Assembly (NCBI GenBank): GCA_030692565.1
Contig: JAUYAO010000022.1
Coordinates: 1-64,000, forward strand
Reading direction: 5' to 3'
From: Nitrospira sp.
GTDB lineage: Bacteria; Nitrospirota; Nitrospiria; Nitrospirales; Nitrospiraceae
DNA length: 64,000 nucleotides
Under the pieces are notes generated by a model that worked only from the letters and a program-made list of their open reading frames with translations, did no database searches and was not told the DNA's origin. Shown here piece after piece: positions 1 through 64,000 of this stretch. A program made the translations under genes and the position numbers. The stretch's first letter is position 1, and each line of letters starts with the position of its first letter.

Positions 1-141
1 GGCGTCCGGTCAAGCCGACCTCGGCTCATCCGTGGCGCAAACGCCTGCTGCCGGAAGGGACAACACGCGCGGCGGCGGGCATCGCCTAAACCGGACATTT
101 CTACTATGGGAGAAAGAGGACATTTCTACTGTGGCTTGACA
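1..141 (+). mobile_element. 3' end of an insertion sequence (transposase tail plus right end)
   Basis: Positions 3-89 read as the last 28 codons of a transposase ending in taa; the peptide contains HPWRK followed by a basic tail, which resembles the C-terminus of integrase-core transposases of the ISNCY/IS481 kind (family resemblance from memory). Just after the stop the motif GGACATTTCTACT occurs twice (94-106 and 119-131), the second followed by GTGGCTTGACA, which is what a terminal inverted repeat would look like. The rest of the element lies outside the window, so the family and the exact end (about 141) are inferred. Confidence 0.6.
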
Positions 142-157
142 CCGCCTTTCTCCTCGT

Positions 158-186
158 TTGACACCCACCAGGCCTTTTGTTACTCT
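158..186 (+). promoter_or_regulatory. sigma70-type promoter for the isoprenoid genes
   Basis: TTGACA (158-163), a 17-bp spacer and TACTCT (181-186). It lies between the IS end and the polyprenyl synthase. Because the -10 box is at 181-186, a start codon at 177 is unlikely and the ATG at 231 is favoured. Confidence 0.6.
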
Positions 187-230
187 CCAAAAAATTCAGA
201 GCCGGTCGTGATAAACCTCTTTTTATCTCC

Positions 231-1121
231 ATGAACATTAAGGACTATCTCGAACAAAAGCGGATCGCGGTGGATCGCTTCCTGGATGACGTGAGCCCCC
301 CGGCCACGACGCCGCCGACGACGTTGCACGAGAGCATGCGCTATAGCCTCATGGCGGGCGGCAAGCGAGTGCGGCCGATTCTGACGATCGCCGCGGCGGA
401 AGCCTTGGGAACGACACCACCGGGATTGATGGCCGTCGCCTGCTCGCTGGAGTTCATCCATACCTATTCGCTGATTCACGATGATCTGCCCTCGATGGAC
501 AACGACGACTTCCGCCGCGGGAAACCGACCAATCACAAAGTCTACGGCGAAGCGATGGCGATCCTCGCCGGCGACGCCCTGCTGACCATGGCCTTCGATC
601 TCTGCAGCCGGCCCGATCTGATGAAGGGCTGCGATCCGATGCGGCAGGTCCGCTTGATTCAGGAACTGGCCTACGGCTCCGGCAACGTGGGCATGGTCGG
701 CGGCCAGGTGTTCGACATTCAAGCCGAGAACAAGGATATCGACCTGCCGACGCTGCAGAATATTCACAAACACAAGACCGGCATGTTGATGCGCGCAGCC
801 GTGCGGATGGGTGCCATCGCCGCCGGGGCGACCGATCGGCAGCTCGACGACATGACAGGTTACGCCGAGGATATCGGCCTGGCCTTCCAGATCGCCGACG
901 ATGTCCTGAATGTGACCGGCACCCGCGAAGAACTCGGCAAAAATCCCAACACAGATGCCGAGCGGGGCAAGAAAACCTATCCGACGTTTTACGGGGTGGA
1001 TGGCGCCAAGAAACTGGCGGACGACTGCGTCGCACGCGCGATCAATCGGCTGTCATCCTTCGGCCCTTCGGCCGATCCGCTCCGCGAGATTGCGCGGTAT
1101 ATCACCAGCCGTCGGAACTAA
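231..1121 (+). CDS. ispA: Polyprenyl (farnesyl/geranylgeranyl) diphosphate synthase
   Basis: Head-to-tail prenyltransferase that condenses isopentenyl diphosphate with allylic diphosphates, supplying C15/C20 precursors for hopanoids, carotenoids and quinones; cytosolic. The 296-residue protein has the GGKRVRP substrate-binding motif near residue 43, the first Asp-rich motif DDLPSMDNDD at 84-93, and the second at 223-227 as DDVLN, where family members usually have DDxxD, so the third Asp is Asn. The frame is open upstream to a TTG at 177, but that codon lies before the -10 box; the ATG at 231 gives the usual family N-terminus. No good Shine-Dalgarno precedes it. Followed by hpnA and a carotenoid gene, which fits a lipid-precursor role. 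Chain length cannot be settled from sequence alone. Confidence 0.9.
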   Translation: MNIKDYLEQKRIAVDRFLDDVSPPATTPPTTLHESMRYSLMAGGKRVRPILTIAAAEALGTTPPGLMAVACSLEFIHTYSLIHDDLPSMDNDDFRRGKPTNHKVYGEAMAILAGDALLTMAFDLCSRPDLMKGCDPMRQVRLIQELAYGSGNVGMVGGQVFDIQAENKDIDLPTLQNIHKHKTGMLMRAAVRMGAIAAGATDRQLDDMTGYAEDIGLAFQIADDVLNVTGTREELGKNPNTDAERGKKTYPTFYGVDGAKKLADDCVARAINRLSSFGPSADPLREIARYITSRRN

Positions 1122-1122
1122 A

Positions 1123-1227
1123 CGTGACAGGTGATGCGTGACGCGTGACAAGCGAAGACACGCCGGCATCTCGAACGACCTCATTTTATTGTCACTCGTC
1201 ACCCGTCACTGGTCACCCGTCACTCCC
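1123..1227. repeat. Intergenic inverted heptamer array (element a)
   Basis: The left arm has GTGAC/GTGAT units and the right arm has five GTCAC units spaced exactly 7 nt apart (1191-1228). The arms are largely complementary, so the element can fold into a long imperfect hairpin between ispA and the epimerase. It is one of eight related elements in the window. Confidence 0.8.
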
Positions 1228-1229
1228 CT

Positions 1230-2213
1230 ATGAAAGCTCTGGTCACAGGCGCAACTGGATTCGTCGGCGCGGCAGTCGTCCGCGCCTTGATCAAGACCGG
1301 CGTCGAGGTTCGTGTGTTGGCCCGCCGCGACAGCGACTTCTCCAATCTGCAACAATTTAAGATCGACGGAGCCTACGGCGACCTGCGCGACAAGGAATCG
1401 CTGCGCAAGGCCCTCATCGGCTGCCAGCAGCTGTACCACGTCGCCGCGCACTACGCGCTCTGGGCTCGCAATCCGGCCATCTTCTACGATGTGAATGTGA
1501 CCGGCACGAAAAATCTGCTGGAAGCCGCGCGGGACGTCGGTACGGAACGCATCGTCTACTGCAGCACCATCGGCGCAATCGGGCTGCCGCCGGGAGGCGG
1601 GTTGGGCACCGAAGACACGCCGGTGTCGCTCGAACAAATGGCCGGCCACTACAAACGCTCAAAGTACCTGGCCGAGCTGGAAGTCCTGAAGCTGGCCCAA
1701 CAGGGGCTGCCGGTCGTGATCGTCAATCCCAGCGCGCCGGTCGGCGAAGGCGACGTCAAGCCGACTCCCACCGGGCAGATGATCGTCGAGTTCATGAGAG
1801 GCCGCATGCCGGCCTATATTGAGACGGGCATGAACATCGTCGATGTCGATGATGTCGCCGCCGGCCATCTCCTCGCCATGCAGAAAGGTCGAATCGGCGA
1901 ACGCTATATTCTCGGCACGAAGAATCTGATGTTGCGGGAAGTCTTCGAGATCTTGAGTCGCTTGACCGGCGTCAACATGCCAACCGTGAAGCTCCCGCGG
2001 GAGCTCATTCTCCCGTTGGCCTACCTGAATCTGGCCTTCTCCTGGGTGACCGGCATCCCCCCGCGCATTCCGCTGGAAGGGGTGAAGATGGCCAAGTACA
2101 AGATGCACTACGATTGCAGCAAAGCGATCCGCGAACTCGGGATCCCCCAAACACCGCCGGAAGTCGCGCTCGAAAAAGCGGTGCGATGGTTCCGCGATCA
2201 CCACTACGCCTGA
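1230..2213 (+). CDS. hpnA: NAD(P)-dependent epimerase/dehydratase, hopanoid-associated HpnA type
   Basis: Extended short-chain dehydrogenase of 327 residues. GATGFVG at 7-13 is the dinucleotide-binding loop, and Tyr141/Lys145 (YKRSK) with the preceding STIG segment form the catalytic set. The overall sequence resembles the hopanoid-associated sugar epimerase HpnA, linked in the literature to hopanoid biosynthesis loci. The C-terminal part (LGIPQTPPEVALEKAVRWF) is typical of the family. It lies between polyprenyl synthase and a carotenoid gene, consistent with terpenoid-lipid metabolism. No squalene-hopene cyclase is in the window. The exact substrate is uncertain; dihydroflavonol-reductase-like members share the fold. 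Confidence 0.85.
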   Translation: MKALVTGATGFVGAAVVRALIKTGVEVRVLARRDSDFSNLQQFKIDGAYGDLRDKESLRKALIGCQQLYHVAAHYALWARNPAIFYDVNVTGTKNLLEAARDVGTERIVYCSTIGAIGLPPGGGLGTEDTPVSLEQMAGHYKRSKYLAELEVLKLAQQGLPVVIVNPSAPVGEGDVKPTPTGQMIVEFMRGRMPAYIETGMNIVDVDDVAAGHLLAMQKGRIGERYILGTKNLMLREVFEILSRLTGVNMPTVKLPRELILPLAYLNLAFSWVTGIPPRIPLEGVKMAKYKMHYDCSKAIRELGIPQTPPEVALEKAVRWFRDHHYA

Positions 2214-2225
2214 GGCTCCGCCACT

Positions 2226-3035
2226 GTGGAGTACGTCACCCTCTTCTTCAAAACTATCCTCTTCCGTCCCTACGTCTTCGTCTTCCTGGCGGCTTTTCTC
2301 TTTGCCGCAATCCAATTGATCGGCTGGCCTCGCACCTGGCGCTTCTGGTTGATCAGCTGGGCCACGGCCTTCGTCTGCGAATACTCCTCAACGCGCAACG
2401 GCATCCCCTTCGGCTGGTACCACTACAACGGTTCGACGCTTGGACAGGAACTGTATTTTTCCAACATCCCGTTCATGGATTCGATCTCGTTCAGCTTCCT
2501 GCTCTACGCCGCCTATTGCGTGGCGCTCTGTCTCTTGCAGCCGATCGATCGCACCGCCGCCGCGCTGCCTCTGAGATCCCTGCGCCTGGACATCAACACA
2601 CGCACAAGCTGGCGCCTCTGGATTCTGACAGCGCTGCTATTTGCCTTCATCGATATGGTCATCGACCCGGTCGCGCTCCGCGGTGATCGCTGGTTCCTCG
2701 GCAAGATCTACTACTACCCTGATCCCGGCTGGCACTTCGGTGTGCCCTTCGCCAACTACGTCGGCTGGGCCGTCGTCGGACTGATTTCGCTCGCCATCTA
2801 CTTTCCCCTCGACCGCCGGTTGCCCGCGCTGAATTCCTTCCCCTCGGCCGCCACCACGCTCACGCTCCTTCTTGGAGTCGGTCTCTACTACGGAGTCTTG
2901 GTCTTCAACCTCGCGATGACCTTCTGGATCGGCGAGTCCTTCATGGGGTTGAGCGGCTTGCTCATGCACGTGCCGATGCTCATCCTGCTCGCATCTCGCC
3001 TGGTCGAGACATCGCAGCGCCCTGTCGCCTCGTAG
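2226..3035 (+). CDS. Carotenoid biosynthesis membrane protein (CruF/DUF422 type)
   Basis: Polytopic membrane protein of 269 residues with about seven hydrophobic segments and the conserved polar motif FxCEYSSTRNGIPFGWYHYN near residues 56-76, a signature of the CruF-like carotenoid 1',2'-hydratase/DUF422 family. It starts with GTG 12 nt after hpnA stops, so the two are probably co-transcribed. Together with ispA it suggests acyclic or monocyclic carotenoid production. Hydratase activity is inferred from the family; some members are only annotated as carotenoid biosynthesis protein. Confidence 0.75.
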   Translation: MEYVTLFFKTILFRPYVFVFLAAFLFAAIQLIGWPRTWRFWLISWATAFVCEYSSTRNGIPFGWYHYNGSTLGQELYFSNIPFMDSISFSFLLYAAYCVALCLLQPIDRTAAALPLRSLRLDINTRTSWRLWILTALLFAFIDMVIDPVALRGDRWFLGKIYYYPDPGWHFGVPFANYVGWAVVGLISLAIYFPLDRRLPALNSFPSAATTLTLLLGVGLYYGVLVFNLAMTFWIGESFMGLSGLLMHVPMLILLASRLVETSQRPVAS

Positions 3036-3038
3036 TCG

Positions 3039-3068
3039 TTGGCAATTCTCCGGCAGACTTTGTATAGT
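3039..3068 (+). promoter_or_regulatory. sigma70-type promoter of the cytochrome c gene
   Basis: TTGGCA (3039-3044), 18-bp spacer, TATAGT (3063-3068). The ATG of the cytochrome c gene is at 3080, only 11 nt past the -10 box and without a Shine-Dalgarno, so the transcript may be nearly leaderless. Confidence 0.6.
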
Positions 3069-3079
3069 GACTTGCTCGT

Positions 3080-3700
3080 ATGAAAGCCAAACTCATCGGT
3101 ATGATCATGATCCTGGTTGTCGGCGGACTGGCGTTGCTGGGCTGGTTCGGCTATCAGATGTTCACAACCGGGTTCAGCGCCAAAGCCGAACCCAATCCGC
3201 TTGAAGTCTTACTGGCGCGGCAAGTCCGCTATCTGGCTATTCCGCTTGAGCACCGCAACAAGCCGAATCCTGTGCCGGTCACCCCGGACGTGGTGCAGGA
3301 TGGATTGGCCCACTTTGCCGATCACTGCGCCACCTGCCACGCAAACGACGGCAGCGGCCAAACGCCGATCGGCAAGAATGTCTATCCGAAAGCGCCGGAT
3401 CTGCGCGAATCACCGACCCAGACCATGTCGGACGGCGAACTCTTCTGGGTAATTCATAATGGCATTCGCTTTACTGCCATGCCGGCCTGGGGCGAAGGCG
3501 ATCCGGAGCAGGATCTCGATAGCTGGAAGCTGGTGCATTTCATTCGCCATTTGCCCAAACTCACACCTCAGGAACTGGACACGATGAAGTCGCTGAATCC
3601 GAAGTCCCAGCATGCGGCGGACGAGGAAGCGGCCTTCGATAAATTTCTTCAAGGCGATGACTCGGCTGCCACGACAGCAGGGTCCGGTCATCATCATTAA
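3080..3700 (+). CDS. Membrane-anchored monohaem cytochrome c
   Basis: 206 residues with an N-terminal uncleaved anchor or signal (8-28) and a periplasmic class I cytochrome c domain. CATCH at 83-87 binds haem c covalently, and Met134 in FTAMPAWGE is the likely distal ligand. A charged C-terminal extension ends in HHH. Probably a periplasmic electron carrier; its partner cannot be told from the neighbours. Followed closely by a small exported DUF5666-like protein with its own Shine-Dalgarno. Confidence 0.85.
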   Translation: MKAKLIGMIMILVVGGLALLGWFGYQMFTTGFSAKAEPNPLEVLLARQVRYLAIPLEHRNKPNPVPVTPDVVQDGLAHFADHCATCHANDGSGQTPIGKNVYPKAPDLRESPTQTMSDGELFWVIHNGIRFTAMPAWGEGDPEQDLDSWKLVHFIRHLPKLTPQELDTMKSLNPKSQHAADEEAAFDKFLQGDDSAATTAGSGHHH

Positions 3701-3728
3701 TACTTTTCATAAGGAGCTGGCACCGACC

Positions 3729-4061
3729 ATGGTACGACACCTTCTATTGGCCTTCGCGCTCGTGTTCACGTCCTCCGCCGCCTGGGCCCACGGGTCGGGC
3801 CAGCATGTGCTGGGCACCGTCACGGCGATCGACGGTACCCACATCGAAGTCAAAACTCCCAAGGGGAAAGTGGTCTCGGTGACGCTGACCAAACAAACCC
3901 ACTTCAAGGCCAAGGGCAATCCGTCGTCGACGGAACTCCCTGCGATTGGCGATCGTGTGGTGATCGAAGCGACCAAGGACAAAAAGACGTTGACGGCAAC
4001 GGAAGTGCATTACTCCGCGGCGAAAAAAGTGGCACCGCCGCAGGCGCCTGCGGCGCAATAG
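3729..4061 (+). CDS. Small exported DUF5666-like protein
   Basis: 110 residues: signal peptide (1-20, ending AWA), then a small beta-rich domain (VLGTVTAIDGTHIEVKTPKG) typical of DUF5666/OB-like periplasmic proteins, then an Ala/Pro-rich tail. The frame is open upstream to 3612, but AAGGAG at 3711 sits the right distance from ATG 3729 and only this start gives a signal peptide. Family function is unknown; some relatives are found with metal or copper genes. Confidence 0.75.
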   Translation: MVRHLLLAFALVFTSSAAWAHGSGQHVLGTVTAIDGTHIEVKTPKGKVVSVTLTKQTHFKAKGNPSSTELPAIGDRVVIEATKDKKTLTATEVHYSAAKKVAPPQAPAAQ

Positions 4062-4075
4062 AGGCTCCGTCCGGC

Positions 4076-4531
4076 ATGGAGAGGATTCAGATATCCCGAT
4101 TCGCGCAGGCCTCCCCCTTCCACGGCGGGCTGCGGGCCGCGCTCACCCGCGTGATCACGACCGGTATTGCGGTCTTTCTGGCCGTAGCCATCGTGCCCGG
4201 CATCGAAGCCGCGACGTTGACCGCGGGCGTGGCCGCCGTCCTGGTGCTGACGTTTTTGAATCTCATCCTGCGGCCGATTCTCTTGATCCTCACGCTCCCG
4301 CTGATCGTCCTGTCGCTAGGACTGTTCCTCGTGGTGGTGAATGCCCTGCTTCTGGAATTCACCGCCTACCTCGTGAAAGATTTTACCGTGTCGGGATTCT
4401 GGCCGGCCGTCGGCGGTGCGCTGGTCATCAGCATCGTCACCAGCCTCTTGAACATGCGCCGACTCGAACCGCCGCCGGTTGAGCAGGTCATCGTCGAACG
4501 CCGGGCTCCGAAGATTATCAATCCAGACTGA
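4076..4531 (+). CDS. Phage-holin-superfamily-IV-type inner membrane protein (PF04020)
   Basis: 151 residues with four hydrophobic helices and the characteristic stretch FLNLILRPILLILTLPL after helix 2. Chromosomal members are small membrane proteins of unknown function, and the holin name comes only from sequence similarity. No phage gene is nearby. Ends with a charged cytoplasmic tail (VEQVIVERRAPKIINPD). It starts 14 nt after the preceding gene. Confidence 0.75.
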   Translation: MERIQISRFAQASPFHGGLRAALTRVITTGIAVFLAVAIVPGIEAATLTAGVAAVLVLTFLNLILRPILLILTLPLIVLSLGLFLVVVNALLLEFTAYLVKDFTVSGFWPAVGGALVISIVTSLLNMRRLEPPPVEQVIVERRAPKIINPD

Positions 4532-4550
4532 ACTATCTATACCCGTGTCA

Positions 4551-4579
4551 TTGCATCACCCCTCCATCGTTGCTAGAAT
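4551..4579 (+). promoter_or_regulatory. sigma70-type promoter of the GAF kinase gene
   Basis: TTGCAT (4551-4556), 17-bp spacer, TAGAAT (4574-4579), 27 nt before the ATG at 4607. Confidence 0.6.
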
Positions 4580-4606
4580 GCGATCCCTTAATCGAGAACG
4601 CTACCC

Positions 4607-6430
4607 ATGACCATGCCTGCGACGCAATCGAAACAGAACGCTGAAACCCATTTGCAACGGACGTTGAATACCGCCCTGAATGAACTCGGGACGGATTCGG
4701 CGCTCGCCGCCATCTTCCACCAGGATCAAGGGCCGCTCGTCAGCCATGCCGCCCGCGGCTTTACCCCGCGCGACGTGCAAGCCATTTTACGGACGCTCTC
4801 AACCCAGGCTGCGATCCAATCCATACCGAACGATCAGGAAGCCGGGCGCACCGTCCGATTGCGGCTCATTACGCCTGGCGCCAAGTCGCTCCTCGGCATG
4901 CCGCTCCGCCATCGCCAGCGCACCTACGGTTTTCTTGTTATCGCCCGAAAAGAAAATGCCACCTTCGCCAAGAAGGAAAAAGGCCTGATTGAACAGGCCG
5001 GCGACGACATCACGAAGGCGTTGGAGCGCGAAGGCCTGTTCGACATGAATGTGGTGCTTAGCCGCCCCTATGTGTCTCGCGAGCCGGCACCGGCCGCTCC
5101 GGCGGTCGCGGAAATGTTTGCCGCACCGACCGCGCAATTCACGCCTGAGTTGGAAGAAAAAATCATCAAGGTGCTGGAAGAAGCGAGCCAGTACACGACG
5201 TATGACCGGGCCTGGGCCTGTTATTACGATCCCCTCGCGGGCAGCATGGAAGTGCTCGGCGTGGCCGGCGATCAGAAGAGCGAGAAGGACAGCAAGAAGG
5301 ACATGCGCGCCGGGCACCGGCTCACACTCGATAGCTCGGCCTCCGGCTGGGCCGTCAGGCACCGGAAGCCTCGTGTCGACCATGACCTGGCCTCGACCCA
5401 AGGGCGCTTCCTCGACCATAAGCATCTGTATAAAGAACGGTTCGTCTCCTCTCTCGTGGTTCCGTTCTTTGTCCGCGGGCAAGTCGGCGGAACGCTGACG
5501 CTCGGGTCGAAAGAGGCAGGGCGCTACCAAGCCACTGACGCCCGCACATTGGAACCGATCATCCTGAAGCTCGCCGACCTCCTCCAAGCGCCGCCAGCCC
5601 CGGTCGTAGTCCCGGTGGCCCAGCCGGAAGCCGGATCCGACAACGCCGTCGTCTCCGATGCGGCGCCGACGATTCTGGAGCCGGTGATCCGCAAGCAGGA
5701 GCGGCAAGCCGCCATCGGAGAGTTCAGCGCCTTCCTTGCCACGGAAATCCGGGAGCCGATCGGAGCCATCCGTTCCCAGCTGGAAGAAGTGACCGCCGAA
5801 GGCATTCTTGATTTTGATCCGCAAACCCGCGTCGAAAACGCCATGCGTGATTTGATCCGGGTCGAAGCGATCCTGAACGAGATCCTCGATTTCGCAAAGC
5901 CACTCGAACTGAACCGACGCCTCTGCCGCATTCCCGAAGTGCTCGAAAGCGCGTTAGTAGTGGTGGGAACCGATCTGGAGGTCACGCGCATCCAAGTCAC
6001 AAAGGACTACGCGACGCAAATCGCCCCGGTGCGCGGCGATGAAGCAAAACTCCAGCAGGTCTTTCTGAGCATCTTCAAGAATGCCGGCGAGGCCATGACT
6101 CCCGGCGGCCATCTGCACATTCAAGTGACCCAACATCGCGCCGGCCGCGGCATTGAAGTACAGATCCTCATCAAGAACGATGGCGCCCCTATTCCGGCTG
6201 AAATTCTCGACAAGGTCTTCGAGCCGTTCTTTACGACGAAGCGGTCCGGAACCGGCTTGGGCCTCGCGACCGTCAAGAAAATCATCGAAGAGCATGGCGG
6301 ATCGATTGCCATTGCCAGCGCCCCCGGCGAAGGCACCACGCTGACGATTCGCCTCCCCGGCGTGAGCCGAGGACCGGCTTTCCGCCATCGCGGGCGGGGC
6401 CGGAGACCGGCTCGGAGACCTACGGCCTAG
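4607..6430 (+). CDS. GAF-GAF sensor kinase with a degenerate HisKA site
   Basis: 607-residue cytosolic protein. First GAF-like domain about 12-142, second GAF about 178-325 (YTTYDRAWACYYDP ... GGTLTLGSKEAG), then a HisKA-like helix pair 362-430 and a GHKL ATPase domain about 470-585 with N-box KNAGEAM (491-497), FFTTKRSGTGLGL and HGG. In the HisKA helix the usual H-E-x-x-x-P appears as T379-E380-I-R-E-P384: the phosphoacceptor His is replaced by Thr, while the ATP site looks intact. No response regulator lies beside it. The C-terminus is an Arg-rich tail (RGRGRRPARRP). It may be a non-canonical kinase or an ATP-binding scaffold. Confidence 0.8.
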   Translation: MTMPATQSKQNAETHLQRTLNTALNELGTDSALAAIFHQDQGPLVSHAARGFTPRDVQAILRTLSTQAAIQSIPNDQEAGRTVRLRLITPGAKSLLGMPLRHRQRTYGFLVIARKENATFAKKEKGLIEQAGDDITKALEREGLFDMNVVLSRPYVSREPAPAAPAVAEMFAAPTAQFTPELEEKIIKVLEEASQYTTYDRAWACYYDPLAGSMEVLGVAGDQKSEKDSKKDMRAGHRLTLDSSASGWAVRHRKPRVDHDLASTQGRFLDHKHLYKERFVSSLVVPFFVRGQVGGTLTLGSKEAGRYQATDARTLEPIILKLADLLQAPPAPVVVPVAQPEAGSDNAVVSDAAPTILEPVIRKQERQAAIGEFSAFLATEIREPIGAIRSQLEEVTAEGILDFDPQTRVENAMRDLIRVEAILNEILDFAKPLELNRRLCRIPEVLESALVVVGTDLEVTRIQVTKDYATQIAPVRGDEAKLQQVFLSIFKNAGEAMTPGGHLHIQVTQHRAGRGIEVQILIKNDGAPIPAEILDKVFEPFFTTKRSGTGLGLATVKKIIEEHGGSIAIASAPGEGTTLTIRLPGVSRGPAFRHRGRGRRPARRPTA

Positions 6431-6655
6431 CCTCTCATGGCCGCTACAGCCTCTCCTCGTCGGCAGATGGCCGTCGCTCCGGACCGGCGACTCTTTTCAG
6501 TAGGATAGTTCCCCCGCGCCATGATTCTTGGCCTCGCTTTCTCGCTTGACAGAGATACCCCCCCATCGCTATGATCGCCCCCACTTGATTCGGCCTAAGA
6601 AATTTACTGTTTTTAAACGTATTTTTTCCAGTCACCATTTTCAAAGGAGTAGGGT
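6431..6655. other. Intergenic region without a recognisable gene
   Basis: 225 bp between the kinase and the small secreted protein gene. I see no gene. AAAGGAG (6643-6649) near its end is the Shine-Dalgarno of the next gene. Confidence 0.5.
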
Positions 6656-7021
6656 ATGAAGCTCGTACTCGGCACTATTGCGACCTTGTCCGGTGTGCTT
6701 TTCACGTTGTCGCTGGCCTCGGCCAACCCCGCGCTGCTCCCAAAGCATGAGGGTTATCCGATGAAGAACAGCGGCAGCCCCGTCACTGGCCAACCAACGG
6801 CCAATGATCCGGGTCAATCCGATGCCCGTGGCGAAGCAACCCTACTCAAATCCGCGGACTCCATCAAGAGCTCCCAGCAGAACCTGACCAAGACCGACAA
6901 TGCCCGGATCGTCGAGAGCGCCGGAGCCGGACGGCTTCCGAAGGTGCAGGGTCCGCAGATCCAGATTGCTCCTCCGGTCACTTCCGCCACCAAGATTGGC
7001 ACCGATCGCAAGATCGAGTAG
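6656..7021 (+). CDS. Small secreted protein of unknown function
   Basis: 121 residues with a clear signal peptide (1-23, cleavage near ASA-NPA) and a low-complexity, mainly polar mature part without cysteines. A strong Shine-Dalgarno (AAAGGAG) precedes ATG 6656 and a strong intrinsic terminator follows, so it looks like an independently expressed monocistronic gene. Not recognised as any family. Confidence 0.65.
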   Translation: MKLVLGTIATLSGVLFTLSLASANPALLPKHEGYPMKNSGSPVTGQPTANDPGQSDARGEATLLKSADSIKSSQQNLTKTDNARIVESAGAGRLPKVQGPQIQIAPPVTSATKIGTDRKIE

Positions 7022-7041
7022 TCGACCTGCTATCGCACATG

Positions 7042-7084
7042 AAACGGGGCCGTCGTAAGTGATACGACGGCCCCGTTTTCTTTT
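7042..7084 (+). terminator. Intrinsic terminator
   Basis: Perfect 14-bp stem (7044-7057 with 7063-7076), loop AGTGA, followed by TTTTCTTTT. It ends the transcript of the small secreted protein gene and separates it from the convergent glycosylase gene. Confidence 0.9.
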
Positions 7085-7130
7085 GCCCCCATCGCCAAAT
7101 CCCTGGACGAGCTCTGCGCCCCTTCGACTC

Positions 7131-7709
7131 CTACTCCTGGCTTCGCCTCGGCCTCGCATTCTCCGCCCGGTGCAATCGAAATCGCCAAGGTTTCTTCGCC
7201 CAAGCACCGGCATAGTCGACACCGATTCTGGGGAGCGCGGCTACCTGCCGCCGCAAGATCCGGCTTCCCCGATCCTCAAACCAGAGTGACTCCCGAGCCG
7301 TCAGATCGATTCGATTCAAGCTCCGGTCAATGTGCAATGCGCGGCAGAGCCGCCCGGGACCATCGATCAGCACTTCATCGACTTCAATCGCCCGGATCAG
7401 TACCGCCGCAGGAAACTCCTCCCGCTCCGTCACGACATTCAAACAGTGATGCATCCCGTAAATGAGATACACGTAGGCCATGCCGCTTGGACCGAACATC
7501 ACCTCGGTTCTTTGCGTTTTTCCTTTGGAGGCATGGCAGGCCTTATCCCGCGGGCCGACATAGGCCTCGACTTCGATAATCTTTCCCGCGATCTCACGCC
7601 CGTCAATGAACCGGACGAGATACTTGCCGATCAACGACCGAGCGACTTGAACGGTGGGACGAGAGAAGTGCTGCCGGGAAAGAACTTTTCGGTGCATCCT
7701 CATCGTCAT
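7131..7709 (-). CDS. mpg: DNA-3-methyladenine glycosylase (AAG/MPG family)
   Basis: 192-residue base-excision-repair enzyme that removes alkylated purines such as 3-methyladenine. Family landmarks: LIGKYLVR, KIIEVEAYVGPRDKACHA (with the catalytic Glu), TEVMFGPSGMAYVYLIYGMHHCLNVV, AAVLIRAIE and GPGRLCRAL. Length is normal for the bacterial family. Two more Met codons (residues 3 and 5) are possible starts, so the N-terminus is uncertain by a few residues. Preceded by a dispersed hairpin repeat (7725-7882); no operon partner. Confidence 0.9.
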   Translation of the reverse strand: MTMRMHRKVLSRQHFSRPTVQVARSLIGKYLVRFIDGREIAGKIIEVEAYVGPRDKACHASKGKTQRTEVMFGPSGMAYVYLIYGMHHCLNVVTEREEFPAAVLIRAIEVDEVLIDGPGRLCRALHIDRSLNRIDLTARESLWFEDRGSRILRRQVAALPRIGVDYAGAWAKKPWRFRLHRAENARPRRSQE

Positions 7710-7724
7710 CTCCTGTGCCTGCTC

Positions 7725-7882
7725 AAAACGCCCTTCTCACAAGGCCGCAGGCGACGAAAGCACCGGAGGCGTACCCTTCTCACCCGCCCACCCCCGAGCT
7801 GCGATGCAGCTCCTCCCCGGTGGGGTACGGTGAGGATGCTTTCGAGCCGAGAACGCCGTGAGAAGACGTTTTCAGCAGGCAC
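7725..7882. repeat. Dispersed hairpin element, diverged copy 1
   Basis: Begins GTGCCTGCTCAAAACG and ends CGTTTTCAGCAGGCAC; the ends are complementary at 15 of 16 positions. It shares the order of blocks (CTCAAAA, AAGGCCGCAG, GAGGCGTAC, AGAACGCCG, TTTTCAG) with the copies at 25889, 26922 and 61365, but its outer bases differ on both sides in a matching way. Confidence 0.7.
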
Positions 7883-7883
7883 C

Positions 7884-9938
7884 TTAGAAGTACCAGGCTA
7901 GACCGCCCATGACCATCCGCGGATTCCCCGGCACAAAATGGATATCTTGCACGGCCGCCGTTTCGTTGCGCAACTGAGAGGAGAACGCAAAGGTCGCCTG
8001 TTCCCATTTCGTATTGAAGAGATTCTGGATAAACAGGAACGCCTCCATGCGACCATGCGGCAGCTTGATCGGCAGTTGATAGCGCTCCGACAAGTCGAAG
8101 TCGATCCAGGCCGGCGACTTGATGCTGCGATCTTCGATCAGCGGCCGCACACCGAGATAGGTCGCCTGCAGTTGCGACGTCAGACCCTCAGGCCACTTCA
8201 AGAGGAGTGCCCCGTACGCGGTCACTTCAGGGGCCAAGGGAATGGCATCGCCGTTGCGGAACTCCGCCTTGGTCCAGGTCACACTCCCGTTGAAGTACAG
8301 CGGCCCCCACACCTGCCCTCGGGCAGCGACTTCCACGCCTTCCCGTCTGGTCGCCCCGCGAATCTCCGTCGTGCCTTCGTCGCCGACAAAAACAAGTTCC
8401 GATTTGAGGTCGAGGCGCCACAGTGTCGCGATCAATTCCACGCCATCGGCGCCGAAGGGTCTCGACCGCACGCCCCCTTCATAACTCCTGGCTCGCGCAA
8501 GGGGCGATGAGCCTAGCGCTACCGCAGACCGCGCATCGTTGCTATGGTACCCCTCTCCGTAGTTCGCGAAGAACTCGGTGCCGGCCCAGGGACCCAGAAT
8601 CAGATTCATCTTCGGCAAAACAATGCCGGAGCTCTTCCGACCGGCCGGTTGCTCCGCACAGGTCGCGCAGCGGTTCCGGACATCGAAGGTGAAAGTTTCA
8701 CCGCGAAGACCGCCGGCCAGCCGCAGCCAGTCCGTCGGCTGCACCTCGGCTTTGACGAAGGGGGCATAGGACGCTTCCAGAATGTCGGTATCGGTAGTGG
8801 TTCCGGTCATGACGCGCGTCGTCTGCGTCCCAAGCTTGGCATGGATGTCGTCCACTCTGGCTTGAAAGCCGATCGTGCCGATGGCCGGCAACCCGAGCAC
8901 CTCGCCACGCTGCTTGTAGCCGAGATCGCCGCCGTACACCACCCGGCGATCGGACTGGACAATTCCGTCGCCGTTGACCGGATCGTTTTGGAAGAACGTA
9001 AAGTTCGTATAGAGATCCAGCTGATAGTGCTGGGCATAGGCATTCGCAAAGAACTGCCCGCCTGACGTGGTGTCGTAGTGGTATTTCAGCTTGGCCGTGC
9101 TGCGCATGGTTTTACCGCCCTCCGACGGGTCGATCGCCCCAAACCGATCGAGAGACCCATCGGTGACGGCGCGCAACGGAATTTCACCGGAGGCATTCCA
9201 CTGCGCCTTGTGAAACGTCCCGGTGATGCTCAGTTCATCCCGCCCGCTGAGATTCGTCGTCAGCTTCCCGAAGAGGTTGGCGCGGAAGTAGCGGTTGTCG
9301 CTCTGGAACGGACCGTTGGTGTAATAGCCTTCCGCGGCAATGAGCGTGCGAACCTTCTCTGTCGTCGGCGAGAACATCAGGAGATTGCGAGTGGTACTGA
9401 ACTGTCCGCCTGCCGACTGCACCACCCCTTCCTTGACCACATCGCGGGTGCGAAAGTTCACGGCCCCCGCCGTCGCAAAGTCGCCGTACTCGGGAAGATA
9501 GGCCCCCTTGTTGACGTCCAGGCCTTCAATGGTTTCAGGAATGATGAAATTGAGGTCGGTATACCCCTGGCCATGGCCATGCGAGCGCAGATTGATCGGC
9601 ATCCCGTCGGCAAAGAATGCGACATCGGTCCCATGATCGGCATCGAACCCGCGCAGAAAGTATTGATCGGCCTTCCCCGCTCCGCCGGAATGTTCGACCG
9701 CGAGAAAACCTGGAATCAACCGCAACACCTGGGCCGGACGGCCCTGCGGCTGAAGAAGATATTCTTTATCGGGAATGAATTGCTGAGAGGAGGCCGCCAC
9801 CGGCCGCTCGCCGATCACGGAGACCTCAGGGACTTCCAATTCCGGCACATCCGGATCATGGGCCGCGGCTCGCTCAATGCCACTCACCGCAAGACACATA
9901 ACGATAACTGCGACTACATGACGCCTCATATCCACCAC
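7884..9938 (-). CDS. TonB-dependent outer-membrane receptor
   Basis: 684 residues. Signal peptide (about 1-26, ending AAA), a plug domain from about 40 (QVLRLIPGFLAVEHSGGAGKADQYFLRGFDADHGTDVAFFADGMPIN) and a beta-barrel ending in F (VMGGLAWYF), as expected for BAM-dependent insertion. It imports a ligand across the outer membrane using TonB energy. The plug has a His-rich stretch (SHGHGQGY) and the loops hold a CATC motif. The ligand is unknown; nickel is a reasonable guess because nikR lies immediately upstream on the same strand, but no NikR-like operator was seen directly before this gene. Confidence 0.9.
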   Translation of the reverse strand: MVDMRRHVVAVIVMCLAVSGIERAAAHDPDVPELEVPEVSVIGERPVAASSQQFIPDKEYLLQPQGRPAQVLRLIPGFLAVEHSGGAGKADQYFLRGFDADHGTDVAFFADGMPINLRSHGHGQGYTDLNFIIPETIEGLDVNKGAYLPEYGDFATAGAVNFRTRDVVKEGVVQSAGGQFSTTRNLLMFSPTTEKVRTLIAAEGYYTNGPFQSDNRYFRANLFGKLTTNLSGRDELSITGTFHKAQWNASGEIPLRAVTDGSLDRFGAIDPSEGGKTMRSTAKLKYHYDTTSGGQFFANAYAQHYQLDLYTNFTFFQNDPVNGDGIVQSDRRVVYGGDLGYKQRGEVLGLPAIGTIGFQARVDDIHAKLGTQTTRVMTGTTTDTDILEASYAPFVKAEVQPTDWLRLAGGLRGETFTFDVRNRCATCAEQPAGRKSSGIVLPKMNLILGPWAGTEFFANYGEGYHSNDARSAVALGSSPLARARSYEGGVRSRPFGADGVELIATLWRLDLKSELVFVGDEGTTEIRGATRREGVEVAARGQVWGPLYFNGSVTWTKAEFRNGDAIPLAPEVTAYGALLLKWPEGLTSQLQATYLGVRPLIEDRSIKSPAWIDFDLSERYQLPIKLPHGRMEAFLFIQNLFNTKWEQATFAFSSQLRNETAAVQDIHFVPGNPRMVMGGLAWYF

Positions 9939-10054
9939 TCCCTATGGCACCTGTGTGGACGGATGAGACGCCCACGATGATCAAGCGACAGCCGACTCAT
10001 CGACTGGCGTAGACCCTCGTGGCCTCGCAACTCACAACCGAATGATACACGTTG

Positions 10055-10480
10055 TTACGCCCGGTAGGCCGGCTGCACTAAGGCATGGACACGCGTGAGA
10101 GATCGGGCGATCAACATATCCAAGGTCCGATCTTCGCTTCCCACAATCTCAACCTGAGCTCGATTCAGCGGCAACAACACCTTCTTGGCCTTTGCCGCAA
10201 GAATCGCTGTCACAATCTCAGGAGTAACCTCACCCAACATGGCACCGGGCAGCACCATGTTCAACGATGCCACAATGACATCAACCGTCGGAACCGTGCT
10301 CATAATAGCCTGGGGGCCGGCGGCCGCCTGCTCGGCCCCGGCACGCTTCATCGCTTCGGCGGCGGCCACGTTCGTCCCCAGGGCGACAATCTGGCACTCC
10401 GGCCCCAAGGCCGCCTTCAGCCCCAACACCAACTGACAGCCCAGGCCCCCGCCTCGACCATCGATCACACAGACCCGCAC
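10055..10480 (-). CDS. DUF3842 family protein
   Basis: 141 residues with a Rossmann-like N-terminus (MRVCVIDGRGGGLGCQLV), matching DUF3842, a family of unknown function. It lies 3 nt after nikR stops on the same strand, so it is almost certainly in the nikR operon and under NikR control. A role in nickel homeostasis is inferred only from this. Confidence 0.75.
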   Translation of the reverse strand: MRVCVIDGRGGGLGCQLVLGLKAALGPECQIVALGTNVAAAEAMKRAGAEQAAAGPQAIMSTVPTVDVIVASLNMVLPGAMLGEVTPEIVTAILAAKAKKVLLPLNRAQVEIVGSEDRTLDMLIARSLTRVHALVQPAYRA

Positions 10481-10483
10481 GGA

Positions 10484-10900
10484 TTAATCCAGACCTTTAC
10501 CGGTCGTGGTCATGGTCAGCTTGCCGTGCTTCACGCCTTTCACGCTCACCAACGCGTCGGCGATCTTCCTGATCTCCGAGCCTTTCCCCTTCACGACCAG
10601 CACTTCCAGGCAATGGTCGTGATCCAGATGCACATGCATGCCGGACAAAATCTTTCCGTGATAGTCGTGCTGAATATCGGTGAGCTTGCTCGTGAGATCG
10701 CGCACATGATGATCGTAGACGAACGTGATCGTGCCGACCGTTTCCTTATTCTGATCCCATTCCTGCCCGACGAGATTATCCCGGATCAAATCGCGCAGGG
10801 CTTCAGAGCGGTTGGTATACTTCCGCCGCTCGATATGTTGATCGAAGGCATCGAGCAGATGATGATCGAGAGAGACGCCGAACCGAACCAGCTTTTTCAT
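10484..10900 (-). CDS. nikR: Nickel-responsive transcriptional regulator NikR
   Basis: 138 residues: ribbon-helix-helix DNA-binding domain ([20 protein letters not shown], 1-45) and a C-terminal ACT-like nickel-binding domain. The square-planar nickel ligands known in E. coli NikR (His76, His87, His89, Cys95) align with His78, His89, His91 and Cys97. GGAG lies at the right spacing before the ATG. A palindromic operator covers the promoter (10909-10937), so the gene is probably autoregulated. DUF3842 and a TonB receptor lie downstream on the same strand. Confidence 0.93.
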
Positions 10901-10908
10901 GCTTCTCC

Positions 10909-10937
10909 AGTGCTACGATTTTAAGGAACGTAGCACT
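10909..10937 (-). promoter_or_regulatory. Probable NikR operator overlapping the nikR promoter
   Basis: 9-bp perfect arms AGTGCTACG/CGTAGCACT separated by 11 bp; written as half-sites this is GTGCTAC-N13-GTAGCAC. It begins 9 bp upstream of the nikR start. On the minus strand a -10-like TAAAAT sits in the spacer, so binding would occlude the promoter. NikR operators outside enterobacteria have been described as GTGTTAC-N13/14-GTAACAC (recalled knowledge), which this matches closely. Confidence 0.8.
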
Positions 10938-11002
10938 GACGGAACGCACGCGTCAAGACAGGGCAAGGCCCGTGATCGGCCTGCTCGGCAATGGCGGGAG
11001 AA

Positions 11003-12415
11003 CTACTCGCCCTGGATGGGGATGTATAACGCATTGCCCTGCCGGTTGACGAGCAGGAGCGCGAGATCGCTGGGCTTGAGAGGGTCGGCAAGGCGCTGGA
11101 AGGTCGCAAAGTTGTGGATGGCCTGCCGGTTGAGTTCGAGCACCACGTCGCCCGGTTGCAGGCCTGAGGACTCCGCGAGACTGCCTTCTTCGATATCCGT
11201 CACCACCACGCCGCTGTTGACGGCCAGATCCATCTGACGGGCCAGCGGCGGAGTCACGTCGTCGAAGACCACGCCCGTCAGCGGGTGCGCCGTTGAAGCA
11301 GCGGCGGATGGGTTCTGCGCTTTCTTCGCCCGTTCACGCGGAGCTTCCTGCACCGTCAACTCCGCTTGATAGGCCTTGCCCTCGCGAATGAGGTCCAGCC
11401 GGTGTTTGCTGCCGATCGGCGATTGCGCCACGAGGTTGCGCAACTGCCCGCTGTCCATCACATCCCGGCCGTCGAACCGCACCACCACATCTCCACGCTT
11501 GAGCCCGGCTCGCTCCGCCGATCCCTTGGCTTGCAGATCGGTCACGATCGCGCCCTTGACGTCCGGCAAGCGAAAGATCTTCCCCAGCGACGGACTCACG
11601 TCCTGAGTCGAGGCCCCGAGAAATCCCCGGACGACCCGGCCGGTCTTGATCAAACTCTGCATCGCAGCCCGCGCCATATTGCTCGGAATCGCAAAGCCGA
11701 CACCGACACTGCCGCCGGTCGGGCTCGCGATCGCCGTATTGATTCCGACCAGCTCTCCGTTGACGTTCACGAGCGCCCCGCCGGAATTCCCCGGATTGAT
11801 CGGCGCATCGGTCTGAATGAAATCTTCGAAGTCGGCCACGCCCACATCCGCCCGCCCGACCGCGCTGACGATGCCGAACGTCACCGTCCGGCTCAGCCCG
11901 AGCGGGTTGCCGATCGCCAAGACAAACTCTCCGACGGCCAACGTGCTGGAATCCGCCCAGGGCACGGTCGGAAGATTGGTGGCGTTGATCTTCACCACCG
12001 CCACATCGGTCTTCGGATCGGTGGCAACGACTTTTCCTTTATATTGCCGCCGATCGGCCAAAATCACTTCCACATCCACCGCGTCGGCGACAACATGGTT
12101 GTTCGTAATGATGTACCCGTCCGGCGAAACGATCACGCCGGAGCCTTGCCCGTACTGGCGGCGCGCCGGCGGTTCCTTGAACAGACCGAACGGGAGCGTC
12201 TCGTCGCTGAACGCCTGATCGCGCACCATCACCGTAGAGGCGATGCTCACGACAGCAGGAATAACTTTGATGGCCGTCGCCTTCACCTGGTTTTGCAGGT
12301 CGTGCCCGTTGGCGACGGGCACCAGATGCGTCGCAGCCAGGCCCGGCCCGGCTACCAGGAGGCTTCCCAGGCAGAGAGTCAGAGTCCAGACCGTGACAAC
12401 CGTCGTTCGATTCAT
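11003..12415 (-). CDS. DegP/HtrA-type periplasmic serine protease with two PDZ domains
   Basis: 470 residues: signal peptide (1-28), trypsin-like protease domain with catalytic His107 (TNNHVV), Asp137 (KTDVAVVKI) and Ser211 (GNSGGAL), PDZ1 about 265-350 and PDZ2 about 375-465. Degrades or refolds damaged envelope proteins. The short Q-linker (MVRDQAFSDETLPFGLFKEPPARRQYG) is typical of DegQ/MucD-like members. It lies between nikR and the copper ATPase on the same strand, each with its own gap, so operon membership is not evident. Confidence 0.92.
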   Translation of the reverse strand: MNRTTVVTVWTLTLCLGSLLVAGPGLAATHLVPVANGHDLQNQVKATAIKVIPAVVSIASTVMVRDQAFSDETLPFGLFKEPPARRQYGQGSGVIVSPDGYIITNNHVVADAVDVEVILADRRQYKGKVVATDPKTDVAVVKINATNLPTVPWADSSTLAVGEFVLAIGNPLGLSRTVTFGIVSAVGRADVGVADFEDFIQTDAPINPGNSGGALVNVNGELVGINTAIASPTGGSVGVGFAIPSNMARAAMQSLIKTGRVVRGFLGASTQDVSPSLGKIFRLPDVKGAIVTDLQAKGSAERAGLKRGDVVVRFDGRDVMDSGQLRNLVAQSPIGSKHRLDLIREGKAYQAELTVQEAPRERAKKAQNPSAAASTAHPLTGVVFDDVTPPLARQMDLAVNSGVVVTDIEEGSLAESSGLQPGDVVLELNRQAIHNFATFQRLADPLKPSDLALLLVNRQGNALYIPIQGE

Positions 12416-12496
12416 AGTTATATGGCGAAATGGCCCGTTGCCGTGGAATCAGTGAAATGCCGTGGCCAGCGTACCATGCAGGAATAACGAGCGCAC

Positions 12497-15046
12497 TTAT
12501 AATTCGATATGCCGCAGCCGGAGCGCATTGGAGATCACCGACACCGAACTGAACGTCATCGCGGCGCTGGCAATCATAGGACTCAGCAACAACCCGGTGA
12601 ACGGATACAGTACCCCGGCGGCAATCGGCACGCCCAGCAGATTGTAGGCAAAGGCAAAGAAGAGATTCTGCCGAATGTTGCGCATCGTCGCGACGCTCAA
12701 ATGGCGCGCCCGCACGAGCGCCTGCAAATCGCCTTTCAGCAAGGTCATGCCGGCATTTTCCACCGCAATATCGGCACCCGTACCCATGGCGATGCCGACA
12801 TCGGCCAGCGCCAAGGCCGGCGCGTCGTTCACTCCGTCTCCCGCCATGGCCACGATCCGACCGCCGGTTTTGAGTTCTCTGACAATCTGCCCCTTCTGTT
12901 CCGGCAACACTCCCGCCCTCACCTCATCGATCCCGAGTTGCTTTGCGACGGCATCCGCCGTGCGCTGATGGTCCCCGGTCACCATGACCAAGCGAAGGCC
13001 ATCGGCTTTCAATTGCCTGACGGCGCCCGCCGAGGAAGCCTTAATCGGATCGGCCACCCCTAACAAACCGGCCGCCTTCCCGTTCACCGCCACAAACATA
13101 ACCGTCTGCCCCCGCTCACGAAATGCGGACGCCTCTTCCTCCAGCACGTCCAGAGTCCGCCCCACCACGCCGCCGCTCGCGCTCAAGAACGCCGCCGTCC
13201 CGATCGCCACCGGCTGGCCATCAATGGTGCCGGTCACGCCTTTTCCGGTCACAGCCAAAAACTGCGTCACCGGAGCCAACGTGATGTCGCGCGCCCGCGC
13301 ACCGGAGACAATGGCCTCGGCCAGCGGATGTTCGCTGCCCTGCTCGAGGCTGGCGGCAAACCGCAACACATCCTGATCGCTATAGGGCGGCACAAACCGG
13401 ACGGAGGCCAGCACCGGCTTCCCTTCGGTCAGTGTGCCGGTCTTGTCGAAGAGGATCGTGTCCACCTTGCCGAGCACTTCCAGCGCCTCAGCTTTCCTCA
13501 CCAGCACACCGGCCGTAGCCCCACGGCCCGTCCCCACCATAATAGACATCGGTGTCGCCAGGCCCAACGCGCAGGGACACGCGATGATGAGCACCGCCAC
13601 CGCATTGACCAGCGCGTAGGCCAGCTTCGGTTCCGGGCCAAACCAGATCCAGGCACCCGCCGTGATGACCGCGGCTGCGACGACCAGCGGAACAAAGTAG
13701 CCCGCCGCCGTATCGGCCACCCGTTGTATCGGCGCCCGGCTCCGTTGCGCGTCGCTGACCATCTGCACAATGCGGGCAAGCAGCGTGTCTCGGCCGACCT
13801 TCTGCGCCTGCATCAGGAGACTGCCGGTACCGTTCATCGTGCCCCCGGTCACCATTGTGCCAACCGTCTTCTCCACCGGCATCGATTCACCCGTCAGCAT
13901 CGACTCATCAACAGCCGAACCTCCATCGACCACGATGCCGTCGACCGGGATGCGCTCACCCGGCCGCACCCGCAGCCGGCTCCCGACCTGCACCTGGTCG
14001 AGCGGCACATCCATCTCCCGGCCGTCCCGCACAACCCGCGCCGTGGTAGGAGCCAGTCGCAAGAGCCCCTTAATAGCGGATGACGTCTGGCTTCTCGCAC
14101 GAAGCTCGAGAATCTGACCGAGCAGGACCAGCACCGTGATCATTGCGGCCGCTTCAAAATACACCGCCACGCCGCCGCCATGCTGATGGAAGGAGACCGG
14201 CAGCCACTCGGGGACGACCGTACCGACGGTGCTGAATCCATAGGCGGCGCCGGTGCCGATGGCGATCAAGGTAAACATGTTCGGAGCCCGATTGACGATC
14301 GAGACCCACCCGCGTTGAAAAAACGGAAACCCGCCCCAGAGCACGACCGGGGTCGCCAGCAGCCACTGCGCCCAGTTCAGTCGTGCGCCGCCCAGCCACT
14401 GGTGCAGCGGTTGACCGGGAATCATGTCCGACATCGCCAGGATCATCACCACGACGGCGGGCCCGATGCTCCACCGGAACCGCCGGCTCATGTCGTCAAG
14501 CTCCGGATTCGGCCCCTCTTCCATCGTGACGACCTTCGGCTCCAGCGCCATCCCGCAGATACGGCAGGCGCCCGGCTTCGTCTCAAGGATTTCGGGATCC
14601 ATCGGACAGATGTACTCGACTGCCGCACCGGCCGGAATAGCCACCTCGCGGACTGGACGCTGATCAGGCGGCAGCAAGTAATAGGCGGGATCGTTCTTGA
14701 ATTTGGTCAGGCAACCCGTCGCACAGAAGTAATAGGTTTTTCCGGCGTGCACGTGCGAGCCGGCCGCCGTTTCTGGCTGCACCGTCATGCCGCAGACCGG
14801 ATCGAGTACACCGGCGGCGGCAGGCGCCGCCGGCATCATCATCGGGAGCGGTTTTCGTGCAGTGGGAGACTTAGGAAATGTGATGAGAGGGGCTTGAGCC
14901 TTCTTCAAGGCGTTCTCAGGGTCGGCACGAAACCGATCGAGGCAGGAGGTCGCGCAAAAGTAGTAGGTCTGGCCCTTGTACTCAAACCGGCCGGCAGCCG
15001 TGGCCGGATCGACCGTCATCCCGCAGATTGGATCAATCGCCATCAT
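12497..15046 (-). CDS. Copper-type P1B ATPase with two N-terminal YHS domains
   Basis: 849-residue inner-membrane metal pump. Domains in order: YHS 1 (1-45, DPICGMTVD), YHS 2 (80-122, DPVCGMTVQ), a heavy-metal-binding HMBD segment (145-170, CPMDPEI ... CRICGM), then the ATPase core with TGES at 385-388, CPC at 490-492 in the metal-binding helix, and phosphorylated DKTGT at 534-538. CPC predicts Cu(I)/Ag(I) transport. The usual HMA CxxC domains are replaced by the YHS pair, which may receive or sense the metal. The C-terminus lacks extra domains. Export is the default reading; delivery to periplasmic cuproenzymes is also possible. Followed on the chromosome by heptamer element b. Confidence 0.9.
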
Positions 15047-15056
15047 GGCCTTGTGA

Positions 15057-15150
15057 AGTGTGACAGGTGACGGGTGATGAAAAACGGCGCCTTGAGCTTC
15101 TCGCTCGTCCTATCCTGCACTCGTCACCCGTCACTGGTTACGCGTCACTT
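15057..15150. repeat. Intergenic inverted heptamer array (element b)
   Basis: Left arm GTGACAGGTGACGGGTGA, right arm TCGTCACCCGTCACTGG and onward; units have a 7-nt period and the arms are complementary. It lies between the dsbA-like gene and the P-type ATPase gene. Confidence 0.8.
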
Positions 15151-15795
15151 CCTCTTGTCTGCATCCAGGATGCTGTGGATCACCAGCTTCAGATTGTCCG
15201 GGTCGATCTGTTCGACTTTGATGTTGCCGTCGATCAAGACCGTCGGCGTCTGCTGCACCTTAATACGCTCGCCCCACTTCTTGCTCTCTTCTAAGGCCTT
15301 GGCCGGCTTCCCGCTGGCCATACCCTCTTCAAACGCCTTGGGGTCGAGCCCGACTTCCTTGATCAGGACTTCGCGCAACGACCGATCCAGCACACCGGTC
15401 ATCTTGTCCGTATGAATCGTCCGGAAGAGGACCTTCTTCATCTCGTCCCCTTTGCCCATGGTCCGGGCCTGTTCATACATATCGAACGGCGTCGGCAACT
15501 TGCCCTGGAAGACCGGGAAGCCCACCATCGTGACGTCGATCTTGTCGCCGAATTCTTTCTTGAGAAGCGCCACGCCTTCACCGTCAAAGCGATGGCAATG
15601 GGGGCAATAGAAATCGGCAAACTCGATCAGCTTCACCTTCCCCGGTTGATGGGTGGATTTCTCGTCTTTCAGAATCTCGAACTTCCCCTTCAGCTCAGGT
15701 GTCGCAGCCGATGCACTCACGGACATCCCGAGCGCCAAGACCACACCGACGGCCGCGAGCACCCGGCGCCTGCTCCACTTGCTCCCCTGCATCAT
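15145..15795 (-). CDS. DsbA-like periplasmic thioredoxin-fold oxidoreductase
   Basis: 216 residues: twin-Arg-like basic N-terminus and signal peptide (to about 31), then a thioredoxin fold with active site CPHC at 64-67 (FADFYCPHCHRF) and an inserted helical domain, as in DsbA. The cis-Pro loop is QTPTVLID (residues about 185-192). It probably oxidises or delivers disulfides in envelope proteins. It lies upstream of the copper ATPase on the same strand, separated by a hairpin repeat. Confidence 0.85.
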   Translation of the reverse strand: MMQGSKWSRRRVLAAVGVVLALGMSVSASAATPELKGKFEILKDEKSTHQPGKVKLIEFADFYCPHCHRFDGEGVALLKKEFGDKIDVTMVGFPVFQGKLPTPFDMYEQARTMGKGDEMKKVLFRTIHTDKMTGVLDRSLREVLIKEVGLDPKAFEEGMASGKPAKALEESKKWGERIKVQQTPTVLIDGNIKVEQIDPDNLKLVIHSILDADKRK

Positions 15796-15867
15796 GTCCT
15801 GCTCCTTTCTAGAATATCCAAACCGTGCCGCTCATTATAACGGATACCTGTCAAACCTGCCCTCTGT

Positions 15868-15873
15868 TATACT
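15868..15873 (+). promoter_or_regulatory. -10 box of the slp-like gene
   Basis: TATACT ends 6 nt before the ATG at 15880, placing transcription start at about the start codon (a leaderless mRNA). No clear -35 box was found. Confidence 0.4.
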
Positions 15874-15879
15874 GGAATC

Positions 15880-16419
15880 ATGCATAGACTTCGCGTCATC
15901 CTCCTCAGCGCCACGTTACTTGGCGCCACAGGCTGTGCCACCAGCCAAGAATCCGCCGACAGTACGCAGCCGCCCCAGGTCACCTTCATGCAGGTCAAGG
16001 CAGCGCCCGATTCTTATAAAAATCAAACCGTCACCTGGGGTGGAGAAATCTTGAGCGCCCGGCGCCTGAAGGAGGGAACCCGCATCGAGATTCTACAGCT
16101 CCCCCTCAACTCCTCGCTCCAACCGACGCTGGAACGGAACAAGTCTCAGGGGCGCTTTGTCGCACTCCAGCGGGAATTCCTCGACCCGGCCACCATTCCA
16201 GCCGGAACGTTTGTCACCATCACCGGAGAAGTGGCCGGTTCAATCACCCTGCCCTTGGACGAGACGGAATATGCTTACCCGATCGTCGAACTCAAAACCA
16301 TGCAAGTCTGGGTAAGAACGGAAGAAGACCAACGTATCCGCATCAGACCCCACATCGGACCCGGACCTTACTGGGGACCCTATTGGTCTCCCTACTGGAG
16401 GCCCTGGCCGTACTGGTAA
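15880..16419 (+). CDS. Slp-family outer-membrane lipoprotein
   Basis: 179 residues with lipobox LGATGC (Cys19) and a Slp-type domain: VTFMQVKAAPDSYKNQTVTWGGEILSARR ... GRFVALQREFLDPATIPAGTFVTITGEVAG. The end is rich in Pro/Trp/Tyr (GPYWGPYWSPYWRPWPYW), an unusual aromatic tail likely at the membrane surface. Slp in E. coli is a starvation/stationary-phase lipoprotein; its function is poorly known. Confidence 0.8.
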   Translation: MHRLRVILLSATLLGATGCATSQESADSTQPPQVTFMQVKAAPDSYKNQTVTWGGEILSARRLKEGTRIEILQLPLNSSLQPTLERNKSQGRFVALQREFLDPATIPAGTFVTITGEVAGSITLPLDETEYAYPIVELKTMQVWVRTEEDQRIRIRPHIGPGPYWGPYWSPYWRPWPYW

Positions 16420-16423
16420 CTGA

Positions 16424-16512
16424 CAGACGTTTCTCGTCAAGCGTCAGTCGTCAACCGTGAATGATCTGATCAGATTCCCACCACGTTTGACACATGACGT
16501 GTGACGAATAAC
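16424..16512. repeat. Intergenic inverted heptamer array (element c)
   Basis: Left arm CGTCAAGCGTCAGTCGTCAA (GTCA every 7 nt), right arm TTTGACACATGACGTGTGACG. It lies between the convergent slp-like and TPR genes. Confidence 0.75.
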
Positions 16513-16523
16513 GCGACGTTCCG

Positions 16524-17591
16524 TCACCGGAACGTCGATCCGACGATCCGCTCGACCCGATCATCCCGCCCGCCAAGCTCCCGATATTTGCGATACTGCG
16601 CCAGCGCACGCGGCATGTCCTTCCGGTGCAGCTCGTAGAAGACGCCGAGATTGTAGTGCGCTTCGGCATATTCCGGTTTCAACGCCACCGCCGAGGCATA
16701 CTCGCGCTCCGCTTCATCAAGCATGCCCATGCTCGTGTAGACCACGCCCAAATTCAAATGGGCTTCCGCATAGCCCGGCTGATATCTGAGCACTTCCAGG
16801 AATTCCCGCTCAGCCTCAGTGGATTTCCCCTGGCTGCGATAGATAAAACCTAAATTGTAATGCGCATCAACCAGATCGGGTTTAGCCGCAACCGCCTGTT
16901 TGTACGCATAGGCCGCTTCCACCAGATCATTGCGCTTCTCCGCCATCCGACCGGTCAGATACCAGGCATCGGCATGTTTGGGATGGGCCTTCGTCAAGCG
17001 GGCCAGCGTTTCTGCAGCCGCCTTCGTCTCGCCGGCGTGATCCTGAAGTGTCGCCAGAGAGAACAATGCTTCCGGATGGTTTGGTTGAATCGACAACAGC
17101 CCCTGATAGGTCTTGATCGCAGCCGGTACATCACGCTGCGACTCATGGAGCTTGCCCAGATCCAGATACGACTCCGCATGCTTCGGATCGGCTTCGATCG
17201 CTTTCATGAGCGCCTGCTGCGCCTCGGCCGACTTGCCCTGCGCGGCGTAGACTTCGGCGAGATCGTTGAGCACCTCGGCGAAGGCCGGCTTCGCTTTGAG
17301 CGCGCGCACAAACTCCTCCGCCGCTTCGGCCGGCTTCCGGCCTTTCAGTAAGACGAGTCCGTGGAGATGCAGCGCCTGAGGCGACCCGGGATTGAGATGC
17401 AGCGCTTTCTGCACCGCCTCATCGGCGGCTTTCAGATCGCCGCGAGCCAGCGCGGCGCGCGTCAGATCCAGCTCATGCTGAAGCGATTCCTGAAGACCAG
17501 CGGCAGAGACAGAAGGGAAGAGGAAGAGAAGAAGGAAACCACAACAGAAACCAAGGACGGTCGCAACCTGAGTTCGGCGGTCTGAAATCAA
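16524..17591 (-). CDS. Exported tetratricopeptide-repeat protein
   Basis: About 355 residues: N-terminal signal or anchor (VLGFCCGFLLLFLFPSVSAAG), then about nine consecutive 34-residue TPRs (for example AEREYASAVALKPEYAEAHYNLG) filling the rest. TPRs form a superhelix for protein binding, so it is likely a periplasmic assembly scaffold. No ATG is suitable; the frame is open to a TTG at 17618, and a TTG at 17591 after a run of G (GAAGGGGGGGG) is my preferred start. The partner is unknown. Confidence 0.75.
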   Translation of the reverse strand: MISDRRTQVATVLGFCCGFLLLFLFPSVSAAGLQESLQHELDLTRAALARGDLKAADEAVQKALHLNPGSPQALHLHGLVLLKGRKPAEAAEEFVRALKAKPAFAEVLNDLAEVYAAQGKSAEAQQALMKAIEADPKHAESYLDLGKLHESQRDVPAAIKTYQGLLSIQPNHPEALFSLATLQDHAGETKAAAETLARLTKAHPKHADAWYLTGRMAEKRNDLVEAAYAYKQAVAAKPDLVDAHYNLGFIYRSQGKSTEAEREFLEVLRYQPGYAEAHLNLGVVYTSMGMLDEAEREYASAVALKPEYAEAHYNLGVFYELHRKDMPRALAQYRKYRELGGRDDRVERIVGSTFR

Positions 17592-17684
17592 GGCGTCCCC
17601 CCCCTTCAACACAAACAACTCTCGGCGGACTATAAACGGGGCGAAGGAGGGAAATCAACGTGCGGACGGCACCATACCGGATGA

Positions 17685-17722
17685 ATGCGGGAGCGACGCC
17701 GAATCAGCGTCGCTCCCCGCAT
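17685..17722 (-). terminator. Terminator-like hairpin
   Basis: 15-bp stem (one bulge) formed by 17685-17699 and 17707-17722, just past the stop codon of the cupredoxin-like gene. There is no clear T run. Confidence 0.5.
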
Positions 17723-17733
17723 CGAAGATTCGA

Positions 17734-18216
17734 CTACTTCAACAACATCAGCTTCCCGCCGGCATCTTTGGGATTGAGCTGATCCCGATACACAAACGTG
17801 CTGCCGGCCGCGTACAACAGATCGCTTGTCGGAATGCCGATATACTTCGTCTCCCCCGGCTTGAGCACGATCTTCACATTCAACACGGTCGGCGCCGATT
17901 GATTCTCCGCCGCCGTCATATGAAACCCGCGCTCGACGGCGGACTTGTTGGTCACCCGCACCAAGACCGGAGTCCCCGGCCGGTTCTTCAGGTCCAACAC
18001 CGACGTCGGCGGATACAGAATCTTCAGCGCTCCGACCTCGGTCGCATAGATATCCAGATCGACCGGCAACTCTTTGAACGACTGGCCGACCACCGATCCG
18101 GTCTCCAGATCGCCGACTTCCACACCCCCGGACTGCAACGCCCAGGCCCCGGAAACCATCATCAACACCGCGGCACAGCCGACAAGACCCACACCTAACT
18201 TCCGTACCATACGCAA
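17734..18216 (-). CDS. Exported cupredoxin-like protein of unknown function
   Basis: 160 residues with a signal peptide (to about 26, WAL). The C-terminal part (VLVRVTNKSAVERGFHMTAAENQSAPTVLNVKIVLKPGETKYIGIP) resembles the Greek-key beta fold of cupredoxins. A His-Met pair (FHM) is present, but the canonical His/Cys/His/Met copper set is not obvious, so metal binding is uncertain. It starts after GGAGGAGGTT-type Shine-Dalgarno sequence and lies 22 nt downstream of a second exported protein gene. Confidence 0.6.
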   Translation of the reverse strand: MRMVRKLGVGLVGCAAVLMMVSGAWALQSGGVEVGDLETGSVVGQSFKELPVDLDIYATEVGALKILYPPTSVLDLKNRPGTPVLVRVTNKSAVERGFHMTAAENQSAPTVLNVKIVLKPGETKYIGIPTSDLLYAAGSTFVYRDQLNPKDAGGKLMLLK

Positions 18217-18238
18217 CCTCCTCCTGAGTTAAAAACGA

Positions 18239-18577
18239 TTAGGACGTACGAGGCTCTTCGGACCCGTGACACGGAGGCAACCCCGCCTCTTCCAGCACTT
18301 GCCTCCCGATGACATGATTGCCGACCGGCAGAAACAGAATCTTCAATCGTTTGGCATTCTCAAGGAACCGCCCGCTCGCGACCGCGGTCACTTCCCGCGA
18401 CCCGTCAGCCTGCGATCGGTCCTCTTCAATAGTCACTGAATAGTAGTCGAAGCCCTCGAAGGCATGATTGAACGTGTGCCCGCGAAGCAGTTGCTCCAGC
18501 GACTGGTCCGGAGCGGCAATGGACAGCCCTGTATGCAGGATCGTACAGGTGAGCATCGTGGCAAGCCAAAGACGCAC
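18239..18577 (-). CDS. Small exported protein of unknown function
   Basis: 112 residues, signal peptide (1-21, SIA-APD) and a short mixed domain with HTFNHAFEGFDYYSVTIEEDRSQADG and a C-terminal LPPCHGSEEPRTS containing a Cys-His pair. Not recognised. It is in the same orientation as and just upstream of the cupredoxin-like gene, so the two probably form an operon. Confidence 0.6.
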   Translation of the reverse strand: MRLWLATMLTCTILHTGLSIAAPDQSLEQLLRGHTFNHAFEGFDYYSVTIEEDRSQADGSREVTAVASGRFLENAKRLKILFLPVGNHVIGRQVLEEAGLPPCHGSEEPRTS

Positions 18578-18746
18578 AAGACAGTCTCCGAGGAGGGGCT
18601 ACTGTAGCCACCCCCTCAAACCCTGTCCACCGATGCCTGCTAACTGATGCACACCGATGCAACAGAAGATCGGAATCATCCGGAACCGGGCTATGGCGAC
18701 GGGTTGTAGAGAGGGGGGCGACTGAGAAATGGACCGTGAAGCGGGA

Positions 18747-18774
18747 GGCACGGCCCGCCTGCCGGGGCCGTGCC
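18747..18774 (-). terminator. Terminator-like hairpin after smbP
   Basis: 9-bp perfect stem GGCACGGCC/GGCCGTGCC downstream of the SmbP-like gene; no T run, so termination is only likely. Confidence 0.4.
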
Positions 18775-18807
18775 TGAGAGACTGATCAGGAAGCAGAACG
18801 ACGCAAA

Positions 18808-19107
18808 CTACTTACCCTTCTTGCCCTTCGCCGGCTTCTCCGCCTGCTCGGCGTGCGCCAACGCTTCTTCCGCATGCTTCACGGCTTCCTTGGCATGTTC
18901 CAACGCTTCCTTCGCATGCGCATCGGCACTGCCCTTCACGGCTTCTTCCAGATGCGTAATCGCTTCTTTTTCATGCGCGACAGCTTCCTTGGCATGCGCG
19001 ATCGTTTCCTTCACATGCGCATTTCCGGCGAACGCCGTTCCGACCGGCCCGGCCACCATCAACGCACCGCACGCGACTACCGCCAACAACACGCGAGCTT
19101 TCAACAT
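18808..19107 (-). CDS. smbP: SmbP-like small metal-binding protein
   Basis: 99 residues: signal peptide (to about 27, AFA) and a helical mature chain of His-rich heptad-like repeats (HAKEAVAHEKEAITHLEEAV ...), ending in basic KGKKGK. This matches the small periplasmic metal-binding protein SmbP first described in Nitrosomonas europaea, which binds several Cu(II) per molecule (recalled). The frame is open to 19215, but AAGGAGGA at 19113-19120 fixes the start at ATG 19107. It buffers copper or other divalent metals in the periplasm. Confidence 0.85.
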   Translation of the reverse strand: MLKARVLLAVVACGALMVAGPVGTAFAGNAHVKETIAHAKEAVAHEKEAITHLEEAVKGSADAHAKEALEHAKEAVKHAEEALAHAEQAEKPAKGKKGK

Positions 19108-19200
19108 AACGAATCCTCCTTGGAAATGTGGATAGGCTGAAGCGACGGATCGAATTGTATCGAGATCGTGAGAAATTAGAAAGCGTCGACCGGCATCGTC

Positions 19201-19260
19201 ACGCCGTCCGTTCACCCAGCGCCTGCACGATGTCGAGACGGGCCGTTGATGACGCGCTGT
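19201..19260 (-). pseudogene. 3' remnant of a FtsX/MacB-type permease gene (left copy)
   Basis: On the minus strand this reads ARLDIVQALGERTA and stop, the C-terminal tail of an FtsX-type ABC permease. Nearly the same tail occurs at 20061 beyond the vapBC pair. Only about 17 codons are recognisable. Confidence 0.6.
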
Positions 19261-19674
19261 TCAGGATGACGTGGGCAAGGTGATGAGATCACAATGGCGG
19301 GCAATGCGGCTGAAGTCCTTGTCTGCGGTCAGCAGAGGGAACCCATGCTGACAACAGGTCGCCGCGATCAGGAAATCCGCCGGACCCGCATTGACGCCCT
19401 TCGCCCGGCAGACTGCGCGCAGACGGGCGGCGGCGACGTAGGTTTGCCGGTCCAGTTCAAGGAGCGGGAACGGATCGAGAAGACCCAGCAACCGGTCGAA
19501 CTGTTTCGCCGAGCGGAGTCCGTCGAGCAGTTCCTGGAGGATCGTGCCGATCAGAAAAAGTCCGGCACCTGACTCAAGATACCGGCGAAAAGCGCGGACA
19601 TGGAGGTCGTCTTCATCGACCCGAGGCCTCCGAAGAACCAGAGACCACACGGATGTGTCAACGACCAGATTCAC
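19261..19674 (-). CDS. vapC: PIN-domain toxin VapC
   Basis: 137-residue PIN-domain ribonuclease, toxin of a type II TA pair. Acidic residues expected for Mg binding are visible: Asp6 (VVDTSVW), Glu48 in LQELLDG, Asp in PADFLIAA and Asp in TADKDF. It overlaps the antitoxin gene by 17 bp and is translated after it. The known family activity is RNA cleavage, often of tRNA or rRNA; the target here is unknown. Confidence 0.88.
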   Translation of the reverse strand: MNLVVDTSVWSLVLRRPRVDEDDLHVRAFRRYLESGAGLFLIGTILQELLDGLRSAKQFDRLLGLLDPFPLLELDRQTYVAAARLRAVCRAKGVNAGPADFLIAATCCQHGFPLLTADKDFSRIARHCDLITLPTSS

Positions 19675-19870
19675 GGTCGCGACGATCCTTTTTATAATCC
19701 CATCCCTTCCGGAATTCGATCGTGCCCAGCGCCTTCAGAATATTCCGCTGGCGGCGGCGCTGGATGAATTCGGTCAGCGCTTGGGTGACCGTTTCCTTTT
19801 TGGTGCGGAGCTTCCCGACCCGGCGAGCGCGTTCAAGTAAGACATCGTCGATCGCGAGATTCGTGGCCAT
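19658..19870 (-). CDS. vapB: VapB-family antitoxin
   Basis: 70 residues: N-terminal ribbon-helix-helix type DNA-binding segment (MATNLAIDDVLLERARRVGKLRTKKETVTQALTEFIQRRRQRN) and a C-terminal toxin-binding tail (GTIEFRKGWDYKKDRR). It neutralises VapC and represses the operon. The frame is open to 19927, but the ATG at 19870 gives the normal family N-terminus and follows GGAGG-like sequence. Confidence 0.85.
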   Translation of the reverse strand: MATNLAIDDVLLERARRVGKLRTKKETVTQALTEFIQRRRQRNILKALGTIEFRKGWDYKKDRRDRESGR

Positions 19871-20060
19871 GTTTCCTCCATGTGTCGCGGCGACACAGAG
19901 CGTACGCCAGGTCGGCACACCTGTCAAACCACTGGCGCGGCGCTCCGCCGTTTGCCTTCTCCCGACTTCCCGCGAGGTGCGGATGACCTCATGCTATGGA
20001 AGGCTGTCCGGCAAACGGTGCGGGCTCGTCAATCGATAGAGGAAAGGGAATACAAGCCCA

Positions 20061-20300
20061 TCACACCGTCCGTTCGCCGAGCGCCTGCACGATGTCGAGG
20101 CGGGCCGCACGCGTCGCCGGGATCAGGCCACCGACCATGCTCATGAGCAGGGCGAAGAGCAGGGCCACCCCGACCATACCGGGAGAAAGCTGGAACCCGA
20201 ACGCGATCTCGGACCCCGTGTCCCAATTCACTGTCGAGATCGTCACCGACTGAAGGATGGAGGGCAGCGCGCGCCCCTGGCAGATTGCAGCGCCATCACA
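20061..20300 (-). pseudogene. 3' remnant of a FtsX/MacB-type ABC permease (right copy)
   Basis: The minus strand encodes GRALPSILQSVTISTVNWDTG ... LLFALLMSMVGGLIPATRAARLDIVQALGERTV and stop: the last transmembrane helix and tail of a MacB-like permease. The 5' part is missing; homology stops near 20300, where it joins a truncated P460-like gene. Its last ~40 bp closely repeat 19202-19243 on the other side of vapBC. Confidence 0.7.
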
Positions 20301-20818
20301 CGTCCGGTTCCGGAGACCGTCGCGCCGTTGGCCGGAAGCCGGCCATCGGCGCCGTACGTCGCATAAGACCAGGCCCCCTGTTCATCGTGCGCGTCGCAGC
20401 AGACTTGCAGACTCGCAAATTTCTCCAGAACAAAGATCGACTCCAGCCCGCAAAGAGCGCCCGTGCCCGTAGCGAGCGATCCCTCGCCTCCGTGCGCACG
20501 ATACGTTTCCACGACCAGCACCGTGCCGACCGGAAACGCTTCATCGTCGACGGTACCCGCTCCTTTCGCGCAGACATAGAAGCGCCGGAACGCGCCGGGC
20601 TCCGAGGGATCCGTAGAGGAATCGAGCATCGGCCAGGCGCGATATCCCTTGGGCAATCCCTTACCTATGCCGTCGGACCGGCGGGGCCGGCGGCGCGTCA
20701 TCGTCAAGGCCACGGCCAGAAGCCGCACAACCACGACATGCAACCAGGCATCAGAGCGCAACGTCTCCGCCGTGGACGACCGGGGAATGGACGAGACCGC
20801 AGACATCATGACCGCCAT
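20243..20818 (-). pseudogene. Truncated cytochrome P460-like gene
   Basis: The 191-codon frame has a P460-type core (LPKGYRAWPMLDS ... FPVGTVLVVETYR ... SIFVLEKF ... GAWSYATYGADGRLPANG) similar to the intact gene at 21722. Where the intact protein has KCRACH and its C-terminal helix, this frame runs into the permease remnant, so the haem-binding CxxCH is lost. The N-terminus has no clean signal peptide either. I read it as a broken gene made by recombination; translation may still be possible. Confidence 0.6.
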
Positions 20819-20829
20819 ACATCACCTCG

Positions 20830-21320
20830 CTGCACCCCGAAAGGCCGGGGGCTTAGGAAGAACTTACCTGCGAGTGCCCATGCAGGTTACGCATGCCTCG
20901 CCTCGGTTACGCATGACACCCCTACTCAACTCTCTCGCCTCGATCATCACAACTGCATCCCCGAAGAGCCGGGAACTTGGGGGGAATGCACCTCCGACGC
21001 CCCGGACACCTTACAAACACACCATCTCTTGTGTAGCCCCGACTCTTGTGTAGCCCCGAAGGGCCGGGGACTTGGGAAGAATGCACCTTCGACTCCCCGG
21101 GCAAGATACCTGCGCACTGCGTATGTCCTTGCTCACGAGTCTCGCCTTGCTCATCACAACTGTAGCCCCGAAGGGCCGGGGACTTGGGAGGAATACACCT
21201 CCGACGCGCAGGACACCTTACAAGCACACCATCTCCTGTGTAGCCCCGACTCTTGTGTAGCCCCGAAGGGCCGGGGACTCGGAGGGAGGCCACCTCCGAC
21301 TCCCCGGGCAGGTCTGGAAG
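20830..21320. repeat. 207-bp tandem repeat with internal GCCCCGAAGGGCCGGGG units
   Basis: A 207-bp unit starts at 20946 and again at 21153 (ATCACAACTG at 20946 and 21153; GGACACC at 21004 and 21211). Within each unit the motif CCCCGAAGGGCCGGGGACTTGG occurs twice, and a diverged copy precedes the array near 20834. The core can form a small stem. A long plus-strand frame across this region is a by-product of the repeat. No gene recognised. Confidence 0.75.
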
Positions 21321-21352
21321 AAGGGTGCACAACTACCAGACCCGGTTCCGAC

Positions 21353-21610
21353 TCATCCTCGCCCCTTGCTCGCGCGCAGGCTCGATCGCACGCGGACCAC
21401 CTTGGCTCGCCTATCCGCTTCAGCACTCGCCGGATCGGTCCGCTGGCCTTCGATGAGTCCGTTCACTGACACGCGAAAGATTCGCAGGCTCCCGCGCCCG
21501 ATCTTCGTCGCGCGCAAACGGCCCTCTTCGATCCATCGATAGATCGTCCACTTACTCACTCTGAGCAGCGCAGCCGCCTCTTGAACACGCAACAACGGCA
21601 GTTCCATCAT
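21353..21610 (-). CDS. Excisionase-type helix-turn-helix protein (copy 1)
   Basis: 85 residues. The first 55 match the MerR-like excisionase DNA-binding fold: LLRVQEAAALLRVSKWTIYRWIEEGRLRATKIGRGSLRIF. The tail is Arg/Lys-rich and unlike the other copy at 29976. Start at 21610 or the next Met (21607). A 10-bp perfect hairpin lies just upstream. No integrase or phage gene is near, so it is more likely a small regulator than a true excisionase. Confidence 0.75.
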   Translation of the reverse strand: MMELPLLRVQEAAALLRVSKWTIYRWIEEGRLRATKIGRGSLRIFRVSVNGLIEGQRTDPASAEADRRAKVVRVRSSLRASKGRG

Positions 21611-21630
21611 GCTTGCCTCGAAGGGGTGGC

Positions 21631-21657
21631 GGGGGAGCGCCCAACCCGCGCTCCCCC
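21631..21657 (-). terminator. Hairpin upstream of HTH copy 1
   Basis: Perfect 10-bp stem GGGGGAGCGC/GCGCTCCCCC with a 7-nt loop, between the P460 stop codon (21722) and the HTH start (21610). It may terminate the P460 transcript or act in the leader of the HTH gene. Confidence 0.5.
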
Positions 21658-21721
21658 TGGTGAGACCTGCGTCAGGAGGTCAACCCATCCGCAGATCCCA
21701 ACGTCTCACCTCATCCCTCGA

Positions 21722-22267
21722 CTAGCGCGCCATGCGCTTGTCGAAATACTCGTCATAGCGATGCACGAAATCTTTTGCTGCCAGCGGCGCATGGCACGCG
21801 CGGCACTTCGTGAAATCTTCGGCCAACGGCTTCCCGTCCGGACCGAAGGCGGAAAAGACCCAGTTCCCGTTTTTCAGATTGTCGGGCACGTCCTGCCCCC
21901 ACCCGTCGCCTTTGGCCATCACGAACACTTTCCCGAGATCGCCCTTGATGAGCTTGCCGTCCGCCCCCGTCTCCGGCACATCCCCGTTCATCTTGGCTTT
22001 GTGCAACTCCATGACCATGACCGTACCGTTAGAAAACATCTGACCCTGGTTCGTGCGCGCGCCGACCTGATTCACAAAGAGCTCGCGTATCTGTTTCGCA
22101 TCCGGCCGCTGCACCTCGGAGAGGAACTTCGGCCAGGTCTTATAGTCTGCCGGGTACGCCAGTTCGCCGTCCTTCGGCTTCGCCGGCGCCTTCGCCGTCG
22201 GAGTCGTCCCCATTTCGCTGCAACCCCACAGGAGCAGCACCATCATGATTGCGATTCCGTGTTTCAT
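21722..22267 (-). CDS. Cytochrome P460-family lipoprotein
   Basis: 181 residues. Lipobox LLWGC (Cys17), then the P460 fold (LAYPADYKTWPKFLSEVQRPDAKQIRELFVNQVGA ... GTVMVMELHKA ... VFVMAKG ... GNWVFSAFGPDGKP) and a C-terminal haem c motif CRACH. In ammonia and nitrite oxidisers this family includes hydroxylamine-oxidising P460 and NO-binding cytochromes c'-beta. The frame is open to 22366, but ATG 22267 follows GGAGG and gives the lipoprotein signal. Whether the haem is Lys-crosslinked cannot be seen from sequence. Confidence 0.85.
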   Translation of the reverse strand: MKHGIAIMMVLLLWGCSEMGTTPTAKAPAKPKDGELAYPADYKTWPKFLSEVQRPDAKQIRELFVNQVGARTNQGQMFSNGTVMVMELHKAKMNGDVPETGADGKLIKGDLGKVFVMAKGDGWGQDVPDNLKNGNWVFSAFGPDGKPLAEDFTKCRACHAPLAAKDFVHRYDEYFDKRMAR

Positions 22268-22289
22268 CGCCGGCCTCCGTTTCGATGAT

Positions 22290-22658
22290 TTATGATTTCG
22301 CTTCCCGTGACCCGCCACGATCCACCCAGGCCTTGCAGCCGATCCCTGAGGCCAGCGCCTGCTCAACCGACGCCGCCAATTGCACCGGCGGAACTCCGTC
22401 CGGCTGAGAGCGCACCAGCACCGTACCGTGATCGTTCAAGAACTCGACGGCTTGCACCGCCGGGAAACGCCGCAGCGCCCCTTCGACCTCTTCGCGATGG
22501 TACTCACAGAACCGCCCCCCGATTTGGACGATGACCTGACTGGCAGCGGCATCTTTCTGCTCCGGCCCGGTCGCCGCCCGCGACGAATCCTCCGCCTGAA
22601 CCGGCAGGCACACACTCAAGCCCACAGCCAATCCCACCCCCACGAGACCAAGCTTCAT
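22290..22658 (-). CDS. Exported HMA-like protein with a CxxH motif
   Basis: 122 residues: signal peptide (to about 22, VQA) and a ferredoxin-like domain in which QIGGRFCEYHREEVEGALRRFPAVQAVEFLNDHGTVLV has the pattern of a heavy-metal-associated domain, but with C-E-Y-H in place of CxxC. A second Cys lies near the end (SGIGCKAW). Probably a periplasmic metal-binding protein. ATG 22658 follows a GA-rich Shine-Dalgarno; it lies 22 nt upstream of the P460 gene and is probably in the same operon. Confidence 0.65.
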   Translation of the reverse strand: MKLGLVGVGLAVGLSVCLPVQAEDSSRAATGPEQKDAAASQVIVQIGGRFCEYHREEVEGALRRFPAVQAVEFLNDHGTVLVRSQPDGVPPVQLAASVEQALASGIGCKAWVDRGGSREAKS

Positions 22659-22915
22659 AGCTCCCTCTCCTCTTGGTTGATCCACAGATATTCACCCAAT
22701 GGCCGAAGCGGAGACTCAGTGGAGAGAGCCTGCGCCCCAGTGGGTCCGGGCAAGGAGGCCGCCATACCCGGACCACACAGATGTTTCGAGACAGACCGGG
22801 GCACCCCGGATCGCTCAGGTGGAAGGCGTTCAGTGAAGCTCCGGCCAGACTCCCTCGGGAGACTTATGGCCGCAGCATGAAAACATTGAATTGGAACGAA
22901 CGCGTCCCGCCTGAA
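22659..22915. other. Intergenic region without a recognisable gene
   Basis: About 257 bp upstream of the HMA-like gene. I see no coding sequence or repeat with confidence. Confidence 0.4.
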
Positions 22916-23260
22916 TTATCCGAGCGGGAGCACTGGAGGAGCACGAGAGCGGAGGAGTGACACCGAAGAGACTGAAACCAGTTGAACGGGAGAAACAACC
23001 GGAACAAGCACGACCGACTCAACAACGTCGGCAGGAGCCGACGCCACTAACCCGCTCTCCGGAGTGGTCTGGCAGACCCAGGCACAGAGAGAGGAGTGTG
23101 TCGTCTCGTGACTGTCGTGGTGTTGTTCATGCCCGCCGGCAGAGGCGGACACCGGCAGGGCCAGCGAGCACGTGGCGGCCAAACAGACCAGGGCGAAGTA
23201 CATCACCGCCGTGATTCCGGCGACGACAGTCCCGAATGATCTGATCGAACGACCGCTCAT
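22916..23260 (-). CDS. LCAWxC small membrane protein, paralogue 1
   Basis: 114 residues: N-terminal signal/anchor (about 10-38), His-rich segment GGHEQHHDSHETTHSS, motif LCAWVC, a second hydrophobic stretch (VVESVVLVPVVSPVQLVSVSSV) and tail RSRAPPVLPLG. It is one of five diverged copies in 22.9-36.0 kb. The His cluster plus Cys pair suggests metal binding in the periplasm, and the architecture recalls DUF2946-type proteins (resemblance, not established). It lies downstream of a TonB-dependent receptor on the same strand. Confidence 0.7.
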   Translation of the reverse strand: MSGRSIRSFGTVVAGITAVMYFALVCLAATCSLALPVSASAGGHEQHHDSHETTHSSLCAWVCQTTPESGLVASAPADVVESVVLVPVVSPVQLVSVSSVSLLRSRAPPVLPLG

Positions 23261-23396
23261 ACGCTCTCTACCCTTTCAGCCTACTCATGTACGCCGATCC
23301 CCCGAGACTGTCTACCGATGGCTGCTCACTTGTGCTACAGAATTCTGCGTCGGTTCCCATCAGACTTATGTCCGTAGCGCTTCCTCTATGAACATT

Positions 23397-23436
23397 CATC
23401 CGGACGGGGCCGCCGCATGGCGGCCCCGTCCGGATG
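23397..23436 (-). terminator. Strong hairpin after the TonB receptor
   Basis: Perfect 18-bp GC-rich stem (23397-23414 with 23419-23436) and GCAT loop, 10 bp after the receptor stop codon. No T run on the minus strand, so it may stabilise the 3' end or terminate. Confidence 0.7.
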
Positions 23437-23445
23437 ACGTACTCC

Positions 23446-25764
23446 CTAGAACAATCCCAGCGTCACACCGCCATAAATGGCTCGCCCGTAGCCGGCAAAG
23501 AAGGCCTGCGATGCGGCGGCTTGCCCATGAGTCTCGCCTGAAATAACCTGGCCGGATGCCGCGTACTTCTTGTCGCCGATGTTGTCCAGTTCCAGATAGA
23601 ACTTGGCGAACCGGAACCACGAATGCTTCAGCTCGACGTTCTTGTGAATATTCACATTGCCGATCATGTAGGCAGGAATGCCGAACGTATTATTGTTGTT
23701 TAAGAAGTAGCTATTGTAGTAGCTCCCTTCCACCCAACCGCCCCAGCCGCTTTCGGCATGGTCATACTCGACCTTGCTGTTCAACACATCAGTCGGCACG
23801 TTGGCCACTTTCTTCCCGTCACGCACCAGAAATCCGGCGGCCGTCCGGTCGGAAAAGTTCACGTAACGCGCATCGGTGTGGGTATAGGCACCGGACAGGC
23901 GCAAGCCTGATACCGGCCGCCAATCGTACGCGGCCTCAATGCCGCGATACTCAGAGGAGGAGGCATTGATGGACGTCGTGTTGTTCCCGCTGATCGTCTG
24001 CGTGATGATCTCATCTTTGAAAAAGACCCAGAACCCGACCAGTTGAACTTTGAGATCTTTCGTGAGCTTCGACTCCGTCCCGATTTCCGTATTGAGATTT
24101 TTCTGCGGTTTCAAGTCAAAGTTCGATCCGGGCAGTCCGGTCACCGGATCTCTCGTGAGCTGACCGAACGTCGGCAAGCCATAGCCCGTGGATGCGCGCA
24201 CCCAATGGCGATAGCCCTCCGCCGGCTTCCAGGTCAGCGAGGCTTCCGGCGCCAGATTGGTGAAGTCCCGGTGGGCATTGGGCCTCGACGAGACGGCTCC
24301 CCCCGTATAGTTGATCGTCTCGATGCTCAGATGCGACTGCTCGAATCCCAACCCGGCAGCCAACGTCCATTTCGGGACAAATTCCAGTTCCTCGCGAAAC
24401 CGGGCTCCGATATTGCGAATGTTCCCCCGGTTGTTTTGCAGCAGCAATCCTCGCGTCCCCTGGCCATCGGCGAGATTTTGAAACGTTTGCCCCTCCTGCT
24501 CCATGCTGTTCGCAAAAAACCCGATGTAGCTCTTCAACGGCATGTCGCCGAGGCGGCCATCATGCCGCAAATCGGTGTAGTGCTTGTAGTTGGGGTTGAT
24601 GTTGTCGCTGATCTGATTGAAGGTCTGATTGATATCCTTCACATCGTAATCGGCTTCCACGGTGAGCACGGTGTTGGCGTTGAGCTGGCGCTCGTACATG
24701 CCGCCGACGATTGTCCGGCGGTCGACCCGCTGTTGATGAAGCCGGTCCGCCGTCGTCGCGCCGGTGCCGCCGACCTGCCGGTCGTCGGCGATAAACTGCG
24801 CCTGCGTGAGTCTGGTCGGCACACGGGTGTCCAGCCAGTTCGAAATGGCCTTGAAATAGAAATTCTGCTTGTCGTCGATCTTGAATCGCATATTGAAGTT
24901 GAGCGTTTGCGTTTTGTATCCGCTGTTCCGGATATACCCGTCTTCCTGAACGTTGCTGGCGAACATGGAGATATCGAGATGCTCGGTCTCCTGGCCGACG
25001 GCGAAGGCTTCCTTGTGATAGCCGTAGGAACCGCCGGACAAGAACGTTTCAAATCCGTTGATGTCGCTGCCCTGCCTGGTGCGGAAGTGCACCATGCCTC
25101 CGAGCGCGTAGTTGTCGTACAGGGATGATGAGGCGCCGCGCAAAACTTCGACGCTGCGCATGAACCAGGGGTCGTGGATATCCAACCGCGACAATCCATC
25201 GGATTGGGTTTGGATAAACCCGTCTTCGTACATCTTGATGTCTCGTACGGCAAAGGACGTCTTTACGCCGGATCCTCGAATCGCAATACTGAAATCCCGC
25301 GGCCCGTTCGCCTGCCGCAAAATGATGCCCGGCAGCGACTCCATCGACTCCTTCATCGTGCGTGTCGGCTGCGAATCTGTCTCGGCCTGAATCGTCGCCG
25401 ACAGCGACACCCCTTCCGGCCGCTTTTGGAATCGCTTGCTGACGATGCTCGTGTCGGCCAATTCATATTCCGGCATGGCTCCGGCTGCCTCGACCGCCTC
25501 GGTCTGTTCCGGTTTCGCCTTTTCTGTCACCGTCTTCGGCCGCTCCGCCGGCGGGACGGCACTCTCCCGTCCCTTCTGAAGCTCTTCCAGCTCCTGAAGA
25601 ATGCCCTTGAGCTGTCCGCGCAGTTCCTGCTCACGCGGCGACGCGGTTGCCTCCGCTAGATTCGGCTCCTGCGCCTGTGCGGGGGCAAGGGGTTGCCCCG
25701 CCGCCAACGTTCCGACGACTGTCATGACGACTGCGATCCGACTAACGCACTTCAACGACACCAT
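23446..25764 (-). CDS. TonB-dependent outer-membrane receptor with an N-terminal coiled extension
   Basis: 772 residues. Signal peptide ending AQA (about 31), a helical heptad-like segment (REQELRGQLKGILQELEELQKGRES) not usual in receptors, then a TonB box-like region (YELADTSIVSKRFQ), plug (PGIILRQANGPRDFSIAIRGSGVKTSFAVRDIKMYEDG) and beta-barrel ending GGVTLGLF. It resembles siderophore/metallophore receptors. The frame is open to 25947 but ATG 25764 has GGAG and gives the signal peptide. It lies with LCAWxC, TlpA, BNR and TonB genes; the ligand is unknown. Confidence 0.9.
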   Translation of the reverse strand: MVSLKCVSRIAVVMTVVGTLAAGQPLAPAQAQEPNLAEATASPREQELRGQLKGILQELEELQKGRESAVPPAERPKTVTEKAKPEQTEAVEAAGAMPEYELADTSIVSKRFQKRPEGVSLSATIQAETDSQPTRTMKESMESLPGIILRQANGPRDFSIAIRGSGVKTSFAVRDIKMYEDGFIQTQSDGLSRLDIHDPWFMRSVEVLRGASSSLYDNYALGGMVHFRTRQGSDINGFETFLSGGSYGYHKEAFAVGQETEHLDISMFASNVQEDGYIRNSGYKTQTLNFNMRFKIDDKQNFYFKAISNWLDTRVPTRLTQAQFIADDRQVGGTGATTADRLHQQRVDRRTIVGGMYERQLNANTVLTVEADYDVKDINQTFNQISDNINPNYKHYTDLRHDGRLGDMPLKSYIGFFANSMEQEGQTFQNLADGQGTRGLLLQNNRGNIRNIGARFREELEFVPKWTLAAGLGFEQSHLSIETINYTGGAVSSRPNAHRDFTNLAPEASLTWKPAEGYRHWVRASTGYGLPTFGQLTRDPVTGLPGSNFDLKPQKNLNTEIGTESKLTKDLKVQLVGFWVFFKDEIITQTISGNNTTSINASSSEYRGIEAAYDWRPVSGLRLSGAYTHTDARYVNFSDRTAAGFLVRDGKKVANVPTDVLNSKVEYDHAESGWGGWVEGSYYNSYFLNNNNTFGIPAYMIGNVNIHKNVELKHSWFRFAKFYLELDNIGDKKYAASGQVISGETHGQAAASQAFFAGYGRAIYGGVTLGLF

Positions 25765-25888
25765 GGCCCGTACTCCTCTCCCGACAGTGAATGATGATGA
25801 CACACAGTCCTCCGGGACGGATGAAGACCGCACAGAGGCGGCACAATCCGCGCCAGAGAACGACGATTGAACGATGTGTTTAGTGGTC

Positions 25889-26042
25889 AGGATGCTCAAA
25901 AAGGCTGTCCGGCAAGGCCGCAGCGAGCATGGAGGCGAGGCGTACACAGCGGTACGTTGAGCCTCTATGCGATGCGACCTGCCTGCGCGAAGCGCTTCGG
26001 CGAAGGCAGGGAACGCCGCTGGCGGCCTTTTTCAGCATCCTG
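25889..26042. repeat. Dispersed hairpin element, copy 2
   Basis: Starts AGGATGCTCAAAAAGGC and ends GCCTTTTTCAGCATCCT; the ends are complementary except for one central C/C opposition seen in every copy. It contains AAGGCCGCAGCGAG, GCGGTACGTTGAG, GCGAAGCGCTTCGGC and GGAACGCCGCTGGCGG. It lies between LCAWxC paralogue 2 and the TonB receptor. Confidence 0.85.
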
Positions 26043-26351
26043 TTAGAAGCGAGGCGGCGCGCGGGGCTGCGCAAGAGTCGTGAAACACAGAGAGGGCCGG
26101 ATGGCCCCGACTAACAGGACTAGCGCCGCAAAAGCCAGCGGCTGCGAATCCGGGGCTGCGGATGGACCGTCAACCGGTTGATTGGCCTGGCAGGCCCAGG
26201 CACAGAGGGGTGAATGGGTCACCCCGCTGCTCTGGTGATGGGTTGAACGGGGCTGCACCTGATGCGTGAACAGACAGGCCGCGGCACTGACCGACAGCGT
26301 CAGATAGACGACGACGGTGGCGAGCGCCAGCGGCAGGGTCCACTTCTTCAT
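26043..26351 (-). CDS. LCAWxC small membrane protein, paralogue 2
   Basis: 102 residues: N-terminal anchor (5-27), His-bearing stretch (HQVQPRSTHHQSSGVTHSP), LCAWAC, a second hydrophobic helix (LAFAALVLLVGAI) and tail QPRAPPRF. Its ATG overlaps the TGA of the upstream TlpA-like gene as ATGA, so translation is coupled. Together with the arrangement at 33523-34390 this shows a conserved TlpA-LCAWxC pairing. Dispersed element copy 2 starts directly at its stop codon. Confidence 0.7.
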   Translation of the reverse strand: MKKWTLPLALATVVVYLTLSVSAAACLFTHQVQPRSTHHQSSGVTHSPLCAWACQANQPVDGPSAAPDSQPLAFAALVLLVGAIRPSLCFTTLAQPRAPPRF

Positions 26352-26869
26352 TTCGCCTGTTCCATCGCCTGCCGAATCATCGCCACCGCCTCAGGGCTGT
26401 CCCACACACGCGGCCCGACCGCCCGCCCGGACAATGTCCCGTCGCGGCCAATCACGATCGTGGTCGGCAATCCGCGCACCATAAAGGATCGCGACACTTC
26501 CTGATCTTCATCGAACAGCACCGGCAGCGTGACGCCCAGGTGCGAGAGAAACTGGGCGATGCCTTGACGCTGCAGGTCCGTCGTCACGGTCAGCAGAACG
26601 AATTTCTTGGGATCGAGCTGCTGCTGCAAGCGAGCCAGCGACGGCATTTCCTCTTTACAGGGGCCGCACCAGGTGGCCCAAAAATTCACCAGCACGACTT
26701 TCCCTGCCAGATCGCTCAACTTCACCCGCGTGCCATCCAGCGCCGTGAGCTCGAAGGGCACGGCCATACTCCCAGCCGGCAGCCGACTCATCTTGAGCGC
26801 GGTAAAGGGATCGTGTGCACCACTTGGCTCCGCGACGGTGAGTGCCAAGAATGAGAGTGCGATCGCCAT
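26348..26869 (-). CDS. TlpA-family thiol-disulfide oxidoreductase, copy 1
   Basis: 173 residues: signal peptide (1-18, PSGA-H), then an AhpC/TSA-thioredoxin fold with active site WCGPC (VNFWATWCGPCKEEMPSLARL) and cis-Pro RGLPTTIVIG. It keeps thiols reduced in the periplasm, typically for haem ligation or copper-site assembly. The frame is open far upstream to 27262, but that extension is translated from dispersed element copy 3, so it is not real. Best ATG is 26869; a CTG 12 nt upstream has better Shine-Dalgarno spacing. Confidence 0.85.
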   Translation of the reverse strand: MAIALSFLALTVAEPSGAHDPFTALKMSRLPAGSMAVPFELTALDGTRVKLSDLAGKVVLVNFWATWCGPCKEEMPSLARLQQQLDPKKFVLLTVTTDLQRQGIAQFLSHLGVTLPVLFDEDQEVSRSFMVRGLPTTIVIGRDGTLSGRAVGPRVWDSPEAVAMIRQAMEQAK

Positions 26870-26921
26870 CACAACCCGCAGCGATAATCCTCCCGGCGAA
26901 GCCCCCGAGATCGCTACCCGC

Positions 26922-27145
26922 AGGATGCTCAAAATGGCCGTCCAGCAAGGCCGCAGCGAGTGAAGGACCGAGGAGGTACATACCAAGCTTCGCTTGATCC
27001 GCTCGCTTCGATCATCTGCGAGCGGAGAGGTCCTTTGCCTCACGTAATATTCTCCGTACGTTGAGGGTCTGAACGATGCGACCTGCCTGCGCGAAGCGCT
27101 TCGGCGAAGGCAGGGAACGCCGCTGGCGGACTTTTTCAGCATCCT
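26922..27145. repeat. Dispersed hairpin element, copy 3 (longest)
   Basis: Starts AGGATGCTCAAAATGG and ends ACTTTTTCAGCATCCT, 224 bp. It shares blocks with copies 2 and 4 (AGGCCGCAGCGAGTGAAG, GTACGTTGAGGGTCTGAACGATGCG, GCGAAGCGCTTCGGC), with about 70 bp of extra internal sequence (about 26970-27058). Confidence 0.85.
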
Positions 27146-27146
27146 G

Positions 27147-28403
27147 CTACGGCTCCTGTCTCGCGATGGTCGGAGTCGCCGGCATCTGGATCGTTTGCAC
27201 CACGATCCGATGCGCCGGCATCGCATGCTCCATCCAGGCCAGCGCGGCAAGCCCCTGCGCATTGATGGACAGTGAGGGCGTTTGCCCTTTCTTGTCGTTC
27301 AATTTCTGCGGCGCACTGAAGGTCTGCCCGCGATCGAGCGAGACGCTCATCACGATTTCGCGCCGGACCGGCGACTGTTCTTCCCAGACAATGACCAGCC
27401 GGCCTGCGGGATCGACCGCCATCTGCGGATGGTCCGGGAAGGTGCCCTTGGAGAGATTCAATTTCTGCTTCGGAGAAAATGTTTCGCCCTTGTCATCTGA
27501 GTAGGCCAGATAGATCGAGGGGGTTTCATCCGACCCTTCCGTGTACCAGACCACATAGAGACGTCCCTGACGATCCGTCCCCACTGACGCCGGTCGATGA
27601 GGGCAGCCGGGGAAGACCCATCGATCATGGCCGACGATCACCGGAGCTGCAAATGTCCCGCCGTCGTCGGTCGAACGCGCCACGACCGTCTCGCGGAGAT
27701 CGCCCGGCAGAATCTTTCGCCAGGCGATGTACAGTGTTCCGTCGGGGCTGCTGGTCATCGACGTCCTGCAGCAGACGCACGTACCCTCATCGATCTTGAG
27801 ATTCTTCTCGACCGTACGACCGTGGTCGCTGGAACGTGTGGCGAACGTGCCGGATTCTTTCTTGCCCTCCCGCCCGTCGATCCAGGCCATGTGGACGACG
27901 CCGTCTGGCGCCACGTGGATCGAATCAAAACTGTGCCCGATGACCTGCTGATCGTCATTCACCAACACCGACGGCTGAAAGATTTTGCCGCCATCGGTCG
28001 ATCGGCTTAAACGGAGATCGTTAGAGAAGGGCTTGTCCGGCGTCATCTTCGGATGGGTCACGGCCCAGGTCATAAGCACTTCATCCCCGGATACGGCCAG
28101 CGCCGGCGCCTCCTGGCGGCTATAGGGCACCTCACCCGGGCCGTTCACACGCACCAACTCACCAATTGGAGCCCCGGCCTTCTCGATGCGTGAGTACAGC
28201 ACCGTGCGAGTCTCCTTCTCTTCCTCGACCCAGGCAAGAGAGATCTGCCCCTGGTCATCGATCCGAACGGAGGGCCCCACGACGCTGCGTACTTTGCGGT
28301 CTGTCGTCACTTTGGGGCCGAGCACAAATGTCGGCGCAGACTCGGCCAACGCGATCGTGGCACAGAGCATCAGGCTGCTGCCGACTCCTATGCACCCATA
28401 CAT
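27147..28403 (-). CDS. Exported BNR/sialidase-like beta-propeller protein
   Basis: 418 residues: signal peptide (1-25, ALA-ESA) and five Asp-box repeats of the S-x-D-x-G-x-T-F kind (STDGGKIFQP, SSDHGRTVEK, STDDGGTFAA, SDDKGETFSP, SLDRGQTFSA), as in six-bladed sialidase-fold propellers. No true sialidase active site is obvious. EGTCVCCRTSMTS, near residue 225, is a tight Cys cluster that may bind metal. The frame is open to 28724 through a repeat element; ATG 28403 gives the signal peptide. It lies between TlpA and TonB genes, so a metal-related role is inferred. Confidence 0.75.
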   Translation of the reverse strand: MYGCIGVGSSLMLCATIALAESAPTFVLGPKVTTDRKVRSVVGPSVRIDDQGQISLAWVEEEKETRTVLYSRIEKAGAPIGELVRVNGPGEVPYSRQEAPALAVSGDEVLMTWAVTHPKMTPDKPFSNDLRLSRSTDGGKIFQPSVLVNDDQQVIGHSFDSIHVAPDGVVHMAWIDGREGKKESGTFATRSSDHGRTVEKNLKIDEGTCVCCRTSMTSSPDGTLYIAWRKILPGDLRETVVARSTDDGGTFAAPVIVGHDRWVFPGCPHRPASVGTDRQGRLYVVWYTEGSDETPSIYLAYSDDKGETFSPKQKLNLSKGTFPDHPQMAVDPAGRLVIVWEEQSPVRREIVMSVSLDRGQTFSAPQKLNDKKGQTPSLSINAQGLAALAWMEHAMPAHRIVVQTIQMPATPTIARQEP

Positions 28404-28490
28404 TGCGCTCTTTACTATGGCGCTTCTGGATTCTGAGTGAGTCGATGAACGCAGAGACCCATTCGGAACGATGCTAGCCTCTCTTGCCTT

Positions 28491-28619
28491 CCCCTCCTTC
28501 GTAAGGAGGGGCAAGGGGAGGTCGAGTCCGTCGGCTACCGTCATCAGCGCGGTGATTCGTGAGCTGCACCGTCGCCCATGAGGCTCTACCCCTCCTTGCC
28601 TCCCCTTACAAAGGGGAGG
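28491..28619. repeat. Element with palindromic ends, copy A
   Basis: Left end is a 21-bp palindrome (arms CCCCTCCTT/AAGGAGGGG, 28491-28511) and right end another (arms CCTCCCCTT/AAGGGGAGG, 28599-28619). The same two palindromes, in reverse orientation and identical, occur at 43650-43780; the interiors differ. Confidence 0.8.
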
Positions 28620-28733
28620 GCGGGGAGCGGCTTGGCCACAAGACGCTGGGAAACTCTGGCGCAAGGGATACTTGACCCACTCGATTTCCTGAAGCACCAT
28701 TAATATTCGTGTCATGCGTCTCATGGATGGTTC

Positions 28734-29837
28734 CTATCCCGCAAGGCTATAGACAATCGGCACGTACACCGCGACTTCCGGGGCGCTCAACGCCTGTTTC
28801 ATATGGATGGGGCAGGCCAGTCGCACCGTCTCCATCGCCGCGCGATCGAGCACGTCGTGGCCCGAACTCCGATGCACTACCACATCGACCAAATGACCGT
28901 CGGCGCGGAGGACCACGCGCAACACGACTTTCCCTTCCGATCCGTTCAGACGAGCGGAGCTGGGATAGCGTGTCAGTTCCTTGATGCGCCGGCCGAGCGA
29001 CTCCGCCAGCCAGGCATTGTCGGCCTTCGTCGCCGGGCGAACGGCAGCCGCGTTGGCGACGACAGGCGCATCGGCATGGTGAGGCGATGCCTGGGCCGGA
29101 GCGGCGGCGGCCGGGACCGGGGCCGATTCAGCCACAGCCGGAGCAGATGAGGCGGTCACCGGCTCTGTTGCCCTCTTTGCAGATCCGTCCCTCACCGCCA
29201 CGAGCGGTCGCCATTCCGGCGCCATCTCTTCAGGAGACGGGTTCTCATGATGAATGACAGGAGCAGACTCCGCGTGATGCGCCGGTGCCGACGCGGGAGG
29301 CTCATAGGCTTGGGCTGTCGCCACCGTTTCAACCGGCTGCGCGACTTCTTTGACGACAGGGGCCGGATGAGTCTCGTGCAGGACCGGCTCCGGCTTCACT
29401 TCTTCCTTCTTGATGTCTTCTTTCTTTGTTTCTTGCGGCGCAACCGGTTGGACCTTTGCCTGAATGATTTCCGACACAGGTTCCGGCTTAGGCGGGGCAA
29501 TCGTCGGATGAACGATCTCCGGACTGTACTGGGTCGCCACACGGGTCATGGCCATGTCAGGCGGCGGTTCTACCGGCTGAACAGGCTGCGGGGTCTGAAC
29601 GGTTCGAACCGGGGTCGGCTTCGCCGGCTGAACCGTCGGCGTGGACTCCGGCGTCTCGGCGTGAGGAACGTCCGGTGAGGGCGGTACGAGCGCGACCTCC
29701 CACTGGAAGAGTTCTTCTTTGATGATGGGCTGCGCTTGCATCGCCAACACAAACGCAACACAGAGCGCCAGTCCGTGTACCGCGAACGACACGCCCCAGG
29801 CTGAAAAAGGAAACCGGTCCTGCTGTTCCGCCATCAT
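28734..29837 (-). CDS. TonB energy transducer
   Basis: 367 residues: one N-terminal transmembrane helix (11-32, GVSFAVHGLALCVAFVLAM), a long Pro/Val/Glu-rich periplasmic spacer with PKP and EVKPEP-like repeats, and a C-terminal TonB domain (RYPSSARLNGSEGKVVLRVVLRADGHLVDVVVHRSSGHDVLDRAAME). It transmits energy to TonB-dependent receptors. No exbB or exbD is in the window. The frame is open to 29921; ATG 29837 with AAGGTGAT is preferred (an adjacent Met at 29834 is possible). Confidence 0.9.
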   Translation of the reverse strand: MMAEQQDRFPFSAWGVSFAVHGLALCVAFVLAMQAQPIIKEELFQWEVALVPPSPDVPHAETPESTPTVQPAKPTPVRTVQTPQPVQPVEPPPDMAMTRVATQYSPEIVHPTIAPPKPEPVSEIIQAKVQPVAPQETKKEDIKKEEVKPEPVLHETHPAPVVKEVAQPVETVATAQAYEPPASAPAHHAESAPVIHHENPSPEEMAPEWRPLVAVRDGSAKRATEPVTASSAPAVAESAPVPAAAAPAQASPHHADAPVVANAAAVRPATKADNAWLAESLGRRIKELTRYPSSARLNGSEGKVVLRVVLRADGHLVDVVVHRSSGHDVLDRAAMETVRLACPIHMKQALSAPEVAVYVPIVYSLAG

Positions 29838-29975
29838 GAAATCATCACCTTGTGAAAGACACCCGCACTGCTCTTGCCTGAGAGAGCCATGGCCCCTCGT
29901 TGTAAAGATTGCCTCGCACATCCGTCTACCGACGGATGCTACAAGCCTCCGTCGGCATCGGACATCCTGCCAAAC

Positions 29976-30215
29976 CTAATGGATCGCGCCCCCTACAGGA
30001 GACATCCCTCCGTGATGAACGAGCGCGCCCTGCGCCACGTCATCCGTCCGGTTCTGCTCGACGAGCCTCTCGATCGAACGGCTGAACACCCGCAGACTGC
30101 CTCGGCCGATCTTGGTGCCTTCCAACCGGCCCTGCTCCACCCAGCGGTAGATCGTCCACCGACTGACGGCCAGCGCTTGCGCCGCCTCTTCGACACGTAA
30201 CAGTGATTTGTTCAT
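29976..30215 (-). CDS. Excisionase-type helix-turn-helix protein (copy 2)
   Basis: 79 residues with LLRVEEAAQALAVSRWTIYRWVEQGRLEGTKIGRGSLRVF, nearly identical in pattern to the protein at 21353 (IGRGSLR is shared exactly), with a different tail (HHGGMSPVGGAIH). ATG 30215 follows GAGAG; a 13-bp hairpin lies just upstream, as for copy 1. Likely a small DNA-binding regulator; it is upstream of TonB on the same strand. Confidence 0.75.
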   Translation of the reverse strand: MNKSLLRVEEAAQALAVSRWTIYRWVEQGRLEGTKIGRGSLRVFSRSIERLVEQNRTDDVAQGALVHHGGMSPVGGAIH

Positions 30216-30237
30216 GATCCTCTCACTTTCGGTTGCG

Positions 30238-30267
30238 GGAAGGAGGCGGGATGCCCCGCCTCCTTCC
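30238..30267 (-). terminator. Hairpin upstream of HTH copy 2
   Basis: Perfect 13-bp stem (30238-30250 with 30255-30267), after the stop of the propeller lipoprotein and before the HTH start. The same arrangement exists at 21631-21657. Confidence 0.55.
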
Positions 30268-30300
30268 ACATCCCTGGTGATAGAGACTCTATTAGGCCTA

Positions 30301-31917
30301 TTACTCCGGCATCCCGTGATCGTCCAGCCGCTCTGCTAACGCCACCGGCGCCGTAGCCGACCCGCCGGTCAAAGATGACGTCGCCTGATTCCCGGAGGTC
30401 GCAGCACCGGAGGCGAAGTACATGACCGCACCTGGATTTCCTCCGACCAACAGGCTTCCCGTTATCTGATGATTGCTGTTGATACGTGACACGGACCCTG
30501 TCCCTGCCGTCCCGTTCGACACCAGAACTGCGCTCGCTTGGCCCGTCCCCTGAACCAACACGTCGAAATTGTGCCCAGCGGCTGACAACAGGGTAATCTC
30601 CGCCAGCAACTGCGGTGCGGCAGGGAAGGTCGACGGGTTGAACACAAACAAGCGATTCTTTTTCTGTGCAGCCAACTGTGCCGCATTGCCCGTCGTCGTA
30701 TCAGACGCCAACAGATACATCCGTTGACCATCCGGCGTGAACTTGAAGGTCGAGGGAACCACGTTATCAAGATCCATGACCGGAATGATCACAAGCGGTC
30801 CGGCTGCAGCGAGATCGACGACGGCGAGCTTGCCGATGATTTTCGTTGGATCGGCGGCAAGATCACTCCCGCGGAGGAAGAGGAATCTTCCATCGGGCGT
30901 GATTCCGTAGGAAGCATAGGGTGTCCCTGCATAACTCAGCCGCCTCGTAATGGCAGCCTTATGATCGCCAGGGCCCGGCACGATGCGCTTGGGATCGACT
31001 TCGACGATCTCTTTGTACGCAGTCTGCATACTGTAAATCTTGCCGACGGCCTTCGACCAGCGGATGCCGTGCGGGTTTGAGCCGTTCGCCGTAAACGGAA
31101 CGGTGATCGCTGTGGCGTTCTCGTTGTCGCAAGCCGCTCCCGCCGGAGTCAGACCTGCCTGGCCCGCATCCGTGCAGAGATCAAGACGGGCAACCAAAGA
31201 ACGGTACGTGGGAGATGCTTGATTGTTATCGAGAAACGCGATTTGGCCGCCCTTCTCCTGGGTGATGGCGGCGTACTTGGGAATGGTCGCGTCAGTCGCT
31301 GTGGGTTGGGAAAACGCCATGACCTGATGGCCGGACGCGAGAGCGCACGTAGTCCCCACAACTTTGGGAGGATTTCCGCCTGGCCCAATGTGGGCATTAT
31401 GCAAAACCGTGACCGAGGTGCCTGTCGCACAATTGATAGGATCGTTCCCGTTTGTCGGGTCGCCATCGTTCATCGACCACATTACTTCTCCGTCAGTCGG
31501 ATCCCGATAGATGTGGACGGGTCGCGTGCCCGTAGGCAGATTGCCTTCATGGATCGGGGTCGCGCCGCTGATCGGATCGATGGTTGCCACCTTGTTCCCG
31601 GCACCGAGGTTTACGAAGACCCAGTTTTCACTTGAGAATTGCATATCCCCCAACGCATTCCCCTCAAATTCCACGCTGGGCATCGTCGAAACGATCTTCA
31701 GATTCCCCTGGGTGTCCGTACCCACCACCGAGATCGTTTTGTCGTCCCGGTTGTTCACGAATGCGATCGGCCCCTGCAGCGCGGCGCTGCCGCTGGAGGT
31801 GACGACCGGTGTGGTGGAATCGCCCGAACTGCAACTGACGAGGCCGATGACGGCCAGTCCGAGCAGGCCGGTCTTGGCATACGTTGAATAACCCTTTCTC
31901 GCGCTGATGAATCTCAT
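30301..31917 (-). CDS. Beta-propeller (YVTN-like) lipoprotein
   Basis: 538 residues: lipoprotein signal with LVSC, a Ser/Thr/Gly-rich linker and a long propeller region built of repeats such as GPIAFVNNRDDKTISVVGTD, TRPVHIYRDPTDGEVMW, NGSNPHGIRWSKAVGKIYSMQTAYKEIVEVDP and TPDGQRMYLLASD. It resembles surface-exposed YVTN/WD40-like propellers; no enzymatic motif is seen. ATG 31917 follows GGAAGG; an ATG 18 nt earlier (31935) is possible. It lies downstream of LCAWxC paralogue 3. Confidence 0.75.
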   Translation of the reverse strand: MRFISARKGYSTYAKTGLLGLAVIGLVSCSSGDSTTPVVTSSGSAALQGPIAFVNNRDDKTISVVGTDTQGNLKIVSTMPSVEFEGNALGDMQFSSENWVFVNLGAGNKVATIDPISGATPIHEGNLPTGTRPVHIYRDPTDGEVMWSMNDGDPTNGNDPINCATGTSVTVLHNAHIGPGGNPPKVVGTTCALASGHQVMAFSQPTATDATIPKYAAITQEKGGQIAFLDNNQASPTYRSLVARLDLCTDAGQAGLTPAGAACDNENATAITVPFTANGSNPHGIRWSKAVGKIYSMQTAYKEIVEVDPKRIVPGPGDHKAAITRRLSYAGTPYASYGITPDGRFLFLRGSDLAADPTKIIGKLAVVDLAAAGPLVIIPVMDLDNVVPSTFKFTPDGQRMYLLASDTTTGNAAQLAAQKKNRLFVFNPSTFPAAPQLLAEITLLSAAGHNFDVLVQGTGQASAVLVSNGTAGTGSVSRINSNHQITGSLLVGGNPGAVMYFASGAATSGNQATSSLTGGSATAPVALAERLDDHGMPE

Positions 31918-31963
31918 GGTGTGTACCTTCCCCATTTCTTGACGTGATATGTTTCTTGCACCC

Positions 31964-32308
31964 TTAACAATTTGGATCCCGTTCGCGCGCACTTCTTACC
32001 GGCGGGCCGCGAGGGGTGGCTCCCGTTCGATGGGCTACTGTCCGGAGGGACCGGCCTCCTGTATTCGCCAGATATCCGAAGGGATCAGCCTGAGCGCCGG
32101 GATTCCTGCCGGCGGATGCCTGCGCATCGACGCCGTCGCAGTGCCATACGCAATGGCTCTGATTGTGCTGGGCATGATGGGATGTCCCTTGCGGGCAATG
32201 GGGCGTGGTCCATTGCGGCATTAGACTGCCGTAGGCCGCGGAAACTGATCCCGCCACCCAGAGCAGCGCGCAAAACCCTGCCAGCGTGCGGGCGACCGCC
32301 CCCGGCAT
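31964..32308 (-). CDS. LCAWxC small membrane protein, paralogue 3 (diverged)
   Basis: 114 residues: hydrophobic N-terminus (LAGFCALLWVAGSVSAAYG), His-rich stretch (HCPQGTSHHAQHNQSH), motif CVWHC in place of LCAWxC, and tail TPRGPPVRSARERDPNC. The Cys-x-W-x-C spacing and the RGPP tail place it in the family. ATG 32308 follows GAAGGG; an ATG at 32344 is possible. It lies downstream of the outer-membrane barrel gene on the same strand. Confidence 0.6.
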   Translation of the reverse strand: MPGAVARTLAGFCALLWVAGSVSAAYGSLMPQWTTPHCPQGTSHHAQHNQSHCVWHCDGVDAQASAGRNPGAQADPFGYLANTGGRSLRTVAHRTGATPRGPPVRSARERDPNC

Positions 32309-32357
32309 CACGACCCTTCGATGTTCTGTCGCTCGTGCAAACATTGACTTACGTCGC

Positions 32358-33431
32358 CTATGACCCGCCCAACAGTTGAAATGATTTCGTGAGTCCGAAT
32401 ACATAACTGACTTGCTGTTCCAAGTTGCCGTTGAAATCCCGCATGACCGGAATCTGCGCGATGAAATACATCGACGCATAATTCCAAAGATTCAGCATGA
32501 TGCCGGGCGAATAGGCCATGTAGGTGGACCCAGTCGTCGGGACAGAGCGGAACTTCACCGTCGGATCGAGGAGAATGGCCGCGCCGCCCGGATTGAACTG
32601 AAACAGGGAGGCGTCCATCGCATCGTTCTGCATCCAGCGATAGTTGACTTGTTGAGTCAGCACGAACCAGGACGCCTGCTCGATTGGAATGATGTTGAAC
32701 CCGGCGCTGAGATTGACCTCGTCGCCGAATTTGTAGCCATCGCTGTTCTTGAGCGTATGCCGGTAGCTCGCCAAGGCAAACTGGTTCAGTCGATGTGGGA
32801 TGAGTTCGTAACTTTGATAGATCGACGGGACAAATCCAAAATTACCCTTGCCGATCTGCAAAGTCGATTCGGCCAATGAGGTCCCCTGCACCCGCTGCCC
32901 GTAGTCGCCCGTCGGCAGATCGACGCCCATGCCCACCACGATCATGCTACGCAGCGTGGGCAGAACGTTGTACTTGAGGCTGACGCGCACATCGCCGATC
33001 CCTTTGTCGCTGTAGGGCACCGGCGTAACCCCGCCGATCTGCGCATCGGAATTCACTTGTTTATACGGCACAGTCACTTGCAGGCCGAAGCGCTCAGTCA
33101 ACCCGTAATTCATATCCAGCGTGGCGGTGCGCATGAGCGTGCGAATCTGATTCACGTTCAAGTTGGCCAGCGTCAGGGTCTTGCTCCCCTGATTGGAAAA
33201 CGGGATGCTGCCGCCCTGCCCCGACGGCGCTTCCATCGGCGTGTAGTTATAAATCGCGTTGACGGTCAGCAGGCCGGCCATCGGAACCTGCTGCTGCGAT
33301 CCGATCACGACAAAGCAGCTCACAGAACCGCACGAGGCCTGAACCGAGCCCGAACGCACGGCCCCCACGCCCAGAAAGAAGATGCTAAGAGAGAGAAGAA
33401 CGAGCCGCCGGGATCGGGAAAGGAACATCAT
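32358..33431 (-). CDS. Outer-membrane beta-barrel protein, copy 1
   Basis: 357 residues: signal peptide, then SCGSVSCFVVIGSQQQVPMAGLLTVNAIYNYTPM and amphipathic strands such as LDMNYGLTERFGLQVTVPY, GDVRVSLKYNVLPT, YQSYELIPHRLNQFALASYRHTLKNSDGYKFGDEV, ending in a short loop (FGLTKSFQLLGGS). The general pattern resembles the MetA-pathway/transporter-like OM barrel family (family recalled, not checked). Cys pair C-x4-C follows the predicted cleavage site. It shares its whole layout with the protein at 34419. Start 33431 is chosen; GTG 33440 is possible. Confidence 0.8.
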   Translation of the reverse strand: MMFLSRSRRLVLLSLSIFFLGVGAVRSGSVQASCGSVSCFVVIGSQQQVPMAGLLTVNAIYNYTPMEAPSGQGGSIPFSNQGSKTLTLANLNVNQIRTLMRTATLDMNYGLTERFGLQVTVPYKQVNSDAQIGGVTPVPYSDKGIGDVRVSLKYNVLPTLRSMIVVGMGVDLPTGDYGQRVQGTSLAESTLQIGKGNFGFVPSIYQSYELIPHRLNQFALASYRHTLKNSDGYKFGDEVNLSAGFNIIPIEQASWFVLTQQVNYRWMQNDAMDASLFQFNPGGAAILLDPTVKFRSVPTTGSTYMAYSPGIMLNLWNYASMYFIAQIPVMRDFNGNLEQQVSYVFGLTKSFQLLGGS

Positions 33432-33462
33432 AAGTCTCACAGTAGTTGAGGTGATGGCATTC

Positions 33463-33492
33463 GAGGGGCGGTGGGTTTTCCACCGCCTCTCT
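33463..33492 (-). terminator. Terminator-like hairpin after LCAWxC paralogue 4
   Basis: 12-bp stem with one G-T pair (GAGGGGCGGTGG with CCACCGCCTCTC), between the paralogue 4 stop (33523) and the barrel start. Confidence 0.45.
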
Positions 33493-33522
33493 GCGCGTTA
33501 CGGTTGTCGTGAATAGAAGAAA

Positions 33523-33831
33523 TTAGCTGAGGAACGCGGGAGGTCCGCGGAAGAAGAGGGAGACGGGTGACGTAGTGGCTACGCGAGCAATGGGCTGAGT
33601 ATCGGCCAGCTCGACGAACTGCAGGGATGAGCTGAAAACCACCGTCGCCGTGTCGAGGCTCTGCCCGGCGGCACATTCCCAAGCGCACAGACCGGTCGAA
33701 TGCGTGCCGGCCTGATGCTTCGCATGGTGATCGGCGTGGGCGACCGCCGGTACCGCCAGGAGCCCGTTCACGAGCACGAGGCAGAGCAGCAGCGACCAGA
33801 CCAACCAGGATTGTTTCAATCTCACCATCAT
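33523..33831 (-). CDS. LCAWxC small membrane protein, paralogue 4
   Basis: 102 residues: N-terminal anchor (LVWSLLLCLVLVNGLLAVPAVA), His-rich HADHHAKHQAGTHSTG, LCAWEC, then a long hydrophobic-polar stretch (VVFSSSLQFVELADTQPIARVATTSPVSLFF) and tail RGPPAFLS. Its ATG (33831 or 33828) lies 4 nt after the stop of TlpA copy 2, mirroring paralogue 2. It precedes barrel copy 1 on the same strand. Confidence 0.7.
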   Translation of the reverse strand: MMVRLKQSWLVWSLLLCLVLVNGLLAVPAVAHADHHAKHQAGTHSTGLCAWECAAGQSLDTATVVFSSSLQFVELADTQPIARVATTSPVSLFFRGPPAFLS

Positions 33832-33835
33832 AGGG

Positions 33836-34390
33836 TTATCGGAGCGACGCGGCCCTGATCGGTTCTTGCTTTTGAATCTTCGCGACCACATCATTGATCA
33901 TTTGTTCCGTCAGCAAGCCACCCTTGATATATTCCTGCACACGGCCCTGCTGATCGATAAACACGCTCACGGGCAAGCCGAAGACACCGAACTGGTTCGC
34001 CACCTTATTGTCGCGATCCATCAAGACCGGAAACGTGTGTCCATACTGCTTGATGTGATCCCGCACCTTGGCATCGTCTTCAAGTTCGTTGATCGCCAAC
34101 ACGACAAATCCCTTATCCCGCAGCTTGTCGAAACTGGCCTGCATGGCCGGCATTTCCGTCGTGCAGGGCTTGCACCAGGTGGCCCAGAAATTCACCAGTA
34201 CGACCTTGCCGCGATACTGGCTCAGGCTATGCGTCTTGCCGTCGAGATCCACGAGGCGAAATTCATCGACCGGCATGCCGACGGCGGGGACGCGCGACCC
34301 CATGCTCCAGCCATCGAGTGAAGGGTATGCCATCAAGGCTGCAACCACCAGAGCCGCAGCCAATGCACTTCGAGATTTCTGTGACCTCAT
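33836..34390 (-). CDS. TlpA-family thiol-disulfide oxidoreductase, copy 2
   Basis: 184 residues: signal/anchor (8-25), thioredoxin fold with WCKPC (VNFWATWCKPCTTEMPAMQASF) and cis-Pro GLPVSVFID. Same family and same neighbour (LCAWxC) as copy 1 at 26348. ATG 34390 follows GAGGAGGAT; the frame is open to 34411. It is flanked by two outer-membrane barrels, each with a conserved Cys pair. Confidence 0.88.
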   Translation of the reverse strand: MRSQKSRSALAAALVVAALMAYPSLDGWSMGSRVPAVGMPVDEFRLVDLDGKTHSLSQYRGKVVLVNFWATWCKPCTTEMPAMQASFDKLRDKGFVVLAINELEDDAKVRDHIKQYGHTFPVLMDRDNKVANQFGVFGLPVSVFIDQQGRVQEYIKGGLLTEQMINDVVAKIQKQEPIRAASLR

Positions 34391-34418
34391 ACGATCCTCC
34401 TCAGTCATCACTGTCGAA

Positions 34419-35531
34419 CTACGACGGATTCACCATTTGAAATGAGCGGGTGAGTCCAAAGACGAAACTGGTGCCTTGGGCCAAGCTATCGTTCGAATCT
34501 CGCGCAAAAGGAATCTGCGCGAAGAAATACATCGAGGTCATGTTCGTCCAGCTGGATTCAACGAGCTGGCCGAGGTTGACCTGAAAGCCTGGAGAAAATG
34601 CATGGTACGTCGAACCGGTCGTTGGAACTCTGCGGTTTCTGATCGTCGGATCAACCACCTCCGCCTCGCCAGGAAACCCAGCGTCGGCAGGCGTCAAGGA
34701 ACGGGAGAGAGAAGAACTAAAATTGTCGTGCACGAGATAACGGTAATTTACTTGGCCGGTCAGGATCAGCCAGGGCGCCGCCACATAGTTCAAGCCGGCG
34801 TTGATCATGTACTCATCGCCGAACTGGTACCCGTCATTGTTCCGAAAGGTATGCCGATAGCTGGCTGACGAAAACTGATTCAGCAAATGGGGGATCAACT
34901 CGTAGGTCTGATAGATCGTAGGATTCAGCCCAACCTGTCCACGCCCCAGCTGCGTCGGGGACTCCATGATACCTCCCTCACTGTCATGCGCGTGGGTATT
35001 GCCGGTCGGGAGGTAGACGCCAAGGCCCAGCACGACCATGCTTCGAAGGGTCGGCAACACGTTGTACTTCAGACCCACGCGGATGTCTCCGATCCCGTTG
35101 GCCGAGAACGGGTTCGGATCTCCCTCGCCGTTCGCGCCACCCTCTCCAAGGCCATCGATGTGTTTATGCGTGCGCCACATATAAGGAACCGTCAGCTGCA
35201 CGCCCAGCCGGTCAGTCACGCCATAGTTCAGATCCAGCGTGGCCTGCTGGGTAATGGTGCGCGTCTCCTTGTGGTGATCCAGAATCATCTGTCGGCTGGC
35301 TTGGTCGACGGCCGGAATCACGCCGGAGGTCCCCCCCAAGACTCGCATCGGCGTGTAATTGTAGATGCCGTTGACCGTGAGCAGGCCCGCCTGCGGAACC
35401 TGCTGTTGAGACCCGATAACGACAAAACAATTCACCGCTCCGCAAGAGGCTGATGAGCTGGGAGCAAAGGACAGAGAGCTCACGATACTGACAATGGCTG
35501 CGGCAAGAAGGACTCGACCGGAAACCTTCAT
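34419..35531 (-). CDS. Outer-membrane beta-barrel protein, copy 2
   Basis: 370 residues. Signal peptide, then SCGAVNCFVVIGSQQQVPQAGLLTVNGIYNYTPM, nearly the same as copy 1, and strands such as LDLNYGVTDRLGVQLTVPY, GDIRVGLKYNVLPT, YQTYELIPHLLNQFSSASYRHTFRNNDGYQFGDE. The C-terminus ends FGLTRSFQMVNPS. Duplicate of the barrel at 32358, with TlpA copy 2 and LCAWxC paralogue 4 between them. Confidence 0.8.
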   Translation of the reverse strand: MKVSGRVLLAAAIVSIVSSLSFAPSSSASCGAVNCFVVIGSQQQVPQAGLLTVNGIYNYTPMRVLGGTSGVIPAVDQASRQMILDHHKETRTITQQATLDLNYGVTDRLGVQLTVPYMWRTHKHIDGLGEGGANGEGDPNPFSANGIGDIRVGLKYNVLPTLRSMVVLGLGVYLPTGNTHAHDSEGGIMESPTQLGRGQVGLNPTIYQTYELIPHLLNQFSSASYRHTFRNNDGYQFGDEYMINAGLNYVAAPWLILTGQVNYRYLVHDNFSSSLSRSLTPADAGFPGEAEVVDPTIRNRRVPTTGSTYHAFSPGFQVNLGQLVESSWTNMTSMYFFAQIPFARDSNDSLAQGTSFVFGLTRSFQMVNPS

Positions 35532-35681
35532 TTCTGTTTAACCTTGGCTTCTTCGCTCTGCACCAACAGGCACATCACGCGACATTCTAAGAGTGGAATA
35601 CCCGGGACTCTCGCTCTATCTGAACGATTGCTGTTCCCGACTAGATCGGGGTCAACGGACATTCACACAGAGCAGGATGAA

Positions 35682-35999
35682 CTAGATGGTCAAAGAAGCT
35701 GGAGGCCCACGAGAGGTCGTTCGATGAAGAGGACTAGTGAGGATTGAAACCGTGCTGTAGAGCTCGGACCACGCCACCGGGGCGAGATCGATGAGATAGG
35801 GAGCAGTGCCGTTGTCCAGCACATTCCCGGCCGCGCACATCCAGGCACAGAGGGACGTGCTGTGGGTGGCTTTCTGATGGTGCTGATTATTATGATGTGA
35901 TTCGTGCGAGATCGACTGGGCCGAGGCCAGCCCCCCGACCACAAGAATACATACAACAAGTAGACAGGCAAGAAGCCGTGTGATCATACCGTGCATCAT
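35682..35999 (-). CDS. LCAWxC small membrane protein, paralogue 5
   Basis: 105 residues: anchor (LLACLLVVCILVVGGLASAQ), the richest His stretch in the family (HESHHNNQHHQKATHSTS), LCAWMC, hydrophobic segment and tail TSRGPPASLTI. It is upstream of barrel copy 2 on the same strand. ATG 35999 is used; ATG 35987 is possible. Confidence 0.7.
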   Translation of the reverse strand: MMHGMITRLLACLLVVCILVVGGLASAQSISHESHHNNQHHQKATHSTSLCAWMCAAGNVLDNGTAPYLIDLAPVAWSELYSTVSILTSPLHRTTSRGPPASLTI

Positions 36000-36193
36000 A
36001 ACTCTCACTGAAACAGGACCGGCGGGCGGATGGTACTGGAGTGCCGCCGAAAGAGTCAAGCCACCGGCTCAGTCGAAACCCGGTGTCTTCCTGGTAGGAT
36101 TCGTAAAAAGTTTGCTGTATACTGCGCGGACTATTTTGTGCGGTAGATCGACCTCTCCCGCAAGTACTATCCTAATGCTCGACGACATCCTCT

Positions 36194-38926
36194 ATGCTGA
36201 CACAACTCCTGAATCTCGTCTTCGGCAGTAAGAACGATCGTGAAATCAAAGCGTTGATGCCCGTTGTGGCGCGCATCAACGACTTGGAGTCCAGCCTTAC
36301 GCCCTTGTCGGATCAGGACCTGGTCGGCAAAACCCAGGAGTTCAAGAAACGGCTGGCCGACGGCCAGACGCTCGACGACATCCTCCCGGAAGCCTTTGCC
36401 GTCTGCCGCGAAATGTCCCGCCGCAGGCTGAATATGCGGCACTTCGATGTCCAGCTCATCGGCGGCATGATCCTGCACCGGGGCCGCATCGCGGAAATGA
36501 AGACCGGTGAAGGAAAAACCCTCGTCGCAACCCTGCCGATCTATTTGAATGCGCTCGAAGGCAAGGGCGTGCATCTGATCACCGTGAACGATTACCTCGC
36601 CAAGCGCGATGCCCAATGGATGGCGCAGCTCTATCATGCGCTGGGATTGTCCGTCGGCATCATCCAGCACGACGCCTCGTTCCTCTACGATCCTGCATAC
36701 GACGCGGCCGATAAGCGCTTGCAGTCCCTCCGCCCCTGCACGAGGCGGGAGGCCTATCACGCGGACATCACCTACGGAACCAACAACGAGTACGGGTTCG
36801 ACTATTTGCGCGACAACCTGATCGTGAGCGAATTGGGCCAGTGCGTTCAGCGCGAACTGAACTATGCGATCGTCGACGAGGTGGACAGCATCCTGATCGA
36901 CGAAGCCCGCACGCCATTGATCATCTCCGGCCCGACCGATCAGACCACCGATCTGTACTACCGGATCAACTCCGTGATCCCGCAGTTGAAGCCCGAGCAC
37001 GACTTTACGATCGAAGAGAAGACCAAGACCGCCTCGTTGACGGAAGAGGGCAACATCCGGGTTGAGAAGCTTCTGGGTGTGGACAACCTCTACGATCCGG
37101 ACAACATGGATCTGGTTCACCACGTCGTCAAGGCGCTCCAGGCCTATGCGTTGTATAAGCGCGATGTCGATTATGTCGTGAAAGACGGCGAGGTCATCAT
37201 CGTCGATGAATTCACCGGGCGCCTCATGCCCGGCCGCCGCTGGAGCGACGGACTGCACCAGGCCGTGGAAGCCAAAGAAGGCGTGAAGATCGCCAACGAG
37301 AATCAGACGCTGGCCTCCGTCACATTCCAGAACTATTTCCGCATGTACAAGAAGCTCAGCGGCATGACCGGCACGGCCGACACGGAAGCCGCAGAGTTCG
37401 CCAAGATTTACAATCTCGACGTGAACGTCGTCCCGACGAATCGCAAGATGGTCCGCCTCGACTACGCCGACGTGGTCTATCGGACAGAGAAGGAAAAGTT
37501 TGAGGCCATCGTCGAGGAGATCAAGGACTGCAATGAGCGCGGACAGCCGGTCCTCGTCGGCACAATTTCCATCGAAAAGTCAGAGAAGCTCTCCGGCTTG
37601 CTGAACCGGAACGGGGTCAAACACAACGTTCTCAACGCCAAACAGCATGAACGCGAGGCGGAAATCGTCGCCCAGGCCGGACGCAAAGGCGCCGTCACCA
37701 TCGCCACCAACATGGCGGGCCGCGGCACCGACATTCTCCTCGGCGGCAACGCCGACTTCATGTTCAAGCAGATCCTCTATCGCGAAGAAAACCTGCCGGA
37801 ATCGCGCAAGCTGGAAGTCTTCGAAGAGATTCGCAGCGACTGCGAGAAGAACAAACAGGAAGTCGTCGTCGCCGGCGGCTTGCACATCCTCGGCACCGAA
37901 CGGCACGAGAGCCGCCGCATCGACAACCAGCTGCGCGGCCGCGCCGGCCGTCAGGGCGATGCCGGATCATCCAGATTTTACCTGTCCCTTGAAGACGACC
38001 TCATGCGGATCTTCGCCTCGGAGCGCGTCTCGCAACTGATGCTGAAACTCGGCATGGAAGAAGGCGTGCCCATCGAACATGGCATGGTCACCCGCGCCAT
38101 CGCCAATGCGCAGAAGAAGGTCGAGGCGCACAATTTCGAGATTCGCAAGCAGCTGCTCGAATACGACGATGTGATGAATAAGCAGCGCGAAGTCATCTAT
38201 CAGCACCGCCATGCCGTGCTGGCCGGCGAGAATCTGAAAGCCGACCTCCTCGACATGATGGCGGGCATGATCGACTCCGCCATGGCCATCTTCTGTCCGG
38301 CCGAACAATATCCCGAAGAGTGGGACATGCCCGGCCTCGTCGAAATGATGCACGGCCAATTCGGGCTCGACATCACGCAAGGCAAGCAGGACCACGGCGA
38401 TTCGCTCCGCGATCTCGGCCGCGACGCGCTGATCGAAGATCTCAAAAAACTCGTGCACGACGGCTACGAGCGGAAGGAACAGGAGCTGGGCTCGGAGCTG
38501 ATGCGCTTCCTGGAAAAGACCTTCATGCTCCAGGTCATCGACCACCATTGGAAAGACCACCTCCTTGGCATGGACCATCTGCGCGACGGCATCGGCCTCC
38601 GCGGCTACGGGCAGAAGGATCCGCTGATTGAATATAAGAAGGAAGGCTACGACCTCTTCGCCGGCATGATGCAGCGGGTTAAATCGGATGCCCTGGAACG
38701 GCTGTTCCGCGTCCAGGCCGTAAAACATGAGGAAGGCGAGCCCGCCCCTGCCGCGCCGCCTCCTCTCCCTCCGGTCATCGCCCGTCCGCAGCCGACGCTG
38801 ACGCTCAATCGCGGCGAAGCCGCCGAAGCCCCCAAGACCGTGGAGCGGGTCGACGATAAAGTCGGCCGGAACGATCCCTGCCCCTGCGGGAGCGGGAAAA
38901 AGTACAAAAAGTGCCACGGAACGTGA
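36194..38926 (+). CDS. secA: Protein translocase ATPase SecA
   Basis: 910-residue motor that drives preproteins through SecYEG. Walker A MKTGEGKT at 102-109, the DEVDS Walker B ([14 protein letters not shown]), [29 protein letters not shown] in NBD2 and the C-terminal zinc tail [17 protein letters not shown]. Length is normal. It faces away from the left-hand metal cluster and starts its own transcript. A candidate -10 (TATACT, near 36116) precedes it without a convincing -35. Confidence 0.97.
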
Positions 38927-39570
38927 AGAGGGGATAGCTGGGCCATGGGGACCAGAGCTTCGTTCTTCGGCATAACGTGACAACCCACCACTACTACTGA
39001 TCCTCTCCGTTCTTCTCCGAACCCGCCTGTAAAACTGCGCCGAAGCGTCGCAGTGCCGGTGCGCCTGGCCTACAAGGCCACTCGTACCACTACCACGCAT
39101 GCCAAGCACCGAAGCTCCGATCCCCATCGCCCAGCAAAGGAAGGGGAAGTAGAGGAAAGTCGCAGCGTCCGCTTTCCATCCTGCCAGAGTCTCGGCAGAA
39201 CCGCGAAGGACACGGCAGTATCATCTGCCGCTGAGAAGGAAGGGGAAGAAAAGCCGCCCTTCAACCTGCCGCACCACTTGGTTCACAGCCCTTCCAGCAT
39301 AGATCTCTCACTGATTAGAAATAGCGGTCGATTCTGATCGGCATGGAAGCGCTTGATTATGAATGCATTGCGCTTCTCACGCAGCTCTGTATTCAACCGC
39401 TACCTGGCGAACTCGCCAGGTGCGCTTGAAAGGTTCGAGTGATAGCGTACCTTGCATCAGCAATCAGATAATCCATTGAATGATATGAGCCCTACACCAT
39501 TTTGAACATCCAGTGAACTACATCCCATGTGAGTTAACACGATCATCGCGGGCGTAGGGATGGTGACGCC
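38927..39570. other. Intergenic region without a recognisable gene
   Basis: About 640 bp between secA and the first repeat-protein gene. The right half looks AT-richer than the left. I see no gene, tRNA or clear repeat; one plus-strand frame (about 39053-39337) has no family-like features. Confidence 0.4.
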
Positions 39571-40743
39571 ATGAGTCTCGTGCTTCTCCCTGCCGTACCA
39601 AGCATAGTTGTTGGGTTTCTATTCATCCTTGCTGGCTCCAGCCTGACGGCGTGCGATCAATCAGATGCCCCTTCGCAAAATGGACCTAATCAGCATCAAG
39701 CGGCGGGCCTAACTCTTGATCCGGTTGAGACGCCTGAATTTCTGACAGCTGATTGGCAAGAATCGGTCTCCGGGGAAAACTCCGGCGGCTTGGCTGGCCT
39801 GGCACCACACGAACGGCCTGAGATCGCATACTTTCAGGCAGATACTGACGGAGACGGATCACAGGAAGAAGTCTATCTCTGCCGATCAGCCAGAGTCTGC
39901 ATCAAGCATGACGGCCTCTCATCTCCATCCATATATTCAAACCCGAACTGGCAAACCGTGTCGTTGGTGGCCGTACACGACACCGACGGAGAAGCGGGAA
40001 GCGAAATAATCGTGGTAGCTATTTCCAAAGACGCTAGCCTGGCTTGTATCTGCGTCATCCATGAACGCACTGGGGCGGTCGAGAGCTATCGCGCTGCAGG
40101 CTGGCACACAGCAAGCATCTTCGCCACAACTGATATCGATGGGGACAAGGCATCTGAGGTGTTCATCTTGGCTCGCGACAACCAGGATGCGCTCCAATGT
40201 ATATGTGTGATTCACGATCGGGAGCGGACCATTCATACCTATCACAGCCCGATTTGGTCGACACTCGGAAGTTATTACATAGAAGACGCGGACGGACGCC
40301 CGGGGAAAGAACTCATCGTAGAAATCAGGGACCGCAACAATAGCTTGGCCTGCGTCTGCATCATTCATGATCAGAATGAGCAGGCTAAAATCTATAATGA
40401 ATCTCATTGGCATTCAGGAACGGTAAATCAACTAGTGGACACGGACGGGCAACCCGGCATGGAGATAGTTGTTTCTTATACATCGGAATCGGCAAATGGG
40501 ATTGCGGTCATTCATGACCGGGAAGAATCGATCAGTGATTACAGTTTCTCTGGTGACAATCCAACCATTCAGCAGGTTGCTGATTTCGACTCAGCGAAAG
40601 GCGCTGAACTCTGCGTCCTTCTTGCCAATAGGGACGCTCTGGTTCTGATCGCTGACAGAACGCACGAGCAAATGTCCGTCGGAGCATGTGGGCCATTAGC
40701 AGATCAAGACCAACTACCCCACAAACCCAAAGGCCTTACTTAG
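39571..40743 (+). CDS. Lipoprotein with six Asp-rich CICVIHDR repeats
   Basis: 390 residues: lipobox LTAC (Cys28), linker, then six repeats of about 50 residues from about 78. Each has a loop like D-x-D-G-x-x-G-x-E (calcium-loop-like) and most end in CICVIHDR or variants (CVCIIHDQ, GIAVIHDRE), so a repeat beta-propeller of FG-GAP/VCBS type is likely. Repeat 6 closes with VLLANRDALVLIADRTHEQ. No enzyme motif is seen; it is probably a surface or secreted protein. A diverged C-terminal remnant of a paralogue lies at 42458. Codon use and base composition look AT-richer than the surroundings. Confidence 0.65.
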   Translation: MSLVLLPAVPSIVVGFLFILAGSSLTACDQSDAPSQNGPNQHQAAGLTLDPVETPEFLTADWQESVSGENSGGLAGLAPHERPEIAYFQADTDGDGSQEEVYLCRSARVCIKHDGLSSPSIYSNPNWQTVSLVAVHDTDGEAGSEIIVVAISKDASLACICVIHERTGAVESYRAAGWHTASIFATTDIDGDKASEVFILARDNQDALQCICVIHDRERTIHTYHSPIWSTLGSYYIEDADGRPGKELIVEIRDRNNSLACVCIIHDQNEQAKIYNESHWHSGTVNQLVDTDGQPGMEIVVSYTSESANGIAVIHDREESISDYSFSGDNPTIQQVADFDSAKGAELCVLLANRDALVLIADRTHEQMSVGACGPLADQDQLPHKPKGLT

Positions 40744-40818
40744 GGAAGAAGCTAGATGCTCATTGAGGCAGATACCCTGTATTCGTTCAGCAATGCTCTC
40801 ACGCAAAGGAGGTTGGTG

Positions 40819-41823
40819 ATGAAACGCCTTAACATCTCCCTTGCCACAGCATGGTTGGTCTTCTCGCCGGTATGGGCTTTGGGAAACAATAATCTTGTTG
40901 CTGGTGGAAGCGGGGCCTTGCCTTCAACAACGTGGGAAATCAGAAATAATGCAGGAGGCCTCATCTCCTCGGGGAGCCTACTTGCTGCCCGTCTCTACCA
41001 GTGCGGCGTACGACTTTCAACGGGTAATATTTTCCTGGGAGGGGGAACGTCATCGGCGAGCACCTGGGGAATTCGGAATTCTAGTGGCGCCCTTGTCTCC
41101 AATGGCAGCATGGCAGCAAGCCGAGATAACGGCTTTACCTGCACCGTCCTCAGTGGCGGGAATATCTTTATCGCTGGAGGACAAGCAACCCCTAATGGCT
41201 GGGAAATACGCAACGGCTCAGGTGCTTTCGTGAGCACAGGAACTTTGAATGCCTCTCGCAAGGATCATACAGCAACATTGCTTTCAACCGGAAACGTCCT
41301 CATTGTGGGTGGCTCCATCTCTACCTTTAGTTGGGAGATTCGCAATAGCGCTGGTGGGCTAGTGTCAAGTGGAACACCTTTTGCGACTCGGTGGAATCAC
41401 TGCGCCGTTGAACTAACCAACGGTAATGTGTTCATTGGGGGCGGGGGCGGCTCGTTGGGCTCCTGGGAAATCCGCAACAATGCGGGTGGTTTGGTCAGCA
41501 CAGGGTTCTTCTGGGCAAGTCGGGATTTTTACTTCACCTGTAACCGTCTCTTGAACGGGAATATTATTGTCATAGGGGGACAAGCCAACTTGCAGAATTG
41601 GGAAATCCGCGATCAGAACGGCGCACTTGTCTCGAACGGGACGCTATGGGCGAGTCGCTTTGGACATGGAGCTCAGGTACAGTCGGACACGGGCAATGTC
41701 CTGATTACCGGCGGGAATTCATCGGCGGGAACTTGGGAATTGCGATCATCGACGGGTGCACCGATAAGCAACGGAACCCTTCAGCGCAACCGAATTCTCG
41801 GGCATTCCCTGACGCAATACTAA
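40819..41823 (+). CDS. Exported seven-repeat Kelch-like propeller protein
   Basis: 334 residues: signal peptide (1-22, WAL) and seven repeats of about 46 residues, each with W-[EG]-[IL]-R-[NDS] and GG-x-[LIV]-S-x-G (for example TTWEIRNNAGGLISSG ... GNVLIVGG), matching a seven-bladed Kelch-type propeller. AAAGGAGG (40805-40812) fixes the start at 40819. It follows the CICVIHDR lipoprotein, probably in one transcript. Confidence 0.7.
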   Translation: MKRLNISLATAWLVFSPVWALGNNNLVAGGSGALPSTTWEIRNNAGGLISSGSLLAARLYQCGVRLSTGNIFLGGGTSSASTWGIRNSSGALVSNGSMAASRDNGFTCTVLSGGNIFIAGGQATPNGWEIRNGSGAFVSTGTLNASRKDHTATLLSTGNVLIVGGSISTFSWEIRNSAGGLVSSGTPFATRWNHCAVELTNGNVFIGGGGGSLGSWEIRNNAGGLVSTGFFWASRDFYFTCNRLLNGNIIVIGGQANLQNWEIRDQNGALVSNGTLWASRFGHGAQVQSDTGNVLITGGNSSAGTWELRSSTGAPISNGTLQRNRILGHSLTQY

Positions 41824-41933
41824 TCCGTTATTGCAATCGATACATCTGGGGGAAGCTTGTTTGGATACAGGAATAAGAGTCGCAGCGGTATGTGCTGGCC
41901 AGCAAGAGAAGGGGCCACCCTTCCTCTGAGAGC

Positions 41934-42419
41934 ATGAAGACCATGATTATGCATGTCCTGCTTGCCCTTCTGGTCCTATTGACCCCGCTATACGCGAGAG
42001 CGAGCGACACTGTTTTGATTGTCAACGTGCTCGCCCAGCCAGAAGCTTTTCATGCCCGCACCGTTCTGTTTTCAGGGACGGTGCGGGACGTGACCATTCT
42101 TCCGCAAACCGACGAGGACATTCGACTAAATCGGGCTGATGGAGGCACACTTGACTTGCCACAACGGTGTTACTTTGTTCACCCCGCCTATCAATTCACC
42201 CTCGACGATGGAACAGGGGCTCTCGTCATCTCTGTTCGGCCAAGATTCCCTTGCGTTCCTGGACAGCCCCCCCTCGCACCTCTCTCCATCGAAGATGGCG
42301 ATATTGTATCGGTGGACACGTTTATACAGATCAAACCCGTTCCCCAAGGAGCTTCCCTCTTATCCATAGAAGCCATCGCCTCACGGATCATCAAGAACGC
42401 CCACCAACTTCTTCATTAA
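41934..42419 (+). CDS. Exported protein, paralogue of the gene at 42655
   Basis: 161 residues: signal peptide (to about 23, ARA) and a small beta domain (VNVLAQPEAFHARTVLFSGTVRDVTILP ... YQFTLDDGTGALVISVRPRFPC) that aligns with the protein at 42655 (ILANPQAFNLRVVRLQGVVQALERIP ... YIFTLNDTTGELAIVDHGTC). OB-like fold is likely; the overall pattern also recalls Slp-type lipoproteins. Function unknown. Confidence 0.6.
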   Translation: MKTMIMHVLLALLVLLTPLYARASDTVLIVNVLAQPEAFHARTVLFSGTVRDVTILPQTDEDIRLNRADGGTLDLPQRCYFVHPAYQFTLDDGTGALVISVRPRFPCVPGQPPLAPLSIEDGDIVSVDTFIQIKPVPQGASLLSIEAIASRIIKNAHQLLH

Positions 42420-42457
42420 CTGGTATACAAAGTGGAGATGTTCGGAACGGGAGGATC

Positions 42458-42664
42458 TATCCTGCCGAAGTCTCGGTGGGTACTCACTCATTCAACGAAA
42501 GGCACACCATTCAGCAAATAGGAAATACCGATCGATCTCAAGGGGATGAAATATGCGTGCTCCTACCCTCTCTCGAAAAGCTCGTGTTAATCACTGATCG
42601 AGTGCACGAGCAACGAGTCGTTGAATCCTGCGGGCAATCACAAAGATCATCGGCTCAGGGATGA
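42458..42664 (+). pseudogene. 3' remnant of a CICVIHDR-type repeat gene
   Basis: The plus frame ending at 42664 reads HTIQQIGNTDRSQGDEICVLLPSLEKLVLITDRVHEQRVVESCG, matching the last repeat and tail of the protein at 39571 (PTIQQVADFDSAKGAELCVLLANRDALVLIADRTHEQ). The 5' part is missing. It indicates an earlier second copy. Confidence 0.65.
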
Positions 42665-43113
42665 TCAAATACCTGCGAATTGGGTATCCGTTTTACCCAT
42701 CGTAGCTTCCCTTCCAATTTACGCGAATCGAAGTTTGGAGAAAACAGTAAGGAGACATCACTGACGACCTCAACGTTGTCACCTACTGCAAAATCCGTCA
42801 TCAGGGGTTTCGCCGGCAACGAGAACTCATTTTGACATGTCCCATGGTCGACGATTGCGAGTTCTCCAGTTGTATCATTAAGCGTAAAGATGTATGAATC
42901 ATCAGCTGGCCCGCAACCACCGGTGTGTGGGATTCGTTCTAAGGCCTGGACAACACCCTGTAGACGTACGACCCGCAGATTGAAGGCTTGAGGATTGGCG
43001 AGAATCGATTGAATCGGGATGGGCTCTTCACGCACAAGTTCCGTGGCATCTAAGACAGGCAGCCACAGGCTACAACAGCCGACAAATATAATGACGCACA
43101 GCCTCACTCGCAT
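42655..43113 (-). CDS. Exported protein, paralogue of the gene at 41934
   Basis: 152 residues with a hydrophobic signal (VRLCVIIFVGCCSLWLPVLDA) and a beta domain similar to the 41934 product, with Cys residues at the same relative end of the domain (DHGTCQNEF against RPRFPCVPG). It is encoded on the opposite strand, so the pair is not a simple tandem. A TTG upstream at 43143 is a less likely start. Function unknown. Confidence 0.6.
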   Translation of the reverse strand: MRVRLCVIIFVGCCSLWLPVLDATELVREEPIPIQSILANPQAFNLRVVRLQGVVQALERIPHTGGCGPADDSYIFTLNDTTGELAIVDHGTCQNEFSLPAKPLMTDFAVGDNVEVVSDVSLLFSPNFDSRKLEGKLRWVKRIPNSQVFDHP

Positions 43114-43211
43114 ACAAATCAGTATACTTCGAAATGTAGACAAGCCTAGCGTTGCAACAGAGAGCAGATTAGAAGTTGCCTTCGATTTCGGTTGGGATTA
43201 CGATAAGTTTT

Positions 43212-43556
43212 ATGAAGCTGAACGAAATGCGTCCAAATCTGCTGTCGAGCGCCCCTTCAGGAGCGCTCCATGTTGCCGGAACGCGGGTCACCATTGACTC
43301 CATCGTTCAGGGCTTCCTCGACGGCGCCACTCCGGAGGAGATCTGCCAAGACTTTCCGGCCCTCGCCTTGGCTCAGGTTTACGATGTGCTGGCCTTTTAC
43401 CTTACTCACCAGCTTGAGGTCGAAAGCTATCTTCGAGAGCAGGCTCAGGTCACGGCAGAAATCCGGAAGAGTCTAGAAACTACCCACACCGCATTTGTGA
43501 CAAACCTCCGACAACGCCTCGCAACGCGCCGCTCAGCTGCGGCCCCCCACGCGTGA
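43212..43556 (+). CDS. DUF433-family antitoxin-like protein without an adjacent toxin
   Basis: About 114 residues: DUF433 core (HVAGTRVTIDSIVQGFLDGATPEEICQDFPALALAQVYDVLAFYLTHQ). Members are usually the antitoxin partner of a DUF5615 PIN-like toxin. No such partner follows; the next 450 bp hold a repeat element. It may be an orphan from a lost TA locus. ATG 43212 or 43227. Confidence 0.7.
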   Translation: MKLNEMRPNLLSSAPSGALHVAGTRVTIDSIVQGFLDGATPEEICQDFPALALAQVYDVLAFYLTHQLEVESYLREQAQVTAEIRKSLETTHTAFVTNLRQRLATRRSAAAPHA

Positions 43557-43649
43557 CTCCGAGAGACCAGGTCATGTTTGGCGCTTGCGGATATCGAGAG
43601 GGGCACTCATCTCGTTCGTCAACATCTTGTAGCCTGCACCTTTCCCCGA

Positions 43650-43780
43650 CCTCCCCTTTGTAAGGGGAGGCCAGGAGGGGTAGAGCGCCTCACTGGAAGC
43701 GGTGGTCAGACAGTTCCACGTGCCCCTGTGGCCGCCCCCAGGCTTCGACCTCCCCCTCGCCCCTCCTTACGAAGGAGGGG
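43650..43780. repeat. Element with palindromic ends, copy B
   Basis: Left palindrome arms CCTCCCCTT/AAGGGGAGG (43650-43670), right palindrome arms CCCCTCCTT/AAGGAGGGG (43760-43780). Both ends equal those of copy A (28491-28619), read in opposite orientation. Confidence 0.8.
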
Positions 43781-43945
43781 TTGAAAGGGATGGGCAGCAT
43801 CATTACGACTGCGCAACCTCGTTCCTGTACCCACACAGAACCCGGAAACGCCTCATTTTTCTTCCTCTCTGACAACCCTGCGACAACAAGGCAGCATCGA
43901 CTGCCAGACGTCTATCCACGGTTCTCTTTCTGCCTGATTCTGCCT

Positions 43946-43975
43946 TGACTTAGCGAAGCCTGGAAGGCTACTCTA
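43946..43975 (+). promoter_or_regulatory. Promoter candidate for midA-nuo operon
   Basis: TTGACT (43946-43951), 18-bp spacer, TACTCT (43970-43975). It is upstream of the methyltransferase gene; the first nuo gene follows that gene by 8 nt, so it may drive the whole operon. Confidence 0.5.
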
Positions 43976-44000
43976 GCCCACTTTTTGACCGTCTCGACGG

Positions 44001-45248
44001 GTGAAGTCTACCGGTCGTGGATTGGTGTATTCACTGACGCGCCTTGTCAGCAGAGAAACGGACTTCTTTGTGACGATCGGGCATCCTGAACTCGTTGCCG
44101 CCATGACCGCCGAGATTGCCGCCTCGGGGCCGATACCCTTCGTCCGTTTTATGGAACTGGCGCTCTATCATCCCCAATTCGGCTACTACATGCGTCCGCC
44201 GGAGTCCGGCGCCGAGCGCATCGGCTGGTCCGGCGACTTCTATACCAGTTCAGACGTCCATCCGATTCTCGGCCAGGCGCTGGCGAAACAGGCGCGACAG
44301 CTCGATGCCATCCTCGGACATCCCGATCCCTTCACCGTCGTCGAGATGGGACCCGGAAAAGGCTTACTGGCCAAGCATTTCCTGTCGGCCTGCCGCGTGA
44401 ATCCGGATGACTCGTTCAGCCAGCGCCTCCGCTATGTCCTCATTGAGCGCAGCCCGGCGATGCAGGATTTGCAACGCCAGAATCTGTTACACGGGCTCTG
44501 TGAACCGGGCCGCATTACCTGGCTTGAAGGACTCGATTCGCTGGCAGAACGGAGCGTCACCGGCCTGTGCTTCAGCAACGAATTGCCCGATGCGTTTCCG
44601 GTCCACCGAATCCAGATCGAGAACGGCCGGGCGCAGGAAATCTACGTCGACTATGACGGCACGACATTCGTGGAATGTCTCCGCCCCTTGTCGTCGCCGG
44701 AGATCCACGAGTATCTGGACAACCTGAAGCTGACGCTTCCGGACGGCTACCAGACGGAGATCAACACGGCTGCGGTGCGCTGGATGGAACAGGTCGCCCG
44801 CGCGATTGACCGCGGCCTGGCGATTACAATCGATTACGGCCACACCGCGCAGGATCTCTACGGCCCCGATCGCGCGAAGGGAACGCTGCTCTGCTACTAC
44901 TCGCAGATGACCTCGGAAAATCCTTATGAGCGGGTCGGTCTCCAGGACATGACCTCCCATGTGGACTTTTCGACCCTCGCCACCGTCGGCGAAAAACAGG
45001 GTCTACGCGTGACCGGCTTTACCAATCAGATGAGCTTCCTGATGGGGCTCGGCCTGGAAGACGTTCTCTCGAAGATGGATCCCGAAGGCGCCGAGTTTCG
45101 CGCGGCCATTCATCTGGTAAGACCGGAAGGGATGGGGCGCACATTCAAGGTGCTCATTCAGCATAAAGGCATCGAGATGCCGACGCTCGACGGACTGGCC
45201 TTCAAGCCGTTCTTCGGATCCGCATTGACGTTGCATCACGCAGCCTAA
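44001..45248 (+). CDS. midA: SAM-dependent methyltransferase, MidA/NDUFAF7 family
   Basis: About 415 residues with MidA hallmarks: IPFVRFMELALYHPQFGYYMR, GDFYTSSDVHPILGQALAKQ, the SAM motif VVEMGPGKG, SNELPDAFPVHRI and TIDYGH. In mitochondria NDUFAF7 dimethylates an Arg of the NuoD homologue NDUFS2 and is needed for complex I assembly (established knowledge). Here the gene ends 8 nt before nuoA, so a role in assembling this complex I is a strong inference. GTG 44001 is the longest start; GTG 44070 or ATG 44103 fit the family N-terminus better. Confidence 0.88.
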   Translation: MKSTGRGLVYSLTRLVSRETDFFVTIGHPELVAAMTAEIAASGPIPFVRFMELALYHPQFGYYMRPPESGAERIGWSGDFYTSSDVHPILGQALAKQARQLDAILGHPDPFTVVEMGPGKGLLAKHFLSACRVNPDDSFSQRLRYVLIERSPAMQDLQRQNLLHGLCEPGRITWLEGLDSLAERSVTGLCFSNELPDAFPVHRIQIENGRAQEIYVDYDGTTFVECLRPLSSPEIHEYLDNLKLTLPDGYQTEINTAAVRWMEQVARAIDRGLAITIDYGHTAQDLYGPDRAKGTLLCYYSQMTSENPYERVGLQDMTSHVDFSTLATVGEKQGLRVTGFTNQMSFLMGLGLEDVLSKMDPEGAEFRAAIHLVRPEGMGRTFKVLIQHKGIEMPTLDGLAFKPFFGSALTLHHAA

Positions 45249-45256
45249 GGGACGCT

Positions 45257-45628
45257 ATGGGAAACGCCGCAGTTCCAGCGAACTATCTTCCGATCCTCCT
45301 GTTTATCGGGATCGCGATCGCCTTCGGCGCCGTGTCGCTGCTGGCGGGGTGGTTCGTCCGGCCAAGCCGTCCTTACCGCGCCAAGTTGGCTCCTTACGAA
45401 AGCGGCAGCCCGTTGTTTCAGGATGCCCGCGTCCAGATCCCGATGCGCTATTACATTATCGCGATGCTGTTCGTGATCTTCGATATCGAGATCGTCTACA
45501 TGTTTCCCTGGGCCGTGGCATTTTCAAAGCTCGGGTTCGTCGGACTCGCGGAAATGGTGACCTTCATCGGCATCCTGGTCGTCGGATTCTGGTACGCCTG
45601 GAAAAAGGGAGCACTGGAATGGGACTGA
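45257..45628 (+). CDS. nuoA: NADH-quinone oxidoreductase subunit A
   Basis: 123 residues, three membrane helices. Family motif [36 protein letters not shown] (about 40-75) and a C-terminal [11 protein letters not shown]. It helps shape the quinone entrance of complex I in the inner membrane. First subunit gene in the operon; element d separates it from nuoB. Confidence 0.96.
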
Positions 45629-45637
45629 AGAGTGCAG

Positions 45638-45672
45638 CGGGCATCACACGCGTCACCTGTCACGTGTCACGG
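45638..45672. repeat. Heptamer array in nuo operon (element d)
   Basis: CGCGTCACCTGTCACGTGTCAC has GTCAC units at 7-nt period, but no long complementary arm is present. It lies in the nuoA-nuoB gap. Confidence 0.6.
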
Positions 45673-45680
45673 GGTTGGAC

Positions 45681-46160
45681 ATGAGCTTTTTAGAACGACA
45701 ATTCGAAGCCAATATCCTCACGACGAATCTGGACGCGGTCGTGAATTGGGCGCGGAAGTCGGCCCTCTGGCCGATGACCTTCGGTCTCGCCTGTTGCGCG
45801 ATCGAGATGATCGCCAGCGTGTCGTCCCGCTATGACCTCGACCGGTTCGGCGCCGGCGTGTTCCGCGCTTCCCCGCGCCAGTCGGATCTGATGATCATTG
45901 CCGGCACGGTCACCCGCAAGATGGCTCCCGTCATCCGCCGGATCTACGACCAGATGCCGGAGCCACGCTATGTGATTTCGATGGGCTCCTGCGCCACTTC
46001 CGGCAATCACTACAACAGCTACGCGGTGGTACAGGGCGTCGATCAGATCATTCCGGTGGATGTGTATGTGCCGGGCTGCCCGCCGCGGCCGGAGGCGCTG
46101 CTGGATGGGTTGCTGAAACTCCAAGAGAAGATTCAACGCGAAAAGGTGTTCGTAAAGTAA
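45681..46160 (+). CDS. nuoB: NADH-quinone oxidoreductase subunit B
   Basis: 159 residues. Carries ligands of cluster N2: Cys pair in GLACCAIEM, Cys in GSCATSG and Cys in VPGCPPRPE. It is the last iron-sulfur site before quinone. ATG 45681 is used; an in-frame TTG at 45675 is a less likely start. Its TAA overlaps the ATG of nuoCD by one base. Confidence 0.96.
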
Positions 46161-47914
46161 TGTTGCAAGCGCTGGCCGACAGGCTCGTGAAACAATTTCC
46201 GGACGCCGTGCTCTCCGTCGATCTCGATACGGGCCGCGGTGAAATGGCCGCCCAGGTGCGCGCAGCGGACATGCTGACAGTCGCCCGCTACCTGCATGAC
46301 GCGCCCGAGCTGGCCTTCGACCACATTACCGATATCTGCTCGGCGGATTACCCCGCAGACCAGAACCGGTTTGAGGTGATTTATCATCTGCTGTCTCTGC
46401 CGCACGGCCGCCGGATCCGGGTGAAAGCCCGTGTCACCGAAGACAACCCGTCAATCCCTTCGGTGACGAGCGTGTGGCGCGGCGCGGAATTTCTCGAACG
46501 GGAAGTGTTCGACATGATGGGCATCATTTTTACAGGCCATCCGGACCTCCGCCGGATTCTCATGCCGGAAGACTATGCCGAAGGCTATCCGCTCCGGAAA
46601 GATTTCCCCGCGGAGGGCCGCGGCTGGCGCAGCCAGTTCGACTTTATTCCGCGCCTCGACGAAGCGCCGGAGGAGATGACCGAAGGCGAGTATTCGGAAG
46701 CGGAAAAGAAACCGTTCATTGCCGCGAACGGCGCTCCCGGATCGCGCCGGCGTGAAGAACTCCTCTTGAACATGGGGCCGCAGCATCCCAGCACCCACGG
46801 CGTGTTGCGCGTCGTACTGGAACTCGACGGGGAGCGCATCGTGAAAGCCACGCCGGATCTCGGCTATCTCCACCGCGGCGTCGAAAAGCTGGCCGAGGGC
46901 CTGGCCTACATGCAGGTCATTCCGCATACCGACCGGCTCGATTACGTCTGCGCCATGGCCAACAATTACGCTTACGTACGAGCTGTGGAAAAACTGCTCG
47001 ACATCACTATCCCTGAGCGCGCCGAATACATCCGTACGCTGGTGGCGGAGATGCAGCGCATCATCGGCCACTTGTTCTGGCTGGGCACGCAGGCGCTCGA
47101 CATCGGCGCCATGACCGTCTTTTTCTGGACCTTCCGCGAGCGGGAGATTCTACTGGACCTGTTCGAACAGCTCTGCGGCGCGCGCCTGACGCTCAATTAT
47201 TACCGGATCGGCGGAGTCGACAGCGACTTCACGCCGGAGCTGGTCCTGCGGCTGCGCGCGTTCCTGAGCACGTTCCCGCAGAAGGTGGCCGAATACGATT
47301 CGCTCATCGCCTCCAACCGCATCTGGATCGGACGCACGAAGAACGTGGCCGTCATTTCCGGTGAAGATGCGATCAATTTCGGGCTTACCGGCCCCACGCT
47401 CCGCGGCTCCGGAGTCGACTACGATATTCGCAAGCTGGAACCGTACGGAGTCTACGACAAGGTGGAGTGGGATGTGCCGCTCGGAAAACATGGCGACACC
47501 TACGACCGGTACTGGGTCCGGATGGAAGAAATGCGTCAGAGCGCCAGGATCATCGCGCAATGCCTGGATCAAATGCCTCAGGGGCCCATCATGGCGGATG
47601 TGCCGCAATACATCCCGCCGCCCAAGCAACAAGTCATGCGGGACATGGAGAGCCTGATCCACCATTTCATTATTTTCACGCAAGGGTTCAAGCCGCCGAA
47701 AGGCGAAACCTATTGCGCCACCGAAGCCCCGAAGGGCGAGTTGGGATTCTTCATCATCAGCGACGGCAGCCCACGTCCCTATCGATTGAAGATCCGCTCT
47801 CCCTCGTTCGTCCACATGGGCGCCTTCGATCATATGGCGCGGGGATATTTGATTTCCGACATCATCACGATCTTCGGGTCCTATGACATCGTGATGGGGG
47901 AGTGCGATAGATGA
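46160..47914 (+). CDS. nuoCD: NADH-quinone oxidoreductase subunits C and D, fused
   Basis: 584 residues. NuoC domain about 1-165 (ITDICSADYP ... FDMMGIIFTGHPDLRRILMPEDYAEGYPLRKDFP), a charged linker (170-198), and NuoD from about 200 (LLNMGPQHPSTHGVLR ... DLGYLHRGVEKLAEG ... GECDR). It forms part of the quinone pocket. Arg239 in YLHRGVEK aligns with the Arg dimethylated in mammalian NDUFS2. The fusion is known from E. coli and others. Starts on the last base of the nuoB stop. Confidence 0.96.
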   Translation: MLQALADRLVKQFPDAVLSVDLDTGRGEMAAQVRAADMLTVARYLHDAPELAFDHITDICSADYPADQNRFEVIYHLLSLPHGRRIRVKARVTEDNPSIPSVTSVWRGAEFLEREVFDMMGIIFTGHPDLRRILMPEDYAEGYPLRKDFPAEGRGWRSQFDFIPRLDEAPEEMTEGEYSEAEKKPFIAANGAPGSRRREELLLNMGPQHPSTHGVLRVVLELDGERIVKATPDLGYLHRGVEKLAEGLAYMQVIPHTDRLDYVCAMANNYAYVRAVEKLLDITIPERAEYIRTLVAEMQRIIGHLFWLGTQALDIGAMTVFFWTFREREILLDLFEQLCGARLTLNYYRIGGVDSDFTPELVLRLRAFLSTFPQKVAEYDSLIASNRIWIGRTKNVAVISGEDAINFGLTGPTLRGSGVDYDIRKLEPYGVYDKVEWDVPLGKHGDTYDRYWVRMEEMRQSARIIAQCLDQMPQGPIMADVPQYIPPPKQQVMRDMESLIHHFIIFTQGFKPPKGETYCATEAPKGELGFFIISDGSPRPYRLKIRSPSFVHMGAFDHMARGYLISDIITIFGSYDIVMGECDR

Positions 47915-47921
47915 GGTGTGC

Positions 47922-48008
47922 CGGCCAGGATGCTCCTGTGCTCGCTGCCCGCGCACGATGGGAATGCGCTCGGGCAATGCGCGCAGTTTGGAACATCCTG
48001 GCCGCCAC
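47922..48008. repeat. Imperfect inverted repeat at the nuoCD-nuoE junction
   Basis: GGCCAGGATG near 47924 and CATCCTGGCC near 47996 are complementary 10-mers flanking about 60 bp. It lies between nuoCD and nuoE, so it could form a long hairpin in the mRNA. Confidence 0.55.
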
Positions 48009-48035
48009 CTCGGTGAAGAAAAGTGGGGGGAGAAG

Positions 48036-48566
48036 GTGCTGAAGGAAAAGTACGGAAAGGAAATCGAGGAGATTCTCTCCCGGTACCCCGTGAAACGGTC
48101 GGCACTGATTCCATTGCTGTATCTCGCGCAACGTGAGCATGGCTACGTGACGGAAGCGGCGATGACGGAAATCGCCGGCTTGTTGAAGCTGACGCCGCCG
48201 CAGGTCTATGAGACCGCGACCTTCTACACGATGCTGAACCTCAAGAAGGTCGGCACACACCATATCCAGGTGTGCAAATCGCTCATGTGCGCCCTGGTCG
48301 GCTCTGATACCGTGATCGGCTGGATCAAGACCAAGCTCGGAATCGGCCCCGGCGAAACGACGGCAGACGGCTTGTTTACACTGACCGCCGTCGAATGCCT
48401 GGCGGCCTGTGGCACCGCGCCGATGATGCAGATCAATGATGATTTTTATGAACGGCTGACGGAAGAGAAGGTCGACAAAATCCTGGCGGACCTCCGGACC
48501 ACCGGAACCAGCCCGCTAAAAAGCGGCCCCTATATGTGGCCGGAATCAGCGAAACCGGGAGCGTGA
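48036..48566 (+). CDS. nuoE: NADH-quinone oxidoreductase subunit E
   Basis: 176 residues. Thioredoxin-like 2Fe-2S protein (cluster N1a) with C-x4-C (VCKSLMCALVG) and C-x3-C (VECLAACGTAP). The frame is open upstream to 47916, but the 5' part is translated from the inverted repeat; the GTG at 48036 after GGGGGGAGAAG gives a normal N-terminus (KEKYGKEIEEILSRYPVKRSALIP). Confidence 0.93.
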   Translation: MLKEKYGKEIEEILSRYPVKRSALIPLLYLAQREHGYVTEAAMTEIAGLLKLTPPQVYETATFYTMLNLKKVGTHHIQVCKSLMCALVGSDTVIGWIKTKLGIGPGETTADGLFTLTAVECLAACGTAPMMQINDDFYERLTEEKVDKILADLRTTGTSPLKSGPYMWPESAKPGA

Positions 48567-48640
48567 AGCGTGAAGCGTATCTCGTCGTTCGCAAATAGGA
48601 ACCGGTCCGGATCGCGCTTCACGAGCGACGCTTCACGAAC
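48565..48640. repeat. Heptamer array in nuo operon (element e)
   Basis: Left GCGTGAAGCGTGAAGCG and right CGCTTCACGAGCGACGCTTCAC, each with 7-nt unit period and complementary, in the nuoE-nuoF gap. Confidence 0.75.
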
Positions 48641-48654
48641 AACGGGTTGTTGAG

Positions 48655-49962
48655 ATGCCGAAACACGAACTGGTCCTTCTGAAAAATATGATGCAGCTCG
48701 GATACACCGGGTCCTTGGCGGACTACGAAAAGACCGGCGGCTATCAAGCCTTGCGCAACACGCTCGGCAAAATCGCACCGACCGACGTGACCACCACGGT
48801 CATGAAATCCGGTCTGCGCGGCCGGGGCGGCGCCGGTTTCCCGACCGGCGTGAAGTGGGGATTTCTCCCGAAAGACTATCAAGGCCCGCGCTATCTCTGC
48901 TGCAACGCCGACGAAAGCGAACCCGGAACGTTCAAGGACCGGCAGCTCATGGAGCGGGATCCGCACCAGCTCCTCGAAGGCATTGTGCTGGCCTGCTATG
49001 CGATCGGCGCCCAATCCGCCTACATTTATATCCGCGGCGAAATGGTCCTCGGGTCCAAGATCCTGGAACGAGCCATCGGGGAAGCCCGCGCCGCCGGCTA
49101 CATCGGCAAGAACATCCTTGGAACGGGCATCACGGTGGACGTCTGGGTCCATCGCGGCGCCGGCGCCTACATCTGCGGAGAGGAAACAGCGTTGCTCGAA
49201 TCGCTGGAAGGCAAGCGGGGCCTCCCGCGGGTCAAGCCGCCGTTCCCGGCGACCCACGGTCTCTACAACAAGCCGACTGTCGTCAACAACGTCGAGACGC
49301 TGGCCAATCTGCCGCATATCCTGTCGCGCGGGCCGGAATGGTTCGCCTCCATCGGCTCGCCGCCCAAGAGCACCGGCACACGCGTCTTCTGCGTGAGCGG
49401 CCATGTGAAACGCCCCGGCAACTATGAATTGCCGATGGGTGTGACTATTCGCGAGCTGGTCTTTGAACATGCCGGCGGCATGCGGTCGGACAAGCCGCTG
49501 AAAGCCTTTATCCCTGGCGGGGCCTCGGCCCCCTTTCTGACACCCGATCATCTGGATGTGAAGCTGGATTTTGAGTCCGTCGCAGCGGCCGGGTCGATGC
49601 TCGGCTCCGGCGGAGTCACCGTCATGGAGGAAGGTACCAGTATGGTCTGGGCCGCACTCCGGTTGATGGAATTTTTCTATCACGAGTCCTGCGGCAAATG
49701 CAGCCCCTGCCGGGAAGGCAGCTCCTGGCTCGTGCAGACCATGCGCCGGATTATGGCCAAACGCGGCCAGATGCAAGACCTTGAAACCCTCACAGATCTG
49801 TGCAAGAACATCGCGGGCCGCACGGTCTGCGCCTTCGGCGATGCCGAGGTGTCGCCGATCATGAGCACGTTGAAACATTGGCGGCATGAATACGTGACGT
49901 TGATTCACGAAGCCGAGGCGGCCAACTTGATCCGCCCGGAATCCGTCGGGACCAGACACTGA
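48655..49962 (+). CDS. nuoF: NADH-quinone oxidoreductase subunit F
   Basis: 435 residues. FMN and NADH-binding subunit: GLRGRGGAGFPTGVKW, YLCCNADESEPGTFKDR, and a 4Fe-4S site CGKCSPCREG with a fourth Cys in CAFGD (cluster N3). It takes hydride from NADH. Located between nuoE and nuoG; 4 nt separate it from nuoG. Confidence 0.97.
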   Translation: MPKHELVLLKNMMQLGYTGSLADYEKTGGYQALRNTLGKIAPTDVTTTVMKSGLRGRGGAGFPTGVKWGFLPKDYQGPRYLCCNADESEPGTFKDRQLMERDPHQLLEGIVLACYAIGAQSAYIYIRGEMVLGSKILERAIGEARAAGYIGKNILGTGITVDVWVHRGAGAYICGEETALLESLEGKRGLPRVKPPFPATHGLYNKPTVVNNVETLANLPHILSRGPEWFASIGSPPKSTGTRVFCVSGHVKRPGNYELPMGVTIRELVFEHAGGMRSDKPLKAFIPGGASAPFLTPDHLDVKLDFESVAAAGSMLGSGGVTVMEEGTSMVWAALRLMEFFYHESCGKCSPCREGSSWLVQTMRRIMAKRGQMQDLETLTDLCKNIAGRTVCAFGDAEVSPIMSTLKHWRHEYVTLIHEAEAANLIRPESVGTRH

Positions 49963-49966
49963 GACT

Positions 49967-52633
49967 ATGCCGAATACGTCTGAAACAGTTCGCGTGACGA
50001 TCGACGGCCATGCGATCAGCGTGCCCAAAGGCACGTTGCTGATCGAAGCCGCGCGGCGCGTCGGCGCGATGATTCCGCATTTCTGCTACCACCCCAAGCT
50101 CAAGCCGGACGCCAACTGCCGCATGTGCTTGGTCGAAATTGAGAAGATGCCCAAGCTCCAGACAGCCTGCAGCACGCCGGTCGCGGACGGCATGAGCGTC
50201 CGGACCGCGACGACGGTCGTGAACGACGCCCATAAATCCGTGCTGGAATTCATTCTCGCGAATCATCCGTTGGACTGCCCCGTCTGCGACCAGGGCGGGA
50301 AGTGCGACCTGCAAGACTTTTCGCATCAATACACCGCGACGACGAGCCGGTTCGCCGAGACGAAACGCATTTTCCAGAAAGAATATTTCAGCCCGTTGAT
50401 CGAAACGCAGATGAACCGTTGCGTGCAGTGCCTGCGCTGCGTCCGCTATTGCGATGAAGTCATGGACGTGAAAGCCCTGGCTCCGGTCGGCCGCGGGACG
50501 ATGACGGAGATCAAACATTTCGGAGCCCATCCGCTGGACTGCGAGTTCTGCGGAGGCTGCGTGCAGATCTGTCCGGTCGGCGCGATCACCAGCCGCCTGT
50601 CCATGTATGAATACCGCCCCTGGATGCTGAAACGCGCCGAGACGATCTGCGGCTATTGCGGCGATGGGTGTCAGATTACCGTCCAGACCAAGAACAATGA
50701 TTTGATCGAAGTGAACTCCGCCTACGGCGCCGGACGCAACAACGGCGATCTCTGCGCGAAGGGGTTCTTCGGCTTTCACGCCACCAGCCATCCCGAGCGG
50801 CTCACGCATCCCTTGATCCGCAAGAACGGCACCCTGGTGCAAACCACCTGGGAAGAGGCGCTGGAGTTCATTGCCGAGCAAGCCGGCCGGATCAAACAGG
50901 CGCACGGCGGCCAGGCCTTCGGCGGTCTAATCACCGGCCGATGCACGAATGAGGAGCTGTATCTCTTCCAGAAATTCATGCGGCTGACGCTCGGCACCAA
51001 CCATCTCGACAGCAGCGCCCGGTACGGGCACATGAACAGCATACAGGCCATGCGCCGGGTGCAGGGCACGCCTCGCTGGACCGTGACCTTCGAGGATCTC
51101 GGAGCCGCCGATGTCCTGTTACTGGTCGGGACGAACATCACGGAAACGAATCCGATCACCGGGCTTGCCATCAAAGAAGCGGTCAAGAAACGACAGGCGA
51201 CGCTGATGACGATCGAATCGCTGCTGCCCGCGATCGGCACGATCAGCAACATCGCGAATCTCTCGCAGCACCATTTCTGCGTGTCACCCACGCTGTTCCG
51301 CACCGCCATCCTCGGCTTGCAGAAAGCCGTGGTCGAACAGAATCTAGTGACCGCTGACCTGACGCAACAACGAACGAGCTTCGTCACGGCCGTCACGGCA
51401 CGGTTGCAACCACTGTCCTGGCAGGACATCCAGGCCGCCACGGGAGCAGGCCAGCAAGTCTATGCCGCCGCCGCGCAGGCGCTGGCCAAAGGGAAGCGCG
51501 TCGTCGTCGTCACCGGACAGGGCCTCTTGCGCAGCGATCAGGGCTATGCCGGCGCCATGAATCTGCTGGATCTGCTGCTCCTCCTGGGGAAGCTCGATCA
51601 GCCGGGATGCGGGCTGGCTCCGCTGGCGGAAGAAAACAACGACCAGGGCGCGATTGAAATGGGCGGGGTCGCCGAATTCCTGCCTGGTCCTGTCGATGTA
51701 ACCGATAAAAGCGGACGAGACCGGGTCGTGGATATCTGGAAAGAAGCGCCACCGTCTACTGCTGGCCATACACTGATCGACATGCTGGCCCACGCCAAAT
51801 CCGGCCAGCTTAAAGCGATGTTCATTGTCGGCGAAAACCCTCTGGCCAGCCTGCCGGCTCCGGTAGAAGTGCGCGAGTCGCTCGACAAGCTGGAACTGCT
51901 GGTTTGCCAGGAACTCTTCTTGACCGACACCGCCGCGCTGGCCCATGTCGTCCTGCCGGTCTGTTCGTCGCTCGAAAAAGACGGCACGTTTACCAATACG
52001 GAAGGCCACGTCCAGGCGGTCCGACAAACCGTCGAGCCGGTCGGCGAAGCCCGTCCGGATTGGGAAATCTTCTCCGCCCTCTCGGGGTTGCTCGGTACCC
52101 CGCTGGACTATAGCGAGAGCCGTGAGATCCTGAAGGAGATTCGCAGTCTGATCCCGGGATACGGCTCCTTAGGACCGGCTCCGGTCCCGGCGAAAGTCGA
52201 TCGCGCGACCATGGATCGCTATCTCAGCCAGGGCTTTGAACGCGATCTCGCCGGGCGCTATCAGATACCGCGGACGCCGTCGCGTCCGGACGGGACGGTA
52301 CAGATTGAGCTCGTACAGAGCTTGTTCCACTCGGGCAAGTTGTCGACCAAGTCGAAGGGGCTGATCCAAATCGAAGGCCGAAGCTCCTTGCGCCTCAGCC
52401 CGCGCGATGCCGTTCGCTTTGGCCTGGTCGACGGCAACCGCGTCCGTCTCTCCAATTCGCAGGGCGAGGTCACCGCGGAAGTCAAAGTCGCGGACCGAGT
52501 ACCGGAAGGCCACGCCTGGTTCCCGGACCATTTCAGCCAGGAAGTGAACAACCTGTTTGCCTGTGTCATGGATACCGAGACCAAGGTGCCGTATATCCGG
52601 ACGACCTCCGTCTCGATGGTGAAAGTCTCGTGA
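49967..52633 (+). CDS. nuoG: NADH-quinone oxidoreductase subunit G
   Basis: 888 residues, peripheral arm. N-terminal 2Fe-2S domain (Cys40, 51, 54, 68), a 4Fe-4S H-x-C-x2-C-x5-C site (PLDCPVCDQGGKC), two ferredoxin-type clusters (RCVQCLRCVRYC, DCEFCGGCVQICP), then cluster N7-type C228/C231/C235/C263 and a molybdopterin-oxidoreductase-like domain without bound cofactor in the family. N7 is present as in E. coli and Thermus enzymes. Ends near the GTG of nuoH (45 nt gap). Confidence 0.95.
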   Translation: MPNTSETVRVTIDGHAISVPKGTLLIEAARRVGAMIPHFCYHPKLKPDANCRMCLVEIEKMPKLQTACSTPVADGMSVRTATTVVNDAHKSVLEFILANHPLDCPVCDQGGKCDLQDFSHQYTATTSRFAETKRIFQKEYFSPLIETQMNRCVQCLRCVRYCDEVMDVKALAPVGRGTMTEIKHFGAHPLDCEFCGGCVQICPVGAITSRLSMYEYRPWMLKRAETICGYCGDGCQITVQTKNNDLIEVNSAYGAGRNNGDLCAKGFFGFHATSHPERLTHPLIRKNGTLVQTTWEEALEFIAEQAGRIKQAHGGQAFGGLITGRCTNEELYLFQKFMRLTLGTNHLDSSARYGHMNSIQAMRRVQGTPRWTVTFEDLGAADVLLLVGTNITETNPITGLAIKEAVKKRQATLMTIESLLPAIGTISNIANLSQHHFCVSPTLFRTAILGLQKAVVEQNLVTADLTQQRTSFVTAVTARLQPLSWQDIQAATGAGQQVYAAAAQALAKGKRVVVVTGQGLLRSDQGYAGAMNLLDLLLLLGKLDQPGCGLAPLAEENNDQGAIEMGGVAEFLPGPVDVTDKSGRDRVVDIWKEAPPSTAGHTLIDMLAHAKSGQLKAMFIVGENPLASLPAPVEVRESLDKLELLVCQELFLTDTAALAHVVLPVCSSLEKDGTFTNTEGHVQAVRQTVEPVGEARPDWEIFSALSGLLGTPLDYSESREILKEIRSLIPGYGSLGPAPVPAKVDRATMDRYLSQGFERDLAGRYQIPRTPSRPDGTVQIELVQSLFHSGKLSTKSKGLIQIEGRSSLRLSPRDAVRFGLVDGNRVRLSNSQGEVTAEVKVADRVPEGHAWFPDHFSQEVNNLFACVMDTETKVPYIRTTSVSMVKVS

Positions 52634-52678
52634 GAAAACTGTGTCGATGTTGACGGTCGTTAATCCAGGGGTGTCATC

Positions 52679-53755
52679 GTGACTGAACTCAGCTTGCGTC
52701 TCGCTGTCTCGCTTGCACAAATCGCCGCGGTCATGGGCATTGTGATGCTCACCGTGATGATCCTGACGCTCGCCGAGCGGAAAGTGCTCGGATGGATGCA
52801 GGATCGGATGGGCCCCATGGAAGTCGGCCCCTACGGCATTCTTCAACCGATCGCCGACGGACTGAAGCTCTTCTTCAAAGAAGACATCGTCCCGGCCGGC
52901 GCCAATAAGTTCCTGTTCAGCCTCGCGCCGATTCTGGCGATGGTCTCTGCGTTGATCGGCTTTGCCGTCATTCCCTTCGGCCCCGATCAGACGATCGAGG
53001 TCTTCGGCATCACGATCAAGCCTTTCATCATCAGCGACATCAACATCGGGATTCTCTACATTCTGGCCTTTGCCTCCATCGGAGCCTACGGCATCATCCT
53101 GGGCGGCTGGGCTTCCAACAACAAGTACTCGCTGCTGGGCGGGCTCCGGTCGGCCGCGCAGATCATCAGCTACGAATTGAACGTCGGCCTGGCCATCGTG
53201 GGTGTGCTAATCATGGCCGGCTCGCTCAGTCTGGTGAAGATCACCGATGCCCAGGCAGGCGGATTCTGGCATTGGTACGTGTTCGCCTTCCCGGCTCCGC
53301 AGATTTTCGCGTTCGTCGTGTACGTGATTTCAGCCGTCGCGGAAACGAACCGCGTGCCCTTCGACCTGCCCGAGGCCGAAAGCGAGCTGGTGGCCGGTTT
53401 CTTCACCGAATACAGCGGGATGCGTTTCGCGTTCTTCTTCATCGCGGAATACGCCAACATGGTGTTGGTCTCTTGCGTCGCCGCGGCTCTGTTCCTCGGC
53501 GGATGGAATGCGCCCTATCCCGGCACCATTCTCGCGCATATCGGACTGGAGCCCTTCGCCTGGATCGAAGGGGTGGCCTGGTTCACCGTGAAAGTGTACG
53601 GGTTCCTGTTTCTGTTCTTCTGGTTGCGCGCCACGCTGCCGCGTCTGCGCTACGACCAGCTGATGAAATTCGGTTGGAAGGTCATGCTCCCGATCGCGTT
53701 GGCCAACATCGTGGTGACGGCCATCGCCATGTACATCTATAACCAGTTCAAGTAA
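52679..53755 (+). CDS. nuoH: NADH-quinone oxidoreductase subunit H
   Basis: 358 residues, eight membrane helices; links the membrane and peripheral arms at the quinone site. Motifs ERKVLGWMQDRMGPMEVGPYGILQPIADGLKLFFKED and AETNRVPFDLPEAESELVAGFFTEYSGM. Starts with GTG after CAGGGGTG. 14 nt separate it from nuoI. Confidence 0.97.
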   Translation: MTELSLRLAVSLAQIAAVMGIVMLTVMILTLAERKVLGWMQDRMGPMEVGPYGILQPIADGLKLFFKEDIVPAGANKFLFSLAPILAMVSALIGFAVIPFGPDQTIEVFGITIKPFIISDINIGILYILAFASIGAYGIILGGWASNNKYSLLGGLRSAAQIISYELNVGLAIVGVLIMAGSLSLVKITDAQAGGFWHWYVFAFPAPQIFAFVVYVISAVAETNRVPFDLPEAESELVAGFFTEYSGMRFAFFFIAEYANMVLVSCVAAALFLGGWNAPYPGTILAHIGLEPFAWIEGVAWFTVKVYGFLFLFFWLRATLPRLRYDQLMKFGWKVMLPIALANIVVTAIAMYIYNQFK

Positions 53756-53769
53756 GACCGCCGACGACT

Positions 53770-54330
53770 ATGGCCCAGGCAACGACGACAGAGCGCTTCC
53801 TCGGTTGGCTCAAGACCATGACGTTCTACGAACTCCTGGTCGGGATGAAAGCCACGATGTCGCATCTCATTCACTACAAGCCCATCACGCTGCAGTACCC
53901 GCATGAAAAGCGGACCCTGCCGGACAACTACCGCGGCATGCTTGCGCTCCTGCGCTACGACGATGGGACGGAGAAGTGCGTCGGATGCGACCTCTGCGAA
54001 GCCGCCTGCCCGTCGCGCGTGATTCGTGTCGTGAGTGCCGAGATTCCGGGAGAACCCACGAAACGCTACTCCAAAGAATATTACATGGACATGACCCGCT
54101 GCCTGTTTTGCGGCATGTGCGTCGATGCCTGTCCGGTCGATGCCCTCGGCATGACCCGGGAGTTCGAGTGGGCGGTCTACGACAAGCGCGACCTCCAGCT
54201 GAACAAACAACAACTGCTCGCCATCGGCGACCGGTCGTTCCCCGTCCGTGAGAAGCGGCTGGAACTCCAGCACCCGAACGTGGCCTTCTTTAATGTGGCG
54301 TTCAAACACGTGCCGCAAAAACCGAATTGA
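53770..54330 (+). CDS. nuoI: NADH-quinone oxidoreductase subunit I
   Basis: 186 residues with two 4Fe-4S motifs: C-x2-C-x2-C-x3-CP in CVGCDLCEAACPSR and CLFCGMCVDACPVDA (clusters N6a/N6b), and the family N-terminus (PITLQYPHEKRTLPDNYRGM). It passes electrons to N2 in NuoB. Confidence 0.96.
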   Translation: MAQATTTERFLGWLKTMTFYELLVGMKATMSHLIHYKPITLQYPHEKRTLPDNYRGMLALLRYDDGTEKCVGCDLCEAACPSRVIRVVSAEIPGEPTKRYSKEYYMDMTRCLFCGMCVDACPVDALGMTREFEWAVYDKRDLQLNKQQLLAIGDRSFPVREKRLELQHPNVAFFNVAFKHVPQKPN

Positions 54331-54430
54331 GGACGGGCCGTTGAAGGTGCCCCGGCTCTCAAACGGAGAGGCCGGGCTGTGATGAAGCTGTGCCCGTCAC
54401 ACGACAGGGCACGGTCCTAGAGGAAACGAC

Positions 54431-54946
54431 GTGGACCACTTGTTTTTTGGATATTTCGCCGGCGTGATCGCTCTGACGGCCCTGTTCGTCGTGGCGTTCA
54501 AGAATCCGATTTACAGCGCCCTCTCGCTGCTCATCATGTTTTTCCACGTCGCAGGGCTGTACGTGACGCTGCACGCCGAATTTCTGGCCGCCGTTCAGAT
54601 CATTGTCTATGCCGGCGCCATCCTGGTCCTGTACCTCTTCGTCGTCATGTTGCTCAACCTCAAGACGGACGATCGCTACCACAGTCAGTGGCGGGCCGCC
54701 GCATTTGTCGGCGGGCCGTTGCTCATTGAGTTCTTCGTGCTCCTGGCCGGCAGCCTGTCCGCTCCGCCCGCCGCCTTGCCTCGGGTGGATATCGAGACCG
54801 GAGACAACACGCTGGCGATCGGAGAAACCCTCTTTTCGACCTACTTATTTCCGTTTGAAGTAGCCTCGCTCATCCTGCTGGTGGCCATGATCGGCGCCAT
54901 CGTCTTGGCGAAACGAGACATTGGGGAAGTGAAGAGTGAGGGGTGA
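54431..54946 (+). CDS. nuoJ: NADH-quinone oxidoreductase subunit J
   Basis: 171 residues, five membrane helices; motif FKNPIYSALSLLIMFFHVAGLYVTLHAEFLAAVQIIVYAGAILVLYLFVVMLL. It starts at GTG 54431 after AGAGGAAA. It belongs to the proton-conducting membrane arm. The gap to nuoK holds element f. Confidence 0.94.
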   Translation: MDHLFFGYFAGVIALTALFVVAFKNPIYSALSLLIMFFHVAGLYVTLHAEFLAAVQIIVYAGAILVLYLFVVMLLNLKTDDRYHSQWRAAAFVGGPLLIEFFVLLAGSLSAPPAALPRVDIETGDNTLAIGETLFSTYLFPFEVASLILLVAMIGAIVLAKRDIGEVKSEG

Positions 54947-55018
54947 TCAGTGATGAGACTGCAAAGACATTCGCTTCATAACATGCCTATCACCCATCAC
55001 GCATCACCCATCACGAGA
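54944..55018. repeat. Heptamer array in nuo operon (element f)
   Basis: Left GTGAGGGGTGATCAGTGATGAG, right ATCAC units every 7 nt (four), forming complementary arms in the nuoJ-nuoK gap. Confidence 0.8.
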
Positions 55019-55023
55019 GCACG

Positions 55024-55329
55024 ATGACCATCCCAATCACTTACTATCTGGTCTTGAGCGCCGTCGTCTTTCTGACGGGCCTGGTGGGGGTGCTCATCCG
55101 CCGCAACATCATCGCGATTCTGCTGTCGGTGGAATTGATGCTGAACGCCACGAACATCAACTTCGTGGCCTTCTCCGAACATCTGCGCGATCTGGGCGGA
55201 CAGGTCTTCGTCTTCTTCGCCCTCACCGTGGCGGCCGCCGAAGTGGCGGTCGGATTGGCGATCATCATCGCGCTGCACCGGTCCAAAGACACGATCAACG
55301 TAGAACAGTTCAATCTGCTGAAATGGTAA
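55024..55329 (+). CDS. nuoK: NADH-quinone oxidoreductase subunit K
   Basis: 101 residues, three helices. The conserved carboxylates for proton transfer are Glu in [13 protein letters not shown] and Glu in [13 protein letters not shown]. Normal length for the family. Confidence 0.96.
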
Positions 55330-55337
55330 AAATCGCC

Positions 55338-55426
55338 AATGGTCATTCGTCAAGCGTCACGCGTGGGAGTATGGGGAAGTCGGCCACCGGCTCCTCTTCA
55401 CGAATGACGATTGACGTTTGACGGCT
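55338..55426. repeat. Heptamer array in nuo operon (element g)
   Basis: Left TCATTCGTCAAGCGTCACGCG, right CACGAATGACGATTGACGTTTGACGG; complementary arms with 7-nt period in the nuoK-nuoL gap. Confidence 0.8.
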
Positions 55427-55433
55427 TTCACTT

Positions 55434-57332
55434 ATGTTGTACGCACTTATTCCATTGCTCCCGCTGGCCGCCTTTCTCGTTCTGGGCCTGGCCGGCAACC
55501 GTATCAAGGAACGCGCGCACCTCGTCGCCGTGCCGGCGGTGGTCCTGTCGTGGTTCCTCTCCGCGTTCGCATTCTTTGAAGTCGCCCAGGGCTCTCCGAT
55601 CAGCCAACCGCTCTATACCTGGCTGACGTCCGGCCATCTCGACATCCACATCGGACTCTATCTCGACCGCCTGACCGTCGTGATGCTCCTGCTGGTCACG
55701 ACCGTCAGTTCGCTCGTCCACATCTACACCATCGGCTACATGCACGGGGAAGCGGGCTATGCCCGCTTCTTCAGCTACATCGCCCTGTTCACGTTCTCGA
55801 TGCTGATGCTGGTGCTGGCGGACAACTTGTTACAGTTGTTCGTCTTCTGGGAAGCGGTCGGGCTCTGCTCGTATCTCTTGATCGGCCATTGGTATGAACG
55901 CGCCCCGGCCTGCGCCGCCGCGACCAAAGCGTTTCTCGTCAATCGCGTGGGAGACTTCGGCTTCATGCTGGGCCTCCTGCTGGTCTGGTACTCCTTCGGC
56001 TCGCTGAACTATCTGGAGATTTTTCCCGCAGCCCATGAAGCGGCCAACCTGACGATGAATGTGCTGGGCCCCTTCGGCGGAACCTGGACTGTGTCGGTGT
56101 TTACGTTGATCTGCCTGCTGTTGTTTACGGGCGCCATCGGCAAATCGGCGCAGGTGCCGCTGCATGTCTGGCTGCCGGATGCCATGGAAGGCCCGACGCC
56201 CATTTCTGCGTTGATTCATGCCGCCACGATGGTGACCGCCGGCGTCTTCATGGTGGCCAGACTGGCTCCCCTCTATAACTTGTCGCCGACCGCCATGACC
56301 GTGGTCGCGCTGGTCGGAGCCGCCACGATGGTGCTCGGCGCGACCATCGCGTTGACCCAGACCGACATCAAACGCGTCGTTGCTTACTCGACCGTCAGCC
56401 AACTCGGCTACATGGTCATGGCCTGCGGTCTCGGCGCCTACAGCGCCGGCATGTACCATTTGCTGACGCACGGCGCCTTCAAAGCCTTGCTCTTCCTGGG
56501 CTGCGGCTCGGTGATCATCGCGCTCCACCATGAACAGGATATGCGCCACATGGGCGGCCTGAAAGACAAGCTGCCGGTCACCTACTGGACGTTCATCGTC
56601 GGCTCGCTGGCATTAGCCGGCTTTCCGTTAACCGCCGGCTTCTTCAGTAAGGACGATCTGCTGATCTCGGCCTGGTTCTCCGGCCCGCTTGGTCAGGTGC
56701 TCACCGTACTGGGATTGCTGACGGCCCTGATGACCGCGTTCTATAGCTTCAGGCTGGTCTTCGTCACGTTCTGGGGTCCCTCCCATGTCGATAAGAAGCA
56801 CGCCAAGCATGTGCATGAGCCGTCGAACACGATGACCTTTCCGCTGATCGTACTCGCCGCCTTGAGTATCGCGGCCGGTTATGTCGGGATCCCCGAATTT
56901 CTCGCCCCGGTGTTTGGCCACGGCGAAGCCGCCGCAGCCCATCACGGCGATGCTGGATTTGCGATCATGATCATCGCCACCCTCATGGGTCTGACGGGGA
57001 TTGCCGGAGCCTACTATGTTTACGTGTTAAATCCCCAGCTGCCGGATCAATTCGCCGGCCGGTGGAAAGCGTTGTACGAAGGCTCGTTGAATAAGTGGTA
57101 TGTGGACGAGGCCTATGATCGCGCGTTCGTGAAACCGACATTGGCGGTCGCCACCGACATGTGGAAGCGCATCGACGTGGCCGTGATCGACGGCGCAGTG
57201 AACGGCATCGCCCGCGGGATCGCCTGGGGCGGATGGCTGTTGCGCCTGATTCAAAGCGGACAGACGCAGCACTATGCGCTCGCGATGGCGCTCGGCATGG
57301 TCATTTTGGTGACGGTCTTTTTGGTGTTCTGA
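55434..57332 (+). CDS. nuoL: NADH-quinone oxidoreductase subunit L
   Basis: 632 residues, antiporter-like membrane subunit at the distal end. Motifs LLQLFVFWEAVGLCSYLLIG, KSAQVPLHVWLPDAMEGPTPISALIHAATMVTAGVFM with the key Glu/Lys/His residues, and a C-terminal lateral helix that ends VILVTVFLVF. Length is normal for NuoL. Confidence 0.97.
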   Translation: MLYALIPLLPLAAFLVLGLAGNRIKERAHLVAVPAVVLSWFLSAFAFFEVAQGSPISQPLYTWLTSGHLDIHIGLYLDRLTVVMLLLVTTVSSLVHIYTIGYMHGEAGYARFFSYIALFTFSMLMLVLADNLLQLFVFWEAVGLCSYLLIGHWYERAPACAAATKAFLVNRVGDFGFMLGLLLVWYSFGSLNYLEIFPAAHEAANLTMNVLGPFGGTWTVSVFTLICLLLFTGAIGKSAQVPLHVWLPDAMEGPTPISALIHAATMVTAGVFMVARLAPLYNLSPTAMTVVALVGAATMVLGATIALTQTDIKRVVAYSTVSQLGYMVMACGLGAYSAGMYHLLTHGAFKALLFLGCGSVIIALHHEQDMRHMGGLKDKLPVTYWTFIVGSLALAGFPLTAGFFSKDDLLISAWFSGPLGQVLTVLGLLTALMTAFYSFRLVFVTFWGPSHVDKKHAKHVHEPSNTMTFPLIVLAALSIAAGYVGIPEFLAPVFGHGEAAAAHHGDAGFAIMIIATLMGLTGIAGAYYVYVLNPQLPDQFAGRWKALYEGSLNKWYVDEAYDRAFVKPTLAVATDMWKRIDVAVIDGAVNGIARGIAWGGWLLRLIQSGQTQHYALAMALGMVILVTVFLVF

Positions 57333-57338
57333 GGTCCT

Positions 57339-58904
57339 ATGCAATCGGGCGGATTTCCCTGGCTGACATTGCTGATCTTCCTTCCGCTGGCAGGCGCAGC
57401 CGCGCTGTTCTTCGTCAAGGAGACCAATGTCCGGATGGTGGCCCTAGGGGTCACGATCGCCAATTTGCTGATCTCGCTCCCCCTCTGGTGGCTGTTCGAC
57501 GCCTCATCGAGCCAGATGCAGTTTGCCGAGAATGTGGTATGGATCACGTCACCGCCCATTCATTACCACTTGGGATTGGACGGGATCAGCCTGCCGCTCA
57601 TTTTGATGACGACCCTGCTCATGCCGCTCTGCGTGGCGATTTCCTGGCGTTCGATCGACCAGCGGGTCAGCAGCTTCATGGCCATGCTGCTCATCATGGA
57701 AGGCGCCATGATCGGCGTCTTCGCGGCGTTGGATTTTGTGCTCTTCTATGTGTTCTGGGAAGCGATGCTGATCCCGATGTATCTTCTCATCGGAGTGTGG
57801 GGCGGACCGAACCGGCTCTACGCCGCCATCAAGTTCTTCCTGTATACGCTGGCCGGAAGCATCCTGCTATTAGTGGCGATTCTGGCCCTGTATTTCCAGG
57901 GCGGCCATACCTTCGACATCGTGCAACTCAGCCAGCAAGCCTATTCACCCAGGCTCCAGTTCTGGCTCTTCATCGCGTTCTTTGCCGCCTTTGCGGTGAA
58001 GGTCCCGATGTTTCCGTTCCACACCTGGTTGCCGGACGCCCACGTCGAAGCGCCGACCGCCGGCAGCGTGATCCTCGCGAGCGTCCTGTTGAAGATGGGC
58101 ACCTATGGGTTTCTGCGATTCAGTCTGCCCATGCTCCCGGACGCCTCGAAAGACTTCACTCCCATGATCGTGGCCCTCTCGATCATCGCCATCGTGTACG
58201 GCGCCTATATGGCCCTGGCCCAGGCGGACCTGAAGAAACTCATCGCCTACTCCAGCGTGAGCCACATGGGTTTTGTGACGCTCGGCCTCTTCATGTTCAA
58301 TCAGCAAGGCATCGAAGGCGCCGTGATGCAGATGGTCAACCACGGCATTACCACCGGCGGCCTCTTCCTCTGCGTGGGCGTGATCTACGAACGGACGCAT
58401 AGCCGGCAGATTGCCGACAATGTCGGGCTGACAAAACCGATGCCGCAGTATGCGACGCTGCTGGTGATTTTCTCCCTCTCGTCGCTGGGCCTCCCCGGCA
58501 CCAACAGTTTTGTGGGTGAATTTCTGGTGTTGGTCGGCACGTTCCTCTGGAGCAAGATCGCGGCGGCCCTCGCCTCGATCGGGATCATCTTAGCCGCAGC
58601 CTACATGCTTTGGATGGTCCAGCGGGTCGCGTTCGGGATCCCATCGCCTCAGCAATTGCCGAAACTGACCGATCTGAATCGGCGCGAGATGGCGACGCTG
58701 ATTCCGCTCGTCGTGCTGGTCTTCTGGATCGGCTTGTTTCCAAATCCGATTCTGAGCCGTATGCACGCCTCGGTCACCAATGTCGTCGCCCGCGCGACGC
58801 ATGGCCCGCAGGAGTCTCCGACCTCAACCGGTCAGATCGCTCCAGTCGTCGAGCCGGTTCCCGCTCCCCAGACCGTACAGTCGATGGAGGCCGCACGCCC
58901 ATGA
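57339..58904 (+). CDS. nuoM: NADH-quinone oxidoreductase subunit M
   Basis: 521 residues; antiporter-like subunit. Motifs LFYVFWEAMLIPMYLLIGVWGGPNRLYAA, VKVPMFPFHTWLPDAHVEAPTAGSVILASVLLKMGTYGFLRF. Only one NuoM is encoded here, unlike the two-NuoM complexes reported for some nitrite oxidisers. Its TGA overlaps nuoN's ATG (ATGA). Confidence 0.97.
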   Translation: MQSGGFPWLTLLIFLPLAGAAALFFVKETNVRMVALGVTIANLLISLPLWWLFDASSSQMQFAENVVWITSPPIHYHLGLDGISLPLILMTTLLMPLCVAISWRSIDQRVSSFMAMLLIMEGAMIGVFAALDFVLFYVFWEAMLIPMYLLIGVWGGPNRLYAAIKFFLYTLAGSILLLVAILALYFQGGHTFDIVQLSQQAYSPRLQFWLFIAFFAAFAVKVPMFPFHTWLPDAHVEAPTAGSVILASVLLKMGTYGFLRFSLPMLPDASKDFTPMIVALSIIAIVYGAYMALAQADLKKLIAYSSVSHMGFVTLGLFMFNQQGIEGAVMQMVNHGITTGGLFLCVGVIYERTHSRQIADNVGLTKPMPQYATLLVIFSLSSLGLPGTNSFVGEFLVLVGTFLWSKIAAALASIGIILAAAYMLWMVQRVAFGIPSPQQLPKLTDLNRREMATLIPLVVLVFWIGLFPNPILSRMHASVTNVVARATHGPQESPTSTGQIAPVVEPVPAPQTVQSMEAARP

Positions 58905-60376
58905 TGCTCTCGGCACACGATCTGTTCGCTATTCTGCCGGAGTTGCTGGTCGTCTTCGCCGCCTGTGCGGTCCTGGCCCTGGACCCGATTACACCCTCGT
59001 CCAAGAAGGACGGCCTGGCCTGGCTCAGCCTGGGCACCATGGCCATTTGCATGGGATTGACCGCCGCGCGTTTCGGCTCGCCGACGACGGCCTTCGGCGG
59101 CCTGGTCGTAATCGACAATTACTCCTGCTTCTGGAAGCTTCTCCTCTATTTCGTGACCGGACTGACGATTCTGCTGTCCTTCCCGTACCTGAAAGAGGAA
59201 CGCATCTATCTCGGCGAGTACTATGGATTCATCCTCCTCGCCCTCTCCGGCATGATGGTTATGGTCTCCGGCGCCGATCTGCTGACCATCTACCTCGGCA
59301 CCGAACTCATGTCTCTCTCCCTCTATGTCATGGCCGGCCTCAAGCGGGGAGAGGCGAAGTCGCTCGAAGCCTCGGCCAAGTACTTTGTGCTCGGGGCCTT
59401 TTCATCCGGCATTCTGCTTTATGGAATTTCGCTGCTGTACGGCTCGGCCGGCAGCACGCAACTCCCGGCCATCGCCGCCGCGATCGCCGGACGGAGCCTG
59501 GACGATCCCTTGCTCCTCTTCGCCACGATCCTCATCGCCGTAGGGTTCAGCTTCAAGCTGGCCGTCGTGCCCTTCCATATGTGGACGCCGGACGTGTACC
59601 AGGGCGCCCCGACCTCCGTCACGGCTTTTATGGCGGTGGCCTCGAAAGCCGCCAGCTTCGGCGCCTTCATGCGGGTCTTCGTCGAAGGACTCGGCGGCGT
59701 GCGGGCCAACTGGTCGTTGATGTTCCTGCTGCTCTGCATTGGAACCCTGATCCTGGGCAACATCGTCGCGCTCGTGCAAACGAACGTGAAACGCATGCTC
59801 GCCTATTCGAGCATTGCCCACGCAGGCTATGCCCTGATCGGCGTCGTGGCCGCCGGCCGACTGGCTCCGGCGGAAGCCTCATCCGCCGTTTCAAGCGTCA
59901 TGCTCTATATTGCCCTGTACGCCTTCATGACCTTCGGCGCCTTTGCTATCATTGCGATGTTGCGGAAGGGCGGCCTGGAGGGCGATGAGATCGAAGATTT
60001 CAGCGGCCTGGCAAAACGCCACCCGTTCGCCGCGCTCCTCATGATGGTCTTCATGGTTTCACTGGCCGGCATCCCGCCGACGGCCGGCTTTATCGGAAAA
60101 TTCTATGTCTTCATGTCGGCCGTACAGGCAGGACTCACTTGGCTGGCGGTACTGGCCCTGGTCTTTGCGGCAATCTCTGCCTACTTCTACCTGCGGCTGG
60201 TGATGGTGATGTACATGCGGGAACCGGAAGCGGTCACCGCATTGTCGCCCAGGTTCGTGTCGTCCCCGGCCCTCTCCATTGTGCTGGCCTGTGCCATCGC
60301 CGGCGTGGTGTTCTTCGGATTCTATCCCGATCCGATAGTGAACCTGGCAACCCAGGCCGCCCTCACGTTGAAATAG
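58901..60376 (+). CDS. nuoN: NADH-quinone oxidoreductase subunit N
   Basis: 491 residues; antiporter-like subunit: MSLSLYVMAGLKRGEAKSLEASAKYFVLGAFSSGILLYG, FKLAVVPFHMWTPDVYQGAPTSVTAFMAVASKAASFGAF. The frame is open further up, but ATG 58901 (or 58904) overlaps the nuoM stop. Last gene of the operon. Confidence 0.96.
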   Translation: MMLSAHDLFAILPELLVVFAACAVLALDPITPSSKKDGLAWLSLGTMAICMGLTAARFGSPTTAFGGLVVIDNYSCFWKLLLYFVTGLTILLSFPYLKEERIYLGEYYGFILLALSGMMVMVSGADLLTIYLGTELMSLSLYVMAGLKRGEAKSLEASAKYFVLGAFSSGILLYGISLLYGSAGSTQLPAIAAAIAGRSLDDPLLLFATILIAVGFSFKLAVVPFHMWTPDVYQGAPTSVTAFMAVASKAASFGAFMRVFVEGLGGVRANWSLMFLLLCIGTLILGNIVALVQTNVKRMLAYSSIAHAGYALIGVVAAGRLAPAEASSAVSSVMLYIALYAFMTFGAFAIIAMLRKGGLEGDEIEDFSGLAKRHPFAALLMMVFMVSLAGIPPTAGFIGKFYVFMSAVQAGLTWLAVLALVFAAISAYFYLRLVMVMYMREPEAVTALSPRFVSSPALSIVLACAIAGVVFFGFYPDPIVNLATQAALTLK

Positions 60377-60489
60377 CGCTTCCGGTTCCTCAAATAGGGT
60401 GCGCCCCTGGGAAACCCGTGCTAGGCTGACGTTCGTCGAGAGACAACGCTGCGCCAGACACGCCCATCGCACGCATCCTGGACTGAAAC

Positions 60490-61347
60490 ATGATGCAAGC
60501 CGTCCGGTTTATTCTCGATCTACTCAAAGCCTTTCAGCGCCACGGCTGCGCCAGCCTGGCAGCCTCTTTGGCGTTTTTCTCACTCCTCTCCCTCTTTCCC
60601 CTCGTATTTCTACTGCTCTACGGCATCAGCTTTCTCGTGAGCCAAGATGTGATCGGCGAGCAGTTCCTCTTGAGCTTTCTGAAAGGCTTTCTCCCGTCGC
60701 TGGGTGAGCGCCTGGCTGAAGAGCTGCATCGCATCAGTGTGCTGGAGAGCGTGCGGTGGGCCGTCTTTTTGTCGTTCGCCTGGTTCGGAGCCCTGGTGTT
60801 TTACGAATTGGACTATGCGCTGAACGTCGTCTTCGAAAGCACCTGGAAACGTCACCCCCTGATCTCGACGGCGATTTCAGTCGCCTCACTGGGCGCCACC
60901 GGACTGCTTCTGATCATTTCCTATGTGGCGACACAGATTATCAATTTCCTGACCAGCTACGTTCCTCAGCTGTGGGGACTGGATCTGGTGGCGCTGGCCG
61001 CGCATGATTTTCTGCTGACCTACACCATCCCCTTCGGCCTGGCCTTTTTGACCGTCACCGGTTTGTACCGGTTCGTCCCGCGCCGGCCCCCGCATTGGCG
61101 GGAAGCCATGATCGGGGGCATCACGTTCGGCCTGCTGTGGGTGGCCGCCAAACTGCTGTTCGTCACCTATAGCGGCTATGCCACGGTCTATGTGCGGCTG
61201 TACGGTTCACTCCTGGAGATCGTCCTCATGCTGCTGTGGGTCTACTACTCGGCCGTCCTGCTGCTTTTCGGCGCGGTCGTGGCCCACAAACTCCAGCAGC
61301 ATGCCCAGGCCACTCCCCCTCCAGCGGCTCCACCCGCGGCTGCCTAG
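60490..61347 (+). CDS. YihY/BrkB-family inner-membrane protein
   Basis: 285 residues, about six membrane helices; typical FQRHGCASLAASLAFFSLLSLFPLVFLLLYG, and near the C-terminus RLYGSLLEIVLMLLWVYYSAVLLLFGAVVAHKL. The family was once named ribonuclease BN by mistake; its function is unknown. The C-terminus ends in a Pro/Ala tail. Starts 113 nt after nuoN, so it may be a separate unit. Confidence 0.85.
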   Translation: MMQAVRFILDLLKAFQRHGCASLAASLAFFSLLSLFPLVFLLLYGISFLVSQDVIGEQFLLSFLKGFLPSLGERLAEELHRISVLESVRWAVFLSFAWFGALVFYELDYALNVVFESTWKRHPLISTAISVASLGATGLLLIISYVATQIINFLTSYVPQLWGLDLVALAAHDFLLTYTIPFGLAFLTVTGLYRFVPRRPPHWREAMIGGITFGLLWVAAKLLFVTYSGYATVYVRLYGSLLEIVLMLLWVYYSAVLLLFGAVVAHKLQQHAQATPPPAAPPAAA

Positions 61348-61364
61348 TCACTGCCAAATCCAGC

Positions 61365-61489
61365 GGGATGCTCAAAAAGTTTGTCCAGCAAGGCCGCAGC
61401 GAGTGAAGGGCCGAGGCGTACCCACCGGGGTACGTTGAGGGTCTGAACGATGCGAGAACGCCGCTGGCGGACTTTTTCAGCATCCCGCC
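61365..61489. repeat. Dispersed hairpin element, copy 4 (shortest)
   Basis: Starts GGGATGCTCAAAAAGT and ends ACTTTTTCAGCATCCC. It lacks the GCGAAGCGCTTCGGC block of copies 2 and 3. It lies between the BrkB-type and the next membrane protein gene. Confidence 0.85.
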
Positions 61490-61566
61490 AATGCAACTTC
61501 CGGCCTTTTCCTAGGCGATCCCTTCCTTCCTCGATACAATGGCTTCCGGCCATAAAAGGGAGCGGC

Positions 61567-62925
61567 ATGTCGGACGACTTCGGCAAAGAACTGTTAATGC
61601 TGGGCGGGACCATCGCGGGCTTTGTGGCAGCGTTGCTCACGGTCCTCGAAAAGCTCCTCGACTTTCAGACCCGTATGCACGGCAAGAAAGAGGCGAAGGG
61701 ATCGTCCCGGCCTGAGCGAGCCGTGCCAGAATCGCCCTCCACCATCGACTTCTTCTCTTCCAAACCCCTGCGCGGATCGTCCTATCTCCTCTTGTATGAA
61801 ACCAGTGTGATCGTCGCCGCCGGCGTCTTGTTGAACTATGTCGGCCTCACGCTCAGCCGCCATATGGAAAGCATTCTCTTCCTGGATATGACCGGCACGG
61901 CCCTGGTCGCATTTCTCTTGGGCCCTTGGTGGGGCGCGATCGTCGCGCTGCTCTCGAACTCCGTCGTGAACTGGTTGCTGTATCCGGAAGCCGGCGCCGA
62001 TGTCGTGATCTTCCCCTGGTCGCTCGTGAATATGACCGGCGCACTCTTCTGGGGCGTCATGGCGAGACAACCTGGTTTCCAAAAGTATGTGCGGACGGCC
62101 AAGAGCTCCGCCCTGGCCCATAGCTGGTTTCTGTTGAGTTTCGGGCTCGTCGGGGCAGTGGTCATGAGCATCCCCGGCACACTCGTGCAGGCAGCCCTGA
62201 ATGAACGCACCGTCTTCGCGTTGAATCCTGAGGTGGCGGAAGCACTCAGCGCGCGCGTGATCCAGTGGGAAACCGTCGTGCGAGGTTCCATTGAGACGAT
62301 GCTGGGCGTGCAATGGGGAGAGAGCATCAGCTGGTATGTAGTGAACTGGTTCCAGAACATCGTCCGGTACATTCCGGACAAGACCATGAGCGCGGCCATC
62401 GCGCTCGTGGTGCTGAAGTACGGCTATCCGTTGTTTGAGCAGGAATTGATCCACGGCGGCCCTGAAAAAGAACCGCCCGGCGATGAGCGCGTGCTGCCGT
62501 TGGTCCTCGGCCTGCTCTATGCGCCGTCCTACGCGACGCTCATCAGCAGCGAGAGCTATGCCGGCATGCAGTTCTGGCCGCTTTGGTCGCTACCCTGGCT
62601 CTTCATTGTGATGGGCTACTTCAAGCTGCGCTATTGGGGGGCGACGGATGAGATGTTGCACGAAGCCCGCCTCGAACGCGCGGAGCGCTACGCCCGCGCA
62701 CTCAAACCGATCGGGAAGGAGCCGTCCTATGAATTCTGCCGGCGACTGACCTTCGTGACGCTCGTCGCCAGCCTTATCTTTGCCCTGTGCCTGCCCATCC
62801 TTTTAATGGACTTCTATCGCGTCACCTTCAAATTCTTCTGCGTGGTCTACGGCTTTCTGCTCGTCGTCCACCTCATCCGCGTCGCCATCGCCCAGAATAT
62901 TTCCGTGGCAAGATCGGATGGATGA
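61567..62925 (+). CDS. Membrane protein resembling ECF-transporter S components
   Basis: 452 residues: N-terminal helix, a cytosolic charged linker (residues about 38-65), then about ten helices. The stretch DMTGTALVAFLLGPWWGAIVALLSNSVVNWLLYP is reminiscent of ECF substrate-binding components and sensor membrane domains, but the protein is much longer and no energising component is near. The frame is open to 61450 through repeat copy 4; ATG 61567 after AAGGGAG is chosen. Function not recognised. Confidence 0.6.
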   Translation: MSDDFGKELLMLGGTIAGFVAALLTVLEKLLDFQTRMHGKKEAKGSSRPERAVPESPSTIDFFSSKPLRGSSYLLLYETSVIVAAGVLLNYVGLTLSRHMESILFLDMTGTALVAFLLGPWWGAIVALLSNSVVNWLLYPEAGADVVIFPWSLVNMTGALFWGVMARQPGFQKYVRTAKSSALAHSWFLLSFGLVGAVVMSIPGTLVQAALNERTVFALNPEVAEALSARVIQWETVVRGSIETMLGVQWGESISWYVVNWFQNIVRYIPDKTMSAAIALVVLKYGYPLFEQELIHGGPEKEPPGDERVLPLVLGLLYAPSYATLISSESYAGMQFWPLWSLPWLFIVMGYFKLRYWGATDEMLHEARLERAERYARALKPIGKEPSYEFCRRLTFVTLVASLIFALCLPILLMDFYRVTFKFFCVVYGFLLVVHLIRVAIAQNISVARSDG

Positions 62926-62930
62926 ACACG

Positions 62931-63013
62931 TCATTCGTCAGTAGTCACTCGTCAACTGTGGAGGCCGGACCGCCTCAAGCCGATTGACGAATGGCGTTTG
63001 ACGGTTGACGAGG
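62931..63013. repeat. Intergenic inverted heptamer array (element h)
   Basis: Left CGTCATTCGTCAGTAGTCAC and onward, right GATTGACGAATGGCGTTTGAC and onward; 7-nt period, complementary arms, between convergent genes. Confidence 0.8.
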
Positions 63014-63014
63014 G

Positions 63015-64000
63015 TTACGCTTTGTGCAGTTGTAGGTAGTGCACGATCGCTGAATGGGTGACGAGCCCGATGACCTGGCCCTCTTGCACGACGACCAAAC
63101 GATCCAGCCCTTCCTGACTCATCCGCTGCATCGCCTCCAACACCGGCACATTCGGTTCAATCGTCAAACCGGGCGACGCCGGACGCATGATCTGTTCAAT
63201 CTGCTTCCACGCCCAGAGCGGTTGGGCTATGGCTTGGATATCCGTCACGGTGACGAGGCCGACCAACTCCCCGTTTGACACGACGGGAAAGCCTCCGTAC
63301 CCATGCGGAACAAAAAACTGATTCACGGCGTCTTCGACCGTGCACGCCGGTGGAATCACCACGACGGTCCGTACCATGAGATCGTGAACGGGAACGGCTG
63401 CCAATGACTGGCGCAAGCGGGCCTGCCGGCGACTGGCCAGCGCGGTCGCGAAGAGGAACGTGGCCACGAGGATGATCCAGCTTCCGTCGGAGGCCATTGA
63501 TCCCGGCAGATCCCCGCTGAGCGCGGCGATGACGACCATCACGCCGGCCAATCCGAATAAGACGCCGAATGCCAGCCCGACCCACGAGGCTTGGACGGTC
63601 GCCCGATAGAAATCTTTCCCCCAGGCCCAGAGTCCGGCGCGCAAAACCCGGCCACCATCCAACGGGAATCCTGGAATCAAATTGAACAGACCGAGTTGTA
63701 GATTCACAAATCCCAACAGGCTGCCGAGCATCATCAATCCTCGCCATCCGGTAGCCTCGCCGGCCAGTCCGGCCAACTCCACCGCTCCCAGGCACAACGC
63801 ACCGAGCGCCACGCTCACAGCCGGACCGGCAATGGCGATCAGAAACTCCGCGCGCGGGTGCGGCGGCTCCTCCCGCATGTGCGCGACGCCGCCGAAGATG
63901 AAGAGCGTGATTTGGCTGATGGCGATCCGATAGGTCAACGCGACGTAGGCATGTCCCAACTCATGGAGCAGGACGGACCCGAACAAGAGAACTGCCGCGA
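63015..64000 (-). CDS. Site-2 protease family metalloprotease with CBS domains (5' end outside window)
   Basis: M50-type intramembrane zinc protease. HELGH (VLLHELGHAYVAL) gives two zinc His and the catalytic Glu; the third ligand is the Asp in GFPLDGGRVLR, which takes the place of NPDG. Six or so helices follow, then two CBS domains (about residues 205-320) that often bind adenosyl nucleotides. The frame runs off the window edge, so the start is not visible; an in-frame TTG at 63986 is not the true start because the frame continues AAVLL upstream. Confidence 0.88.
   Translation of the reverse strand, partial: AAVLLFGSVLLHELGHAYVALTYRIAISQITLFIFGGVAHMREEPPHPRAEFLIAIAGPAVSVALGALCLGAVELAGLAGEATGWRGLMMLGSLLGFVNLQLGLFNLIPGFPLDGGRVLRAGLWAWGKDFYRATVQASWVGLAFGVLFGLAGVMVVIAALSGDLPGSMASDGSWIILVATFLFATALASRRQARLRQSLAAVPVHDLMVRTVVVIPPACTVEDAVNQFFVPHGYGGFPVVSNGELVGLVTVTDIQAIAQPLWAWKQIEQIMRPASPGLTIEPNVPVLEAMQRMSQEGLDRLVVVQEGQVIGLVTHSAIVHYLQLHKA

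Follow-up and report, generated by a model that had tools for sequence, protein, structure and literature searches.

A probable rearranged copy of a mobile Nitrospira cargo module encoding exported propeller and OB-type proteins

A 4.0-kb block between secA and a DUF433 gene in a 4.17-Mb Nitrospira genome is probably a rearranged chromosomal version of a mobile Nitrospira cargo module, with exported propellers acting as surface or matrix ligand binders. The structural and evolutionary part of this reading is very likely correct. The functional part taken alone, surface ligand or matrix binding, is a tentative proposal by analogy. The block occupies the secA–DUF433 interval, a site that is empty in the relatives. 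It was found in a 64,000-nucleotide stretch of DNA, here called the window.

The secA gene ends at position 38926, and the ancestral DUF433 gene lies at 43206–43556. The empty site was located across the genus using the secA end and was then read in eight near relatives. In the Nitrospira genome G312 (L073; 87–92% identical here), the match to the window runs as far as 39189 and resumes at 43160, and 53 unrelated bp separate the two blocks. The insert is therefore assigned to 39190–43159, flanked by the intergenic sequence 3′ of secA on one side and by the DUF433 gene on the other. A sequence-only reading of the window had described an acquired and rearranged AT-richer insert of 3.5 kb; the parts it listed are all present, and the true insert is a little larger. 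None of the eight near relatives read at the secA site has the insert genes. The right flank of G030 is 97.5% identical to the window, yet the insert is absent. Neither insert nor DUF433 is present in G030, G033, G025, G321, and G022. Neither a target duplication nor terminal (inverted) repeats were detected at the insert ends. The locus might instead be ancestral and have been lost from relatives rather than gained here, given that the secA–DUF433 interval is variable and that DUF433 is also missing in most relatives. Absence in 8/8 near relatives and the ties of these genes to mobile elements elsewhere make such a history very improbable.

The insert has a G+C content of 52.0%, versus 59.9% for the rest of the window. 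It lies ~6.6 SD below the 522 same-length segments outside it (59.97% ± 1.2%, minimum 56.4%). Third-position GC is also lower, at 0.48–0.56 versus 0.80 for secA and 0.74 for the gene at 44001–45248. Homologues of the insert genes in other genomes have a G+C content of 48–54%, so the low value is partly a property of the genes and is little guide to how recently they were gained. The proposed acquisition is supported by the empty sites and by recurrence of the genes on conjugative elements of other Nitrospira.

The module on these elements is a trio of kelch, PA5033-type, and OB genes (kelch → PA5033-type ← OB). It lies directly downstream of traF in an IncP-like relaxase/VirD4/TraF region on six elements in five other Nitrospira genomes, with two copies partial. 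G027, G004, G222, and G415 share the gene order relaxase, coupling protein, TraF peptidase, kelch → P0001-type ← OB, and a Lactonase/YVTN-type propeller gene; in two of the four, the contig ends within this last gene. G003 has the trio in the same order; transfer genes were not detected on that contig. G342 has two partial copies, one consisting of the last 118 residues of a P0001-type gene (with internal stop codons), OB, and the YVTN gene, and the other cut by the contig end. Domains of the transfer genes are Relaxase with TraI middle and C-terminal domains, T4SS-DNA_transf, Peptidase_S26 (TraF), and Fic. The nearest plasmid relaxases of the element relaxase are TraI/MobA(P). A relaxase of this type is found in 5 of 7 module genomes versus 6 of the other 72 (Fisher p 0.0004). 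It was not detected in the window genome, and we therefore infer the descent of the block from such an element.

The constant place right after traF in six elements, together with export signals and a lipobox, would fit a part in conjugation, with the proteins acting between donor and recipient in surface exclusion or as mating-pair proteins. That role is improbable. The trio is missing from seven traF regions that share this relaxase, VirD4, and TraF, and other genes stand in its place (L080–L084 and L086 are named; L085 ends too soon to judge). By inspection, these genes encode an oxidoreductase, response regulators, a caspase-like protein, and integrases. One PA5033-type gene also occurs by itself, on a contig whose relaxase is of a different, MobA-like kind. 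Given the seven same-backbone regions, the trio is cargo of the conjugative elements and not transfer machinery, and Nitrospira conjugative elements have a variable cargo slot after traF.

The module is patchy, being present in 7 of the 79 genus genomes. The P0001 profile matched in a few genomes of the genus and in none of the other Nitrospirota tested, and there were no relatives of P0001 among PLSDB plasmids or in IMG/VR. A one-genome-per-species scan by conserved peptides, which reaches a limited distance, returned Nitrospira alone. This patchiness and the truncated PA5033-type genes of the window and G342 would suit a decaying, functionless passenger that was brought by an element and is now being lost, but the window still encodes four intact exported proteins. 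Among element copies of the three genes, dN/dS is 0.08–0.45, well under 1 and indicative of purifying selection. Decay is thus an unlikely account, and a rearranged copy of the cargo module is preferred.

A second PA5033-type gene survives as a C-terminal remnant at ~42446–42664 on the plus strand, as first noticed from sequence. Over 60 residues, the remnant shares 58% identity with the end of the element-type protein L019; its identity is 53% to L022 and 46% to P0001, and it matches the P0001 profile at E 4.6e-19. The remnant converges with P0004, overlapping its 3′ end by 10 bp; the overlap on an element is similar (L067: 9881, 9864). Together, the remnant and minus-strand P0004 are the convergent end that is canonical for the module. 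Kelch gene P0002, the remnant, and P0004 are in canonical order, and P0003 occupies the place of the missing front of the second PA5033-type gene. P0001 is a separate, divergent full-length PA5033-type copy upstream. Rearrangement is thus upheld, since the remnant adjoins its usual OB partner and has a second full-length copy upstream of it. The canonical PA5033-type gene is reduced to its C-terminus, and an OB paralogue fills the gap; the sequence in which these changes arose is inferred.

P0001 (39571–40743, plus strand) is the predicted lipoprotein with six CICVIHDR repeats described from the sequence. Its signal has a lipobox, LTAC28, identified by inspection, and is atypical for a lipoprotein in having no basic residue ahead of the hydrophobic stretch. 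It is 33–38% identical to other PA5033-type copies. Repeats are 51 residues long, and three blades have a CxC-x-I-H-[DE] motif (CICVIHER, CICVIHDR, and CVCIIHDQ), with IAVIHDR in a fourth. The sequence-only reading did not recognize the repeat, which is nevertheless not an unknown family. P0001 scores 128.8 bits (E 1.7e-37) against NCBIfam NF052506, the PA5033 family, already known though uncharacterized, with a curated whole-protein cut-off of 100 bits. Other members, L024, L022, and L019, also exceed the cut-off with 146.2, 115.8, and 121.5 bits. Only NCBIfam gave a family; Pfam, PHROGs, and PADLOC gave none of use for P0001. The PADLOC anti-phage defence models matched none of the six proteins tested, and a PDB sequence search with the P0001 profile gave no match.

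Structure prediction, suggested in the sequence-only reading, gave an AlphaFold model of P0001 with six blades of four strands and a disordered N-terminus. Block means of pLDDT are 83–92 over residues 91–320 and 73–81 over 321–370. The top matches in a structure search were all propellers, from several families and tied at Z 12–13.6, with large rmsd (6–11 Å). FG-GAP-type matches were integrin alpha, KICSTOR chain B, and the PVL and Agrocybe lectins. That P0001 is a beta-propeller of six four-stranded blades is well supported by the model. Ten cysteines in the propeller region (residues 104–373) are invariant in 7 of 7 aligned family sequences, and CxC occurs in three successive blades; these cysteines could possibly serve as disulfide or metal staples.

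P0001 resembles FG-GAP/VCBS propellers (integrin alpha, ITFG2, CRTAC1, and PVL lectins) in blade length, a D-T-D-G loop between strands 1 and 2, and predicted fold. It differs from them in its loop, DTDGxxGxE rather than the full DxDGDGxxD, and in the CxC in strand 3 of three blades. Pfam FG-GAP did not match any of five PA5033-type members at E 1. Direct repeat-profile comparison with FG-GAP is weak, with probability 2–7% and E 0.005–0.03 (controls 0.14–0.6). FG-GAP proteins of another Nitrospirota genus (L102 and L104) match the PA5033 model over several blades at 5e-11 and 1e-10, and on these alignments PA5033-type propellers likely descend from FG-GAP-like ones.

P0002 (40819–41823, plus strand) is an exported seven-repeat Kelch-type propeller with WEIRN repeats, in agreement with its first description as Kelch-like. 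Seven W[EG][IL]R repeats are present, and Pfam Kelch_4 scores 35.2 bits, over the gathering cut-off of 21.6. The P0002 profile matches galactose oxidase chains at E 4.5e-5. Seven repeats and the Kelch_4 match are shared with Kelch and galactose oxidase propellers; unlike these, P0002 is short and exported and has no further recognized domain. Element homologues are 50–51% identical. Another locus of this genome (G000:C43:50328-51096; L065 8329-9217) has a kelch fragment with two repeats and 60% identity to P0002 next to a further exported OB gene, possibly a second relic of a kelch–OB neighbourhood.

P0003 (41934–42419, plus strand) and P0004 (42655–43113, minus strand) are small exported proteins that had been read as a paralogous pair. 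Their relationship holds (27% identity, E 5e-8), and an alignment shows two invariant cysteines common to both and to 12 other exported proteins. P0004 is 46–59% identical to element OB copies and groups in the element OB clade with support of 96/98. P0003 groups on a long branch with chromosomal Nitrospira paralogues, with weaker support (92/93). Local duplication is not favoured as the origin of the pair by these groupings, the second being the weaker. The AlphaFold model of P0004 is an OB fold with a mean pLDDT of 72 and matches the AspRS anticodon-binding domain (Z 11.2, rmsd 2.5 over 95 residues); P0003 was assigned to the OB type as a relative of P0004.

P0004 shares its predicted OB fold with anticodon-binding domains and, being also small and exported, resembles Klebsiella lipoprotein 3f1z. 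Unlike either, it belongs to an exported OB-type family found across Nitrospira, which has an invariant pair of cysteines and no Pfam family over cut-off. No tRNA_anti-type Pfam OB family exceeded its cut-off; the best E among 14 members was 0.0022, with none for P0003 or P0004. The family is found in 77 of the 79 genus genomes with one to seven copies each (e.g., L032–L054).

PA5033 of Pseudomonas aeruginosa, enriched 15.5-fold in the secretome of biofilms, is composed of 6–7 repeats reminiscent of FG-GAP propellers (PMC4334185). It has been modelled as a lectin on 4TQJ (PMC8516228). Its deletion lowered biofilm tobramycin and gentamicin resistance and left biofilm formation unaffected (PMC3634840). 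P0001 is like PA5033 in its predicted export and FG-GAP-like propeller. P0001 and most element copies have a lipobox, whereas PA5033 is a secretome protein. PA5033 has PA5032 (AraC-like regulator) and hemE as gene neighbours, whereas the Nitrospira copies have kelch and OB genes. Both propellers in the window are predicted to be exported, one of them lipid-anchored, and would bind ligands as surface or matrix proteins, the role proposed for PA5033; the exported OB protein would be a small partner or ligand binder. This functional reading is drawn from the PA5033 analogy and predicted export, and the intact biofilm formation after PA5033 deletion speaks against it. A more specific version, held to be unlikely, is that the cysteine-rich, lipid-anchored PA5033-type propeller, the Kelch-type propeller, and the exported OB protein would form one dedicated surface complex on the elements, e.g., for matrix binding or cell–cell contact, that was passed to the chromosome and reshuffled. 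A little-studied, biofilm-induced P. aeruginosa family is now tied to a mobile, conserved neighbourhood in nitrifying bacteria, which points to possible partners for PA5033-type propellers. No paper on propeller modules of Nitrospira conjugative elements was found.

Other genes accompany the trio or its members. The lone PA5033-type gene at L024:7657-8796 (L011:111-1250) encodes a protein that has an additional repeat and a plain signal peptide. By inspection, its contig has ParA-, replication-, and MobA-like genes, a different mobile background. The Lactonase/YVTN-type propeller after the trio (L067:10653-11855) is conserved, has 400 residues, and is a third propeller type in the cargo that is absent from the window. 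Several elements encode a Fic protein between relaxase and coupling protein (L067:3191-4141), with a TraI-like C-terminal domain (PF22287) that is common to the neighbouring relaxase. In G027, a gene located between traF and the trio (L009:6318-7445) encodes a protein of the peptidyl-arginine/agmatine deiminase type (PF04371), the N-terminus of which is export-like.
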